This document shows, piece by piece, positions 1 through 41,369 of a stretch of 41,369 nucleotides of DNA. Position numbers and translations under genes: made by a program. The first letter of the stretch is position 1, and the number at the start of each line of letters is the position of its first letter. The notes under the pieces were generated by a model. The model was not told where the DNA came from. It made no database searches and saw only the letters and a program-made list of their open reading frames with translations. Origin of the DNA: an uncultured Flavobacteriales bacterium (GTDB lineage: Bacteria; Bacteroidota; Bacteroidia; Flavobacteriales_G; Salibacteraceae); NCBI GenBank assembly GCA_913062955.1, contig CAJXZP010000034.1, positions 1 through 41,369 on the forward strand. The letters run 5' to 3'.

Positions 1-1115
1 TTGAACTGGTGAAAATTTTACTACAAAAACCAGATTTAATTTTGTTAGATGAGCCGACCAATCACGTAGATATTGAATCGGTCATGTGGCTGGAAGATTT
101 TTTATTGAACAAAGCTAAAGCGGTCGTGGTGATTTCGCATGATAGAGCATTTATTGACAGGATCACCAATAGAACGGTAGAGGTTACTATGGGTAAGATT
201 TACGATTATAAAGCAAAATATAGTCATTACCTTATCTTGAGAGAAGAGCGTAGAGCAAGTCAAGTGAAGGCGTACGAAGAACAACGTAAGTTTATTGCCG
301 ATAATCAATTATTTATTGATCGTTTTAAGGGTACGTATTCTAAAACCAACCAGGTTAACTCTCGTGAAAAAATGCTATCTAAATTGAAAATCATTGAAAT
401 TGATGAGGTAGATAATTCGTCTTTACGCTTACGATTTCCAATAGCTCAACGATCGGGTGATTATCCGGTGGTGGCCAAAGAACTTTCCAAAAGTTATGGC
501 GATATCGTGGTTTTTAAAGAGGCTAATATGAATATTGCTCGGGGTGAAAAAGTGTCGTTTGTAGGTCGGAACGGAGAAGGGAAATCCACGATGATTAAAG
601 CGATCATGGGGGAGATTGATTTTGACGGTGAGTGTGGGTTAGGCCATAATGCTAAAGTCGGTTATTTTGCGCAAAACCAAGCTTCCCTACTAGATCCTAC
701 ATTGAGCATTTTTGAAACCGTGGATCAAGTCGCCAAAGGAGAAATTCGCAAACAAATCAAAGGGATTTTAGGTCGTTTTATGTTTAGTGGCGATCAAATT
801 GATAAAAAGGTAAGTGTGCTTTCTGGAGGAGAGAAAACTCGATTGGCTATGGTAAAGCTACTTCTAGAACCCGTAAATGTGTTAATACTAGATGAGCCGA
901 CCAATCACTTGGATTTAAAATCGAAAGATGTGTTGAAAGAGGCGCTTTTGGCTTTTGAAGGGACGCTAATTTTAGTTTCGCATGATAGAGATTTCCTTAC
1001 TGGTTTGTCTCAAAAAGTATTTGAGTTTAAAAATAAACGTGTTATTGAACATTTCGAAACCATTGATGCCTTCCTAGAACGTAATAGAATGGAGCATCTG
1101 AAAGAGTTGGGGTAG
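1..1115 (+). CDS. ABC-F family ATPase, 5' end outside window
   Basis: C-terminal part of a soluble ABC-F protein: two ATPase domains joined by a charged linker, no membrane segments. ABC-F proteins act on the ribosome in translation or antibiotic protection. The frame is open to the window edge and begins inside the first ATPase domain, so the GTG at 9 is not the real start; roughly 150-170 residues are missing for a usual 540-640 aa protein. Seen: first Walker B DEPTNHVD (about residue 14 of the visible part), a linker rich in K/R/E, second Walker A GRNGEGKST (about 185), signature LSGGEKTR (about 270), second Walker B LILDEPTNHLD (about 293), and the switch histidine in LVSHDRDF. The last 223 bp occur again at 2833-3056. 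Subfamily not assigned. Confidence 0.93.
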   Translation, partial: ELVKILLQKPDLILLDEPTNHVDIESVMWLEDFLLNKAKAVVVISHDRAFIDRITNRTVEVTMGKIYDYKAKYSHYLILREERRASQVKAYEEQRKFIADNQLFIDRFKGTYSKTNQVNSREKMLSKLKIIEIDEVDNSSLRLRFPIAQRSGDYPVVAKELSKSYGDIVVFKEANMNIARGEKVSFVGRNGEGKSTMIKAIMGEIDFDGECGLGHNAKVGYFAQNQASLLDPTLSIFETVDQVAKGEIRKQIKGILGRFMFSGDQIDKKVSVLSGGEKTRLAMVKLLLEPVNVLILDEPTNHLDLKSKDVLKEALLAFEGTLILVSHDRDFLTGLSQKVFEFKNKRVIEHFETIDAFLERNRMEHLKELG

Positions 1116-1116
1116 G
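893..1116 (+). repeat. Direct repeat, left copy: ABC-F 3' end
   Basis: The last 223-224 bp of the ABC-F gene, from the second Walker B codons to just past the stop, recur in the same orientation at 2833-3056. By eye I count five mismatches: two near 1043-1046, two in the codons giving FLERNR against FLGRYR, and one next to the stop. Similarity stops sharply at both ends. The two copies bracket the orphan gene at 1415-2797 and its promoter. Confidence 0.93.
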
Positions 1117-1294
1117 CTAATTATGATTGAATGTGTGGATTTCTATACGATGTAACCTACATAGTTCAGAATAGTTTCCATTAGGGAAGGCCTTTCAATT
1201 ACCTATTTCTTAGAAGGAAGGTTTAGGTAGTTTAAAGGTTATCCCATGGAGCGTATAGATGAGCTTCGTTTCCGAAGTTTTGATTTTATTCTTG

Positions 1295-1338
1295 AATTAG
1301 AATATTATTCCCGATTTTGTATTCGAAATATTCTAATT
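1295..1338. repeat. 12-bp perfect inverted repeat in the 298-bp gap 1117-1414
   Basis: AATTAGAATATT (1295-1306) is exactly complementary to AATATTCTAATT (1327-1338) across a 20-nt loop, and the pairing resumes for two more bases after one mismatch. A shorter CTTCG/CGAAG hairpin lies just upstream near 1263-1276. With no T-run after it, this does not look like a terminator for the ABC-F gene. It lies 25 nt before the -33 element of the next promoter, so it could be a regulator site or an end structure of the inserted segment. The rest of the gap shows no gene. Confidence 0.5.
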
Positions 1339-1363
1339 GAAAATTCAGCCAATTTATTTCCCC

Positions 1364-1393
1364 TTGTATAATTGATTTTGATGTTTAGTTTTG
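1364..1393 (+). promoter_or_regulatory. Bacteroidetes-type promoter for the orphan gene at 1415
   Basis: TTG at 1364-1366, a 19-nt spacer, then TAGTTTTG at 1386-1393, which fits the TTG / TAnnTTTG consensus exactly. Predicted transcription start is about 1399, giving a leader of roughly 16 nt before the ATG at 1415. The orphan gene therefore brings its own promoter and does not depend on the ABC-F gene. Confidence 0.7.
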
Positions 1394-1414
1394 CGACAAT
1401 AAACCAAAAAACTT

Positions 1415-2797
1415 ATGATAATGCCTATTAAATTTATACCCTTATTTCTTAGTGTGTTCACCGTGTTGAATGTGTGTGTAGCTCAGGATGTTCAAGAATT
1501 AATCCTGGAAGATGGCTATGTAGTGGAAAAAATAATTCCGTGTGAGAATGATGGGTTTATTGTGGTTTCTGAGACTAAAAATGCAATTGATAAAGAGTTT
1601 TTAGTGGAGTATCAGTTATATAATTCCTTGAATGAAAAAATTGATGAATCAAATACATCCTATAAAAAAAGACATTATTATTGGGGAAATGTATCGGATA
1701 AAAATTTGAATTCAAGTCTTTATAGTTCTACTAATTATTGGGCTCGGTTAATTACTAACTCGAAACAAGGATCCACTTTAAATACAAAAACAAAGGATAT
1801 TCGTAGTCCAAAGAAATCCTTTTTCTTAGAGCCGCTTAATATTGTGCCAGGTAATGGTTCTATGTTTCAATTGGAAGATGAAATTTTTGTTTACACAAAA
1901 AGCGCAAAATTTGTGAAATTCATTAAATTGAATATTAGCTCTGATGTGGTAACTACAATTGAAATAGAATCGCCTGAAGTTAAGGGGTATACGAATAGTG
2001 TGCTTGGAGTTCAGAAATTATCAGAAGATGAATTTATTGTAGTGTTTGATGTGCGAAAGAGCAAGAAAGATGCGCATCTGTATGTGTGTAAATACAATGC
2101 CGGAGGAGAGTTGTTAAAAGATTACAAACTGGAAGATTTCCCATTTGTGAAAAATGTATCCGTGGGATTGATAGACGGGAAATTAGTAGTTGGTGGGTTT
2201 TATGGTATAATGGCAGCAGGTCGAGCTACAGGGCTTTTTTTATGTGTTCCAGAGGATGGAAAGTTGGTGTTTAAAAGCAATTTAAGTTTTGAGGAATTAG
2301 GTTTGTCTGTTAATTTCTCTGTTATTCATGAATTAATCATTTCTGATAATTCTATAATAATGTGGGCGGAATCTTATGCTAAAGAATTTAACGGTTACGG
2401 AGAGAATAAACAATACTTGGGTAATAATTACTCTCATGCTTTATTCTTGGGTTTTGACTTGGAAGGGAAATATGAAGGTAAAAGTAGTTTGAAAATTGGA
2501 CGAAACCGCGTATTTGATGATAATGGAGTTTGTGAAATTGCAAAAAATAAAGAAGGTGATTATTTTGTTTGGTTTAGCGGGCAGACCTATGTTTCAATTC
2601 ATGAGCTGCAAATCGATGAACTCAATGTCTCAAAAATTAAAGTAAAAGAATTTAAGTTTTTTGAAAAGTTAAAAAATGATTCAAAACTAAAAACTACCTA
2701 TTGTGGAAACAATAGTTTTTTTGTTTGTGGTTATCAACAAGATAAAAAGGACGCAAGTAATACAACGAATTTTGTAACTAAGATAACCATTGAATAA
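1415..2797 (+). CDS. Secreted protein of unknown function (460 aa)
   Basis: Not recognised. The N-terminus is a clear Sec signal peptide: after MIMPIK a hydrophobic stretch to about residue 20, with probable cleavage after VCVA before QDVQ. The mature part is rich in beta-type sequence, lysine and aromatic residues, and has no obvious catalytic motif. Loosely repeated strand patterns would suit a beta-propeller-like fold, but that is a guess. There is no T9SS tail; it ends FVTKITIE. The coding sequence looks more A/T-rich than the neighbouring housekeeping genes. It lies between the two copies of the ABC-F 3' end and has its own promoter, which suggests it arrived as an insertion. ATG 1415 is used; ATG 1421 in the same frame is equally possible. 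Confidence 0.8.
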   Translation: MIMPIKFIPLFLSVFTVLNVCVAQDVQELILEDGYVVEKIIPCENDGFIVVSETKNAIDKEFLVEYQLYNSLNEKIDESNTSYKKRHYYWGNVSDKNLNSSLYSSTNYWARLITNSKQGSTLNTKTKDIRSPKKSFFLEPLNIVPGNGSMFQLEDEIFVYTKSAKFVKFIKLNISSDVVTTIEIESPEVKGYTNSVLGVQKLSEDEFIVVFDVRKSKKDAHLYVCKYNAGGELLKDYKLEDFPFVKNVSVGLIDGKLVVGGFYGIMAAGRATGLFLCVPEDGKLVFKSNLSFEELGLSVNFSVIHELIISDNSIIMWAESYAKEFNGYGENKQYLGNNYSHALFLGFDLEGKYEGKSSLKIGRNRVFDDNGVCEIAKNKEGDYFVWFSGQTYVSIHELQIDELNVSKIKVKEFKFFEKLKNDSKLKTTYCGNNSFFVCGYQQDKKDASNTTNFVTKITIE

Positions 2798-2832
2798 TGT
2801 TTCTTTTTGTTCTATTATTCGTATCAAGAGAT

Positions 2833-3055
2833 TGAGCCGACCAATCACTTGGATTTAAAATCGAAAGATGTGTTGAAAGAGGCGCTTTTGGCTTTTGAAG
2901 GGACGCTAATTTTAGTTTCGCATGATAGAGATTTCCTTACTGGTTTGTCTCAAAAAGTATTTGAGTTTAAAAATAAACGTGTCATCGAACATTTCGAAAC
3001 CATTGATGCCTTCCTAGGACGTTATAGAATGGAGCATCTGAAAGAGTTGGGATAG
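2833..3055 (+). pseudogene. Duplicated C-terminal fragment of the ABC-F gene
   Basis: Second copy of 893-1115, encoding about 74 residues from EPTNHLDLK to MEHLKELG and a stop. It lacks Walker A, the signature and most of Walker B, so it cannot be a working ATPase. An open frame from ATG 2807 would prefix nine unrelated residues (MFYYSYQEI), but no promoter or ribosome-binding site is evident and the ATG sits only 9 nt after the preceding stop. Protein changes from the left copy are E to G and N to Y in DAFLERNR. It is best read as a gene remnant or the trace of an insertion event. Confidence 0.85.
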
Positions 3056-3089
3056 GGGTTTTAGTAATACTCATTTGTTAGAAACAATA

Positions 3090-3133
3090 AACGCCCAGAA
3101 GCATTCCGTTGGATTGGAATTTTTCCAGGCGTT
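3090..3133. terminator. Hairpin between convergent units
   Basis: AACGCC (3090-3095) pairs with GGCGTT (3128-3133), and an inner ATTCC/GGAAT pair lies near 3103 and 3116. It sits between the ABC-F remnant (plus) and the end of cysH (minus, stop at 3178), where a two-way terminator would be expected. Neither side has a strong T-run, so the terminator call is tentative. Confidence 0.4.
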
Positions 3134-3177
3134 CTCATTATGAACAAGACAATTTTTAGGTGCAGTGCAGTAGTTAT

Positions 3178-3786
3178 TTAACTATGTAATCCACACTCCC
3201 TGTTTTCAAGTACTTTAGTAGGATCGTAATATTTGAATTCATTAGGCAGTTTGTTTTCTGCTAAATAAGCATCCATCTCTGTATCCGAATAATGATAGAA
3301 TGGACTTACCTTAATCACTCCGTCTTTACTTAAGGAAACAATATCAAGACTATTTCTAAAAGCGGTTTGATCTTTTCTAAGGTTGGTAAACCATAGCTCT
3401 GGTTCGTGCTCTTTCATAGCTCGTGCAAAGGGTTCTAGTTTTACTTGTTCCGTAAAAATGGCATGCTTTGGATCATCGACCTCAGGAATTCCTAGGGCCA
3501 CATTACGGTTAGCAACCGTTTGTTGGGGAACATATAAATCTATATTAAGATGCAACAAATCAATAACCTCCCTGGCGTGAATATACGTGTAGGATGTATT
3601 GTATCCCGTATCACACCAAATAACCGTGGTGTCTGATTTTACGCTGGATACAGCATGTAAAATAGCGGCTTCGTAGGGACGGAAATTTGTGGTGACTACC
3701 GTTTTCTTTTTTAACGAGAAAGCCCATTCCACAATTTCTTGTGGACTTAAGGAGCGTAATGCTGAATTGATTTTTTCTACATTCAT
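3178..3786 (-). CDS. cysH: Phosphoadenylyl-sulfate reductase family (CysH-like)
   Basis: 202-aa PAPS/APS reductase family enzyme, cytoplasmic, reducing activated sulfate to sulfite in sulfur assimilation with thioredoxin or glutaredoxin as donor. Seen: VVTTNFRPYEAAILH near residue 30 for nucleotide binding, WCDTGYNT near 57, the substrate-contact stretch WFTNLRKDQTAFR near 131, and the C-terminal catalytic ECGLHS. The paired cysteines that hold the [4Fe-4S] cluster in APS reductases are absent, which favours PAPS as substrate. It is somewhat shorter than the usual 230-250 aa. It follows the DUF2061 gene by 8 bp, so the two form an operon. Adenylyltransferase genes are not in this window. Start ATG 3786. 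Confidence 0.88.
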   Translation of the reverse strand: MNVEKINSALRSLSPQEIVEWAFSLKKKTVVTTNFRPYEAAILHAVSSVKSDTTVIWCDTGYNTSYTYIHAREVIDLLHLNIDLYVPQQTVANRNVALGIPEVDDPKHAIFTEQVKLEPFARAMKEHEPELWFTNLRKDQTAFRNSLDIVSLSKDGVIKVSPFYHYSDTEMDAYLAENKLPNEFKYYDPTKVLENRECGLHS

Positions 3787-3794
3787 TTTTTTAG

Positions 3795-4046
3795 TTATTT
3801 ACCCCATTTTATGGAATTCCATAGACGTTCATGAAAAAAGTACAAGAGCATTTTAGTCACTAATTCTACGGCACCTATCGAAAAAGCCATCGCTAAAGTG
3901 CCGGTAACTAAGTAGGAAATTATAATGGTATCCATCGTTCCTACCATGCGCCAACTAATGGATTTGACAATGCTTCTCATGGGTTTCTCAGAATGTTGAT
4001 CTTCTGTGAAATTTCCATTTTCGCCTTTTAACTGGATGATTCCCAT
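3795..4046 (-). CDS. DUF2061 small membrane protein
   Basis: 83 aa. After a polar N-terminal 20 residues comes the DUF2061 pattern: RSIVKSISWRMVGTMDT, a hydrophobic helix (about 36-57), IGAVELVTKMLLYFFHERLW (about 58-77), ending IKWGK. Members are small inner-membrane proteins of unknown biochemical role that are often found beside sulfate-assimilation genes. It lies 8 bp upstream of cysH and downstream of a palindromic operator candidate, so it is probably co-regulated with cysH. A role in sulfur metabolism is inferred from position only. Confidence 0.85.
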   Translation of the reverse strand: MGIIQLKGENGNFTEDQHSEKPMRSIVKSISWRMVGTMDTIIISYLVTGTLAMAFSIGAVELVTKMLLYFFHERLWNSIKWGK

Positions 4047-4064
4047 AAAATATTCATTACTACA

Positions 4065-4091
4065 ATTACCCTATCGGAGTAGTAGGGTAAT
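4065..4091 (-). promoter_or_regulatory. Palindromic operator candidate for DUF2061-cysH
   Basis: ATTACCCTA (4065-4073) and TAGGGTAAT (4083-4091) form a perfect 9-bp inverted repeat with a 9-bp spacer. It lies 18 bp before the DUF2061 start, in the 111-bp gap after the Rrf2 regulator gene. Size and symmetry suit a dimeric winged-helix regulator such as Rrf2. On the minus strand a one-mismatch -7 element (TGAATTTG, at 4111-4118) lies just upstream, so the palindrome would fall in the early transcribed region, where a bound repressor could block elongation. Pairing of this site with this regulator is inference. Confidence 0.6.
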
Positions 4092-4157
4092 GAGCTGCGA
4101 ATGTACACCGCAAATTCATATTACAATAAAAAAAAACAGGAAAAAAACGTTAATAAA

Positions 4158-4565
4158 TTAAATGATGTCGGCTAAAGATTTGTTTTCCAATACTTTTAAG
4201 GTGCTGTCTCGAACCTCAATCATTAATAAATGGACGGAACAAGCCCCTTCATCTGGACAATCGTCACATTTTTCATAGTAATTTAAACTCACACAAGGTA
4301 CAAGAGCAATGGGGCCTTCAATTTTTCGCAAAAGATCCACCATTTGAATTTCGGAGGCCGGTTTTAAGAGATAATATCCTCCCCCTTTACCTTTTTTAGA
4401 ACCGAGGTACCCCAGGTTTCTTAAGGTAAGAAGAATTGCTTCCAGGTATTTATGAGAAATATTCTCGCTTTCCGAAATGATAGCGGTTTGAACAGGTTTT
4501 TTTTCCTGCTGGCGCGCAATGTATGTCAATGCCTTTAAAGCATATTTCGTTTTTCTTGAAAGCAT
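4158..4565 (-). CDS. Rrf2 family transcriptional regulator
   Basis: 135 aa with the Rrf2 pattern: MLSRKTKYALKALTYIA at the N-terminus, a winged helix with ISHKYLEAILLTLRNLGYL as recognition region (about 36-54), a KGKGGGYYLLKPASEI wing (about 58-73) and a dimerisation helix. Three cysteines near residues 91-108, in PCVSLNYYEKC, DDCPDEG and ACSV, resemble the Fe-S ligand cluster of IscR/RsrR-type members, although CymR-type members sense sulfur status without a cluster. It lies directly upstream of DUF2061-cysH on the same strand, so control of sulfur assimilation in response to sulfur or Fe-S supply is likely. The leader between is 111 bp. Confidence 0.88.
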   Translation of the reverse strand: MLSRKTKYALKALTYIARQQEKKPVQTAIISESENISHKYLEAILLTLRNLGYLGSKKGKGGGYYLLKPASEIQMVDLLRKIEGPIALVPCVSLNYYEKCDDCPDEGACSVHLLMIEVRDSTLKVLENKSLADII

Positions 4566-4679
4566 CCTACGAAGGTAACAAAGCCAAGTAATAATAAAAG
4601 ACGTTAGGCATTAAATAGTCTCCAATTATGAGCCCTTGGTTTTACGATTTTTTGTAGTACAATTCAAAAAGGGTTTCAC

Positions 4680-4687
4680 TAATTTTG
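4680..4687 (+). promoter_or_regulatory. -7 element of a possible leaderless thiL promoter
   Basis: TAATTTTG matches TAnnTTTG exactly and ends 4 nt before the thiL ATG (4692). With the usual 4-7 nt from the element to the transcript start, transcription would begin at or inside the start codon. The nearest upstream TTG (4652-4654) is 25 nt away, longer than normal, so the -33 part is weak. Confidence 0.4.
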
Positions 4688-4691
4688 TCGC

Positions 4692-5750
4692 ATGTTAGAA
4701 GATAAGAATCAAATAACCTCCAATTTAGAGGAGCTAGGCGAATTTGGATTGATTGATACCCTAACGGAAGGGTTTGAAAACAAGCAAAAATCTACCCAAT
4801 TGGGAATAGGTGACGATGCGGCTGTTTTAAATTTCGGGGACGAAGAAGTGGTTATTTCTACCGATATGTTGGTAGAGGGTGTGCACTTTGATGTGACTTA
4901 TACCCCATTAAAACATCTAGGATACAAAGCGGTAGTGGTAAATCTATCGGATATCTATGCCATGAATGCAACTCCTCGTCAGATCACGTTTTCTCTGGCG
5001 GTTTCCAGTCGTTATACCGTGGAGGCCCTTCAGGAAATTTATGAAGGAGTGAAATTAGCTTGTGAGTTCTATAATGTGGATTTAGTAGGGGGGGATACCA
5101 CATCTTCTTTAAAAGGATTGGTGTTAAGTGTAACCGCTATTGGCTCGGCTCCTAAGGCGCAGATTGTAAGGCGTTCAGGGGCCTCGGAAACGGACTTGAT
5201 TTGTGTTTCGGGCGATTTAGGTGGCGCTTATATGGGGCTTCAAATATTAGAGCGTGAAAAAGCAGTGTTTAAAGAGAATCCGGAAATGCAACCGGATATG
5301 GCAGGTAACGAATACGTATTGGAACGTCAATTGAAACCGGAGGCGAGAAGAGATGTGATCAAAGCTTTAGCCGATTTTAAAATTGTACCTACCTCTATGA
5401 TTGATATTTCGGATGGATTAGCCTCTGAGCTTATGCATATTTGTAAACACAATGATTCAGGTGCTCAGATTTATGAAGATAAAATCCCAGTAGATTATCA
5501 TACCTATAAAGCCGCAGAGGACTTTAATTTTAATGCAACTACGGCTGCATTGAATGGGGGAGAAGATTACGAATTGTTGTTTACCATTAAGCAAAAGGAT
5601 TTTGAAGTAGTTAAAGGAATTCCGGGCATTTCTATTATTGGTCATATTACCGATAAGGCCTCTGGAATAAACATGGTGACTCGAGGGGATCAGTTTATTG
5701 AATTGCAAGCCCAAGGTTGGAATGCTTTTAAAAATAAATCCGACTCATAG
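4692..5750 (+). CDS. thiL: Thiamine-monophosphate kinase
   Basis: 352 aa, normal length for ThiL. Phosphorylates thiamine monophosphate to thiamine diphosphate with ATP and Mg2+, in the cytoplasm. Family motifs in order: GIGDDAAVL (about 38), STDMLVEGVHF (about 56), HLGYKAVVVNLSDIYAMNATP (about 74-95, metal and phosphate binding), DLVGGDTTSS (about 136), DISDGLASEL (about 237), and GGEDYELLFT (about 284). The following gene, frr, starts 56 bp downstream on the same strand. Possible leaderless start as described for the promoter. Confidence 0.95.
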   Translation: MLEDKNQITSNLEELGEFGLIDTLTEGFENKQKSTQLGIGDDAAVLNFGDEEVVISTDMLVEGVHFDVTYTPLKHLGYKAVVVNLSDIYAMNATPRQITFSLAVSSRYTVEALQEIYEGVKLACEFYNVDLVGGDTTSSLKGLVLSVTAIGSAPKAQIVRRSGASETDLICVSGDLGGAYMGLQILEREKAVFKENPEMQPDMAGNEYVLERQLKPEARRDVIKALADFKIVPTSMIDISDGLASELMHICKHNDSGAQIYEDKIPVDYHTYKAAEDFNFNATTAALNGGEDYELLFTIKQKDFEVVKGIPGISIIGHITDKASGINMVTRGDQFIELQAQGWNAFKNKSDS

Positions 5751-5806
5751 ACATAGCTGGTAAATAGTTATTTTTTGTTTATTTGTAACACGAACAAAAA
5801 CACAAA

Positions 5807-6370
5807 ATGGAAGAAGAATTAGAAATGGTTTTCGATATGGCCCAAGAGCAAATGGAAAGCTCTATTAGTCATTTAAAAAAAGAATTACTAAAAATTAGAA
5901 CGGGTCGTGCCAATCCTATCATGTTAAGTGGTATTATGGTAGAGTATTACGGTTCTATGACGCCATTAAGTCAAGTTTCTAATGTTTCTTCTCCGGATGC
6001 CCATACTATTATGGTGCAACCTTTTGAGAAAGGTATTTTGCATGATATTGAGAAAGCCATTATGAATTCCAATGTGGGGTTAAATCCACAAAATAACGGA
6101 GAAATGGTTATTATGAACGTTCCCGCTTTAACAGAGGAAAGACGTAGAGGACTGGCAAAACAAGGGAAGTCGGAAGGCGAACATGCCAAAGTTGGAGTAC
6201 GTAATGCACGCCAAGAGGCCATGCACGAAATCAAAAAGATGAAGGATAATAACCTGTCTGAAGATGTAGCTAAGTCTGCGGTAGAAGATATTCAAGAAAG
6301 AACAAATGCGCATATCAAGTCAATTGAAGCATTAATTGTAACTAAAGAAACCGAAATCATGAAGGTTTAA
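5807..6370 (+). CDS. frr: Ribosome recycling factor
   Basis: 187 aa, full length. Splits post-termination ribosomes together with EF-G. Family features: N-terminal helix with HLKKELLKIRTGRANP (about 22-37), the domain II beta region starting VEYYGSMTPLSQVSNVS (about 45), PALTEERRRGLAKQGK near 105-120, and long C-terminal helices that close the three-helix bundle. Followed 20 bp later by a strong intrinsic terminator. pyrH, often its neighbour, is not adjacent; it follows thiL instead. Confidence 0.96.
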   Translation: MEEELEMVFDMAQEQMESSISHLKKELLKIRTGRANPIMLSGIMVEYYGSMTPLSQVSNVSSPDAHTIMVQPFEKGILHDIEKAIMNSNVGLNPQNNGEMVIMNVPALTEERRRGLAKQGKSEGEHAKVGVRNARQEAMHEIKKMKDNNLSEDVAKSAVEDIQERTNAHIKSIEALIVTKETEIMKV

Positions 6371-6388
6371 CCTTTCAAAATTATAAGG

Positions 6389-6417
6389 AAAAGGCCATCG
6401 AAAGATGGCCTTTTTTT
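6389..6417 (+). terminator. Intrinsic terminator after frr
   Basis: AAGGCCATC and GATGGCCTT pair around a GAAA tetraloop (6391-6412), followed by a run of seven Ts. Confidence 0.92.
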
Positions 6418-6429
6418 GTGTCTTAAATT

Positions 6430-6462
6430 TTGGTTTCGATTTCATTTGAAAAGGTATATTTG
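6430..6462 (+). promoter_or_regulatory. Promoter for ansA
   Basis: TTG at 6430-6432, a 22-nt spacer, then TATATTTG at 6455-6462, an exact TAnnTTTG element. Predicted start about 6468, leaving a leader of about 14 nt. It lies just after the frr terminator, so ansA starts a new transcript. Confidence 0.6.
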
Positions 6463-6481
6463 GAATCCAAAATAAAAGTAC

Positions 6482-7513
6482 ATGCAACAACCGTCAAAAG
6501 TTTTACTTATTTACACTGGAGGAACCATTGGTATGGTTCAGGATGTAGATTCTAATGCACTACATCCATTTGACTTTAGTCAAATAAGTGCGGAGATTCC
6601 AGAATTGAATAAGTTAAATTGTGTGATTGAAACCATCGCATTTGATGTGCCTATTGATTCATCCGACATTGGACCTTCTGATTGGAATAGATTAGCCAAC
6701 GCCATCCAACAAAATTATGCGAATTATGATGGGTTTATTGTTTTGCATGGTACAGACACCATGGCTTATACTGCCTCTGCACTAAGCTTTATGTTAGAGG
6801 GTTTAAATAAGCCCGTGATTCTAACAGGATCGCAATTACCCATTGGTGTTTTACGTACGGATGGAAAGGAGAATTTGTTGACCGCAATTGAGTTGGCGGG
6901 AGATAAAGATGAGAATGGGAAGCCAATGGTAGGCGAAGTGGCCATTTATTTTGAATACAAATTAATTAGAGGTAACCGAGCTCACAAAACATCCACTTCT
7001 CACTTTGACGCTTTTAACTCTCCTAATTTTCGAATTTTGGCAGAGGCAGGTGTGAATATTGAATATAAAAACCATCATATTTCCCCATTTGGAAACGGAG
7101 AGCTTAAGGTGGTTGAATTACATGAACAGGGAATTTTCGTATTACCCATTTTTCCAGGAATGGCACAAGATCAAGTGGAGTTTGTATTAGAAAGCAATAA
7201 AAACTGGGCAGTCATTCTAATGACTTTTGGAGCGGGGAATATTCCGATGAAACCCTGGTTTATTGATGCCATTAAAAATGCGGTAGCGAAAGAAAAAATG
7301 GTGGTCAACATAACCCAGTGCACTAAAGGGAAAGTGAATATGAATCTGTATAAAAATGGTCAGATTTTGAAATCCATTGGTGTTATTGGAGGTAGCGATA
7401 TTACTTCCGAAGCTGCATTAGCAAAATTGATGTATCTAAAAGAAAAGAACTTATCAATTAAAGAACTGAAAACTCAATTTGAACGACCCCTTCGAGGAGA
7501 AATGACCCTGTAA
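6482..7513 (+). CDS. ansA: Type I (cytoplasmic) L-asparaginase
   Basis: 343 aa, hydrolyses asparagine to aspartate and ammonia. Seen: YTGGTIGMV near residue 11 with the nucleophile threonine, the second active-site motif GFIVLHGTDTMAYTASALSF (about 84-103), then PVILTGSQLPIG (about 110) and GEVAIYFEYKLIRGNRAHK (about 156). No signal peptide, which fits the cytoplasmic type I form rather than the periplasmic type II. The TMTC-like gene follows after only 5 bp, so they are probably co-transcribed even though no functional link is evident. Confidence 0.93.
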   Translation: MQQPSKVLLIYTGGTIGMVQDVDSNALHPFDFSQISAEIPELNKLNCVIETIAFDVPIDSSDIGPSDWNRLANAIQQNYANYDGFIVLHGTDTMAYTASALSFMLEGLNKPVILTGSQLPIGVLRTDGKENLLTAIELAGDKDENGKPMVGEVAIYFEYKLIRGNRAHKTSTSHFDAFNSPNFRILAEAGVNIEYKNHHISPFGNGELKVVELHEQGIFVLPIFPGMAQDQVEFVLESNKNWAVILMTFGAGNIPMKPWFIDAIKNAVAKEKMVVNITQCTKGKVNMNLYKNGQILKSIGVIGGSDITSEAALAKLMYLKEKNLSIKELKTQFERPLRGEMTL

Positions 7514-7518
7514 TTATT

Positions 7519-9600
7519 ATGAATCAAAGAAGAAAAAAACAATTTCAGCAATCAGCAATTGATGAAAAGACGTACGTAAGCGAACCCGCCAAAGTGGAGA
7601 AAATTCCCAATAAATGGAAACTAGTATTGTTTCTTTTTGGATTTCTTCTGTATGCCAATACGGTAAATTTTGGGTATGTACTGGATGACAAAATCGTGGT
7701 CACTGCGAATCAAATTACAAAAAAAGGGTTTGAGGGGGTGCTGGATCACTTTACACATGATTTGATGGATGGTTTTTGGGCCGAGCAATACGGGATTTCT
7801 GTAGACGATCTTGAAAAAAACTCGCTAGTGGTGGGTGGAAGATATCGGCCGCTTTCTGTAGCGACTTACGCCATTGAGTGGGAGCTGTTTGGTGAAAGTC
7901 CAGGGATTAGTCATTTGATCAATGCCTTTTTTTATGGGGTAATAGGTGTCGTGTTTTTTGTTTTGCTCCAAAACCTATTCCCGAGCTCCATCCTTCCCGT
8001 ATGGAAATCCATTCCGTTTTGGGTGACCTTGCTATTTTTAGCACATCCATTGCATGTAGAGGTCGTGGCAAATATAAAAGGTAGGGATGAAGTTTTTAAT
8101 CTTTTATTTGGATTGCTTTCTTTACAGTACTTGGTGGGTTTTTGTAAAACCAAAGAAATTAAACCACTCGTCATTTCTGCGGTAATGCTGTTTCTGAGTT
8201 TGTTATCCAAAGAAACTACGGTGGTTTTTGTGGTCATTGGCCCTTTGATGATCTATTATTTTAATCTGGGAGGTATTAAGGAAGTGAAAAAATCATTTCT
8301 ATTCCTATTAGGATCTACTGTCTTATATAATATAATTAGGTATCTCATTGTGGGTTCTCCTGCCGATCCTATTGCCAGAGAATTAATGAATAACCCTTTT
8401 TTATTAGCGACCGAAGGAGAGCGAATTGCAACCATTCTTTTAACCGTGGCCGTTTATTTTAAACTTATTTTTATTCCCCATCCCTTAACACATGATTATT
8501 ATCCATTTCACCTTCCCTTTCTAGATGAAAACGAGCAATATGCAAATTGGGGGAGTCTAGGAACAATTGTAGGGTTGCTCATTTTGATTTGGTTAGCTTA
8601 TGTGGCTATTAAAGGGATAAAAAATAAGAATATCTATTCTTTTGCTATCCTATTTTCACTCGCCACTATTGTGTTGGTATCTAATGTGTTGTTTCCAATT
8701 GGCGTATTTATGAATGAACGGTTTATGTTTATTCCTTCTGTAGGAATTGCGTTTGCTTTAGCTCATTTTTTGACCGGTTTAACCAAGCGGAAATGGTTTG
8801 CCCTTAAAGATAATTGGGTATATGGTGGTTTAGCTTTACTCCTCATTTTGTTTTCTGGTTTAACCTATCAACGAAGCCTGGCATGGGAAAGTGATAAAAC
8901 GCTCGCCCTTGCAGATGTTCAAGTATCTTTAGGGAGTGCCAAAGTAAAAATGGCGGCTGCGGATGCTCTATTGCAAGATTTACCATCCATTAAGAATCAA
9001 CAAAAAAGGAATGAGGTGATTGAATCTACCTATCAATACTTAAGTAGGTCCCTAGAGATTTACCCAGAGTATTTCCCTCCTTTAGATTTATTGGCAAGAA
9101 TGTATTTTGAGTCTGGAAATTACACGGAGTCCATTAAATTTTATGAGTATTGTGTCAACCGTAAAGTAAATAATACGCAGTTTGTAGAAAATATTTTTGT
9201 GGTAGGGAATAAATTGGTGGAAGTAGGTCAATTTGAGCAAGCGTTTACAGCCTATCAAAAAGCGCTTGGTTTTTCGCCTAATGATAAGAGGTATTTGCTT
9301 GCCATAGCTCAAGTTTCGGCACGGGATTTACAAAACCCAAGCCAAGGATTGCCATTTATGGAGAAAGCCTATAAATTATACCCTGCCGATATAGAAGTGG
9401 CAGAGAAAATGGCAATTACCTACGCAATGTTAGGGCGGTTTCAAAATGCGATTGGAATATTAACCCCATTATACGATGCTAATCCGAATAATTCAGGTAT
9501 TGTCAAAAATTTAGGAATTGTATATTATCAAATGGGTGATACTCAAAGAGGTACCGTGTTAATGAATAAGTCTACCGAAATGGAGAGCTCCAAGAACTAA
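7519..9600 (+). CDS. TMTC-like membrane protein with C-terminal TPRs
   Basis: 693 aa. A polar N-terminal 30 residues is followed by about ten hydrophobic segments to about residue 455, then a soluble TPR region (about 480-690) with helix pairs such as YPEYFPPLDLLARMYFESGN and QFEQAFTAYQKALGFSPND. The first loop has YVLDDKIVV and GGRYRPLSVATYAIEW, a pattern of GT-C fold mannosyltransferase-like proteins of the TMTC/PMT type, in which the acidic pair near the first helix is catalytic. It could be a lipid-sugar dependent glycosyltransferase acting outside the membrane. Substrate unknown. Start ATG 7519, 5 bp after ansA. Confidence 0.8.
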   Translation: MNQRRKKQFQQSAIDEKTYVSEPAKVEKIPNKWKLVLFLFGFLLYANTVNFGYVLDDKIVVTANQITKKGFEGVLDHFTHDLMDGFWAEQYGISVDDLEKNSLVVGGRYRPLSVATYAIEWELFGESPGISHLINAFFYGVIGVVFFVLLQNLFPSSILPVWKSIPFWVTLLFLAHPLHVEVVANIKGRDEVFNLLFGLLSLQYLVGFCKTKEIKPLVISAVMLFLSLLSKETTVVFVVIGPLMIYYFNLGGIKEVKKSFLFLLGSTVLYNIIRYLIVGSPADPIARELMNNPFLLATEGERIATILLTVAVYFKLIFIPHPLTHDYYPFHLPFLDENEQYANWGSLGTIVGLLILIWLAYVAIKGIKNKNIYSFAILFSLATIVLVSNVLFPIGVFMNERFMFIPSVGIAFALAHFLTGLTKRKWFALKDNWVYGGLALLLILFSGLTYQRSLAWESDKTLALADVQVSLGSAKVKMAAADALLQDLPSIKNQQKRNEVIESTYQYLSRSLEIYPEYFPPLDLLARMYFESGNYTESIKFYEYCVNRKVNNTQFVENIFVVGNKLVEVGQFEQAFTAYQKALGFSPNDKRYLLAIAQVSARDLQNPSQGLPFMEKAYKLYPADIEVAEKMAITYAMLGRFQNAIGILTPLYDANPNNSGIVKNLGIVYYQMGDTQRGTVLMNKSTEMESSKN

Positions 9601-9778
9601 CTTTTTATGTCATTTTAACGTTAAGAAATAAGAAAAGCATGGTGTAGGGACTCGTCAATTTAATGGAAAAATGTATAATTGCGTCCCGCTAGCATTTAGG
9701 TGGATTATATCTTGTGATATAATTTAAAAAAAATTGTAGTTTAGTAGCCATGAATTTTGTGACTTGGCTACAAAAAAA

Positions 9779-9865
9779 GGAGAGATGGCTGAGTGGCTGA
9801 AGGTGCGCGCCTGGAAAGCGTGTGTACTCGCAAGGGTACCGAGGGTTCGAATCCCTCTCTCTCCG
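9779..9865 (+). tRNA. tRNA-Ser (GGA)
   Basis: Class II tRNA of 87 nt. The acceptor GGAGAGA pairs with TCTCTCC, followed by discriminator G. The anticodon stem CGCGC/GCGTG encloses loop CTGGAAA, giving anticodon GGA for UCC/UCU serine codons. A long variable arm (TGTACTCGCAAGGGTACC) precedes a perfect T arm, GAGGG/CCCTC around TTCGAAT. CCA is not encoded. A GTAGCC/GGCTAC inverted repeat lies just upstream (9744-9749 and 9766-9771), and a one-mismatch -7 element (TATAATTG, 9674-9681) is the best promoter candidate. The rest of the 178-bp gap before it shows nothing clear. Confidence 0.97.
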
Positions 9866-9928
9866 CACAAAGAGTAAACAATTGTAATTTTAGTAATAGA
9901 AAGTAAGAATAATTAAATCTAATAAATC

Positions 9929-10807
9929 ATGAAAAAATTTCTAGCCATGATGGCTGTTACAGGAGTACTAACATTTGGAGTTTCAAATGTTGTGAATGCA
10001 CAAGAAGAAGCCGCAGGAACGCCTACTGAAGAAATGGTAAATGATAGTGCTACGATTGCTGCTGAAGAAGCTGCTGCTGTAGAAGCTGCTGCCATAGAAG
10101 CAAAAGCGGCTGAGAAAGAAGCGGCAGATGCTAAAGCTGCTGCAATAGAGGAAGCGGTTGAAGTGGAGAAAACTTTCCATCAAACGGTGAAACAAAAATT
10201 TATTGAAGGTGATGCAGGTTTTATGTCTTTCGTTGCGATCTCTCTAATTATTGGTTTAGCTATTGTAATCGAAAGAATAATTTATCTAAGTATGTCTACT
10301 TCTAACACCGCTAAATTAGTGAGTGATGTAGAAACTGCATTAAACACAAGTGGTGTGGATGCGGCAAAAGAAATATGTAGAAACACTGCAGGTCCTGTAG
10401 CCAGTATTTTTTACCAAGGATTAGATCGTTACGAAGAAGGTATTGAAATGGTCGAAAAATCGGTAATCGCCTACGGAGGTGTGCAATTAGGTCAATTGGA
10501 GAAAAACGTTTCTTGGATTTCATTGTTTATCGCTTTGGCTCCGATGTTAGGTTTCTTTGGAACTGTAATTGGTATGATTGGTGCGTTTGATGCTATTGCA
10601 GCAGCGAATAATATTTCTCCTGCTATTGTGGCAGTAGGTATTGGTCAAGCTTTGATTACCACAGTATCAGGTCTTCTAGTAGCCATGGTTCTTCAAGTGT
10701 TTTATAACTATATCGTATCTAAAATTGATGCAATCACCAATGATATGGAAGATGCTTCAATTACTTTAATTGATATTTTAGTAAAATACCAACATAACAA
10801 TAAATAA
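9929..10807 (+). CDS. exbB: ExbB/TolQ/MotA-type proton channel protein
   Basis: 292 aa inner-membrane channel subunit that, with ExbD, uses proton flow to energise TonB. An N-terminal hydrophobic segment ends in a signal-like VNAQEE. An unusual Ala/Glu/Lys-rich helical stretch follows (about 31-75), then three membrane helices: about 93-118 (FMSFVAISLIIGLAIVIE), about 188-212 (WISLFIALAPMLGFFGTVIG) and about 228-260 (VGIGQALITTVSGLLVAM). The GFFGTVIGMIGAF motif is the family hallmark. It leads a close-packed set with a small membrane protein and two ExbD genes (gaps 11, 7 and 1 bp). Confidence 0.93.
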   Translation: MKKFLAMMAVTGVLTFGVSNVVNAQEEAAGTPTEEMVNDSATIAAEEAAAVEAAAIEAKAAEKEAADAKAAAIEEAVEVEKTFHQTVKQKFIEGDAGFMSFVAISLIIGLAIVIERIIYLSMSTSNTAKLVSDVETALNTSGVDAAKEICRNTAGPVASIFYQGLDRYEEGIEMVEKSVIAYGGVQLGQLEKNVSWISLFIALAPMLGFFGTVIGMIGAFDAIAAANNISPAIVAVGIGQALITTVSGLLVAMVLQVFYNYIVSKIDAITNDMEDASITLIDILVKYQHNNK

Positions 10808-10818
10808 GATCAAATTTT

Positions 10819-11214
10819 ATGAAAGATAAAATTGCATCTTTATCAATGATTGTCCTCATAGTAGTAGGAGTTATCCTATTCATTATGTCGATGACGGGTA
10901 GTGTTGATCCCATTTTATATGGTTCGTACATATATTTTGGAATTGGCCTTTTGGTAACTATTATTGCTAGTGTGGCTGGAATTATGGCCAACCCTAGCAC
11001 TATTAAAGGTATGTTAATTGGATTGGGTAGTATGGCCGTAGTTATTTTACTAGGTTATATGCTTGCCGATGGATCTGATAGCGAATCTTATCCTGTACAG
11101 ATAAGTGAAAGTATGTCTCGTTTCTCTGGTATGTTATTGTACTCCATTTACATTTTGTTCGGAGCTTCAGTAGCGACTTTGATTTTTGCGAGAGTTTATA
11201 GTTTAATGCGATAA
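10819..11214 (+). CDS. Small integral membrane protein of the ExbB-ExbD cluster
   Basis: 131 aa with four hydrophobic segments (about 8-27, 31-55, 64-81 and 104-128) and short polar loops; ends YSLMR. The family is not recognised by name. It lies between exbB and the first exbD with gaps of 11 and 7 bp, so it is surely in the same transcript. An accessory role in the proton-channel complex is inferred from position. Confidence 0.85.
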   Translation: MKDKIASLSMIVLIVVGVILFIMSMTGSVDPILYGSYIYFGIGLLVTIIASVAGIMANPSTIKGMLIGLGSMAVVILLGYMLADGSDSESYPVQISESMSRFSGMLLYSIYILFGASVATLIFARVYSLMR

Positions 11215-11221
11215 CTGAAGT

Positions 11222-11809
11222 ATGCCTAAAAGAGATGCGCCAGAAATTAATGCGGGGTCGATGGCTGATATCGCCTTCCTTTTGTTAGTATTCTTCTTGG
11301 TAACTACCACGATGGATTCGGACATGGGGATGATGCGTAAATTACCACCAACATTACCGCCAGACATGCCAAAACCGCCACCAATTAAAGATCGTAATGT
11401 ATTTGTAGTTCTTGCAAATTCAAATGATCAACTTTTAGTGGAAGGGGAGTTAATGGATATATCTGAATTGAAGGCAGCGGCTAAAGAGTTTATCGAAAAT
11501 CCGATGAACATTGAAACGCTTCCAGAAATGAAAACTGTGGATGTGCCAATTTTTGGTGTTAGACAGGTTTCCAAACAGGTAATTTCATTACAAAATGATA
11601 ACGGAACGTCTTATGAATTGTATGTCCAAGTTCAAAACGAATTAGCAGCCGCGTATAATGAACTACGTGATGAGCTTGCTCAAGATAAATTTGGAGTTAC
11701 GTATAAACAACTTGTTGAAAATAAGGAAAAGGCGAAAGTAAATGCTATTAAACGTGTTTATCCACAGAGAATTTCTGAGGCTGAACCTAAAGACGTAGGA
11801 GGTCACTAA
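11222..11809 (+). CDS. exbD: ExbD/TolR family protein, copy 1
   Basis: 195 aa. Short cytoplasmic N-terminus RDAPEINAGSMADIAFLLLVFFLVTTTM, with the single membrane helix at about 15-31 and the conserved Asp of MADIAFL (residue 16) that carries protons. A proline-rich stretch (about 41-54) leads to a periplasmic domain extended compared with E. coli ExbD (141 aa). Partner of the ExbB at 9929 in powering TonB-dependent uptake. A close paralogue, about 87% identical by eye, lies at 13129-13713. exbD copy 2 follows after 1 bp. Confidence 0.94.
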   Translation: MPKRDAPEINAGSMADIAFLLLVFFLVTTTMDSDMGMMRKLPPTLPPDMPKPPPIKDRNVFVVLANSNDQLLVEGELMDISELKAAAKEFIENPMNIETLPEMKTVDVPIFGVRQVSKQVISLQNDNGTSYELYVQVQNELAAAYNELRDELAQDKFGVTYKQLVENKEKAKVNAIKRVYPQRISEAEPKDVGGH

Positions 11810-11810
11810 T

Positions 11811-12278
11811 ATGGGAAGTAAGTTTAAAAAAGAGGGTGGAAGAGGTGAACCAGCGATTTCTACTGCATCGCTTCCTGATATTGTATTTATTCTTTTATTT
11901 TTCTTTATGGTAACTACGGTTATGCGTGAGGTTGATTTGAAGGTGAAAGTTGTCGTTCCTTCGGCTACTGAAATTCAGAAGTTTAAAAATAAGTCGTTAG
12001 TTACTTATATCTACATTGGTTCTCCTACCGATGAAAAATTAGGTACTAGTGCTCGGATCCAATTAGGCGATGCCTATGCAGAGGTACAGGACGTGGGGGC
12101 TTATATTGAAACAAGACGTGGTGAACATGATGAAGCAGAAGTTCCATTGTTGATTACTGCTTTCAAAGTAGATAGAAGTACCAAAATGGGAATAGTTACT
12201 GAAGTGAAACAAGAGCTTCGTAAAGTTTCCGCTTTAAAGATTAGTTATTCAAGTGTAGAAGGAATAACCTTTAAATAG
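11811..12278 (+). CDS. exbD: ExbD/TolR family protein, copy 2
   Basis: 155 aa. Cytoplasmic start FKKEGGRGEPAISTASLPDIVFILLFFFMVTTVM, with the membrane helix at about 24-41 and the functional Asp in LPDIVF (residue 24). The periplasmic domain includes YIYIGSPTDEKLG and ends SYSSVEGITFK. It is clearly different in sequence from copy 1, and Bacteroidota clusters often carry two different ExbDs beside one ExbB. Last gene before a strong terminator. Confidence 0.94.
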   Translation: MGSKFKKEGGRGEPAISTASLPDIVFILLFFFMVTTVMREVDLKVKVVVPSATEIQKFKNKSLVTYIYIGSPTDEKLGTSARIQLGDAYAEVQDVGAYIETRRGEHDEAEVPLLITAFKVDRSTKMGIVTEVKQELRKVSALKISYSSVEGITFK

Positions 12279-12297
12279 TTTAAAAAAATATATGTAC

Positions 12298-12328
12298 AAA
12301 AAAAGGGCTGTTTTACAGCCCTTTTTTT
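12298..12328 (+). terminator. Intrinsic terminator after the exbB-exbD-exbD operon
   Basis: Fourteen-base-pair perfect stem, seven As plus GGGCTGT against ACAGCCC plus seven Ts, around a TTT loop. The A- and T-runs on both sides would let it work in both directions. Confidence 0.94.
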
Positions 12329-12470
12329 GTGCGTTTTAGTTTTTTTTAATTCTGGTGAATAGTACGATGCCCTTTTTTATTTCAAAAAGAAGAGTGTGAA
12401 TTATACGATGAATAGATAAAAAGAGTTTAACTCGTATCTTAGGATACATTTTTCACCCAAAATCTGACGC

Positions 12471-13040
12471 ATGTTCAAACTCAAAATACTAGTTCCACTG
12501 ATCCTTTTTCTTGGTCTTTGTTTCACAGGAATTGCCCAGAAACAAGAAAAAAAAATCAAGATTAAATTGAAAGAATTTGTAGAGAATAAATTATATTATG
12601 ACGTGGGATTAGTCCCTACTTCTTATGTTTTTGATTCAAGGAATGATCTTAATGTGATTGGATTTAATGCGGATGTGGGGTATAAGATATCCAATAATTT
12701 AGCCGTTTTTTGTTCTTTTAATCCAAGTTTTTTATTGGATAAAAAGCGTAACTCATATAGCCATTTAAACAATGGTGGGGTGGGAGTATCTTACGCCTTT
12801 TTGAATATGACTACGGAAAAGAAAAAGTTTAAAAGCCTTTCAACGTCCATAAAAGGAGGTACAGGTGATAATTATTTACCCAGCGATTTGTTCCAGTTTA
12901 AAGAGTATACTTACTATGAAATTTCGTTAAAATGTAATTTTCATAGTCATGTATACATGGGTATTGGATTTACCCAACGCTTTTTTGATAACGATGAAAT
13001 CTTGAATACATTGTATCCTGTATTTGGTTTTACGTTCTAA
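12471..13040 (+). CDS. Secreted or outer-membrane protein of unknown function (189 aa)
   Basis: Not recognised. Signal peptide MFKLKILVPLILFLGLCFTGIAQ (about residues 1-22), then a lysine-rich segment and alternating strand patterns such as FNADVGYKISNNLAVFCSFNPSF and GGVGVSYAFLNMT. It ends in the aromatic strand LYPVFGFTF with terminal Phe, as outer-membrane beta-barrels do. At about 167 residues mature, it suits a small 8-strand barrel. It is flanked by terminators on both sides, so it is an isolated unit between the ExbD pair and the duplicated ExbD. Confidence 0.75.
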   Translation: MFKLKILVPLILFLGLCFTGIAQKQEKKIKIKLKEFVENKLYYDVGLVPTSYVFDSRNDLNVIGFNADVGYKISNNLAVFCSFNPSFLLDKKRNSYSHLNNGGVGVSYAFLNMTTEKKKFKSLSTSIKGGTGDNYLPSDLFQFKEYTYYEISLKCNFHSHVYMGIGFTQRFFDNDEILNTLYPVFGFTF

Positions 13041-13060
13041 GGATACATCCAATAAGTGAG

Positions 13061-13089
13061 GGGAGCCGATCATTTTGGCTCCCTTTTTT
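13061..13089 (+). terminator. Intrinsic terminator after the 189-aa gene
   Basis: GGGAGCC (13061-13067) pairs with GGCTCCC (13077-13083), followed by six Ts. Confidence 0.9.
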
Positions 13090-13128
13090 ATGGCCTAAAA
13101 ATTGGTATTGGTAGGGGAAACTTAATGT

Positions 13129-13713
13129 ATGAAATCTTCAGCCCCAGAAATTAATGCCGGCTCTATGGCCGATATCGCTTTCCTTTTGTTGGTGTTCTTC
13201 TTGGTAACAACTACCATGGACTCAGAAATGGGAATGATGCGTAAATTACCCGCCACCTTGCCCCCAGGAACTCCAGATCCCCCAATCATAAAGGATCGTA
13301 ATGTATTTGTTGTATTGGCAAATTCAAATGATCAATTGTTAGTGGAAGGGGAATTCATGGATATATCCGAATTGAAGGCAGCAGCTAAAGAGTTTATTGA
13401 GAACCCAATGAACAGGATAACGCTTCCAGAAAAGAAATTGGTAGATGTGCCATTCTTTGGGGTGAAACAGGTTTCCAAACAGGTAATTTCATTGCAGAAT
13501 GATAACGGAACGTCTTATGAATTATACATTCAAGTACAAAACGAATTAGCGGCAGCCTATAACGAATTGCGGGATGAGTTAGCTCAAAATGAATTTGGAG
13601 TTAGCTATCAACAACTTATTGAGAAAAAGGAAAAGGCGAAAGTAAATGCGATTAAACGTATTTATCCACAGCGAATTTCTGAAGCGGAACCTACCGATGT
13701 AGGCGGTGAGTAA
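13129..13713 (+). CDS. exbD: ExbD family protein, duplicate of copy 1
   Basis: 194 aa, about 87% identical by eye to the product of 11222-11809. The first four codons differ (MKSS against MPKRD), then both run APEINAGSMADIAFLLL. The Asp of MADIAFL and the membrane helix are intact, and differences cluster in the proline-rich stretch and around residues 96-112. No frameshift or stop, so it is probably functional or recently so. It stands alone, without ExbB, after the terminator of the 189-aa gene. No clear promoter was found. The similarity covers the gene and not its flanks, so the duplicated unit is the gene itself. Confidence 0.92.
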   Translation: MKSSAPEINAGSMADIAFLLLVFFLVTTTMDSEMGMMRKLPATLPPGTPDPPIIKDRNVFVVLANSNDQLLVEGEFMDISELKAAAKEFIENPMNRITLPEKKLVDVPFFGVKQVSKQVISLQNDNGTSYELYIQVQNELAAAYNELRDELAQNEFGVSYQQLIEKKEKAKVNAIKRIYPQRISEAEPTDVGGE

Positions 13714-13799
13714 AAAGTATTGCCGCTAATTAAATAGCTGAAATGGGAGGACTTATCTATTATAATAATCTACCGCTCCTTATTTATTTAGGCAGGTAT

Positions 13800-14741
13800 T
13801 TACTTTTTCTGAAACAGAAATTCTACCGTGGCTCCCCTTTTAAATAAGGAGGCAATAAGATCCTCTAGGATTAAAAAGGGAATACATAAGAGCAGAATTA
13901 CATGTAAATATGCGCCTAGAAATGAAAAATGGTGTGACTTTTTATTGTTTTTAATAAGCGTATAAAACGCATCTCTTTTAAAACCTAACCGGTTTAAAAT
14001 ACTTTGAAATAGCCCAAAAGGATTCATTTCAAGCGAATGATACCTTTCATGAACGAGTTCATAGTCCATACCATCCATCTTTTGGATTAAAGCCTTAGGG
14101 GTGCATAGAAAGAGGTGTCTGGGTGGATCCCAATGAAACCAATTCCCTTTAAATATCTGCGCTTGCCAGCTAGAAATATTTGGAATAACAATTAATAATT
14201 GACCGCTCGGGTTAAAATGGTTGCCAATCTTATCCAATACCGCATAGGGTTCGCTTAAATGCTCAAAAACATGGACTAACGAAATGAGGTCAAATTTTTC
14301 GCCCTTTAAATCTACCTCTTCAAAAGTCCCCTTGATTACTCGTAAACCTTTTTTGGAACTCCTTTGATCCGCAATATCACTTACCTCTATTCCTAAAACA
14401 TCGGTGCCGTGCTTTCTGAATTTCTCAATGAATAGTCCTTCTCCACAACCGATGTCTAACATTTTCGCTTTGTTGGGAAGTCGTTGTTCACAGAGTTTGT
14501 AGCGTCTATTTACTTCAGAAATTCGAATTCTTTGAATAATTCCAACAAATTTCTTTTCCCTAGAACCATGGTATTTCTCAGAATAGGATTCCATTAAAAT
14601 CTCTTCTGAAGGAGCTGGGTGTAAAAAGAAGGTCCCGCAATCATTACAATTAACAACCGGAAAATCTTGATGTTGAACTCTTGATAATGCATAAGCAGGA
14701 TCAATTTTAACCCCTTTGCATAATGGGCAGTCTGTATTCAT
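13800..14741 (-). CDS. Class I SAM-dependent methyltransferase with N-terminal zinc ribbon
   Basis: 313 aa. CPLCKG (about 5-10) and CNDCG (about 32-36) form a four-cysteine zinc-ribbon-like knuckle. The Rossmann methyltransferase core follows: MLDIGCGEGLFIEKF (about 94-108, SAM motif I), GIEVSD (motif II), DLISLVHVFEHLSEP (about 152-166) and a GQLLIVIPN strand. WDPPRHLFL near 205 is typical of Methyltransf_23-type enzymes. A hydrophobic segment near 275-297 suggests membrane attachment. Such enzymes often act in glycan, lipid or secondary-metabolite pathways; the substrate here is unknown. Convergent with exbD copy 3 and 112 bp from the CPBP gene. Confidence 0.85.
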   Translation of the reverse strand: MNTDCPLCKGVKIDPAYALSRVQHQDFPVVNCNDCGTFFLHPAPSEEILMESYSEKYHGSREKKFVGIIQRIRISEVNRRYKLCEQRLPNKAKMLDIGCGEGLFIEKFRKHGTDVLGIEVSDIADQRSSKKGLRVIKGTFEEVDLKGEKFDLISLVHVFEHLSEPYAVLDKIGNHFNPSGQLLIVIPNISSWQAQIFKGNWFHWDPPRHLFLCTPKALIQKMDGMDYELVHERYHSLEMNPFGLFQSILNRLGFKRDAFYTLIKNNKKSHHFSFLGAYLHVILLLCIPFLILEDLIASLFKRGATVEFLFQKK

Positions 14742-14853
14742 TCTTGTTAATTATAGTTAGGTCCTTAATCTTAATTACTTACAAGAATAAGGTTCTTAAA
14801 TGTAAATTGATTGAATTATAGCGTTTTTTAAAGGCGCAATGAAAGCTAAACAA

Positions 14854-15762
14854 TTAAGTTAACTTGTTTCTTGTTTTTAGGAGTAAAAAAATACTTAGTC
14901 CAAATAATAGAATGCTAGGAATAGTAATCGCCACGGTTGAAGCGCCATCCATTACCTCGTTTTGGTTTTGTGTCCCGTAAATGATCGCCAAGATGAGTGC
15001 CAAACCATTATTTACCAGATGTGCCCAAATGGCACTCCATAAGTTTTTGGAGTAATAATAAAAGTAACCGAATAACATTCCCAATAAGAACCGTGATAAG
15101 AATCCTAAAAATTGCATATGGAAAGCGCTAAATAGGAGTGCGGTAACAATAATTGCGGTATGTGGACGCTGTACCCATTTGTGCAGTTGTTTTTGAATAA
15201 CACCTCTAAAAATTAATTCTTCTCCAATAGCAGGTAGTAAAACCACCATAAGGATATTAATAAGAATATCTGCATTCGAATTCATTTGCAACATAACCTG
15301 CAAGAGGATATCATTTTTGTGCTGCATTTCTCGCATCCAATCTTCAACAAAACCAAGAAATTGAGGTAAATGCCACTGGGCATTCCATATCGCCAATAAA
15401 TTAATAAATGGGATAGCCAAGAGCGTAATGATCAAAACAAATAGAATCCCTTTGCCCGATAGCGCTTTGGAAATTCCAAGTTCCTTCCAAGGTGAGTTGG
15501 AAACCAAAAAGGCAAAAGCTATTGCCGGTAAAATAAACAAACCAATTTGTGAGAATATCTGTAGATACTTAGCGACCCAGATAATATTTGGGTCGGTTAC
15601 CATCGATAAATACGATAGTTGATTCATGTTGTATTCCCAGATTAAAGTATTTATCGTATAGAATATTGCCATGGCAATTATAGTTCCGAAAATCATTAAT
15701 CCACCCAAAAATACAAGTCGTCCGAAGGGGGTTAAATAGCTGAAATTATTTTTAAGTGGCAT
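14854..15762 (-). CDS. CPBP family intramembrane metalloprotease
   Basis: 302 aa with about eight membrane segments. CPBP/Rce1 motifs: GEELIFRGVIQKQL (motif 1, catalytic Glu pair and Arg), FSAFHMQFLGFLSRFLLG (motif 2, His) and IWAHLVNNGLALI (motif 3, His). Prenyl-protease-like or immunity-type roles are known for the family; the target here is unknown. The start is taken at ATG 15760-15762 (MPLKNNFSYL). A longer frame to 15885 begins inside the oppositely oriented dusB and adds 41 residues with no family character. Confidence 0.88.
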   Translation of the reverse strand: MPLKNNFSYLTPFGRLVFLGGLMIFGTIIAMAIFYTINTLIWEYNMNQLSYLSMVTDPNIIWVAKYLQIFSQIGLFILPAIAFAFLVSNSPWKELGISKALSGKGILFVLIITLLAIPFINLLAIWNAQWHLPQFLGFVEDWMREMQHKNDILLQVMLQMNSNADILINILMVVLLPAIGEELIFRGVIQKQLHKWVQRPHTAIIVTALLFSAFHMQFLGFLSRFLLGMLFGYFYYYSKNLWSAIWAHLVNNGLALILAIIYGTQNQNEVMDGASTVAITIPSILLFGLSIFLLLKTRNKLT

Positions 15763-15777
15763 AGAGAATTCTTTGTT

Positions 15778-15785
15778 GTAAATTT
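15778..15785 (+). promoter_or_regulatory. -7 element of the dusB promoter
   Basis: TAAATTTG, an exact TAnnTTTG match, lies 24 nt before the GTG start of dusB in the short divergent gap. No well-spaced TTG is seen upstream, so the -33 part is weak. Confidence 0.5.
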
Positions 15786-15809
15786 GCGGCTTCAAAGAAA
15801 CCAAAAGTC

Positions 15810-16817
15810 GTGGTAAAAATAGATAAATTAGAGCTGGGTGAATTCCCTTTGTTGTTAGCACCAATGGAAGATGTGAGTGATCCACCTTTCCGTGCTATGT
15901 GTAAGGAATTGGGAGCTGATTTGATGTATTCAGAGTTCATTTCTACGGAAGGTTTAATTCGTGATGCCGTAAAGAGCCGTGAAAAACTGGATATTTATCC
16001 CGAAGAACGTCCCGTGGGGATCCAGATTTTTGGGCATAATAAGGATTCTATGATGCAATCTGCAGAGATTGTAGAGTCGGTGCATCCGGAGCTTTTGGAT
16101 ATCAACTTTGGTTGCCCCGTAAAGAAGGTGGTTTCTAAAGGGGCTGGAGCGGGTATTTTACAAAATATCCCACTAATGGAGGAGTTAACCAAAGCGGTAG
16201 TGAATGCCACCAAGCTTCCAGTTACTGTTAAAACTCGTTTGGGGTGGGATGATACCACCAAAAGTATTGTGAGTACCGCAGAGCGTTTGCAAGATGTGGG
16301 AATTAAAGCCATTTCTATTCATGGTCGAACACGGAAACAAATGTATAAAGGAGAGGCCGATTGGAGCCTAATTGCCGATGTGAAGAATAATCAACGCATG
16401 AATATTCCCGTGTTTGGGAATGGGGATATTGACTCCCCAGAGAAAGCACTTCTTTATAAAGAACGCTATGGGGTAGATGGAATTATGATTGGTCGTGCCG
16501 CTATTGGGTATCCTTGGATTTTTAATGAAATTAAGCATTATATGGCCACGGGCAAACATTTAGACCCACCTACCATCGCAGAACGCGTTCGAGTGGCTAA
16601 ACGCCATTTGGAACTTTCTTTAGAATGGAAAGGAGAAAGAAGAGGAATCGTTGAAATGCGTAGACATTACACCAACTATTTTAAAGGGGTGGCTCATTTT
16701 AAGGAAATTCGAAAAGTATTGGTACAATCCGAAGTGCCGAATGAGATTTTTGATACCCTAGCAATGGTGGCCCAAAAATCGCTTACAGGTGAAATCAAAA
16801 TGATGAAAACACTTTAA
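15810..16817 (+). CDS. dusB: tRNA-dihydrouridine synthase (DusB type)
   Basis: 335 aa flavoenzyme that reduces uridines in the tRNA D-loop with NADPH. Seen: LLLAPMEDVSDPPFR (about 14-28, FMN binding), the catalytic Cys in INFGCPVKKVVSKGAGAG (about 94), VKTRLGWDD (about 141), SIHGRTRKQMYKGEADW (about 168-184), GNGDIDS near 201, and GVDGIMIGRAAIGYPWIF (about 221-238). GTG 15810 is the best start because it puts the FMN motif at the usual distance. Its end overlaps the 3' end of the convergent outer-membrane gene by 4 bp. Confidence 0.93.
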   Translation: MVKIDKLELGEFPLLLAPMEDVSDPPFRAMCKELGADLMYSEFISTEGLIRDAVKSREKLDIYPEERPVGIQIFGHNKDSMMQSAEIVESVHPELLDINFGCPVKKVVSKGAGAGILQNIPLMEELTKAVVNATKLPVTVKTRLGWDDTTKSIVSTAERLQDVGIKAISIHGRTRKQMYKGEADWSLIADVKNNQRMNIPVFGNGDIDSPEKALLYKERYGVDGIMIGRAAIGYPWIFNEIKHYMATGKHLDPPTIAERVRVAKRHLELSLEWKGERRGIVEMRRHYTNYFKGVAHFKEIRKVLVQSEVPNEIFDTLAMVAQKSLTGEIKMMKTL

Positions 16818-18001
16818 TAACTCCATTTTAATCGTAGGAATATTCCATTTCCTTGATTGACAAATTCTCGTTGCATGTTATCTCCCCAAAACATTTGACC
16901 TACCAAATCAATATCCCAATTGCTTTTGATACTGTAGGTGAGGGTAGGGAAGAAAATTAACCAATTGACTCCAAAGCCATAAAACCCACCAATGTTAGCC
17001 GAGAATACTGGGCTGATCGGTTTCATGAAGTTAAGAAATACCGTATGTTTATTGGGCATCATGGCCTTGGCATTGGGAGCAAATGTGTTTAACGCAAGTG
17101 CATTTTGTGGCATTTTTGTACCTCCAGAATTGAGTAAGTAGGAGACCATGCCACTCCACCCTTTTTTAAATCCGTATTCTAGGGTAGTGGAGAAGCTCAA
17201 TACTCCTGTAGCTGTAGTCAAACTATCATATGGGATGAAGTAAGTTCCTTCTCCCTTAAAGCCTGCTTGTTTAATGTTTCCAGCCCATCCTGTACCGATA
17301 GCCAAATCTTGTTGGTATTTACCCGCTAAAAATTGAATGTCGTAAGTGTGGGTATTAAACTTGTATTTAACCGCAGCCACATTGTTTTTCGGATCTTCAG
17401 CCCATTTGTAGGCCACATCAATAGAGCTCATTTCGCCCACAAAGTATTGGGCACGAATGGCATCTGACCCAGGTCGTTCTTCGTAATCAAAATCAAGGTA
17501 ATTCAAAGCATTAAATAAATCGTTTGGATTCCATACCGTATTTAAACCCCAGTTCACCCGTTGCCTTCCTACCCGAACCTCTAAGTTTCCTTTGGAATAA
17601 TCTAACCAAAGACGGTCCATAATAGCGTTTATGACAAGTGAGTTTCCAGAGACCCAGGTGCGTTCTAAATTTAAAATACCATCGTACGCTTTTAATTGAT
17701 CGGCATAACTATTCCCGGACTGGTTACCGCTAATAATTCCCAATTTGGTCATCTCGCCATAAAAGGCTCTAATCCGAACTCCGGTTCCAAATGTGAAATT
17801 TTTGGGTAATTTGATTTTTAAATTCAATCGGTTATGAATCAAATTATCCGTGAGTATGGTATCGGCATTTTGAATCAAATTGGTCTGCATGTATTTCAAA
17901 TAACCGCCAAACTGAATGTGGTCTTTTAATTTGTATTTTTTTTGTGCAAAACCAAAGGAAGTGACCAGCACCAGGCAAACAAGAAAAAGCAGATTTTTCA
18001 T
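16814..18001 (-). CDS. Outer-membrane beta-barrel protein (porin-like) of the FtsX-type ABC operon
   Basis: 395 aa. Signal peptide MKNLLFLVCLVLVTSFGFAQ, then alternating strands throughout and a terminal strand NGIFLRLKWSY ending in an aromatic residue. VGRQRVNWGLNTVWNPNDLF near residues 144-163, followed by DFDYEERPGSDA, is a pattern I associate with DUF1302 or alginate-export-like porins. It starts 3 bp after the ATPase gene stop and is the last gene of the six-gene minus-strand unit beginning with tetR. It is probably the outer-membrane end of that transport system. The exact family is not certain. Confidence 0.8.
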   Translation of the reverse strand: MKNLLFLVCLVLVTSFGFAQKKYKLKDHIQFGGYLKYMQTNLIQNADTILTDNLIHNRLNLKIKLPKNFTFGTGVRIRAFYGEMTKLGIISGNQSGNSYADQLKAYDGILNLERTWVSGNSLVINAIMDRLWLDYSKGNLEVRVGRQRVNWGLNTVWNPNDLFNALNYLDFDYEERPGSDAIRAQYFVGEMSSIDVAYKWAEDPKNNVAAVKYKFNTHTYDIQFLAGKYQQDLAIGTGWAGNIKQAGFKGEGTYFIPYDSLTTATGVLSFSTTLEYGFKKGWSGMVSYLLNSGGTKMPQNALALNTFAPNAKAMMPNKHTVFLNFMKPISPVFSANIGGFYGFGVNWLIFFPTLTYSIKSNWDIDLVGQMFWGDNMQREFVNQGNGIFLRLKWSY

Positions 18002-18004
18002 AGA

Positions 18005-18694
18005 TTATTTTTTTACCGTAACGTCATTTACAATTTTACCATCATCCAAATAAACGATTCTTTTAGCACGGTCAATTACGCGTTGATCGTGCGTAGAGAA
18101 TACAAAGGTGATTCCTTCTTCCTCATTTAATCGTAACATGATATCCAATAAATCTTTGGTCGATTGGGAATCCAAATTAGCGGTGGGTTCATCCGCTAAA
18201 ACAAATTTTGGTTTAGACGCAAGTGCCCTAGCTACCGCTACTCGTTGTTGTTGTCCCCCAGAAAGTTCGGATGGTCGTTTGTCCGCTTTGTCCGCAATCC
18301 CCATTTCTGTGAGTAACTCCATCCCCCGAGCATCTCGTGTCTTTTCATCTTGTTTCTGTAATAACATGATGAATTCTACATTTTCTTTGGTGGTTAACAC
18401 CGGTATTAAATTGTAGGCTTGAAACACAAATCCAATATGGTGTAACCGGAAATCAATCAGATCACTATCACTCATTTGAGTAATACTGGTTCCGTCAATT
18501 TCAACATGTCCCAGTGTGGCGTCATCTAGTCCTCCTAGTATATTCAGTAAGGTTGTTTTACCACAACCCGATGGTCCAACTATGGCGGTAAATTCGCCTT
18601 CTTCTACGTTTAAGGTCACATCGTTCAATGCATGAACGGGAATGGTATCTGCATTGTAAGTTTTCTTAACGTTTTGTGCTTGTATAATACTCAT
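18005..18694 (-). CDS. ABC transporter ATP-binding protein (LolD/MacB type)
   Basis: 229 aa, length typical of LolD-like ATPases. Walker A GPSGCGKTT (about 41-49), Q-loop FVFQAYNLIPVLT (about 91-103), signature LSGGQQQRVAVARAL (about 143-157), Walker B FVLADEPTANLDS (about 163-175), and switch His in FSTHDQ. NLIPVLT and GGLDD are typical of the MacB/LolD group that powers FtsX-like permeases. ATG 18694 is chosen; the frame extends two codons further only through a TTG. It lies 16 bp after the downstream end of the second permease. Confidence 0.95.
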   Translation of the reverse strand: MSIIQAQNVKKTYNADTIPVHALNDVTLNVEEGEFTAIVGPSGCGKTTLLNILGGLDDATLGHVEIDGTSITQMSDSDLIDFRLHHIGFVFQAYNLIPVLTTKENVEFIMLLQKQDEKTRDARGMELLTEMGIADKADKRPSELSGGQQQRVAVARALASKPKFVLADEPTANLDSQSTKDLLDIMLRLNEEEGITFVFSTHDQRVIDRAKRIVYLDDGKIVNDVTVKK

Positions 18695-18710
18695 GTTCAA
18701 CGAATTTCAA

Positions 18711-19925
18711 TTAAATTTTATGTAAGGCTTCTACGGGTTTTAAACTGATGGCTTTGTAAGCCGGATAAGCAGCGCCAAGGATAGTCGTGATAAATACACC
18801 CACAGCTACCGTCAGGTAAACAGAGGGTTCTAGGTATGGAAACAAATCGGAGGAATATCCAAAGGCTTCCAGCCCTTTGGAATATTCGCTTAAATCAACT
18901 CCTCGTTCATTATAAAAACGGACGTTTAAATACCCACATAGTAAACCGATAGGTGTCGCTATTATTCCTAAAAAGATCGTTTCTATCACAATCATGAAAA
19001 ACACCTTCGATTTATTCATTCCCACAGCCATCAACATTCCAAGTTCTTTTATTCTTTCCAATACGGCCATCAACATGGTGTTTATGATCCCAAATACCAG
19101 GGCCGTTAGAATGACTCCCATTAAGATATATAACATGTTCGAAAACATGTTTGATGCATAAGCCAATTCGGGTGCGATTTCCTTCCAGTCCTCGATAAGA
19201 TCTTCTGTGTAGCTATTTTTATATTTCCCAATAACAACCTGTTCTTCTATGAGGGTTTGGGTAACCGCAGCTAGTTCGTGATAGTTGTTTCCAATTCCGA
19301 GTAGAGATTGGATATCCGCATCACGTACAAAGGCAGTTCCTTCGTTTAGGTTGACCGCAGATGTTTTGATAATTCCTACCACCCGAAATGCTCCAGAAAC
19401 CATGTCTCCTTCTTTGTCCGAAAATGTAAGTACAATTTTGGATCGGATTCTTACATGTAATTCCTCCGCCAATTTGGCTCCGATAATAACGGGGTTTCTT
19501 TTAACACCTTCAAAATAAGCCCCATCTATCAATAACGAATCTAAGTGTGTTACCTGTTGTTCATTCGCTATATCTAGACCTCTAATTTCTACGCCACTGG
19601 CTTTTTTGGCAGAGGCAATCATTCCATTTACCAACACCCTTTTTGTAACCGCAGTTACCCCTGGGATGTTTCGTAAAGTTTGCGCTTTTGCATCCGCATT
19701 TTCGATGTAAAACTGGATGTCTTTATCTTCACTAAACGCTGGATGATGTACCTGAATATTTGAGGTGTTGTGGTTAATGGAGTCGGAAATATAACTGACC
19801 ATAAATCCATTCATAAATCCGGTTCCTGCCACTAAGGCCCAAACACCCACGATAATGGAAGAAATAACAATAAAACTTCTGGATTTATTTCTCCAGACAT
19901 TTCTCCATGCAATTTTTAATAACAT
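18711..19925 (-). CDS. FtsX-like ABC permease (LolC/E type), second subunit
   Basis: 404 aa with MacB/LolE topology: one N-terminal membrane helix (about 16-36, after AWRNVWRNKSRSFIV), a periplasmic MacB_PCD-like domain (about 37-270), then three helices near 275-297, 318-340 and 370-395. GMLMAVGMNKSKVFFMIVIET marks the coupling region of the FtsX domain. It works with the permease at 19953 and the ATPase at 18005 and would drive movement of lipoproteins or lipids to the outer envelope or out of the inner membrane. Confidence 0.93.
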   Translation of the reverse strand: MLLKIAWRNVWRNKSRSFIVISSIIVGVWALVAGTGFMNGFMVSYISDSINHNTSNIQVHHPAFSEDKDIQFYIENADAKAQTLRNIPGVTAVTKRVLVNGMIASAKKASGVEIRGLDIANEQQVTHLDSLLIDGAYFEGVKRNPVIIGAKLAEELHVRIRSKIVLTFSDKEGDMVSGAFRVVGIIKTSAVNLNEGTAFVRDADIQSLLGIGNNYHELAAVTQTLIEEQVVIGKYKNSYTEDLIEDWKEIAPELAYASNMFSNMLYILMGVILTALVFGIINTMLMAVLERIKELGMLMAVGMNKSKVFFMIVIETIFLGIIATPIGLLCGYLNVRFYNERGVDLSEYSKGLEAFGYSSDLFPYLEPSVYLTVAVGVFITTILGAAYPAYKAISLKPVEALHKI

Positions 19926-19952
19926 AATAATCGTTTAAGCTAGTTCAATTAA

Positions 19953-21173
19953 TTAATCACCACGCATGGCTTTTACGGGTTTCAGTTTCTGTATGGATCG
20001 CAATGGATAGAAACCAAGAAATAATGCCATAAAGAAAATAGCCCAAGCTTGGTTTAAGAAAATTTCGGGAACTAACGAAAATTTAATTAAAGCTTCCACT
20101 CCTTGCTTCTCCGCTGCTACCGCCATTTCTCCGGTTAGTTTGATGGGGTTAAGGTTTAAATATATTAACCCAGGTAGCGTGGCTCCAATCCCAATGAAAA
20201 GTGCTAAAAATGTCATCATCATCATTTCCAAAGCGATAACCAATTGCATTTTTAGACGACTCATACCAATAGAAATCATGACCCCAAATTCGTATTGTCG
20301 TTCGGCCGTCATCATCATAAAGGTTCCTAACATTCCAAATCCAATCACGAGATACAAAATGTATAACATGAATTTAGAACTCAAATTATCAATTTCAATG
20401 GCTTGCAGTAGTTCTGGAGTGAGTTCCTGCCAGTCCATGACTTCTAATGTTTCTAAGTCAACTTGCGATTTTACGGCATTTGTCACAGCGGCTACATGGC
20501 CTACTTTATCTACCATCAATGAAATACTCGTTAATAGTTCCGGAGCATCAAATAACCACTGTGCCTGCGGTATGGGTAAAAATACCGATTGGTCGTTTTG
20601 TGCTTTGACCGGGAATTTTACGATCCCCTTAACCGGGTAAATGGCAGCGGCTGAAGCGCTATGGTATCCTTGCCCTAATAGTACCAATGTATCGCCTACT
20701 TCCATTTTTAGGTATTTAGCCAAACCCTCTGAAATTAATACGGATGAGTCATCCATTTCTAGATATTCTCCTTCAATTAATTTATCCTTCAATCCGGTAA
20801 GTCCATGTTCCGCCTGTGGATCAATTCCCATGATAAGAGATCCCCTTGTTTTGGTTCCGTAGGCCGAAAGAATAAATGATTCCATTCGTGGAACCACATC
20901 GGTGACGCCTTCAATTTGATGGAGCGATTCAAGTAGGTTACTGTCTGTTGCCATACTGTGGTCAATCACCTGGTCGTCCCAATATCCGTTTTGATGGATT
21001 TGAACATGTCCCGTATAGAAACGGACCGAATTTTCTATCATGTTTTCATACGAGCCAAATTGCATCGAACGCATAAAAACAGCTAAAATAACAGCAAACA
21101 TAATGGAGCCAATAGTCAAATAAGACCGTCTTTTATTTCTCCAAATATTTCGCCAAGCTAGTTTGATGATCAT
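19953..21173 (-). CDS. FtsX-like ABC permease (LolC/E type), first subunit
   Basis: 406 aa with the same layout as its neighbour: LAWRNIWRNKRRSYLTIGSIMFAVILAVFM at the N-terminus, a periplasmic domain, then three C-terminal helices (about 271-293, 314-340 and 372-394). ISIGMSRLKMQLVIALEMMMM is the FtsX coupling region. The two permeases differ in sequence, so the transporter is a heterodimer as in LolCE. 10 bp separate it from the LolA-like gene and 27 bp from the second permease. Confidence 0.93.
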   Translation of the reverse strand: MIIKLAWRNIWRNKRRSYLTIGSIMFAVILAVFMRSMQFGSYENMIENSVRFYTGHVQIHQNGYWDDQVIDHSMATDSNLLESLHQIEGVTDVVPRMESFILSAYGTKTRGSLIMGIDPQAEHGLTGLKDKLIEGEYLEMDDSSVLISEGLAKYLKMEVGDTLVLLGQGYHSASAAAIYPVKGIVKFPVKAQNDQSVFLPIPQAQWLFDAPELLTSISLMVDKVGHVAAVTNAVKSQVDLETLEVMDWQELTPELLQAIEIDNLSSKFMLYILYLVIGFGMLGTFMMMTAERQYEFGVMISIGMSRLKMQLVIALEMMMMTFLALFIGIGATLPGLIYLNLNPIKLTGEMAVAAEKQGVEALIKFSLVPEIFLNQAWAIFFMALFLGFYPLRSIQKLKPVKAMRGD

Positions 21174-21183
21174 AATTCTAGTT

Positions 21184-21930
21184 TTAGTCGTTTGAAGTGA
21201 CCGATTTCATATTTCGAGTCGTAAAGAAACTTTCTTCGATCGCAATGTCAAAATCCATGGATATCGTGGTCATAACTGTTTTGTTACCGGGTTTGTCTGC
21301 CGGAATCATTTCCATTACCGAAGGCAATAGTTTTCCATCAAACGTTTTTGGTTTTGTTCCTAACATGGTATTTACCAGGTAGCCATCCTCGTCATAGAAC
21401 TCCACCTTTAACTGCATAAATTCTGTTTTGTCTACCCATACAATTACCTTTCCCCATACGATCGCAGCATCTTCTTTAGGAATCATAATGACTTGGTAAC
21501 ACTCATAACCTTCCAAGGTTTCTTCGGTACCTAAGGTGTGATCATAATCTGTCACCATGGAAGATTGCTGAACCAAATCATCGTTGGTGAAATCGGTCCC
21601 CATCCAGTTTTGTGACATCATAGAAGGAGGCAGTTTAATGATTCGTTCAATACTAGGGGTATACGACCAAACTTCTTTGTCGCGATTTAGAAAGGTGCTT
21701 CCTTGGTCTCGTTTTGGCCCCGTCATCAACGTTAAGGAATAATCTCGGCCTTTAGACCAAGTGACCATAGTCATCTCCCGGGTGTAGGTGGGTCTTACAA
21801 TAGTGATGCTATTTTCCGAACGTAAACTTTTACCCTTTAGTTTGTCGTCCATTTGAGTCACAATTTCCACCGCTGATTGGGCGGCCAATAATTGCGGGAC
21901 AAATAACAATGCGATCAATAGATTTTTCAT
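21184..21930 (-). CDS. LolA-like outer-membrane lipoprotein-sorting protein
   Basis: 248 aa. Signal peptide MKNLLIALLFVPQLLAAQS. The mature part resembles the LolA-like family of PF17131 (outer membrane lipoprotein-sorting protein): SLRSENSITIVRPTYTREMTMV near the N-terminus, the DRDKEVWSYTPSIERIIKLP strand pair about residue 85-105, and LLPSVMEMIPADKPGNKT near 205-222. Such proteins have a half-barrel that carries lipid chains across the periplasm. ATG 21928-21930 is used because the five-codon extension starts with TTG and overlaps tetR. With the two FtsX permeases and the ATPase it forms a Lol-like set. Confidence 0.88.
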   Translation of the reverse strand: MKNLLIALLFVPQLLAAQSAVEIVTQMDDKLKGKSLRSENSITIVRPTYTREMTMVTWSKGRDYSLTLMTGPKRDQGSTFLNRDKEVWSYTPSIERIIKLPPSMMSQNWMGTDFTNDDLVQQSSMVTDYDHTLGTEETLEGYECYQVIMIPKEDAAIVWGKVIVWVDKTEFMQLKVEFYDEDGYLVNTMLGTKPKTFDGKLLPSVMEMIPADKPGNKTVMTTISMDFDIAIEESFFTTRNMKSVTSND

Positions 21931-21931
21931 T

Positions 21932-22513
21932 TTATAGATTTTCAAGTTTATATTTAGTGAGTAAGTAGGTGTGCATTTGAGGTATATTGTAATCAGGTAC
22001 TAAAAGATGATCCATCGTAATTCCGTCAAACACCGCCCCTAAAAACCAGGCTTCTTGTTGCGGATCTTCAAAACCCAATTCCTTGAATAATTTTGTGGCC
22101 ATCGCAATAATCCCCTGTGTTTTTCGAGAGATAATCTCCGTCACAAATGGGAACCGTTCGATTTGAAACGACATCGGTATCATCCATTTTAACAGGGTGG
22201 ATTCTTCAGATATCATTAAAAAAAATTGGTCAATAATGTATTTAAGATGATGCGAAGGCGACTCAAATGTTAGGTCAGGAATAACCATGTTTTCCCCAAT
22301 TTCCATGAGCATGTTTACAATACCTTGAACAATATCTTCTTTGGTTTCAAAGTGATTATAAATAAGCCCCTTTGAAATCTTTGCCTCCATAGCGATGGCA
22401 TTCACCGAGGTGCGGTCAAAACCGTTTTGGCCAAAAAGCTTCATGGAAGACTGAAGAATCTTTTCCTTGGTCTGTTTGCGAAGTTCTAAGTTTTGTTCTG
22501 GAGTCCGTGGCAT
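21932..22513 (-). CDS. TetR family regulator of the Lol-like operon
   Basis: 193 aa. N-terminal helix-turn-helix: RKQTKEKILQSSMKLFGQNGFDRTSVNAIA with ISKGLIYNHFETKEDIV (about 12-64), the most conserved TetR region. The C-terminal ligand domain is variable and contains FQIERFPFVTEI and MATKLFKELGFED. First gene of the minus-strand operon, with the LolA-like gene 1 bp downstream. A TetR-type palindrome overlaps its promoter, so it very probably represses itself and the whole transport operon until an unknown ligand binds. Confidence 0.94.
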   Translation of the reverse strand: MPRTPEQNLELRKQTKEKILQSSMKLFGQNGFDRTSVNAIAMEAKISKGLIYNHFETKEDIVQGIVNMLMEIGENMVIPDLTFESPSHHLKYIIDQFFLMISEESTLLKWMIPMSFQIERFPFVTEIISRKTQGIIAMATKLFKELGFEDPQQEAWFLGAVFDGITMDHLLVPDYNIPQMHTYLLTKYKLENL

Positions 22514-22591
22514 GGTGTATTTAGCTGAATATTTAATTTTGAATTTTATTGGTGCACTCTTTTCGTTCCTTTCTTTATTAGATTACATAAA

Positions 22592-22629
22592 CAAATTAAC
22601 AGGGAATTATTTTTATGACCAAACGGTCA
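22592..22629 (-). promoter_or_regulatory. tetR promoter with overlapping TetR operator
   Basis: TGACC-AAAC-GGTCA (22616-22629) is a 5-bp perfect palindrome of the form TetR proteins bind. On the minus strand its central CAA reads TTG (22620-22622). After a 20-nt spacer TTAATTTG follows (22592-22599), one mismatch from TAnnTTTG. The -33 element therefore lies inside the operator, so repressor binding would block polymerase. The predicted leader to the tetR ATG (22513) is about 73 nt. The site also lies about 72 bp before yqeY on the other strand. Confidence 0.72.
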
Positions 22630-22700
22630 GTCAAAAAAGATTGCGGATTGTTCCACCTCCTTTTTTTACGAATACGCTACCTTGCACCAAATTTATTTTT

Positions 22701-23153
22701 ATGAGCTTAAAAGAGCAAATCAATACCGACATAAAGAATGCAATGCGTGCCAAAGAGGCCGATAAATTAGCGGCTTTAAGAGCGGTTAAGGCGGCTATCA
22801 TTGTTTTGGAAACTGCAGAAGGAAGTACCGGGAGTTTATCCGAAGAGGAAGAAGTTTCCCTTTTATCTAAATTGGTAAAGCAAAGAAAAGATGCAGCTGA
22901 ATTATATATGGGTCAAGACCGTAAGGATTTAGCAGATCCAGAAGTTTATCAAGCAGGTGTTATTTCGGTATACTTACCGGAGCAAATGAGCGAAGAAGAA
23001 GTACGGAATGCTGTTCTAGCACAAATAGCCAAAGTGGGAGCATCTGGCCCTTCTGATATGGGGAAAGTAATGGGACCAGTAATGGGACAACTAAAAGGAA
23101 AAGCAGATGGTAAAATGATTTCTACCTTAGTAAAAGAAGAATTAAATAAATAG
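22701..23153 (+). CDS. GatB/YqeY domain protein
   Basis: 150 aa, full length for YqeY. Sequence in order: MSLKEQINTDIKNAMRAKEADKLAALRAVKAAI, EEEEVSLLSKLVKQRKDAAELYM near 50-72, YLPEQMSEEEVRNAVLAQI (about 91-110), and SDMGKVMGPVMGQLKGKADG near 119-138. The domain matches the C-terminal part of the tRNA amidotransferase GatB, but the role of the stand-alone protein is not established. ATG 22701 is chosen. A longer frame from 22467 would cross the tetR start and the TetR operator and has no family similarity. Confidence 0.93.
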   Translation: MSLKEQINTDIKNAMRAKEADKLAALRAVKAAIIVLETAEGSTGSLSEEEEVSLLSKLVKQRKDAAELYMGQDRKDLADPEVYQAGVISVYLPEQMSEEEVRNAVLAQIAKVGASGPSDMGKVMGPVMGQLKGKADGKMISTLVKEELNK

Positions 23154-23194
23154 AAATGGTTCTCTAAAGTTATTTTTAGATTAACATAACGGAT

Positions 23195-23227
23195 AAGCCG
23201 CTTTTACATCCCGTGTAAAAGCGGCTT
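23195..23227 (+). terminator. Terminator-like hairpin after yqeY
   Basis: AAGCCGCTTTTACA pairs perfectly over 14 bp with TGTAAAAGCGGCTT around loop TCCCG. The following sequence (TGTTGTGCTT) is only moderately T-rich. Confidence 0.8.
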
Positions 23228-23331
23228 TGTTGTGCTTATAAAACTGTACTTTAGTACGTTGACATTAAGGGGCGTGAATAACTTTTGTGATAAGAGTGAA
23301 AAATAGTGTGCATGCATACTAAAAGAAGGGT

Positions 23332-23339
23332 TACATTTG
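23332..23339 (+). promoter_or_regulatory. -7 element before the EEP nuclease gene
   Basis: TACATTTG, an exact TAnnTTTG match, lies 18 nt before the ATG at 23358. The following GCC-rich start region is typical for Flavobacteria. No good TTG is seen at the -33 distance. Confidence 0.5.
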
Positions 23340-23357
23340 CCTCCCCCAAATTGTATT

Positions 23358-24653
23358 ATGATAAAAAACATTCTTTTAGCATTTGTATTTCTTCCACTTA
23401 TGGTAATATCTCAAGATCAGGAGATTGCCACTTTCGTTAGTTACAACGTGCTTAATTACCGGAACGAAACTACCTATTGCACCAACAATAATAATTCGCC
23501 CATAGCTAAAGAAGGGTACATGAAAACGATCTTTAGTCATATTCAACCCGATTTAATTGCCTGTAATGAGGTGGGGGCGAATCCCACTAATGCCGTGAAA
23601 ATTTTGGAAAGATGTTTGAATGTAAATGGGGAAACCAAATTTCAGATGGCTTCTTTTTCGAGTAGTTCAGGTTCTGATCTCGCCAATGCCTTTTTCTATA
23701 ATGGAGAGATGTTCACCATGTATTCAAATGATAAGATTTTGAACGAAGTGGGTGGTGCTGCTATTGTACGGTTAATCGATGTGTTTACATTGTATTACAA
23801 CGATGCTAATTTATCTCTCGGTTCGGATACTACTTTTTTGACCGTGTTTGTGGCCCATTTAAAAGCCGGAAATACCAGTTCCAATAGAGGTAAACGAGCC
23901 TCAGCTACCCAGGCTGTGATGAACTACATTTCAACCCAGAGCCTCACAGGGAATTATATTTTTTCGGGTGATTTTAACGTGTATGACGCCAGTGAGACGG
24001 CTTTTCAAAACTTAGTTGCTCCAAACGATGGGTCTATTAAATTTAATGACCCCGTTAATCGAATGGGGGATTGGAATAACAATTCTTCTTATGCAGATGT
24101 ACATACCCAATCCACACATTATAGTAGCAATGGATGTGCTAGCGGTGGCGGTTTAGATGATCGTTTTGATTTTGTATTGATTTCAAATGATATGACGTCA
24201 GATGGGGATCACATGGAGTATGTCAACAATAGTTACAAAGCGGTGGCCAATGATGGAAATCATTTTAATCAGTCTATTAATAGTGGCACAAACAATTCAG
24301 TTCCTTCAAGTGTATTGGATGCCATTTACAATGGAAGTGACCATTTACCGGTGGTGATGGATATCATCATTACCGAGGCAATGCCTAATTCGGTGGCAGA
24401 GTTCGATCCCGCTTCCTTTGATGTTTCTTTCGTTAATCCATCTTATGGAGCATTGAAAGGTGTGATTAGGGGGAGTGGAAGTGAGTTTCAGATCCATTTA
24501 TATTCCGTAACCGGTAGTTTATTGGCTTCTGAAAAAATAAAAGTTTCGGGTAGTGGGAAATTCACTATTCCGGTAAACGCAACAGGGATAGTGCTTGTGG
24601 AGATTACCAATGAATCAGGATATAAGAAAATTGTTAAGGTAATTCAAAATTAA
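23358..24653 (+). CDS. Secreted endonuclease/exonuclease/phosphatase (EEP) family protein
   Basis: 431 aa. Signal peptide MIKNILLAFVFLPLMVISQ. The EEP catalytic core runs from about residue 24 to 335: FVSYNVLNYRN, then DLIACNEVG (metal-binding Glu), FVAHLKAG, IFSGDFNVYD (catalytic GDFN), FDFVLIS and a final SDHLPVVMDI His. The family cuts DNA, RNA or phosphoesters. The last 90 residues form a sorting-like beta domain (IHLYSVTGSLLASEKI ... GYKKIVKVIQN) like the T9SS type A tail, but the usual YPNP is replaced by FVNPSYG. Export to the surface is therefore likely but not certain. ATG 23358 is preferred to a longer frame from TTG 23337. Confidence 0.87.
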   Translation: MIKNILLAFVFLPLMVISQDQEIATFVSYNVLNYRNETTYCTNNNNSPIAKEGYMKTIFSHIQPDLIACNEVGANPTNAVKILERCLNVNGETKFQMASFSSSSGSDLANAFFYNGEMFTMYSNDKILNEVGGAAIVRLIDVFTLYYNDANLSLGSDTTFLTVFVAHLKAGNTSSNRGKRASATQAVMNYISTQSLTGNYIFSGDFNVYDASETAFQNLVAPNDGSIKFNDPVNRMGDWNNNSSYADVHTQSTHYSSNGCASGGGLDDRFDFVLISNDMTSDGDHMEYVNNSYKAVANDGNHFNQSINSGTNNSVPSSVLDAIYNGSDHLPVVMDIIITEAMPNSVAEFDPASFDVSFVNPSYGALKGVIRGSGSEFQIHLYSVTGSLLASEKIKVSGSGKFTIPVNATGIVLVEITNESGYKKIVKVIQN

Positions 24654-24696
24654 CATTTTAGTGATTTGGAATCTTAAAAAAGCATAAAAAACTTTC

Positions 24697-24704
24697 TACA
24701 TTTG
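24697..24704 (+). promoter_or_regulatory. -7 element before the 712-aa gene
   Basis: TACATTTG, followed by GCAGCCCC, the same arrangement as before the EEP gene. It is 59 nt before the ATG at 24764 and within the 110-bp gap after the nuclease. No well-spaced -33 TTG is seen. Confidence 0.5.
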
Positions 24705-24763
24705 CAGCCCCAATTTTGGGACATGAAAGTAAGGATCGGAATTTAAATTTTGAATAAAAGAGG

Positions 24764-26902
24764 ATGAAAAAAAGCATACTTTTAGTTTTAGTGTTCTTAA
24801 TGGGTGGGGTGTCGTTTGCACAGCAGTTTGACGAAAAAACCACCACCGTTTCTGATGTACGTCTAAACGTAACCAATATTGGAACATTCGGAAATGCTTT
24901 TAGAGGTTACCGCGATGGGAGTGGCTCTCAAAGTGGCGAGTATCCTGTAGGTTCTGGGGTAGAGCATCTTTTTGAATCCGGATTTTGGTTCGGTGGAATT
25001 GTGAACGGTCAAACCTTGGTTTCTACTTCTGCTTACGATGCCGCTCAAGGGTATTCTACAGGTAGGGCTGGTTTTGAATTCACCAATTCAAGTGGTCCTA
25101 TCAAATTAAGATCTTCCTATTTTGATAGTCCATACTTTTCTCCAAGTGCTATTTCGCATGAAGATTTTGTGTCGGTTTATACCGATTCAAATATTTTAAT
25201 CCCAGGGACACAAATTCCAATTCAAAACCATAACAACCCGTTGAATGTGGAGATTATTGGACATTCTTATAATTGGAACTATACCTTCAGTAACTTCTTT
25301 GTGATTACGAACTTCTATATCATTAATCACAGTAACAATGTAATTGATAGTGCCCATTTTGCCTTTTGGGCAAATACCGTAGTTCGTAATATTAATATTA
25401 CACCAGCAGGTTCGGGTGGAGCTGCTTTTTATGATAAAGGTGGAAATGGCTTTCTAGATTCTTTGTATATGTCCTATTGTTACGATAAAGCAGGAGATAT
25501 TGGGTTTACCCAGTCTTATGTTGGTCAAAAGTTTTTAGGAGCCGAAGATAAACATGGTTTTCACCATCCGGGAGTTTTGGATTCCAATGGTTTGGTTGTA
25601 GATGATTTAGATATTCATTACAATGTATGGCAATTTAATAATACCTCAGATCCTATTTATTTTTTACCGCAAAGTGATAACCAACGATTCCAAAAAATGT
25701 CGAAGGGTTTAAATCAATCCGAATGTTGGGCGGATAATTCCAGTACAAACCCCAATTGCAGTTCCCGTTCCATTCAAGAAACCATTAATGAACAAGGAAA
25801 TAGATCTGATTTAATAGCGGTGGGTCCGTTTCGAGATTTTGGTCCTGGCGATACTATCAACGTGACCTATGCTTTTGTTTTTGGCCCAAAAAAGGATGAT
25901 GGAGAAGACCCGGCTTTAAATACGGTAGAACAAAAAGAGTTTTTTATGCAAAATGCAGGATGGGCACAAACCACCTATAATGGCGAAGATGTAAACTTTA
26001 ACGGTGTTTTAGATCCCGGAGAGGATATTGACGGAGATGGATATATAACGCGCTATATTTTACCGACTCCTCCAAACTCACCCAGAACTCGTATTGATGC
26101 GATCGATAATCGAATTGATATTTATTGGGCAGATAATGCCGAGTCTTCAATAGATGCTATTACGCAGGAAATGGATTTTGAGGGCTATCGAATTTATAGT
26201 TCTAAATTAGGTTTTGATGTGGCTCAAACACCACCGAAATTGGATTTTGTGAAAATTGGAGAAAACGATATCCCAAATAATGGCTTGTTTAACGATGTAG
26301 GTTTTGAATCTATTCGTTTGGAAGATCCCGTCACTTTTGATGGAGATTCAAATACCTATGTTTATAAGTACAGTATTAAAAACGTTCAAAACGGATGGCA
26401 ATATGCCGTAGCAGTGACCGCCTTTGATAGAGGAAACCCCGGGGCTAATTTAGAATCGTTAGAATCCAGTCCAAACTTCAATAACTTTAGAGTTTTTGCA
26501 GGTAAAGATGCGGTGACTGATTTGGAAAAGAATGGCCCATTTGCGTACCCGAATCCCTATTATGCTGGTGCAGCTTGGGAAGGAAGGAGTTCATTTCAAG
26601 AAGAAAGTAGAAAAATCATTTTTGCCAATTTACCGGAACGTTGCACCATTAGAGTGTTCACTACAGCTGGCGATTTATTGGATGAATTCCATCATGATGG
26701 AAATTATGACGGTACCGATATTCGTTGGTTTCAAACTTTTGGTGCCGAGGATAGTGATAAAAACGTATTCTCTGGTGGCGAACACGCTTGGGATTTATTA
26801 ACACAAGACAATCAAATTTTAGCTAGAGGTTTGTACATCTTTACCGTGGAAGATCTAGATACTGGAAAACTTTACAAGTCTAAATTTTTAATAATTAAGT
26901 AA
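24764..26902 (+). CDS. Large secreted protein with sorting-type C-terminal domain (712 aa)
   Basis: Function unknown. Signal peptide MKKSILLVLVFLMGGVSFAQ. The beta-rich body opens with VSDVRLNVTNIGTFGNAFRG and contains an EF-hand/dockerin-like Ca-binding loop near residues 405-421 (DVNFNGVLDPGEDIDGDGY), followed by a fibronectin-like segment (IDIYWADNAESS ... YRIYSSKLGF). The last 120 residues (from PYPNPYYAGAAWEG to KSKFLIIK) resemble the FlgD-like or T9SS type of surface-sorting tail. Its stop codon touches the next ATG (TAAATG). Proteins of this kind are often encoded next to a TonB receptor and a PorV-like barrel, as here. Confidence 0.78.
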   Translation: MKKSILLVLVFLMGGVSFAQQFDEKTTTVSDVRLNVTNIGTFGNAFRGYRDGSGSQSGEYPVGSGVEHLFESGFWFGGIVNGQTLVSTSAYDAAQGYSTGRAGFEFTNSSGPIKLRSSYFDSPYFSPSAISHEDFVSVYTDSNILIPGTQIPIQNHNNPLNVEIIGHSYNWNYTFSNFFVITNFYIINHSNNVIDSAHFAFWANTVVRNINITPAGSGGAAFYDKGGNGFLDSLYMSYCYDKAGDIGFTQSYVGQKFLGAEDKHGFHHPGVLDSNGLVVDDLDIHYNVWQFNNTSDPIYFLPQSDNQRFQKMSKGLNQSECWADNSSTNPNCSSRSIQETINEQGNRSDLIAVGPFRDFGPGDTINVTYAFVFGPKKDDGEDPALNTVEQKEFFMQNAGWAQTTYNGEDVNFNGVLDPGEDIDGDGYITRYILPTPPNSPRTRIDAIDNRIDIYWADNAESSIDAITQEMDFEGYRIYSSKLGFDVAQTPPKLDFVKIGENDIPNNGLFNDVGFESIRLEDPVTFDGDSNTYVYKYSIKNVQNGWQYAVAVTAFDRGNPGANLESLESSPNFNNFRVFAGKDAVTDLEKNGPFAYPNPYYAGAAWEGRSSFQEESRKIIFANLPERCTIRVFTTAGDLLDEFHHDGNYDGTDIRWFQTFGAEDSDKNVFSGGEHAWDLLTQDNQILARGLYIFTVEDLDTGKLYKSKFLIIK

Positions 26903-26903
26903 A
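26882..26903 (+). repeat. 22-bp direct repeat, first copy (3' end of the 712-aa gene)
   Basis: The 22 bases encoding KFLIIK plus stop and the next A are identical to 28097-28118, the end of the 404-aa gene. The two copies therefore bracket that gene exactly. Confidence 0.85.
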
Positions 26904-28117
26904 TGAAAATTATTGGAAATGTATTAACAATTTGGTTCTTATGTATTGGCTATGGATGTCTTGCACAAGTAACTAGGAGTATTCATGAAATCCAATACAT
27001 GACGCAAATCGAATTGCAGAATTGTCGGGATACATCAGCTTATTTTGGTGATACTGTAAGAGTTATTGGAGTAGTATTACACGATGGGAATTTGACAGAA
27101 GCTCCTTCAAATTCTGTGGTGGGGGGGTATAGACCTTTAATAAATATTAGAGATACTGCAAATTTTGGTTTAGCAGGGGATTTTTCGAGTGTGCAAGTAC
27201 ATGGGATTTATTTTGAGAATCAAGAACAAACCCCAATAGAGAGTATAACAGAACTCCTTGCTGGTGACTTAATAGAAGTTTTGGGGTATGTAGGTTATTA
27301 TAAAGGTGAAACTATGATTTTCCCATTGGATAGCAACTCTATTCAAGTTCTTTCTAAAGAAAATGCTCCTACTCCGAAGTTAATTTCAATTGGTGAATTG
27401 AATGACTCAAATAGTGTAAACCAACTTGGTACAGGAGAAAAATATGAAGGGGAGTTTGTAGTGATTAATAATGTTACGGTCCAACAGGTTTATTATTTTA
27501 GTGGTGGTTCAAGGGTTAGTTTTTATGTGCGGGATGAATTTGGAAACTCCATGGTTGTTTCGGATAGGTTTCTTATCCAGAAGTTAAATACTCACTCTAC
27601 TGTAAATCCGAATAGTCTTGAGACAAATGGTGATTTTGATGCTCCTCAAGTAGGTGATTTTTACAGTTCTATTTCTGGAATAATTAATCATTCGATTAAT
27701 GGTTGTCCAGATAAACAGGGCGTAGGATATGAAATTAATCCATTTAAATCCGATCATTATGCAGTAGATTCCGTTTTTACTGGTTTAAGAGATTTTAATT
27801 ATGACAATAATTCATTGCGATCCTTGGTCTATCCCAACCCGTTGATTATTAGTTCATCTTCTAATCTAACTTTTTCTAACTTACCACAAACTGGTCTGAT
27901 TCAAGTTTATCATTTATCAGGTAGATTGATTAAAGAAATACATTTTTCCAATAACACAGTGGCTGGAGTTAGTTCTGCCAACCTTGAGTTCGGAGGTGAG
28001 GGGACGATTTTATGGAGATTAAATGAGTTTGATTTATTTACGGGTTCTTATATTTATAATATTCAAGATTTAGATTCTGAAACAATTCAAACGGGAAAAT
28101 TTTTAATAATTAAGTAA
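26903..28117 (+). CDS. Secreted OB-fold-like protein, chimera of its two neighbours (404 aa)
   Basis: Signal peptide about 1-21 (ends GCLAQ). Residues about 22-290 are a diverged copy of residues 20-280 of the 741-aa protein downstream: HDGNLTE, GGYRP, IHEIQ/VHDVQ, NDSN..NQL.TGE.YEG and a shared NGC ... GYEINPF/GYQISPF. Residues about 300-404 instead match the C-terminal domain of the 712-aa protein upstream: YPNP, FSNLP, I.V....G.L..E, WRLNE/WDLLT, DLDS ... KFLIIK. The first part resembles the OB-fold domains attached to extracellular nucleases (YhcR-OBF type), without a nuclease domain. Gap to the next gene is 22 bp. Confidence 0.8.
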   Translation: MKIIGNVLTIWFLCIGYGCLAQVTRSIHEIQYMTQIELQNCRDTSAYFGDTVRVIGVVLHDGNLTEAPSNSVVGGYRPLINIRDTANFGLAGDFSSVQVHGIYFENQEQTPIESITELLAGDLIEVLGYVGYYKGETMIFPLDSNSIQVLSKENAPTPKLISIGELNDSNSVNQLGTGEKYEGEFVVINNVTVQQVYYFSGGSRVSFYVRDEFGNSMVVSDRFLIQKLNTHSTVNPNSLETNGDFDAPQVGDFYSSISGIINHSINGCPDKQGVGYEINPFKSDHYAVDSVFTGLRDFNYDNNSLRSLVYPNPLIISSSSNLTFSNLPQTGLIQVYHLSGRLIKEIHFSNNTVAGVSSANLEFGGEGTILWRLNEFDLFTGSYIYNIQDLDSETIQTGKFLIIK

Positions 28118-28118
28118 A
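28097..28118 (+). repeat. 22-bp direct repeat, second copy (3' end of the 404-aa gene)
   Basis: Identical to 26882-26903. Both copies encode FLIIK, the stop and the last base of a K codon with the same codon choices, as expected if the 404-aa gene got its tail from the upstream gene. Confidence 0.85.
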
Positions 28119-28139
28119 CAATCAATAAAATAAATAACT

Positions 28140-30365
28140 ATGAAAAAAAACTTACTTTTTTTAGTATTTGCATTTGCGTTTTTGTTCGTTTCAGGACAAA
28201 CAGTACGTAGTGTGCATGATGTGCAATTTGTATCTGTAGCAGATCTTGCAAGTTGTAATGGAGCTTCACAGTATGATGGTGATACAGTAACGGTTACAGG
28301 AGTTGCAGTTCATGATGGAAATTTGACGGAAATAGTATCCTCCTCTGTATCGGGTGGTTATAGACCAGGAATTCACATTGTAGATACTGCTAATAATACT
28401 TCTGGTGGTGCTTTTATGGGAATCCAGATCCATGGTGTAATTAATAGTGGCCCGATCACAGATTTAAATTCAATTGTAGCGGGTGATATTGTTCAAATCA
28501 CGGGCATTGTAGGTAATTACTCTGGAGAAACCCAAATTTATCCATTATCCAATAGCGATGTTACTATTATAAATGCAGGTGTAGTACCCGCTCCTACATT
28601 AGTTGATGTGGGTGATTTAAATGACGGTAACCAAGAAAACCAATTGGAGACAGGTGAACAGTACGAAGGTTCTGTAGTGTTATTAAAAAATGTTATGGTG
28701 ATTAGCGTAGATTTAACTAGTAGTAGAATTAGATTCGTAGTTGCCGATGCTAATGGGAATAGCATTAAAGTAGATGATAGGTTTTTTGTGCAGAAACCGT
28801 CATCTCATACCGCTGTAAATCCAGATAATCCTGGTGCAATTGGTTCTTTTGTAGCTCCAGTAGTTGGAATGCAATTTGATACCTTAATAGGTATAATTAC
28901 CCAATGGGAAAATGGGTGTACTGGTGGTACAGGACAAGGATATCAAATTTCTCCTTTTGACGCTTCTCACTATGTGGTTGGTGCAACACCCCCATCTATA
29001 ACAAACGTTTTAAGAACTCCGTTAGTTCCAACTTCTTCTGAATCTCCCGTAATTGATTGTACGGTTCAAGATTTAGATGGAGGTACAGTTACTTCTGCTT
29101 ACCTACATTATACAAATGATATCGCTGCAGGTAGTTTTGATAGTGTAGCTTTAACATTGATCGGTGGTTCACAAGTTGAATATACCGCAAATATCCCAGC
29201 TATGGCTGACGGTGATATGGTAGGGTATTTCATTAAGTCAATGGACAATGATGGTAACATATCTCAATATCCTGCTACTGCAGGTGGAGCTGCATCAAAC
29301 AATGTAAGTGTGTATACTGTAAGAGATAATGGTTTGCAAATTGTAGATATCCAAAAGGTTTTGGATTACAACAATGATGCATCTTATTATGTAGGGCAAA
29401 CGGTCACCGTTACTGGTGTGGTTTCTGCTTCTGCTCAAGGGTACGATTTAGGGTATGTATTTATTCAGCAGCCTGGTCAATCTGAATGGTCGGGTATTAA
29501 TGTAACGGGTCTTTCAGACTTGGTTTTATTGAAAAGAACAGAGGAAATTACGGTTACAGGTCTTGTAGAAGAAAGTTTTGGATTTACTAGATTAGTGGTA
29601 TCTGCAATGGTTAGAACCGGAAATTTTATTCCTGTTGAAGTTACCTATTTTGATCCGTCCGATGATAACTTATACAGTACTGGAGAAATTGAGAAATACG
29701 AAAGTATGTGTGTTGGTATTGAAAACGGATCTACAGGAATGGTAATGACCAATTCACAAGTTACTTATAATACAAACACTACAGGTGAGTATACATTTGG
29801 TACATCTGCGGCCGCGACCCAATCTACGTTGGTTATGGCAGGCAGAATAAGTAATGGTCACCTTTCATCTATGTGGGTGTCTTTAGTTGCGGATACGTTT
29901 TATTATGCCAATCAAGGATTAATGGAAGTTGATTCAGTAATTACTACCATGGATATGGAGGCAGATACGGTTATTGGTATTATGCATTTTGCGTATAGTG
30001 ATTTCAAAATCTTACCTCGTAACAACGATGATATCATCAATTTATCGGAAAACGGAACGGCTATTGTATTAGATTCTACAGATTACCAATATCCAACATC
30101 TATCGTTGAAGTAAACGGTAAATCCATTGAAACGAATGTATATCCAAACCCAGCTTCAGATCTAGTATCTGTTTCTGTAAATGGAATAAACAACTTCATT
30201 GTGACTGTATATGATATTTCAGGTCGTCAAGTCTCTGAAACTCGTGTTTCAAATAACTTCACGCAAATTTCTGTAAATACCCTGAATAACGGAGTGTATT
30301 TCATGAAAGTTTCGGATACTTCAGGTAACCAATTAGCAATTGAAAAAATTGTAATCAAGCATTAA
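28140..30365 (+). CDS. Secreted multidomain OB-fold-like protein with T9SS tail (741 aa)
   Basis: Signal peptide MKKNLLFLVFAFAFLFVSG. A first OB-fold-like block (about 45-145, DGDTVTVTGVAVHDGNLTE ... GDIVQITGIVGNYSGE) and a second (about 160-280) are shared with the 404-aa protein. A beta-sandwich stretch follows (about 285-390), then another OB-like block (about 398-500, YYVGQTVTVTGVVSASAQG). A canonical T9SS type A sorting domain closes it, from NVYPNPASDLVSV to NQLAIEKIVIKH. OB blocks like these accompany nuclease domains in secreted nucleases, but no nuclease motif is present here. Likely surface-anchored or released by T9SS. Followed by a strong terminator. Confidence 0.82.
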   Translation: MKKNLLFLVFAFAFLFVSGQTVRSVHDVQFVSVADLASCNGASQYDGDTVTVTGVAVHDGNLTEIVSSSVSGGYRPGIHIVDTANNTSGGAFMGIQIHGVINSGPITDLNSIVAGDIVQITGIVGNYSGETQIYPLSNSDVTIINAGVVPAPTLVDVGDLNDGNQENQLETGEQYEGSVVLLKNVMVISVDLTSSRIRFVVADANGNSIKVDDRFFVQKPSSHTAVNPDNPGAIGSFVAPVVGMQFDTLIGIITQWENGCTGGTGQGYQISPFDASHYVVGATPPSITNVLRTPLVPTSSESPVIDCTVQDLDGGTVTSAYLHYTNDIAAGSFDSVALTLIGGSQVEYTANIPAMADGDMVGYFIKSMDNDGNISQYPATAGGAASNNVSVYTVRDNGLQIVDIQKVLDYNNDASYYVGQTVTVTGVVSASAQGYDLGYVFIQQPGQSEWSGINVTGLSDLVLLKRTEEITVTGLVEESFGFTRLVVSAMVRTGNFIPVEVTYFDPSDDNLYSTGEIEKYESMCVGIENGSTGMVMTNSQVTYNTNTTGEYTFGTSAAATQSTLVMAGRISNGHLSSMWVSLVADTFYYANQGLMEVDSVITTMDMEADTVIGIMHFAYSDFKILPRNNDDIINLSENGTAIVLDSTDYQYPTSIVEVNGKSIETNVYPNPASDLVSVSVNGINNFIVTVYDISGRQVSETRVSNNFTQISVNTLNNGVYFMKVSDTSGNQLAIEKIVIKH

Positions 30366-30370
30366 AATTT

Positions 30371-30408
30371 ATCCCGGCTGAACCATGAAAATTCGGCCGG
30401 GATTTTTT
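30371..30408 (+). terminator. Intrinsic terminator between the 741-aa gene and the lipoprotein gene
   Basis: ATCCCGGC (30371-30378) pairs with GCCGGGAT (30396-30403), followed by a T-run to 30408. The longer open frame of the next gene starts inside this hairpin, which argues for the later ATG. Confidence 0.88.
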
Positions 30409-30432
30409 ATAAATCTGTTTAAGATTTACCAA

Positions 30433-31878
30433 ATGAAATTTCAATACAAAATCGTCCTGGTTCTTTTAGCTATACTGTCGGTGTATGGGTGTAAACGGAA
30501 ACATGACAAATTGCCAAATACGGCTCCAGATACCATTATAACTCCCGAAAAAATAAACCTGGCAGGCGATGACCGCTTGAACAGTATTGTTTTCTTGAGT
30601 TGGTATGGAACCGATAAAGATGGGTATGTGAGTGAATACGAAATTTCATTGGATAACCAGAATTGGGCAAAAACAACTCAAAATGATTCGGTGTTTAGCT
30701 TTACGCTAAATGAAGGGTCAGATACGACCGATATTAGCTTTTACGTAAGAGCAATTGACAATGAAGGGTTTACGGATCCCACACCAGCGTACTTAAATGT
30801 ACCACTAAAAAACACGCCTCCTGTGGTGTCTTTTAGTGAAAATGGTTTTCCACAGGATAGTGCCCATATTGTGACTACCTTCACATGGGCGGCAAGTGAT
30901 GTTGATGGGGATGAAACCATTGTAAAAGCGTATTTAAAAGCCAATCAAGGAGACTGGGTAGAAATCTCCGTGAATGAAACGATGATTTCTTTGGTTCCAA
31001 CTAATGTGAGTCAAACAGGTATTACAGATGCTTATATCTATTATGGAACCAATCAAGTACCTCTTTCTACTACCTTAAATGGCGTGAATGTAGGAGATAC
31101 CAATACCTTTTATTTAAAAGTGATTGATTTTGCGGAGGCTGAAAGTGCTCCGGATACGTCAGAAACCCTTTTTATTAAGCCAAAAATATCTAGTCGGTTG
31201 TTTGTTTCTGGATTACCATCTGGAGCAACAACGATTTATAAAACCGCTTTGAGCGCATCGAATATTGATAATGATTTTTTGGATTATTCTTCGGATGGGG
31301 GAAAATTTCAACCCAGATTTTGGTCCCCAACCTTTGATCTATTGGTTAATAATTACGAAGATATAATTGTAGTTTCAGATGTGACTATTTTCACCAATGC
31401 GGTCACCGGTCGAAAGTCAGGTTTGTTAGATTTTATGGCGCCCAGTCTTCAATCATTTAGTAACAATGGGGGGAAATCACTCGTAGTAACTTCCTTTATT
31501 AAAGGACAAGACATTTCGGGTATTACAGGTATATTCCCTATTGACAGTTTATCTTCATCTGTGGGTCAGGCTAGGTTATATCCAGATAGTTCAATAACAT
31601 CCATCTTAGGAGTTGGTTATCCCGATATGGGCGCTATTAACGTTTTAAGTGGGCAATCACCATTTTATTTATCCATTGATGCGGAGGAAGCGTATGAAGG
31701 ACATTTCACCCCGGTACAGGGCTGGCAAGGACCTACTACCGTAGGGGCACGTAGAAAAAATGGAAATAATAAGTACTACCAATATTTTTTCTCGGTGCAA
31801 TTGTACCAATTAGACCAATCACCTTCCGATTTACAGACTTTATTTGATCAGATTCTCAACAATGACTTTAACTGGTAA
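30433..31878 (+). CDS. Surface lipoprotein with Ig/fibronectin-like domains (481 aa)
   Basis: Signal peptide II: MKFQYKIVLVLLAILSVYGCKRK, with the lipobox Cys near residue 20. The two following segments (about 40-130 and 130-255) look like fibronectin/Ig domains: SWYGTDKDGYVSEYEISLD ... FYVRAIDNEGFTDPTPAY and TWAASDVDGDETIVKAYLK. The C-terminal half contains an alternating alpha/beta stretch (DIIVVSDVTIFTNAVTG ... GGKSLVVTSFIKGQD) resembling a hydrolase or amidotransferase-like fold, not assigned. Its last 17 bp overlap the start of the TonB-receptor gene, so translation may be coupled. Confidence 0.8.
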   Translation: MKFQYKIVLVLLAILSVYGCKRKHDKLPNTAPDTIITPEKINLAGDDRLNSIVFLSWYGTDKDGYVSEYEISLDNQNWAKTTQNDSVFSFTLNEGSDTTDISFYVRAIDNEGFTDPTPAYLNVPLKNTPPVVSFSENGFPQDSAHIVTTFTWAASDVDGDETIVKAYLKANQGDWVEISVNETMISLVPTNVSQTGITDAYIYYGTNQVPLSTTLNGVNVGDTNTFYLKVIDFAEAESAPDTSETLFIKPKISSRLFVSGLPSGATTIYKTALSASNIDNDFLDYSSDGGKFQPRFWSPTFDLLVNNYEDIIVVSDVTIFTNAVTGRKSGLLDFMAPSLQSFSNNGGKSLVVTSFIKGQDISGITGIFPIDSLSSSVGQARLYPDSSITSILGVGYPDMGAINVLSGQSPFYLSIDAEEAYEGHFTPVQGWQGPTTVGARRKNGNNKYYQYFFSVQLYQLDQSPSDLQTLFDQILNNDFNW

Positions 31879-34690
31879 AATAGTAACAGGCCTTGCACTG
31901 TGCATGAGCTTTTTGATAAGTATTCCTTCGTTTGCACAAGGAAAATTATCAGGGGTGATCACCGATGCAATAACAAAAGAAACCCTAATTGGGGCAACCG
32001 TAATGATTGTAGGAACCTACAAAGGTTCAGCGACCGATATTGATGGGAAGTATGTCATTGCAGATATTAAAAAGGGCGATTATTCCATAAAGGTCAGCTT
32101 TATTGGATATGCCGATAAAATTTACAACGGAATTCATATTGACGATGGTAAAACCACCATATTAAATTCGGATCTGAGTTTGCGATCTCAAACCCTGAAA
32201 GCGGTGCAGATTGTTGGAGAGAAGAATTTAATTGATTTGGAATCCGGTGCTTCAGAGGTGAAAATTTCTCAAGAAGCTCTTTCCGAAATGAATGCACGGG
32301 ATGTCAATGAAGTAGCTGCGATGCAAGCGGGTGTCAATAAAACGACCGATGGAATTTCTATTCGGGGTGGAAGAGTTTACGAAACCCAATATGTAGTAGA
32401 TGGTATTTCTGTAGAGGATCCTTTAGCGGGTTCGGGTTCCGGAGTTAATGTGTCGGCCTCGTCTATTCAAGATATTCAAATTACCACAGGTGGTTCCGGT
32501 GCGGATCAAGCGGGGGGTATGGCCGGTGTTATCTCTACCAAAATTAGAGAAGGGGGCGATAAATTTCAAATCGGAGGCTCCTGGCAACGGGATAATTTAG
32601 GTTTCGATCAAGAGTCTTCGCATGCGTGGAATACGGATATTATGAATCTAAATCTAGGTGGAGCTGTTCCAGGAACCAAAAAGAAATTACGTTACTTTTT
32701 TGCCTTTGATGCCACTTTAACAGATGATTATTTTGGGGCTACAGCCAATCAATTGCATAGTTCTTTGTTACCTTCCAATGATTCTATTTGGGCACCCCGA
32801 TATAATAATGCCTATTCCAATACCATTAAGTTAACGTATGAAATAAAGCCAGGAACCAAAATATTCTTGACAAATCAGCACAACTTAAAAATAAATCAAA
32901 ATACCAGAACCTTACAAATTGTAGGATTTGATCAGGTATTGGCTCCCGGTTTTCAATATCAAAGAAGTTTAAACTTAGATAATGCCACTACCTATTCACA
33001 GCAATCCAACTTAACGGTTTTAAATTTAAATCACTTTTTTAATAACAACTGGAGTGTAAATGCAAGTGCAGGTAGATTGTTCACCAATTTAAGGGCAGAC
33101 GCAAATGGACGACCATTTAGAACAGAAACCGTGGATCAAATTTTGGATGAAGATGATATCGTTACCGATCCTGTAGGTATTTTCAATCCGGGTGATCCCG
33201 TGGTTTATACCCAACCTGGCCCATGGTTATATAACAATGGCGGGATTTCTGGAACTTGGCATGATCACTATGTACAGGATTATACATTGAAAGCCAAAGT
33301 GAGTTATTATCCAGAAAACAAAACACACCGGTATAGTTTTGGTTTTGAACATCACTTTCAAGAATACCAATGGACAGATGTTTTCAAACCTTGGATAGGG
33401 GCGCCAATTGTGATTAATGATACCCTTACCACTCCGTCTACAAGTGTTGGGGTGTCGAGTGATATTTGGAATGTGAAGCCATCTAATGGGGCCATTTATG
33501 CACAGGATGTAATCACCTATAAAGGAATTGTGGCCACTATTGGTTTACGAATGAACTACTGGGCACAGGGAACTTATATTGATGATGTCATTGCAGATCC
33601 TAATTCTCCAGTGGTGGATCAAATCCGTGAGGATTATATGGAGGAAACCTTTGGGATGTTTGGAAAACGATTTAAAGCCCGTTTATTACCCAAAATTAAT
33701 GTGTCATTCCCCGTAACCGATAACAACGTATTGTACTTCAATTACGGTCACTTTATGCGTTTACCGCATCCTCGATTTGTGTATCAAGGATTGGATTACA
33801 GATACCAGCAAAATTCGTTCTTGAGCAGTTTGGGTAATCCGAACTTGAATCCAGAGGTAAGTGTGAATTATGAATTGGGTATGAAATCACAACTCACCAA
33901 AGATTTAGCCTTTTCGGTTGCCGCATTTAATAACAACCGTTTTGATTACATCGTTTCAAGAAAAGTAATTGTAAATGATCCTACCGGACGACCAGTGACC
34001 AAATCCATGTATATCAATCAAGATTATGCACGTATCTATGGAGTGGAAGCCAGTATATTCTGGAGAATTGGTAAGCACTTCCGTACCACATTCAATGCGG
34101 CATATCAAGTGGCTCGTGGTAAATCCAATTCCGCACGAGAGTCGGGATTACAAATTGAGCAAAACGGAGAGGTTTCACTCACCAAAGAACAATATTTAGC
34201 TTGGGATAGACCATGGGATGTGAAATGGAATTTGATTTTCAAACCCGATACGAGTATGCATTTCCTACATGGTTTAACCGCCTTTACTACCATGCGTTAT
34301 TCTTCGGGCTATAGATATACTCCTCAAGTAAAAGTCGGAACAAATGATTTGGGTCGTCCAATTTATGAAGCGGATATGTCTCGTTATTTAGGAGAAAATG
34401 GTAAAGCTTGGTTTAATGCCGATTTGAAATTATCCTACCAAGTATCCATGAAGAAAAACAAAAAAACAGGCTTGATTTTTAGTTTCGAAATAAGAAATGT
34501 GTTGAATAACAAAAACGCCCAAACGGTGAACGCAATTACGGGTAAAGGATATGAAACGGGTGATGATGTTACTTCTCGATATAGAGATGTACGTTACCTT
34601 GGACCTGAAGAGTCAGGAGCATTACCGGATGACCCAGCACGATATTTAGCCCCTACACAATTTTTATACGGTATAAGCTTTAAATTTTAA
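31862..34690 (+). CDS. TonB-dependent outer-membrane receptor
   Basis: 942 aa. Signal peptide up to SIPSFAQ, then a carboxypeptidase-regulatory-like domain (about 26-105, GKLSGVITDAITKETLIGATVMIVGTYKG), as in Bacteroidota receptors. The plug domain (about 120-230) shows SIRGGRVYETQYVVDGISVEDP and an IQDIQITTGGSGADQAG segment. The long barrel ends LAPTQFLYGISFKF with terminal Phe. It imports an unknown ligand with TonB-ExbBD energy. No SusD partner is adjacent; instead lipoprotein, PorV-like and propeller genes surround it. ATG 31862 is used and overlaps the previous stop by 17 bp; the stop overlaps the next ATG by 1 base. Confidence 0.93.
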   Translation: MTLTGKIVTGLALCMSFLISIPSFAQGKLSGVITDAITKETLIGATVMIVGTYKGSATDIDGKYVIADIKKGDYSIKVSFIGYADKIYNGIHIDDGKTTILNSDLSLRSQTLKAVQIVGEKNLIDLESGASEVKISQEALSEMNARDVNEVAAMQAGVNKTTDGISIRGGRVYETQYVVDGISVEDPLAGSGSGVNVSASSIQDIQITTGGSGADQAGGMAGVISTKIREGGDKFQIGGSWQRDNLGFDQESSHAWNTDIMNLNLGGAVPGTKKKLRYFFAFDATLTDDYFGATANQLHSSLLPSNDSIWAPRYNNAYSNTIKLTYEIKPGTKIFLTNQHNLKINQNTRTLQIVGFDQVLAPGFQYQRSLNLDNATTYSQQSNLTVLNLNHFFNNNWSVNASAGRLFTNLRADANGRPFRTETVDQILDEDDIVTDPVGIFNPGDPVVYTQPGPWLYNNGGISGTWHDHYVQDYTLKAKVSYYPENKTHRYSFGFEHHFQEYQWTDVFKPWIGAPIVINDTLTTPSTSVGVSSDIWNVKPSNGAIYAQDVITYKGIVATIGLRMNYWAQGTYIDDVIADPNSPVVDQIREDYMEETFGMFGKRFKARLLPKINVSFPVTDNNVLYFNYGHFMRLPHPRFVYQGLDYRYQQNSFLSSLGNPNLNPEVSVNYELGMKSQLTKDLAFSVAAFNNNRFDYIVSRKVIVNDPTGRPVTKSMYINQDYARIYGVEASIFWRIGKHFRTTFNAAYQVARGKSNSARESGLQIEQNGEVSLTKEQYLAWDRPWDVKWNLIFKPDTSMHFLHGLTAFTTMRYSSGYRYTPQVKVGTNDLGRPIYEADMSRYLGENGKAWFNADLKLSYQVSMKKNKKTGLIFSFEIRNVLNNKNAQTVNAITGKGYETGDDVTSRYRDVRYLGPEESGALPDDPARYLAPTQFLYGISFKF

Positions 34691-35697
34691 TGAGAAAGTC
34701 ATTTTACATACTATTATGTGCACTGGGATTTTCAATAATTCAAGTACACGCTCAGATTATTCCTAATTTAGGGGGGCAACGGGCAGGGTTAGCTACATTT
34801 AGCTTTCTTAAAAATGATATGAATCCACGTTCTGCAGGTATTGGAGGCGCAAGTGTAGCGGTGAATACCGGTGGTTATTCAACCTTTTCAAATCCAGCAT
34901 TTGCGGCCGATTTAACCGGTTTGAATGCCACCTATTCTAGTTACCTAGTAGGTGCAGGGGTGCATCAAGGATTGTTTTCCATGGTGAGACCCGACAAAAA
35001 CAATGGCGCTATCGGGGTTTCTGTGAATTTCTTGAATTCTGGTGAAATGGATGTTCGTACCGAATTTCAACCAGATGGAACGGGTCAAACAGTGAATGCA
35101 AGTACCGTTGGAATTGGATTAACGTATTCGAAACGTTTATCGGATATGTTTACATTCGGAACTACATTACGATATATCAATGAACAATTGGCCGAATACA
35201 AAAACAATACGTTTACCATTGATTTAGGATTTGCCTATCAAACGGATTGGAGAAATTTATCTTTTGCGGTAATGCTTCAAAACTTTGGCGGTAATTCTAC
35301 TTTACAAGGCGATTATTTAGAGGTCGATTTTAATAGAAATGGAGTGGCTTTAGAAAACTATGTGTCCTCTTCTGTTTTTCGTTTAGGTTTCTCTATGCTA
35401 GCATATAAAAAAGAGCAACATTCCCTAACTTTTAATTTTGAATTACAGCATCCATCCGATAATGCCGAAAACTTCCGCTTGGGTTTAGAGTTTGAATATT
35501 TAGAATTGTTTTATTTCCGTGGAGGATATAAAATTAACGTGTTGGGCCATAATTGGCCAGTATTTGGAGCCGGTGTCCGTACGCATATAGGATCGCATAA
35601 ATTAATGATTGATTACGCAGCAGTTCCTACCAATCATTTAGGATTTCAACAATCTTTAGGATTGTCTTTCACACTTAATAATGATATACGCGAGTAG
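34690..35697 (+). CDS. PorV/PorQ family outer-membrane barrel protein
   Basis: 335 aa. Signal peptide MRKSFYILLCALGFSIIQVHAQ. LATFSFLKNDMNPRSAGIGGASVAV near 34-58 and FSNPAFAADLTG near 66-77 are the N-terminal signature of the UPF0164/PorV-PorQ group. Regular beta strands follow to the C-terminus (LGLSFTLNNDI). PorV shuttles T9SS cargo to the anchoring machinery, while PorQ-like paralogues are used by individual systems. The position between a TonB receptor and T9SS-type cargo suggests a dedicated helper for this cluster. Start overlaps the receptor stop by 1 base (TAATG). Confidence 0.87.
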   Translation: MRKSFYILLCALGFSIIQVHAQIIPNLGGQRAGLATFSFLKNDMNPRSAGIGGASVAVNTGGYSTFSNPAFAADLTGLNATYSSYLVGAGVHQGLFSMVRPDKNNGAIGVSVNFLNSGEMDVRTEFQPDGTGQTVNASTVGIGLTYSKRLSDMFTFGTTLRYINEQLAEYKNNTFTIDLGFAYQTDWRNLSFAVMLQNFGGNSTLQGDYLEVDFNRNGVALENYVSSSVFRLGFSMLAYKKEQHSLTFNFELQHPSDNAENFRLGLEFEYLELFYFRGGYKINVLGHNWPVFGAGVRTHIGSHKLMIDYAAVPTNHLGFQQSLGLSFTLNNDIRE

Positions 35698-35698
35698 T

Positions 35699-36895
35699 AT
35701 GAAAACAGTATCTTTTTTAGCGTCATTATTGACATTGGTGGTTTTTACTACTGGATGTGATAACTTCTTTGGAGATAAAACGGATGTGAGTTTTATTGAT
35801 ATTCCTGATTATCAAAATAAACCCATTGCCTACGTACCTATACAACCCGTTTTGGATCAATTTGTAAATCCTACCGATGTATTAGCCGGGTTTGATGAGT
35901 TAATTTACGTAGCCGATAACGGTAGAGAACAAATTGTAGGTCTGGATCAAAGTGGTCGGGAACTATATAGTATTAATATCCCAGGAGTGGTTTCTGTGGT
36001 TCAGGATAGGCAATTGAATTTGTTAGCCATCGGGACCAAAGATACGATTATCAATGGCTTCAATTATTCGTTTTCTTGTATTTACAGAATTGACCTACAA
36101 GGCGTGTTTGGGTATGGATTGAATAATGCCAAAATCGTAAATGAAATTGTACACCCTTTTTACTTTAAGAATACCTTTTCATCTTCCGATTTAAATGTGC
36201 GTTTGCAAGATATTGCCGTTATTGGTGAGAATGAATTTTATGTTTCTCGTACCGGGAATAGTAATAATGTGAATCAATTTGGAGGTCCGGATGATGCCGT
36301 ACTATTATTTGATGCTAACGATACCTATATTACTCCAATTAGTGTCACCACCAGAGGTGGGGTGTTTAGAGATTTCTTTAAATCGCCAACGGGAATGACT
36401 TCAGCCGCTCAGCCCCCACAAATTAGTGCAAGTAATTCGAGACACTTTGTATTTACCTCCATGGATCAGGGGGGCGATAACTTATATAAAGTGCGTTCTA
36501 TTTCGTATAATGAAACGGATTTTGGGGTGGAGTACAATCCAAATGATATTTTGATTTTAGATACCAACGTAGCAGAAGGATCCATTTTTGATCCCGGAAA
36601 GTTTACCGAGCCTGTAGATGTCACCTTATCGGGTGATGGAACAGGATATATTTTTGTAGTGGATAGAGTAAAGGATTCGGTCTATCAATTTACCTTAAAT
36701 GGTTTGGAAGGTATTAAACCACCTCCAGGCACAGGTTCGTCCAAATATGTCAAAGTTTCTTTTGGCGGTTCTGGGATTGAGCTAACACAATTTGACCAAC
36801 CTAGAGCAGTCGCTTATTTAAATGAAATTCTGTATGTAGCCGATTCGGGTAACGGACGGATTTTACGTTTTAAACTGACCACCGATTTCGATTGA
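35699..36895 (+). CDS. Lipoprotein with NHL/beta-propeller-like repeats (398 aa)
   Basis: Signal peptide II: MKTVSFLASLLTLVVFTTGCDNF, lipobox TTGC with Cys near residue 20. The body repeats a propeller-type motif: PTDVLAGFDELIYVADNGREQIVGLDQSG (about 58-86), EPVDVTLSGDGTGYIFVVDRVKDSVYQFTLNG (about 303-335) and QPRAVAYLNEILYVADSGNGRILRFKL (about 367-393). The YVAD.GN.RI form is the NHL type. Function unknown, likely a ligand- or protein-binding surface module. Begins 1 bp after the PorV-like stop (35697) and ends in a terminator. Confidence 0.85.
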   Translation: MKTVSFLASLLTLVVFTTGCDNFFGDKTDVSFIDIPDYQNKPIAYVPIQPVLDQFVNPTDVLAGFDELIYVADNGREQIVGLDQSGRELYSINIPGVVSVVQDRQLNLLAIGTKDTIINGFNYSFSCIYRIDLQGVFGYGLNNAKIVNEIVHPFYFKNTFSSSDLNVRLQDIAVIGENEFYVSRTGNSNNVNQFGGPDDAVLLFDANDTYITPISVTTRGGVFRDFFKSPTGMTSAAQPPQISASNSRHFVFTSMDQGGDNLYKVRSISYNETDFGVEYNPNDILILDTNVAEGSIFDPGKFTEPVDVTLSGDGTGYIFVVDRVKDSVYQFTLNGLEGIKPPPGTGSSKYVKVSFGGSGIELTQFDQPRAVAYLNEILYVADSGNGRILRFKLTTDFD

Positions 36896-36921
36896 TCGAG
36901 CTCGAAATACTAAAATAATTG

Positions 36922-36958
36922 AAATCCCTAGTCGCTTTTGTGGCTAGGGATTTTTTTT
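36922..36958 (+). terminator. Intrinsic terminator ending the receptor/PorV operon
   Basis: AAATCCCTAGTCGC (36922-36935) pairs with GTGGCTAGGGATTT (36940-36953), with two G-T pairs near the loop, followed by a run of Ts to 36958. Confidence 0.93.
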
Positions 36959-36998
36959 GGAAAAATACTTAGCGCTTAAAGTACCGTATTTATACCTA

Positions 36999-37029
36999 TT
37001 GACAATAAATTAGTAACGCGCTAGTTTTG
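36999..37029 (+). promoter_or_regulatory. Bacteroidetes-type promoter for the 37058-41369 unit
   Basis: TTG at 36999-37001, a 20-nt spacer, then TAGTTTTG at 37022-37029, an ideal match. Predicted start about 37035, leader about 23 nt before ATG 37058. The -7 octamer is the same as that of the orphan gene at 1415. Confidence 0.72.
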
Positions 37030-37057
37030 AGGTAGTTATTAATTTAATCCATGCTTT

Positions 37058-37990
37058 ATGAAATGTCTCGTTAATTACCTGCCAGTTGTTTTTGTGTTAT
37101 TACTCAATACCTGTTTAACAAAAGCGTATTCTCAATTGTATTCTAGTGGAAATACTAATATAGTCGGATTCAAGGTAGGAATTGGAGTTTCCGCTCCAAA
37201 TGCCAGTTTAGATATTACCGATTATTCCCAAAGCCTTGCCGGAGGAAATCCCGCGATTCCCTTAATAAGACTACAAAGTACATCACTCAATACTGTTGCC
37301 TTTAGTACTAATTATTGGGATTTCCGAATGGATTTAGGTACAAAACTTACCTTTTGGCATCATACCAATTTAAGTTCACCAACGAAGGTATTTGAACTCG
37401 GCTTTGATCATGTAAAGATTCATTCAAAATTGGAAGTGGGTGAATTTTCTGAATATGGATCCGGTATGACACCCAATGGAACCCAAGGCTATAATTTATC
37501 CCTTGGGTTACGCCAAGTTTCGGATGGTATTTGGAATGGCTCTGGGTCTGCATTGTTTTCTACAAATACCGGAGAGCTGCAAATACTGACCAATAGCTCC
37601 GGAACAATTAGTGGGCCTAGCGATTTGATCAACAATGTTAGAATGATGATTCATCATTCGGGCGTATCTATTGGTACCACTTATTTACCCAATAACTACA
37701 CTTTGTCGGTGGATGGTACCGCCATTTTTACCAAAATAGTGATTCGAGAAATAAGTGATTGGCCCGATTTTGTTTTCGAAAAAGAATACGATCTAAGATC
37801 CTTACAAGAAGTAGAAGCTTTTATTGTCCAAAACGGCCATTTACCAGAAGTGCCTTCGGCAGCGGAAGTTCATAAAGAGGGCATGGATGTAATTGAGATA
37901 AACAAAATATTGATTCTAAAAGTCGAGGAATTAACTCTTTACCTTATTCAGTTGGATGCCCGATTGGCGCAAATGGAATCAAATCATTAA
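37058..37990 (+). CDS. Tail-fibre/autochaperone-type surface protein (310 aa)
   Basis: Signal peptide ends about residue 26 (TKAYSQ). VGIGVSAPNASLDI near residue 42 and SVDGTAIFTKIVIRE near 220 are shared by Bacteroidota proteins annotated as tail fibre domain-containing. The C-terminal part (WPDFVFEKEYDLRSLQEVEAFIVQNGHLPEVPSAAEV ... INKILILKVEELTLYLIQL) is their standard tail, ending in a coiled-coil-forming helix that probably trimerises. Despite the name there is no phage context. Likely an extracellular surface fibre or adhesin. The gap to the next gene is 10 bp, so it is in an operon with the 963-aa hydrolase. Confidence 0.78.
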   Translation: MKCLVNYLPVVFVLLLNTCLTKAYSQLYSSGNTNIVGFKVGIGVSAPNASLDITDYSQSLAGGNPAIPLIRLQSTSLNTVAFSTNYWDFRMDLGTKLTFWHHTNLSSPTKVFELGFDHVKIHSKLEVGEFSEYGSGMTPNGTQGYNLSLGLRQVSDGIWNGSGSALFSTNTGELQILTNSSGTISGPSDLINNVRMMIHHSGVSIGTTYLPNNYTLSVDGTAIFTKIVIREISDWPDFVFEKEYDLRSLQEVEAFIVQNGHLPEVPSAAEVHKEGMDVIEINKILILKVEELTLYLIQLDARLAQMESNH

Positions 37991-38000
37991 CCGATGAGTT

Positions 38001-40892
38001 ATGAAAAAGCAAATATTTTATGTGGTCTTATTCCTGATTCAAGGCATAGGATTATCACAAGAGGAGGAAGGTGATTTTAGTGCAAGTGGTATCAAAAATC
38101 AATTTTATTATGTAAACCCATTTAACTACTTGAAAAATATAGATGAATCATATATTCCTACACGGGTATTAATAGACCGAGAGCCTTATGGCGAAATAAT
38201 CCTGGCAGTAGATGGATTCGAAAATAGTACAACCATTGATTTTAAAGATTGGTTAGGGATTTTTAGAGGGTTGCGATTTGGTCATTTCGATACCAATTAC
38301 GTTTCATCGATAGATTCGTTTGAGTACGTAGCTAATTTGCAGTACCGTCATAACCGTACCTATCCTATTGGTATAATGGATTATGAATTTAATCGAATTA
38401 AACAAGCAGCTCTGGATAATGGAGAACTAATGGAAACCGATGAAGGGTTATTTGTAAATGAAGCCTCTTTGGAATCTTTTTCAACGCATCGAGCGGTAAT
38501 ATCAGGAGTTATGAGTCATCATATATTTGGTGATGCCGTTAGTTTTTATATCGGTGATTTTTACAATTTTTCGAATATTAGTCCTGAAAGTAAGGCGTTA
38601 GTCCAAGTAGAAATTGATTTTGGTAATGGGGATGGGTTTCAAGCTATTGAGTTAAATAGTGAAAGATTGGTTCAATATGGTACTGAAAGTGGGTTTGTGC
38701 ATATGATTACTAGATTGACGTATCAATTTGTTGGATCAGAGGAAACCGAACAGGTATATGCACATTCTACTTTTTTTAGAACTGGTTCGTCCACGGTACC
38801 GATGCCCGATGAACTTCCTATTCAAAACATGGCAACTAAAACGGATATAATAGATCCTAGCTTAACAGGTTTTTATCCAGAGCCTGTGCGTAAATGGATG
38901 GATATTGTGGTAGCAAAAGGAGGCATGCATGGTGAAGTAACTATTCGTGTATGGCGGGAAGATTACCGTGATTGTAAAATAGAATATAATATTTTGTACT
39001 CTCCTCAGAACACGGAGGAAAATAAATTACGTAGACCAATTATTATTTGCGATGGTTTTGACCCAGGAAATCAACGTGATTACTTCGCTACAAATAAACC
39101 GTATGATGAATACCGTTTAGACAAGGATGCCGATTATCGCGGTCTGTATGAACTCATAAATGGGAATCCTTCGCCATGGTATTCTGGACAGCCCAGTGCA
39201 AATTTAATAACCAAATTGCGGAATGATGGCTACGATATTATTGTAGTGAATTTTTTAAATGGTGCGGGTGATATCATACAAAATGCAGGAACTGAAGGTT
39301 TACGTGGTTTCTTAAATGATGTGATAAATGGACCGGTATATCGAGATAATAAAACAGAAGAAGCCGTATTAATTGGTCCAAGTATGGGAGGGATAATTAC
39401 TCGGTTGGCATTAGTTCAAATGCAAGAAGCAGATCCGGTAGAAGATCCGTTTGTGAAAATGTGGATTTCATTTGATTCGCCCCAGAAGGGAGCTAATATT
39501 GCCATTGGTGTACAACATACCATAGAAAAATTGGCGGAGTGGAGTAAAGATGATACGCCCTTAAATGCTCTAAAAACAACAGCGGCTAAACAAATGTTGC
39601 TATCGCATTTCCAATCATATGGTTCTGGAAATGAGCATTCATCTTTGTTCGATCACTTGTATGATGATCTATTACAAGATAAATATCCCGTTTATTCTAA
39701 AAACTACGCCATTTCCAATGGAGGAAAATCTAAGTTATTTGAGAATACTACGAACCGAATAGCTTATTTTCAACCAAAGTTGAACACGAAGTGGGGGTAT
39801 TATTTTTTATTAACTCCAGTTGGCTATTTTTGGTTTTTAAACAGTATTTATGTCCATGGATTTCCAAGAAACCAAGTTTCCGGCTATCGTGACCTTATGG
39901 TGTCTTATTACCCTATTGGTGGCCCCGATATTAAAGGCTATTCTAATCAAATTGGATATGATAATGCTCCAGGGGGATGGTTTGCGGTTCCGTATTTGAT
40001 TAATTATCATAAAAAAAACAGACAACAGCAATCGGATGATTCAAATATCCGTTTAACCCGATCTACTTTCATGACTACCACCTCTGCTTTTGGTATTGAA
40101 GCAGATTACGGCAATGTTTATAACACTTGGGAGGATTATACGGGTAGAATAAAATACGACTCTACTAAATTTTTAACGCCTTTTGATGAAGTGTATGGAA
40201 TGAGTGGAATCTGTGAGGAGCATGTAAGGATTAGTGAAAAAACCGGAGAAGATATAATTAATAAAATGTTACATCCGGAGTTTAGGGAATCTGAACGTCC
40301 ACGTAATAGACTAAACGCAACAATAAATCAACAAGTAAACGGTCCTGTAGCCTATACGGCAAAAGAGAAATATACGTTTGGAGGAAATGGTAATACCTAT
40401 ACCGTCCAAAGTAATGCTAATCTTAATATCAAGGCGGGTGAAGAAATCGTCTTACTCCCTGGTTTTAGTACCGAAGAAGGAGCCTATATTATGGCTGAAA
40501 TTACTACTATAGATTACACAACTGTATTTATGAAAACCAATGGTACCAATACGCAAGCGGTAGATTATACGCAACAATCACCTTATTTGGGACTGGTGTT
40601 TAATTACGGAGCCATTACAGGAATTGGAGATCAGACTAAGTATGATATGGTTAGTATTTACCCCAACCCAGTAAAGAATGAATTGAACTTGGAAGTAAAA
40701 GGGGTTGAATCGTGTGCAAATTTAGAATTGCAGATCTTTTCTAGTAATGGTAAATTAGTGTATTCGGGTAAAATAAATACCAATCAACAGGAGGTAGTAA
40801 ATGTAACTACCTTTGCACAAGGTGTTTATTATTGTAAGATTTTGTCTAACAAAACAGAACTGTGTAAAGCAGAATTTGTAAAAGTTAAATAG
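38001..40892 (+). CDS. Secreted alpha/beta-hydrolase-like protein with T9SS tail (963 aa)
   Basis: Signal peptide about 1-20. The N-terminal 320 residues are beta-rich and unassigned. A hydrolase-like region (about 345-520) starts RRPIIICDGFDPGNQRDYF and has the nucleophile elbow GPSMGG (about residue 456), matching GxSxG of lipases and esterases, then FDSPQKGANIA, like a lipase lid region. A T-rich stretch follows, then a repeat-like ANLNIKAGEEIVLLPGF (about 815-835), typical of Bacteroidota surface proteins. A T9SS type A tail closes it, from SIYPNPVKNELNLEV to CKAEFVKVK. Likely an exported lipase or esterase; the acid and histidine of the triad were not located with certainty. Confidence 0.82.
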   Translation: MKKQIFYVVLFLIQGIGLSQEEEGDFSASGIKNQFYYVNPFNYLKNIDESYIPTRVLIDREPYGEIILAVDGFENSTTIDFKDWLGIFRGLRFGHFDTNYVSSIDSFEYVANLQYRHNRTYPIGIMDYEFNRIKQAALDNGELMETDEGLFVNEASLESFSTHRAVISGVMSHHIFGDAVSFYIGDFYNFSNISPESKALVQVEIDFGNGDGFQAIELNSERLVQYGTESGFVHMITRLTYQFVGSEETEQVYAHSTFFRTGSSTVPMPDELPIQNMATKTDIIDPSLTGFYPEPVRKWMDIVVAKGGMHGEVTIRVWREDYRDCKIEYNILYSPQNTEENKLRRPIIICDGFDPGNQRDYFATNKPYDEYRLDKDADYRGLYELINGNPSPWYSGQPSANLITKLRNDGYDIIVVNFLNGAGDIIQNAGTEGLRGFLNDVINGPVYRDNKTEEAVLIGPSMGGIITRLALVQMQEADPVEDPFVKMWISFDSPQKGANIAIGVQHTIEKLAEWSKDDTPLNALKTTAAKQMLLSHFQSYGSGNEHSSLFDHLYDDLLQDKYPVYSKNYAISNGGKSKLFENTTNRIAYFQPKLNTKWGYYFLLTPVGYFWFLNSIYVHGFPRNQVSGYRDLMVSYYPIGGPDIKGYSNQIGYDNAPGGWFAVPYLINYHKKNRQQQSDDSNIRLTRSTFMTTTSAFGIEADYGNVYNTWEDYTGRIKYDSTKFLTPFDEVYGMSGICEEHVRISEKTGEDIINKMLHPEFRESERPRNRLNATINQQVNGPVAYTAKEKYTFGGNGNTYTVQSNANLNIKAGEEIVLLPGFSTEEGAYIMAEITTIDYTTVFMKTNGTNTQAVDYTQQSPYLGLVFNYGAITGIGDQTKYDMVSIYPNPVKNELNLEVKGVESCANLELQIFSSNGKLVYSGKINTNQQEVVNVTTFAQGVYYCKILSNKTELCKAEFVKVK

Positions 40893-40894
40893 TT

Positions 40895-41369
40895 ATGAAA
40901 CAGGCATTAGGAATTATTACCATGGTTTGGATGGTAGCTTTCTCCAGCTGCAAAAAAGAATTGGGTAATGTAATTGTAGAAGGCAGAGTAATAAATATAG
41001 GTGCCCAACAGCCCATTGAAGGTGTAACGGTAGTGATGGAAAACGAGGTGAGTTTTACCCCAAGCCATTTAGATTCTACATTTACCAATGCCAATGGGGA
41101 GTTTAGGATTGAACTCCCTAATGAAGAAGATGCTTGGATTTATTTACGTAAAGACGGTTGGACATTTCATTACAGTAGTTTGAATAATATCACTGGGTAT
41201 TTAACGTATTACCCAGTAGGAACTACCTCCAATGTCAAATTAGAAATGTATCCGGATGCGTGGTTTGGTGGGGTTTTTGAAAATGAAAACCCTAGCCAAA
41301 GCGATACTTTTTACTTTAGTGAATTACCATATTCAACACCAATTAGTTATGGGGGGGGGGGGATTAGTT
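40895..41369 (+). CDS. Lipoprotein with carboxypeptidase-regulatory-like domain, 3' end outside window
   Basis: The frame from ATG 40895, two bp after the 963-aa stop, is open to the window end (158 codons). Signal peptide II: MKQALGIITMVWMVAFSSCKKEL, Cys near residue 19. The mature part, VIVEGRVINIGAQQPIEGVTVVMENE ... FTNANGEFRIELPNEEDAW, is a CarboxypepD_reg/transthyretin-like domain. A 12-G run encodes four glycines (SYGGGGIS) just before the window edge. It is probably the third gene of the unit beginning at 37058. Its full length and function cannot be seen. Confidence 0.8.
   Translation, partial: MKQALGIITMVWMVAFSSCKKELGNVIVEGRVINIGAQQPIEGVTVVMENEVSFTPSHLDSTFTNANGEFRIELPNEEDAWIYLRKDGWTFHYSSLNNITGYLTYYPVGTTSNVKLEMYPDAWFGGVFENENPSQSDTFYFSELPYSTPISYGGGGIS
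41351..41362 (+). repeat. Homopolymer of 12 G in the lipoprotein gene
   Basis: Twelve Gs in a row in an otherwise AT-rich sequence, in frame as four Gly codons at the very end of the window. It could be a slippage-prone tract that turns the gene on and off, or an artefact where an assembly ends. Confidence 0.9.

Follow-up and report, generated by a model that had tools for sequence, protein, structure and literature searches.

A hybrid gene lying between its two apparent parents in a Flavobacteriales genome, probably formed by local tandem duplication and ending in a T9SS-type tail

Between two genes for secreted proteins in an uncultured member of the Flavobacteriales (Salibacteraceae) lies a third gene, of 404 codons, whose product resembles the downstream 741-aa protein at its N-terminus and the upstream 712-aa protein at its C-terminus. 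We consider the best explanation to be a single local tandem duplication that created this gene at its new joint, with the 712 gene as the source of its tail and with export as a type A cargo of the T9SS likely, and we assign this reading a probability of roughly 0.7. The local origin of the 404 gene is well supported, and duplication in one step is the mechanism that we infer. The window referred to below is the whole stretch of DNA that was analysed (41,369 nucleotides of contig CAJXZP010000034.1, assembly GCA_913062955.1), and the features discussed are collected in Table 1.

Table 1. Positions in the window of the 404 gene, its parts and the neighbouring genes.
Feature	Position	Strand	Basis or remark
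712-aa secreted protein gene, candidate tail donor	24764..26902	+	without Pfam or NCBIfam family
712 segment matching the 404 C-part (~codon 577 to stop)	26492..26902	+	712-family profile alignment
22-bp repeat, copy 1 (KFLIIK, stop, first base of 404 start codon)	26882..26903	+	repeat and genome scans
404-aa hybrid gene, ATG start	26903..28117	+	ORF list, BLASTP, family profiles
Hybrid N-part, 741-type: putative signal peptide and two predicted OB folds	26903..27766	+	tree, structure model, PDB matches, profile
New joint in the 404 gene	near 27767	+	family profiles
Hybrid C-part, 712-type end with T9SS type A motifs VYHLSGR, GSYIY, GKFLIIK	27767..28114	+	tail scores, DNA comparison, profile
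22-bp repeat, copy 2	28097..28118	+	repeat and genome scans
741-aa protein gene, candidate N-part donor, own type A tail	28140..30365	+	ORF list, family scores
741 segment probably duplicated in 404 (~codons 1-288)	28140..29003	+	tree, change counts; codons 186-290 unusually fast in this genome

The 404 gene is a two-part hybrid with a single joint

In BLASTP comparisons the 404-aa protein aligns with the 741-aa protein over 377 aa (37% identity, E 1e-73) and with the end of the 712-aa protein over 120 aa (30% identity, E 9e-10). Residues 22-290 taken alone are 45% identical to the 741 protein. Family profiles for the N-part of 741 and the C-terminal end of 712, built here from relatives, divide the protein cleanly. 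Specifically, the 741-type profile covers residues 24-289 (338 bits), and the 712-type profile covers residues 289-404 (28 bits), which align to positions 577-711 of the 712 family, the last ~135, and run to the profile's final position. Because the two profiles meet at a single residue (289) and together tile the protein, one joint accounts for all of it, and the two-part composition proposed in the first-pass annotation of this DNA is upheld.

The gene is packed tightly between its neighbours. Its start codon abuts the stop codon of the 712 gene (TAA followed by ATG), and it ends 22 bp upstream of the 741 gene. Within the N-part, identity is 58% at first, 65% at second and 44% at third codon positions. 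The lower value at third positions, together with a frame that has stayed open for 404 codons, points to purifying selection, and the 404 gene is therefore probably functional. The parts of the protein, like its secretion tail, are of kinds that are already known.

Closely related genomes carry an empty site

A search for relatives that lack the gene had been suggested earlier, and both same-genus genomes proved to be such relatives. The 741 orthologue follows the 712 orthologue after 8 bp in G001 and after 27 bp in G002, with no hybrid between them. More widely, the 712 and 741 genes are adjacent and on one strand in 71 of the 72 named loci that have both, and none of the 80 named loci carries a hybrid. 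No other 404-like gene was found in 35 genomes of the family, nor in 395 genomes drawn from the phylum, with at most four candidates scored in each of the latter. From the empty sites and the lack of a copy elsewhere, parsimony places the gain of the hybrid in this lineage. That the gene, seen in one genome, is seemingly lineage-specific and belongs to a known type of hybrid gene is well supported.

Three other loci deserve mention. At locus L212, a 414-aa frame with a tail is an ordinary 712 gene cut by the end of the locus and not a second hybrid. At L140 (1340-4421), two near-identical stretches of transposase-like genes (Rpn/PD-(D/E)XK-looking, as judged by eye) lie between 712 and 741, and one of these genes appears, again by eye, to be fused to an ATPase-like start. 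At L132 (3991-4359), the intervening DNA holds a 122-aa ORF that by eye resembles the four-helix-bundle family of 23S rRNA intervening-sequence genes.

The tail of the 404 protein resembles that of 712 alone

Within its own genome, the 404 tail has one good match, which is the 712 protein (E 1.6e-5; the next match has E 0.08). The likeness extends to the DNA. The last 84 nt of the 404 gene are 70% identical to the end of the 712 gene, and among about 20 further genes in this genome that carry T9SS tails none exceeds 46%; after removal of the 22-bp repeat described below the values are 60% and 40%. In searches of the class and the phylum, most of the best tail matches extending to the final residue come from frames of 690-800 aa, which is the size of 712 genes.

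A type A tail might instead have come from any tail-bearing gene, in which case its likeness to 712 would be merely generic. The genome holds at least ~150 type A tails from which to draw, and the type A model scores the 404 tail about as highly (29.3 bits) as does the 712-tail profile (28 bits). A generic source is nevertheless improbable and is largely contradicted by the DNA comparison, in which 712 stands apart from the other tail genes, as it also does in the protein search of the genome. Furthermore, the match to the 712 profile begins at residue 289, ahead of the tail proper.

The two borders of the 404 gene share the sequence AAATTTTTAATAATTAAGTAAA, which is present in two exact copies; the chance expectation for such a repeat in the window is 0.02. 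A scan of the whole genome with its first 21 bases, permitting up to two mismatches, returned both copies and one further site with two mismatches; the exact repeat flanking the gene was thus correctly described in the first-pass annotation and is otherwise absent from the genome. The repeat encodes KFLIIK and the stop codon, corresponding to motif E, the C-terminal motif of T9SS tails, and the last residues of this motif have been reported as required for secretion (PMC10202324). Given the same peptide and stop, identical codons would arise with p ~0.012. Similarity between the end of 712 and the end of 404 continues past the 22 bp, over 86 nt at 71% identity.

The description of the gene as bracketed by direct repeats therefore holds as far as the two copies are concerned, and it carries no implication of an insertion at the repeat, whose two copies are both coding ends of the tail. 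Insertion at a pre-existing 22-bp repeat would also be the less simple account, because the hybrid itself would then need an independent origin. Under the tandem-duplication reading, the repeat would be what has been conserved best of the duplicated 712 end, with one copy closing 712 and the other closing 404.

Exact repeats at both borders could also betray a foreign segment that the assembly wrongly linked to this contig through a 22-mer common to both, and the source genome is a draft of 131 contigs, with the hybrid known from this single assembly. We regard such an artefact as very improbable. Neither border disrupts the reading frame, the stop or the start, third-position GC is 23% against 24% in the 741 gene, and codon usage is normal for the window. 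The segment is moreover itself a 741-712 hybrid, and it was found in no other sampled genome.

A single duplication would give the observed gene order

The proposed event is one tandem duplication of about 1.2-1.3 kb that would have started inside the 3′ part of 712 (near codon 577) and ended inside 741 (near codon 288). Such a duplication would yield the order 712 - (741N+712C) - 741 in one step, which is the order observed, with both parents whole. The hybrid would keep the signal peptide and two OB folds of 741 and take its C-terminal T9SS signal from 712. Several observations support a birth by local duplication and recombination, as the first-pass annotation had put forward: the protein has two parts and one joint, the site is empty in both same-genus genomes, another copy was not found, the N-part tree (below) agrees, and the DNA of the tail is like that of 712 alone.

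Both the genetics of bacterial duplications and work on new genes in eukaryotes have revealed hybrid genes at the joints of tandem duplications. The present case resembles them in its whole parents, in the position of the hybrid between these two in the expected order and in having one new joint. It differs in that the joint keeps the frame and swaps a C-terminal secretion tail, and in that the hybrid has persisted with an open frame for long enough to diverge to 45% identity. With empty sites in sister species, it would offer a natural case in which a new secreted protein was made from a binding body and an existing tail within one gene cluster.

Of the separate trees for the two parts, which had been proposed as a check, the one for the N-part gives a broad placement, in which 404 clusters with the genus's 741 genes (support 88/81). 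In the C-part tree the very long branch of 404 blurs its position, and AU tests gave p = 0.055 for a place in the genus group and p = 0.005 for a pairing with its own 712. Placement tests for the N-part favour the arrangement (404,(741,(G001,G002))), which leaves the genus's three 741 genes as a group without 404. They also accept an origin on the stem of the genus (p ~0.4) and a pairing of 404 with 741 that lies outside G001 and G002, and they tolerate a distant position with G015; a sister relation between 404 and its own 741 is rejected (p ~0.01) when the tree is held to the species order.

These placements bear on the alternative that the hybrid is older, having arisen on the genus stem, earlier still or in an unsampled relative, and that it was then kept vertically with losses or transferred horizontally, recombining at the shared 712 end. 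Both the best N-part tree and the accepted stem placement agree with this history, as does the distance of 404 from its parents (45% and 38% identity), set against a 712 protein that is 88% identical in G002 and 84% identical in G001. This divergence, compared with the conservation of 712, means either that the event is older, with losses, or that change afterwards was very fast. The long branches of 404 (0.84) and of its own 741 (0.5), however, would pull both towards the base of the tree and so bias the placement on which an older origin leans. Such an origin would also require losses that left clean junctions in G001 and G002, with only the short spacers noted above, and no copy was found in the other genomes searched. 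In addition, the last 22 bp of 404 are identical to the end of its own 712, whereas the 712 ends of G001 and G002 each differ at 1 of 21 bases. We therefore judge an older hybrid to be unlikely, though less so than either a generic tail or an assembly artefact, and favour the local tandem duplication.

Predicted secretion of the 404 protein

The start of the 404 protein, MKIIGNVLTIWFLCIGYGCLAQ, has the form of a signal peptide and is a putative one; in the structure model, residues 3-19 form a helix. At the other end, the tail scores 29.3 bits with the NCBIfam type A model (TIGR04183), above its cut-off of 23, as does the tail of 741 with 52.2 bits; the 712 tail falls below this cut-off, and the 404 tail is below that of the corresponding Pfam model (PF18962; 19.9 against 27). 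The 404 tail thus resembles the T9SS type A sorting domain in passing the NCBIfam threshold and in having recognizable motifs B, D and E. It differs in missing the Pfam threshold and in having as its nearest kin the 712-type ends, which the generic models overlook.

The idea that the swapped tail would send the same OB-fold body to another anchor or partner finds no support in this comparison, since the tails of 404 and 741 alike exceed the type A cut-off. On these family scores, a separate secretion type for the 404 tail was rejected. For short and for long type A tails, the published prediction is the same mode of binding to PorV (PMC11969387). Judging from its sequence, the 404 protein most likely crosses the outer membrane through the T9SS and would then be held at the surface or released in the manner of other type A cargo.

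A literature search found no account of T9SS tail shuffling. The type A matches over the cut-off in this genome, at least ~150, represent a very large secreted set for 3.9 Mb.

OB folds and the surrounding gene cluster

Structure prediction for both halves, which had been expected to confirm their domain identity, supports it for the N-part. Most blocks of residues 21-290 are modelled at pLDDT 80-95 and form two predicted OB folds. The tail, for which a type A sorting domain would have an Ig-like beta sandwich, has pLDDT below 50 apart from the last hairpin (residues 381-402). The best PDB matches of the N-part are the OB folds of POT1, RPA and SSB, with modest TM-scores, and the Pfam model for OB-fold nucleic acid binding is matched by 6 of 24 relatives of 741.

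Partial likeness was seen to the ExeM/NucH nucleases (NF033681, cut-off 300 bits). The 741 protein (40.4 bits) and, weakly, 404 (15.7 bits) match only the OB-fold part of this model, and neither gives a full-length match that includes the EEP nuclease domain. ExeM itself depends for its activity on a region with two putative OB folds (PMC6085458). The present system differs in that 404 and 741 have no nuclease domain, the nuclease-like product being encoded by a gene of its own just upstream of 712. That product weakly matches the MnuA nuclease family, and a homologue is located directly upstream of 712 in 36 of the 62 loci with enough flank. The OB-fold matches and the nuclease-like neighbour make it plausible that the predicted OB folds bind extracellular nucleic acid, acting with the secreted nuclease-like protein. 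The acidic character of the 404 N-part (pI 4.5) calls for caution on this point.

The genes belong to a cluster (23337-36895) that encodes the secreted nuclease-like protein, the 712 family protein, the OB-fold 741 protein, a lipoprotein, a TonB-dependent receptor, a PorV/PorQ family protein and an NHL-repeat lipoprotein. Its core is conserved across the Flavobacteriales and beyond and is widespread in the Bacteroidota. No published description of this cluster was found.

Fast change in the copied domain of 741

Both the 712 gene and the rest of the 741 gene place this genome as sister to G002 (support 100/99 in each case). In the N-part tree, by contrast, its own 741 falls outside (G001,G002). 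Changes private to this 741 outnumber those private to G002 by 38 to 4 in residues 186-290 (28695-29009), compared with 55 to 27 in residues 291-700 (Fisher p 0.004), a value to be read with the knowledge that the boundary at residue 186 was chosen after the data had been seen and that the whole copied part (residues 22-290) gives p 0.17. Among the positions conserved in the nearest relatives, 741 has lost 14 that 404 keeps, and 404 has lost 14 that 741 keeps. The losses in 741 cluster in the second OB region (FxGGxRVS, HS), which 404 retains.

These patterns are suggestive only, and might reflect relaxed constraint or a division of labour following duplication of the copied 741 domain. A fuller version, in which only that domain was released after 404 arose, so that two surface proteins now divide the task of one and display the same OB body on two different secretion tails, is tentative, and we lean against it. 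If borne out, it would be an example of a partial duplication that altered selection on the copied domain of the parent alone, which can be tested.

Two other causes were considered for the fast change. Gene conversion between 404 and 741 was rejected, as 404 shares the new state at 8 and keeps the old state at 28 of the 66 N-part sites that changed in this 741 alone. An N-part of 741 acquired from a relative was also rejected. Over residues 181-240, within the fast stretch, the protein is about equally far from the relatives compared (50-53%), and it lacks residues kept by nearly all of them, so that fast change fits better than replacement.
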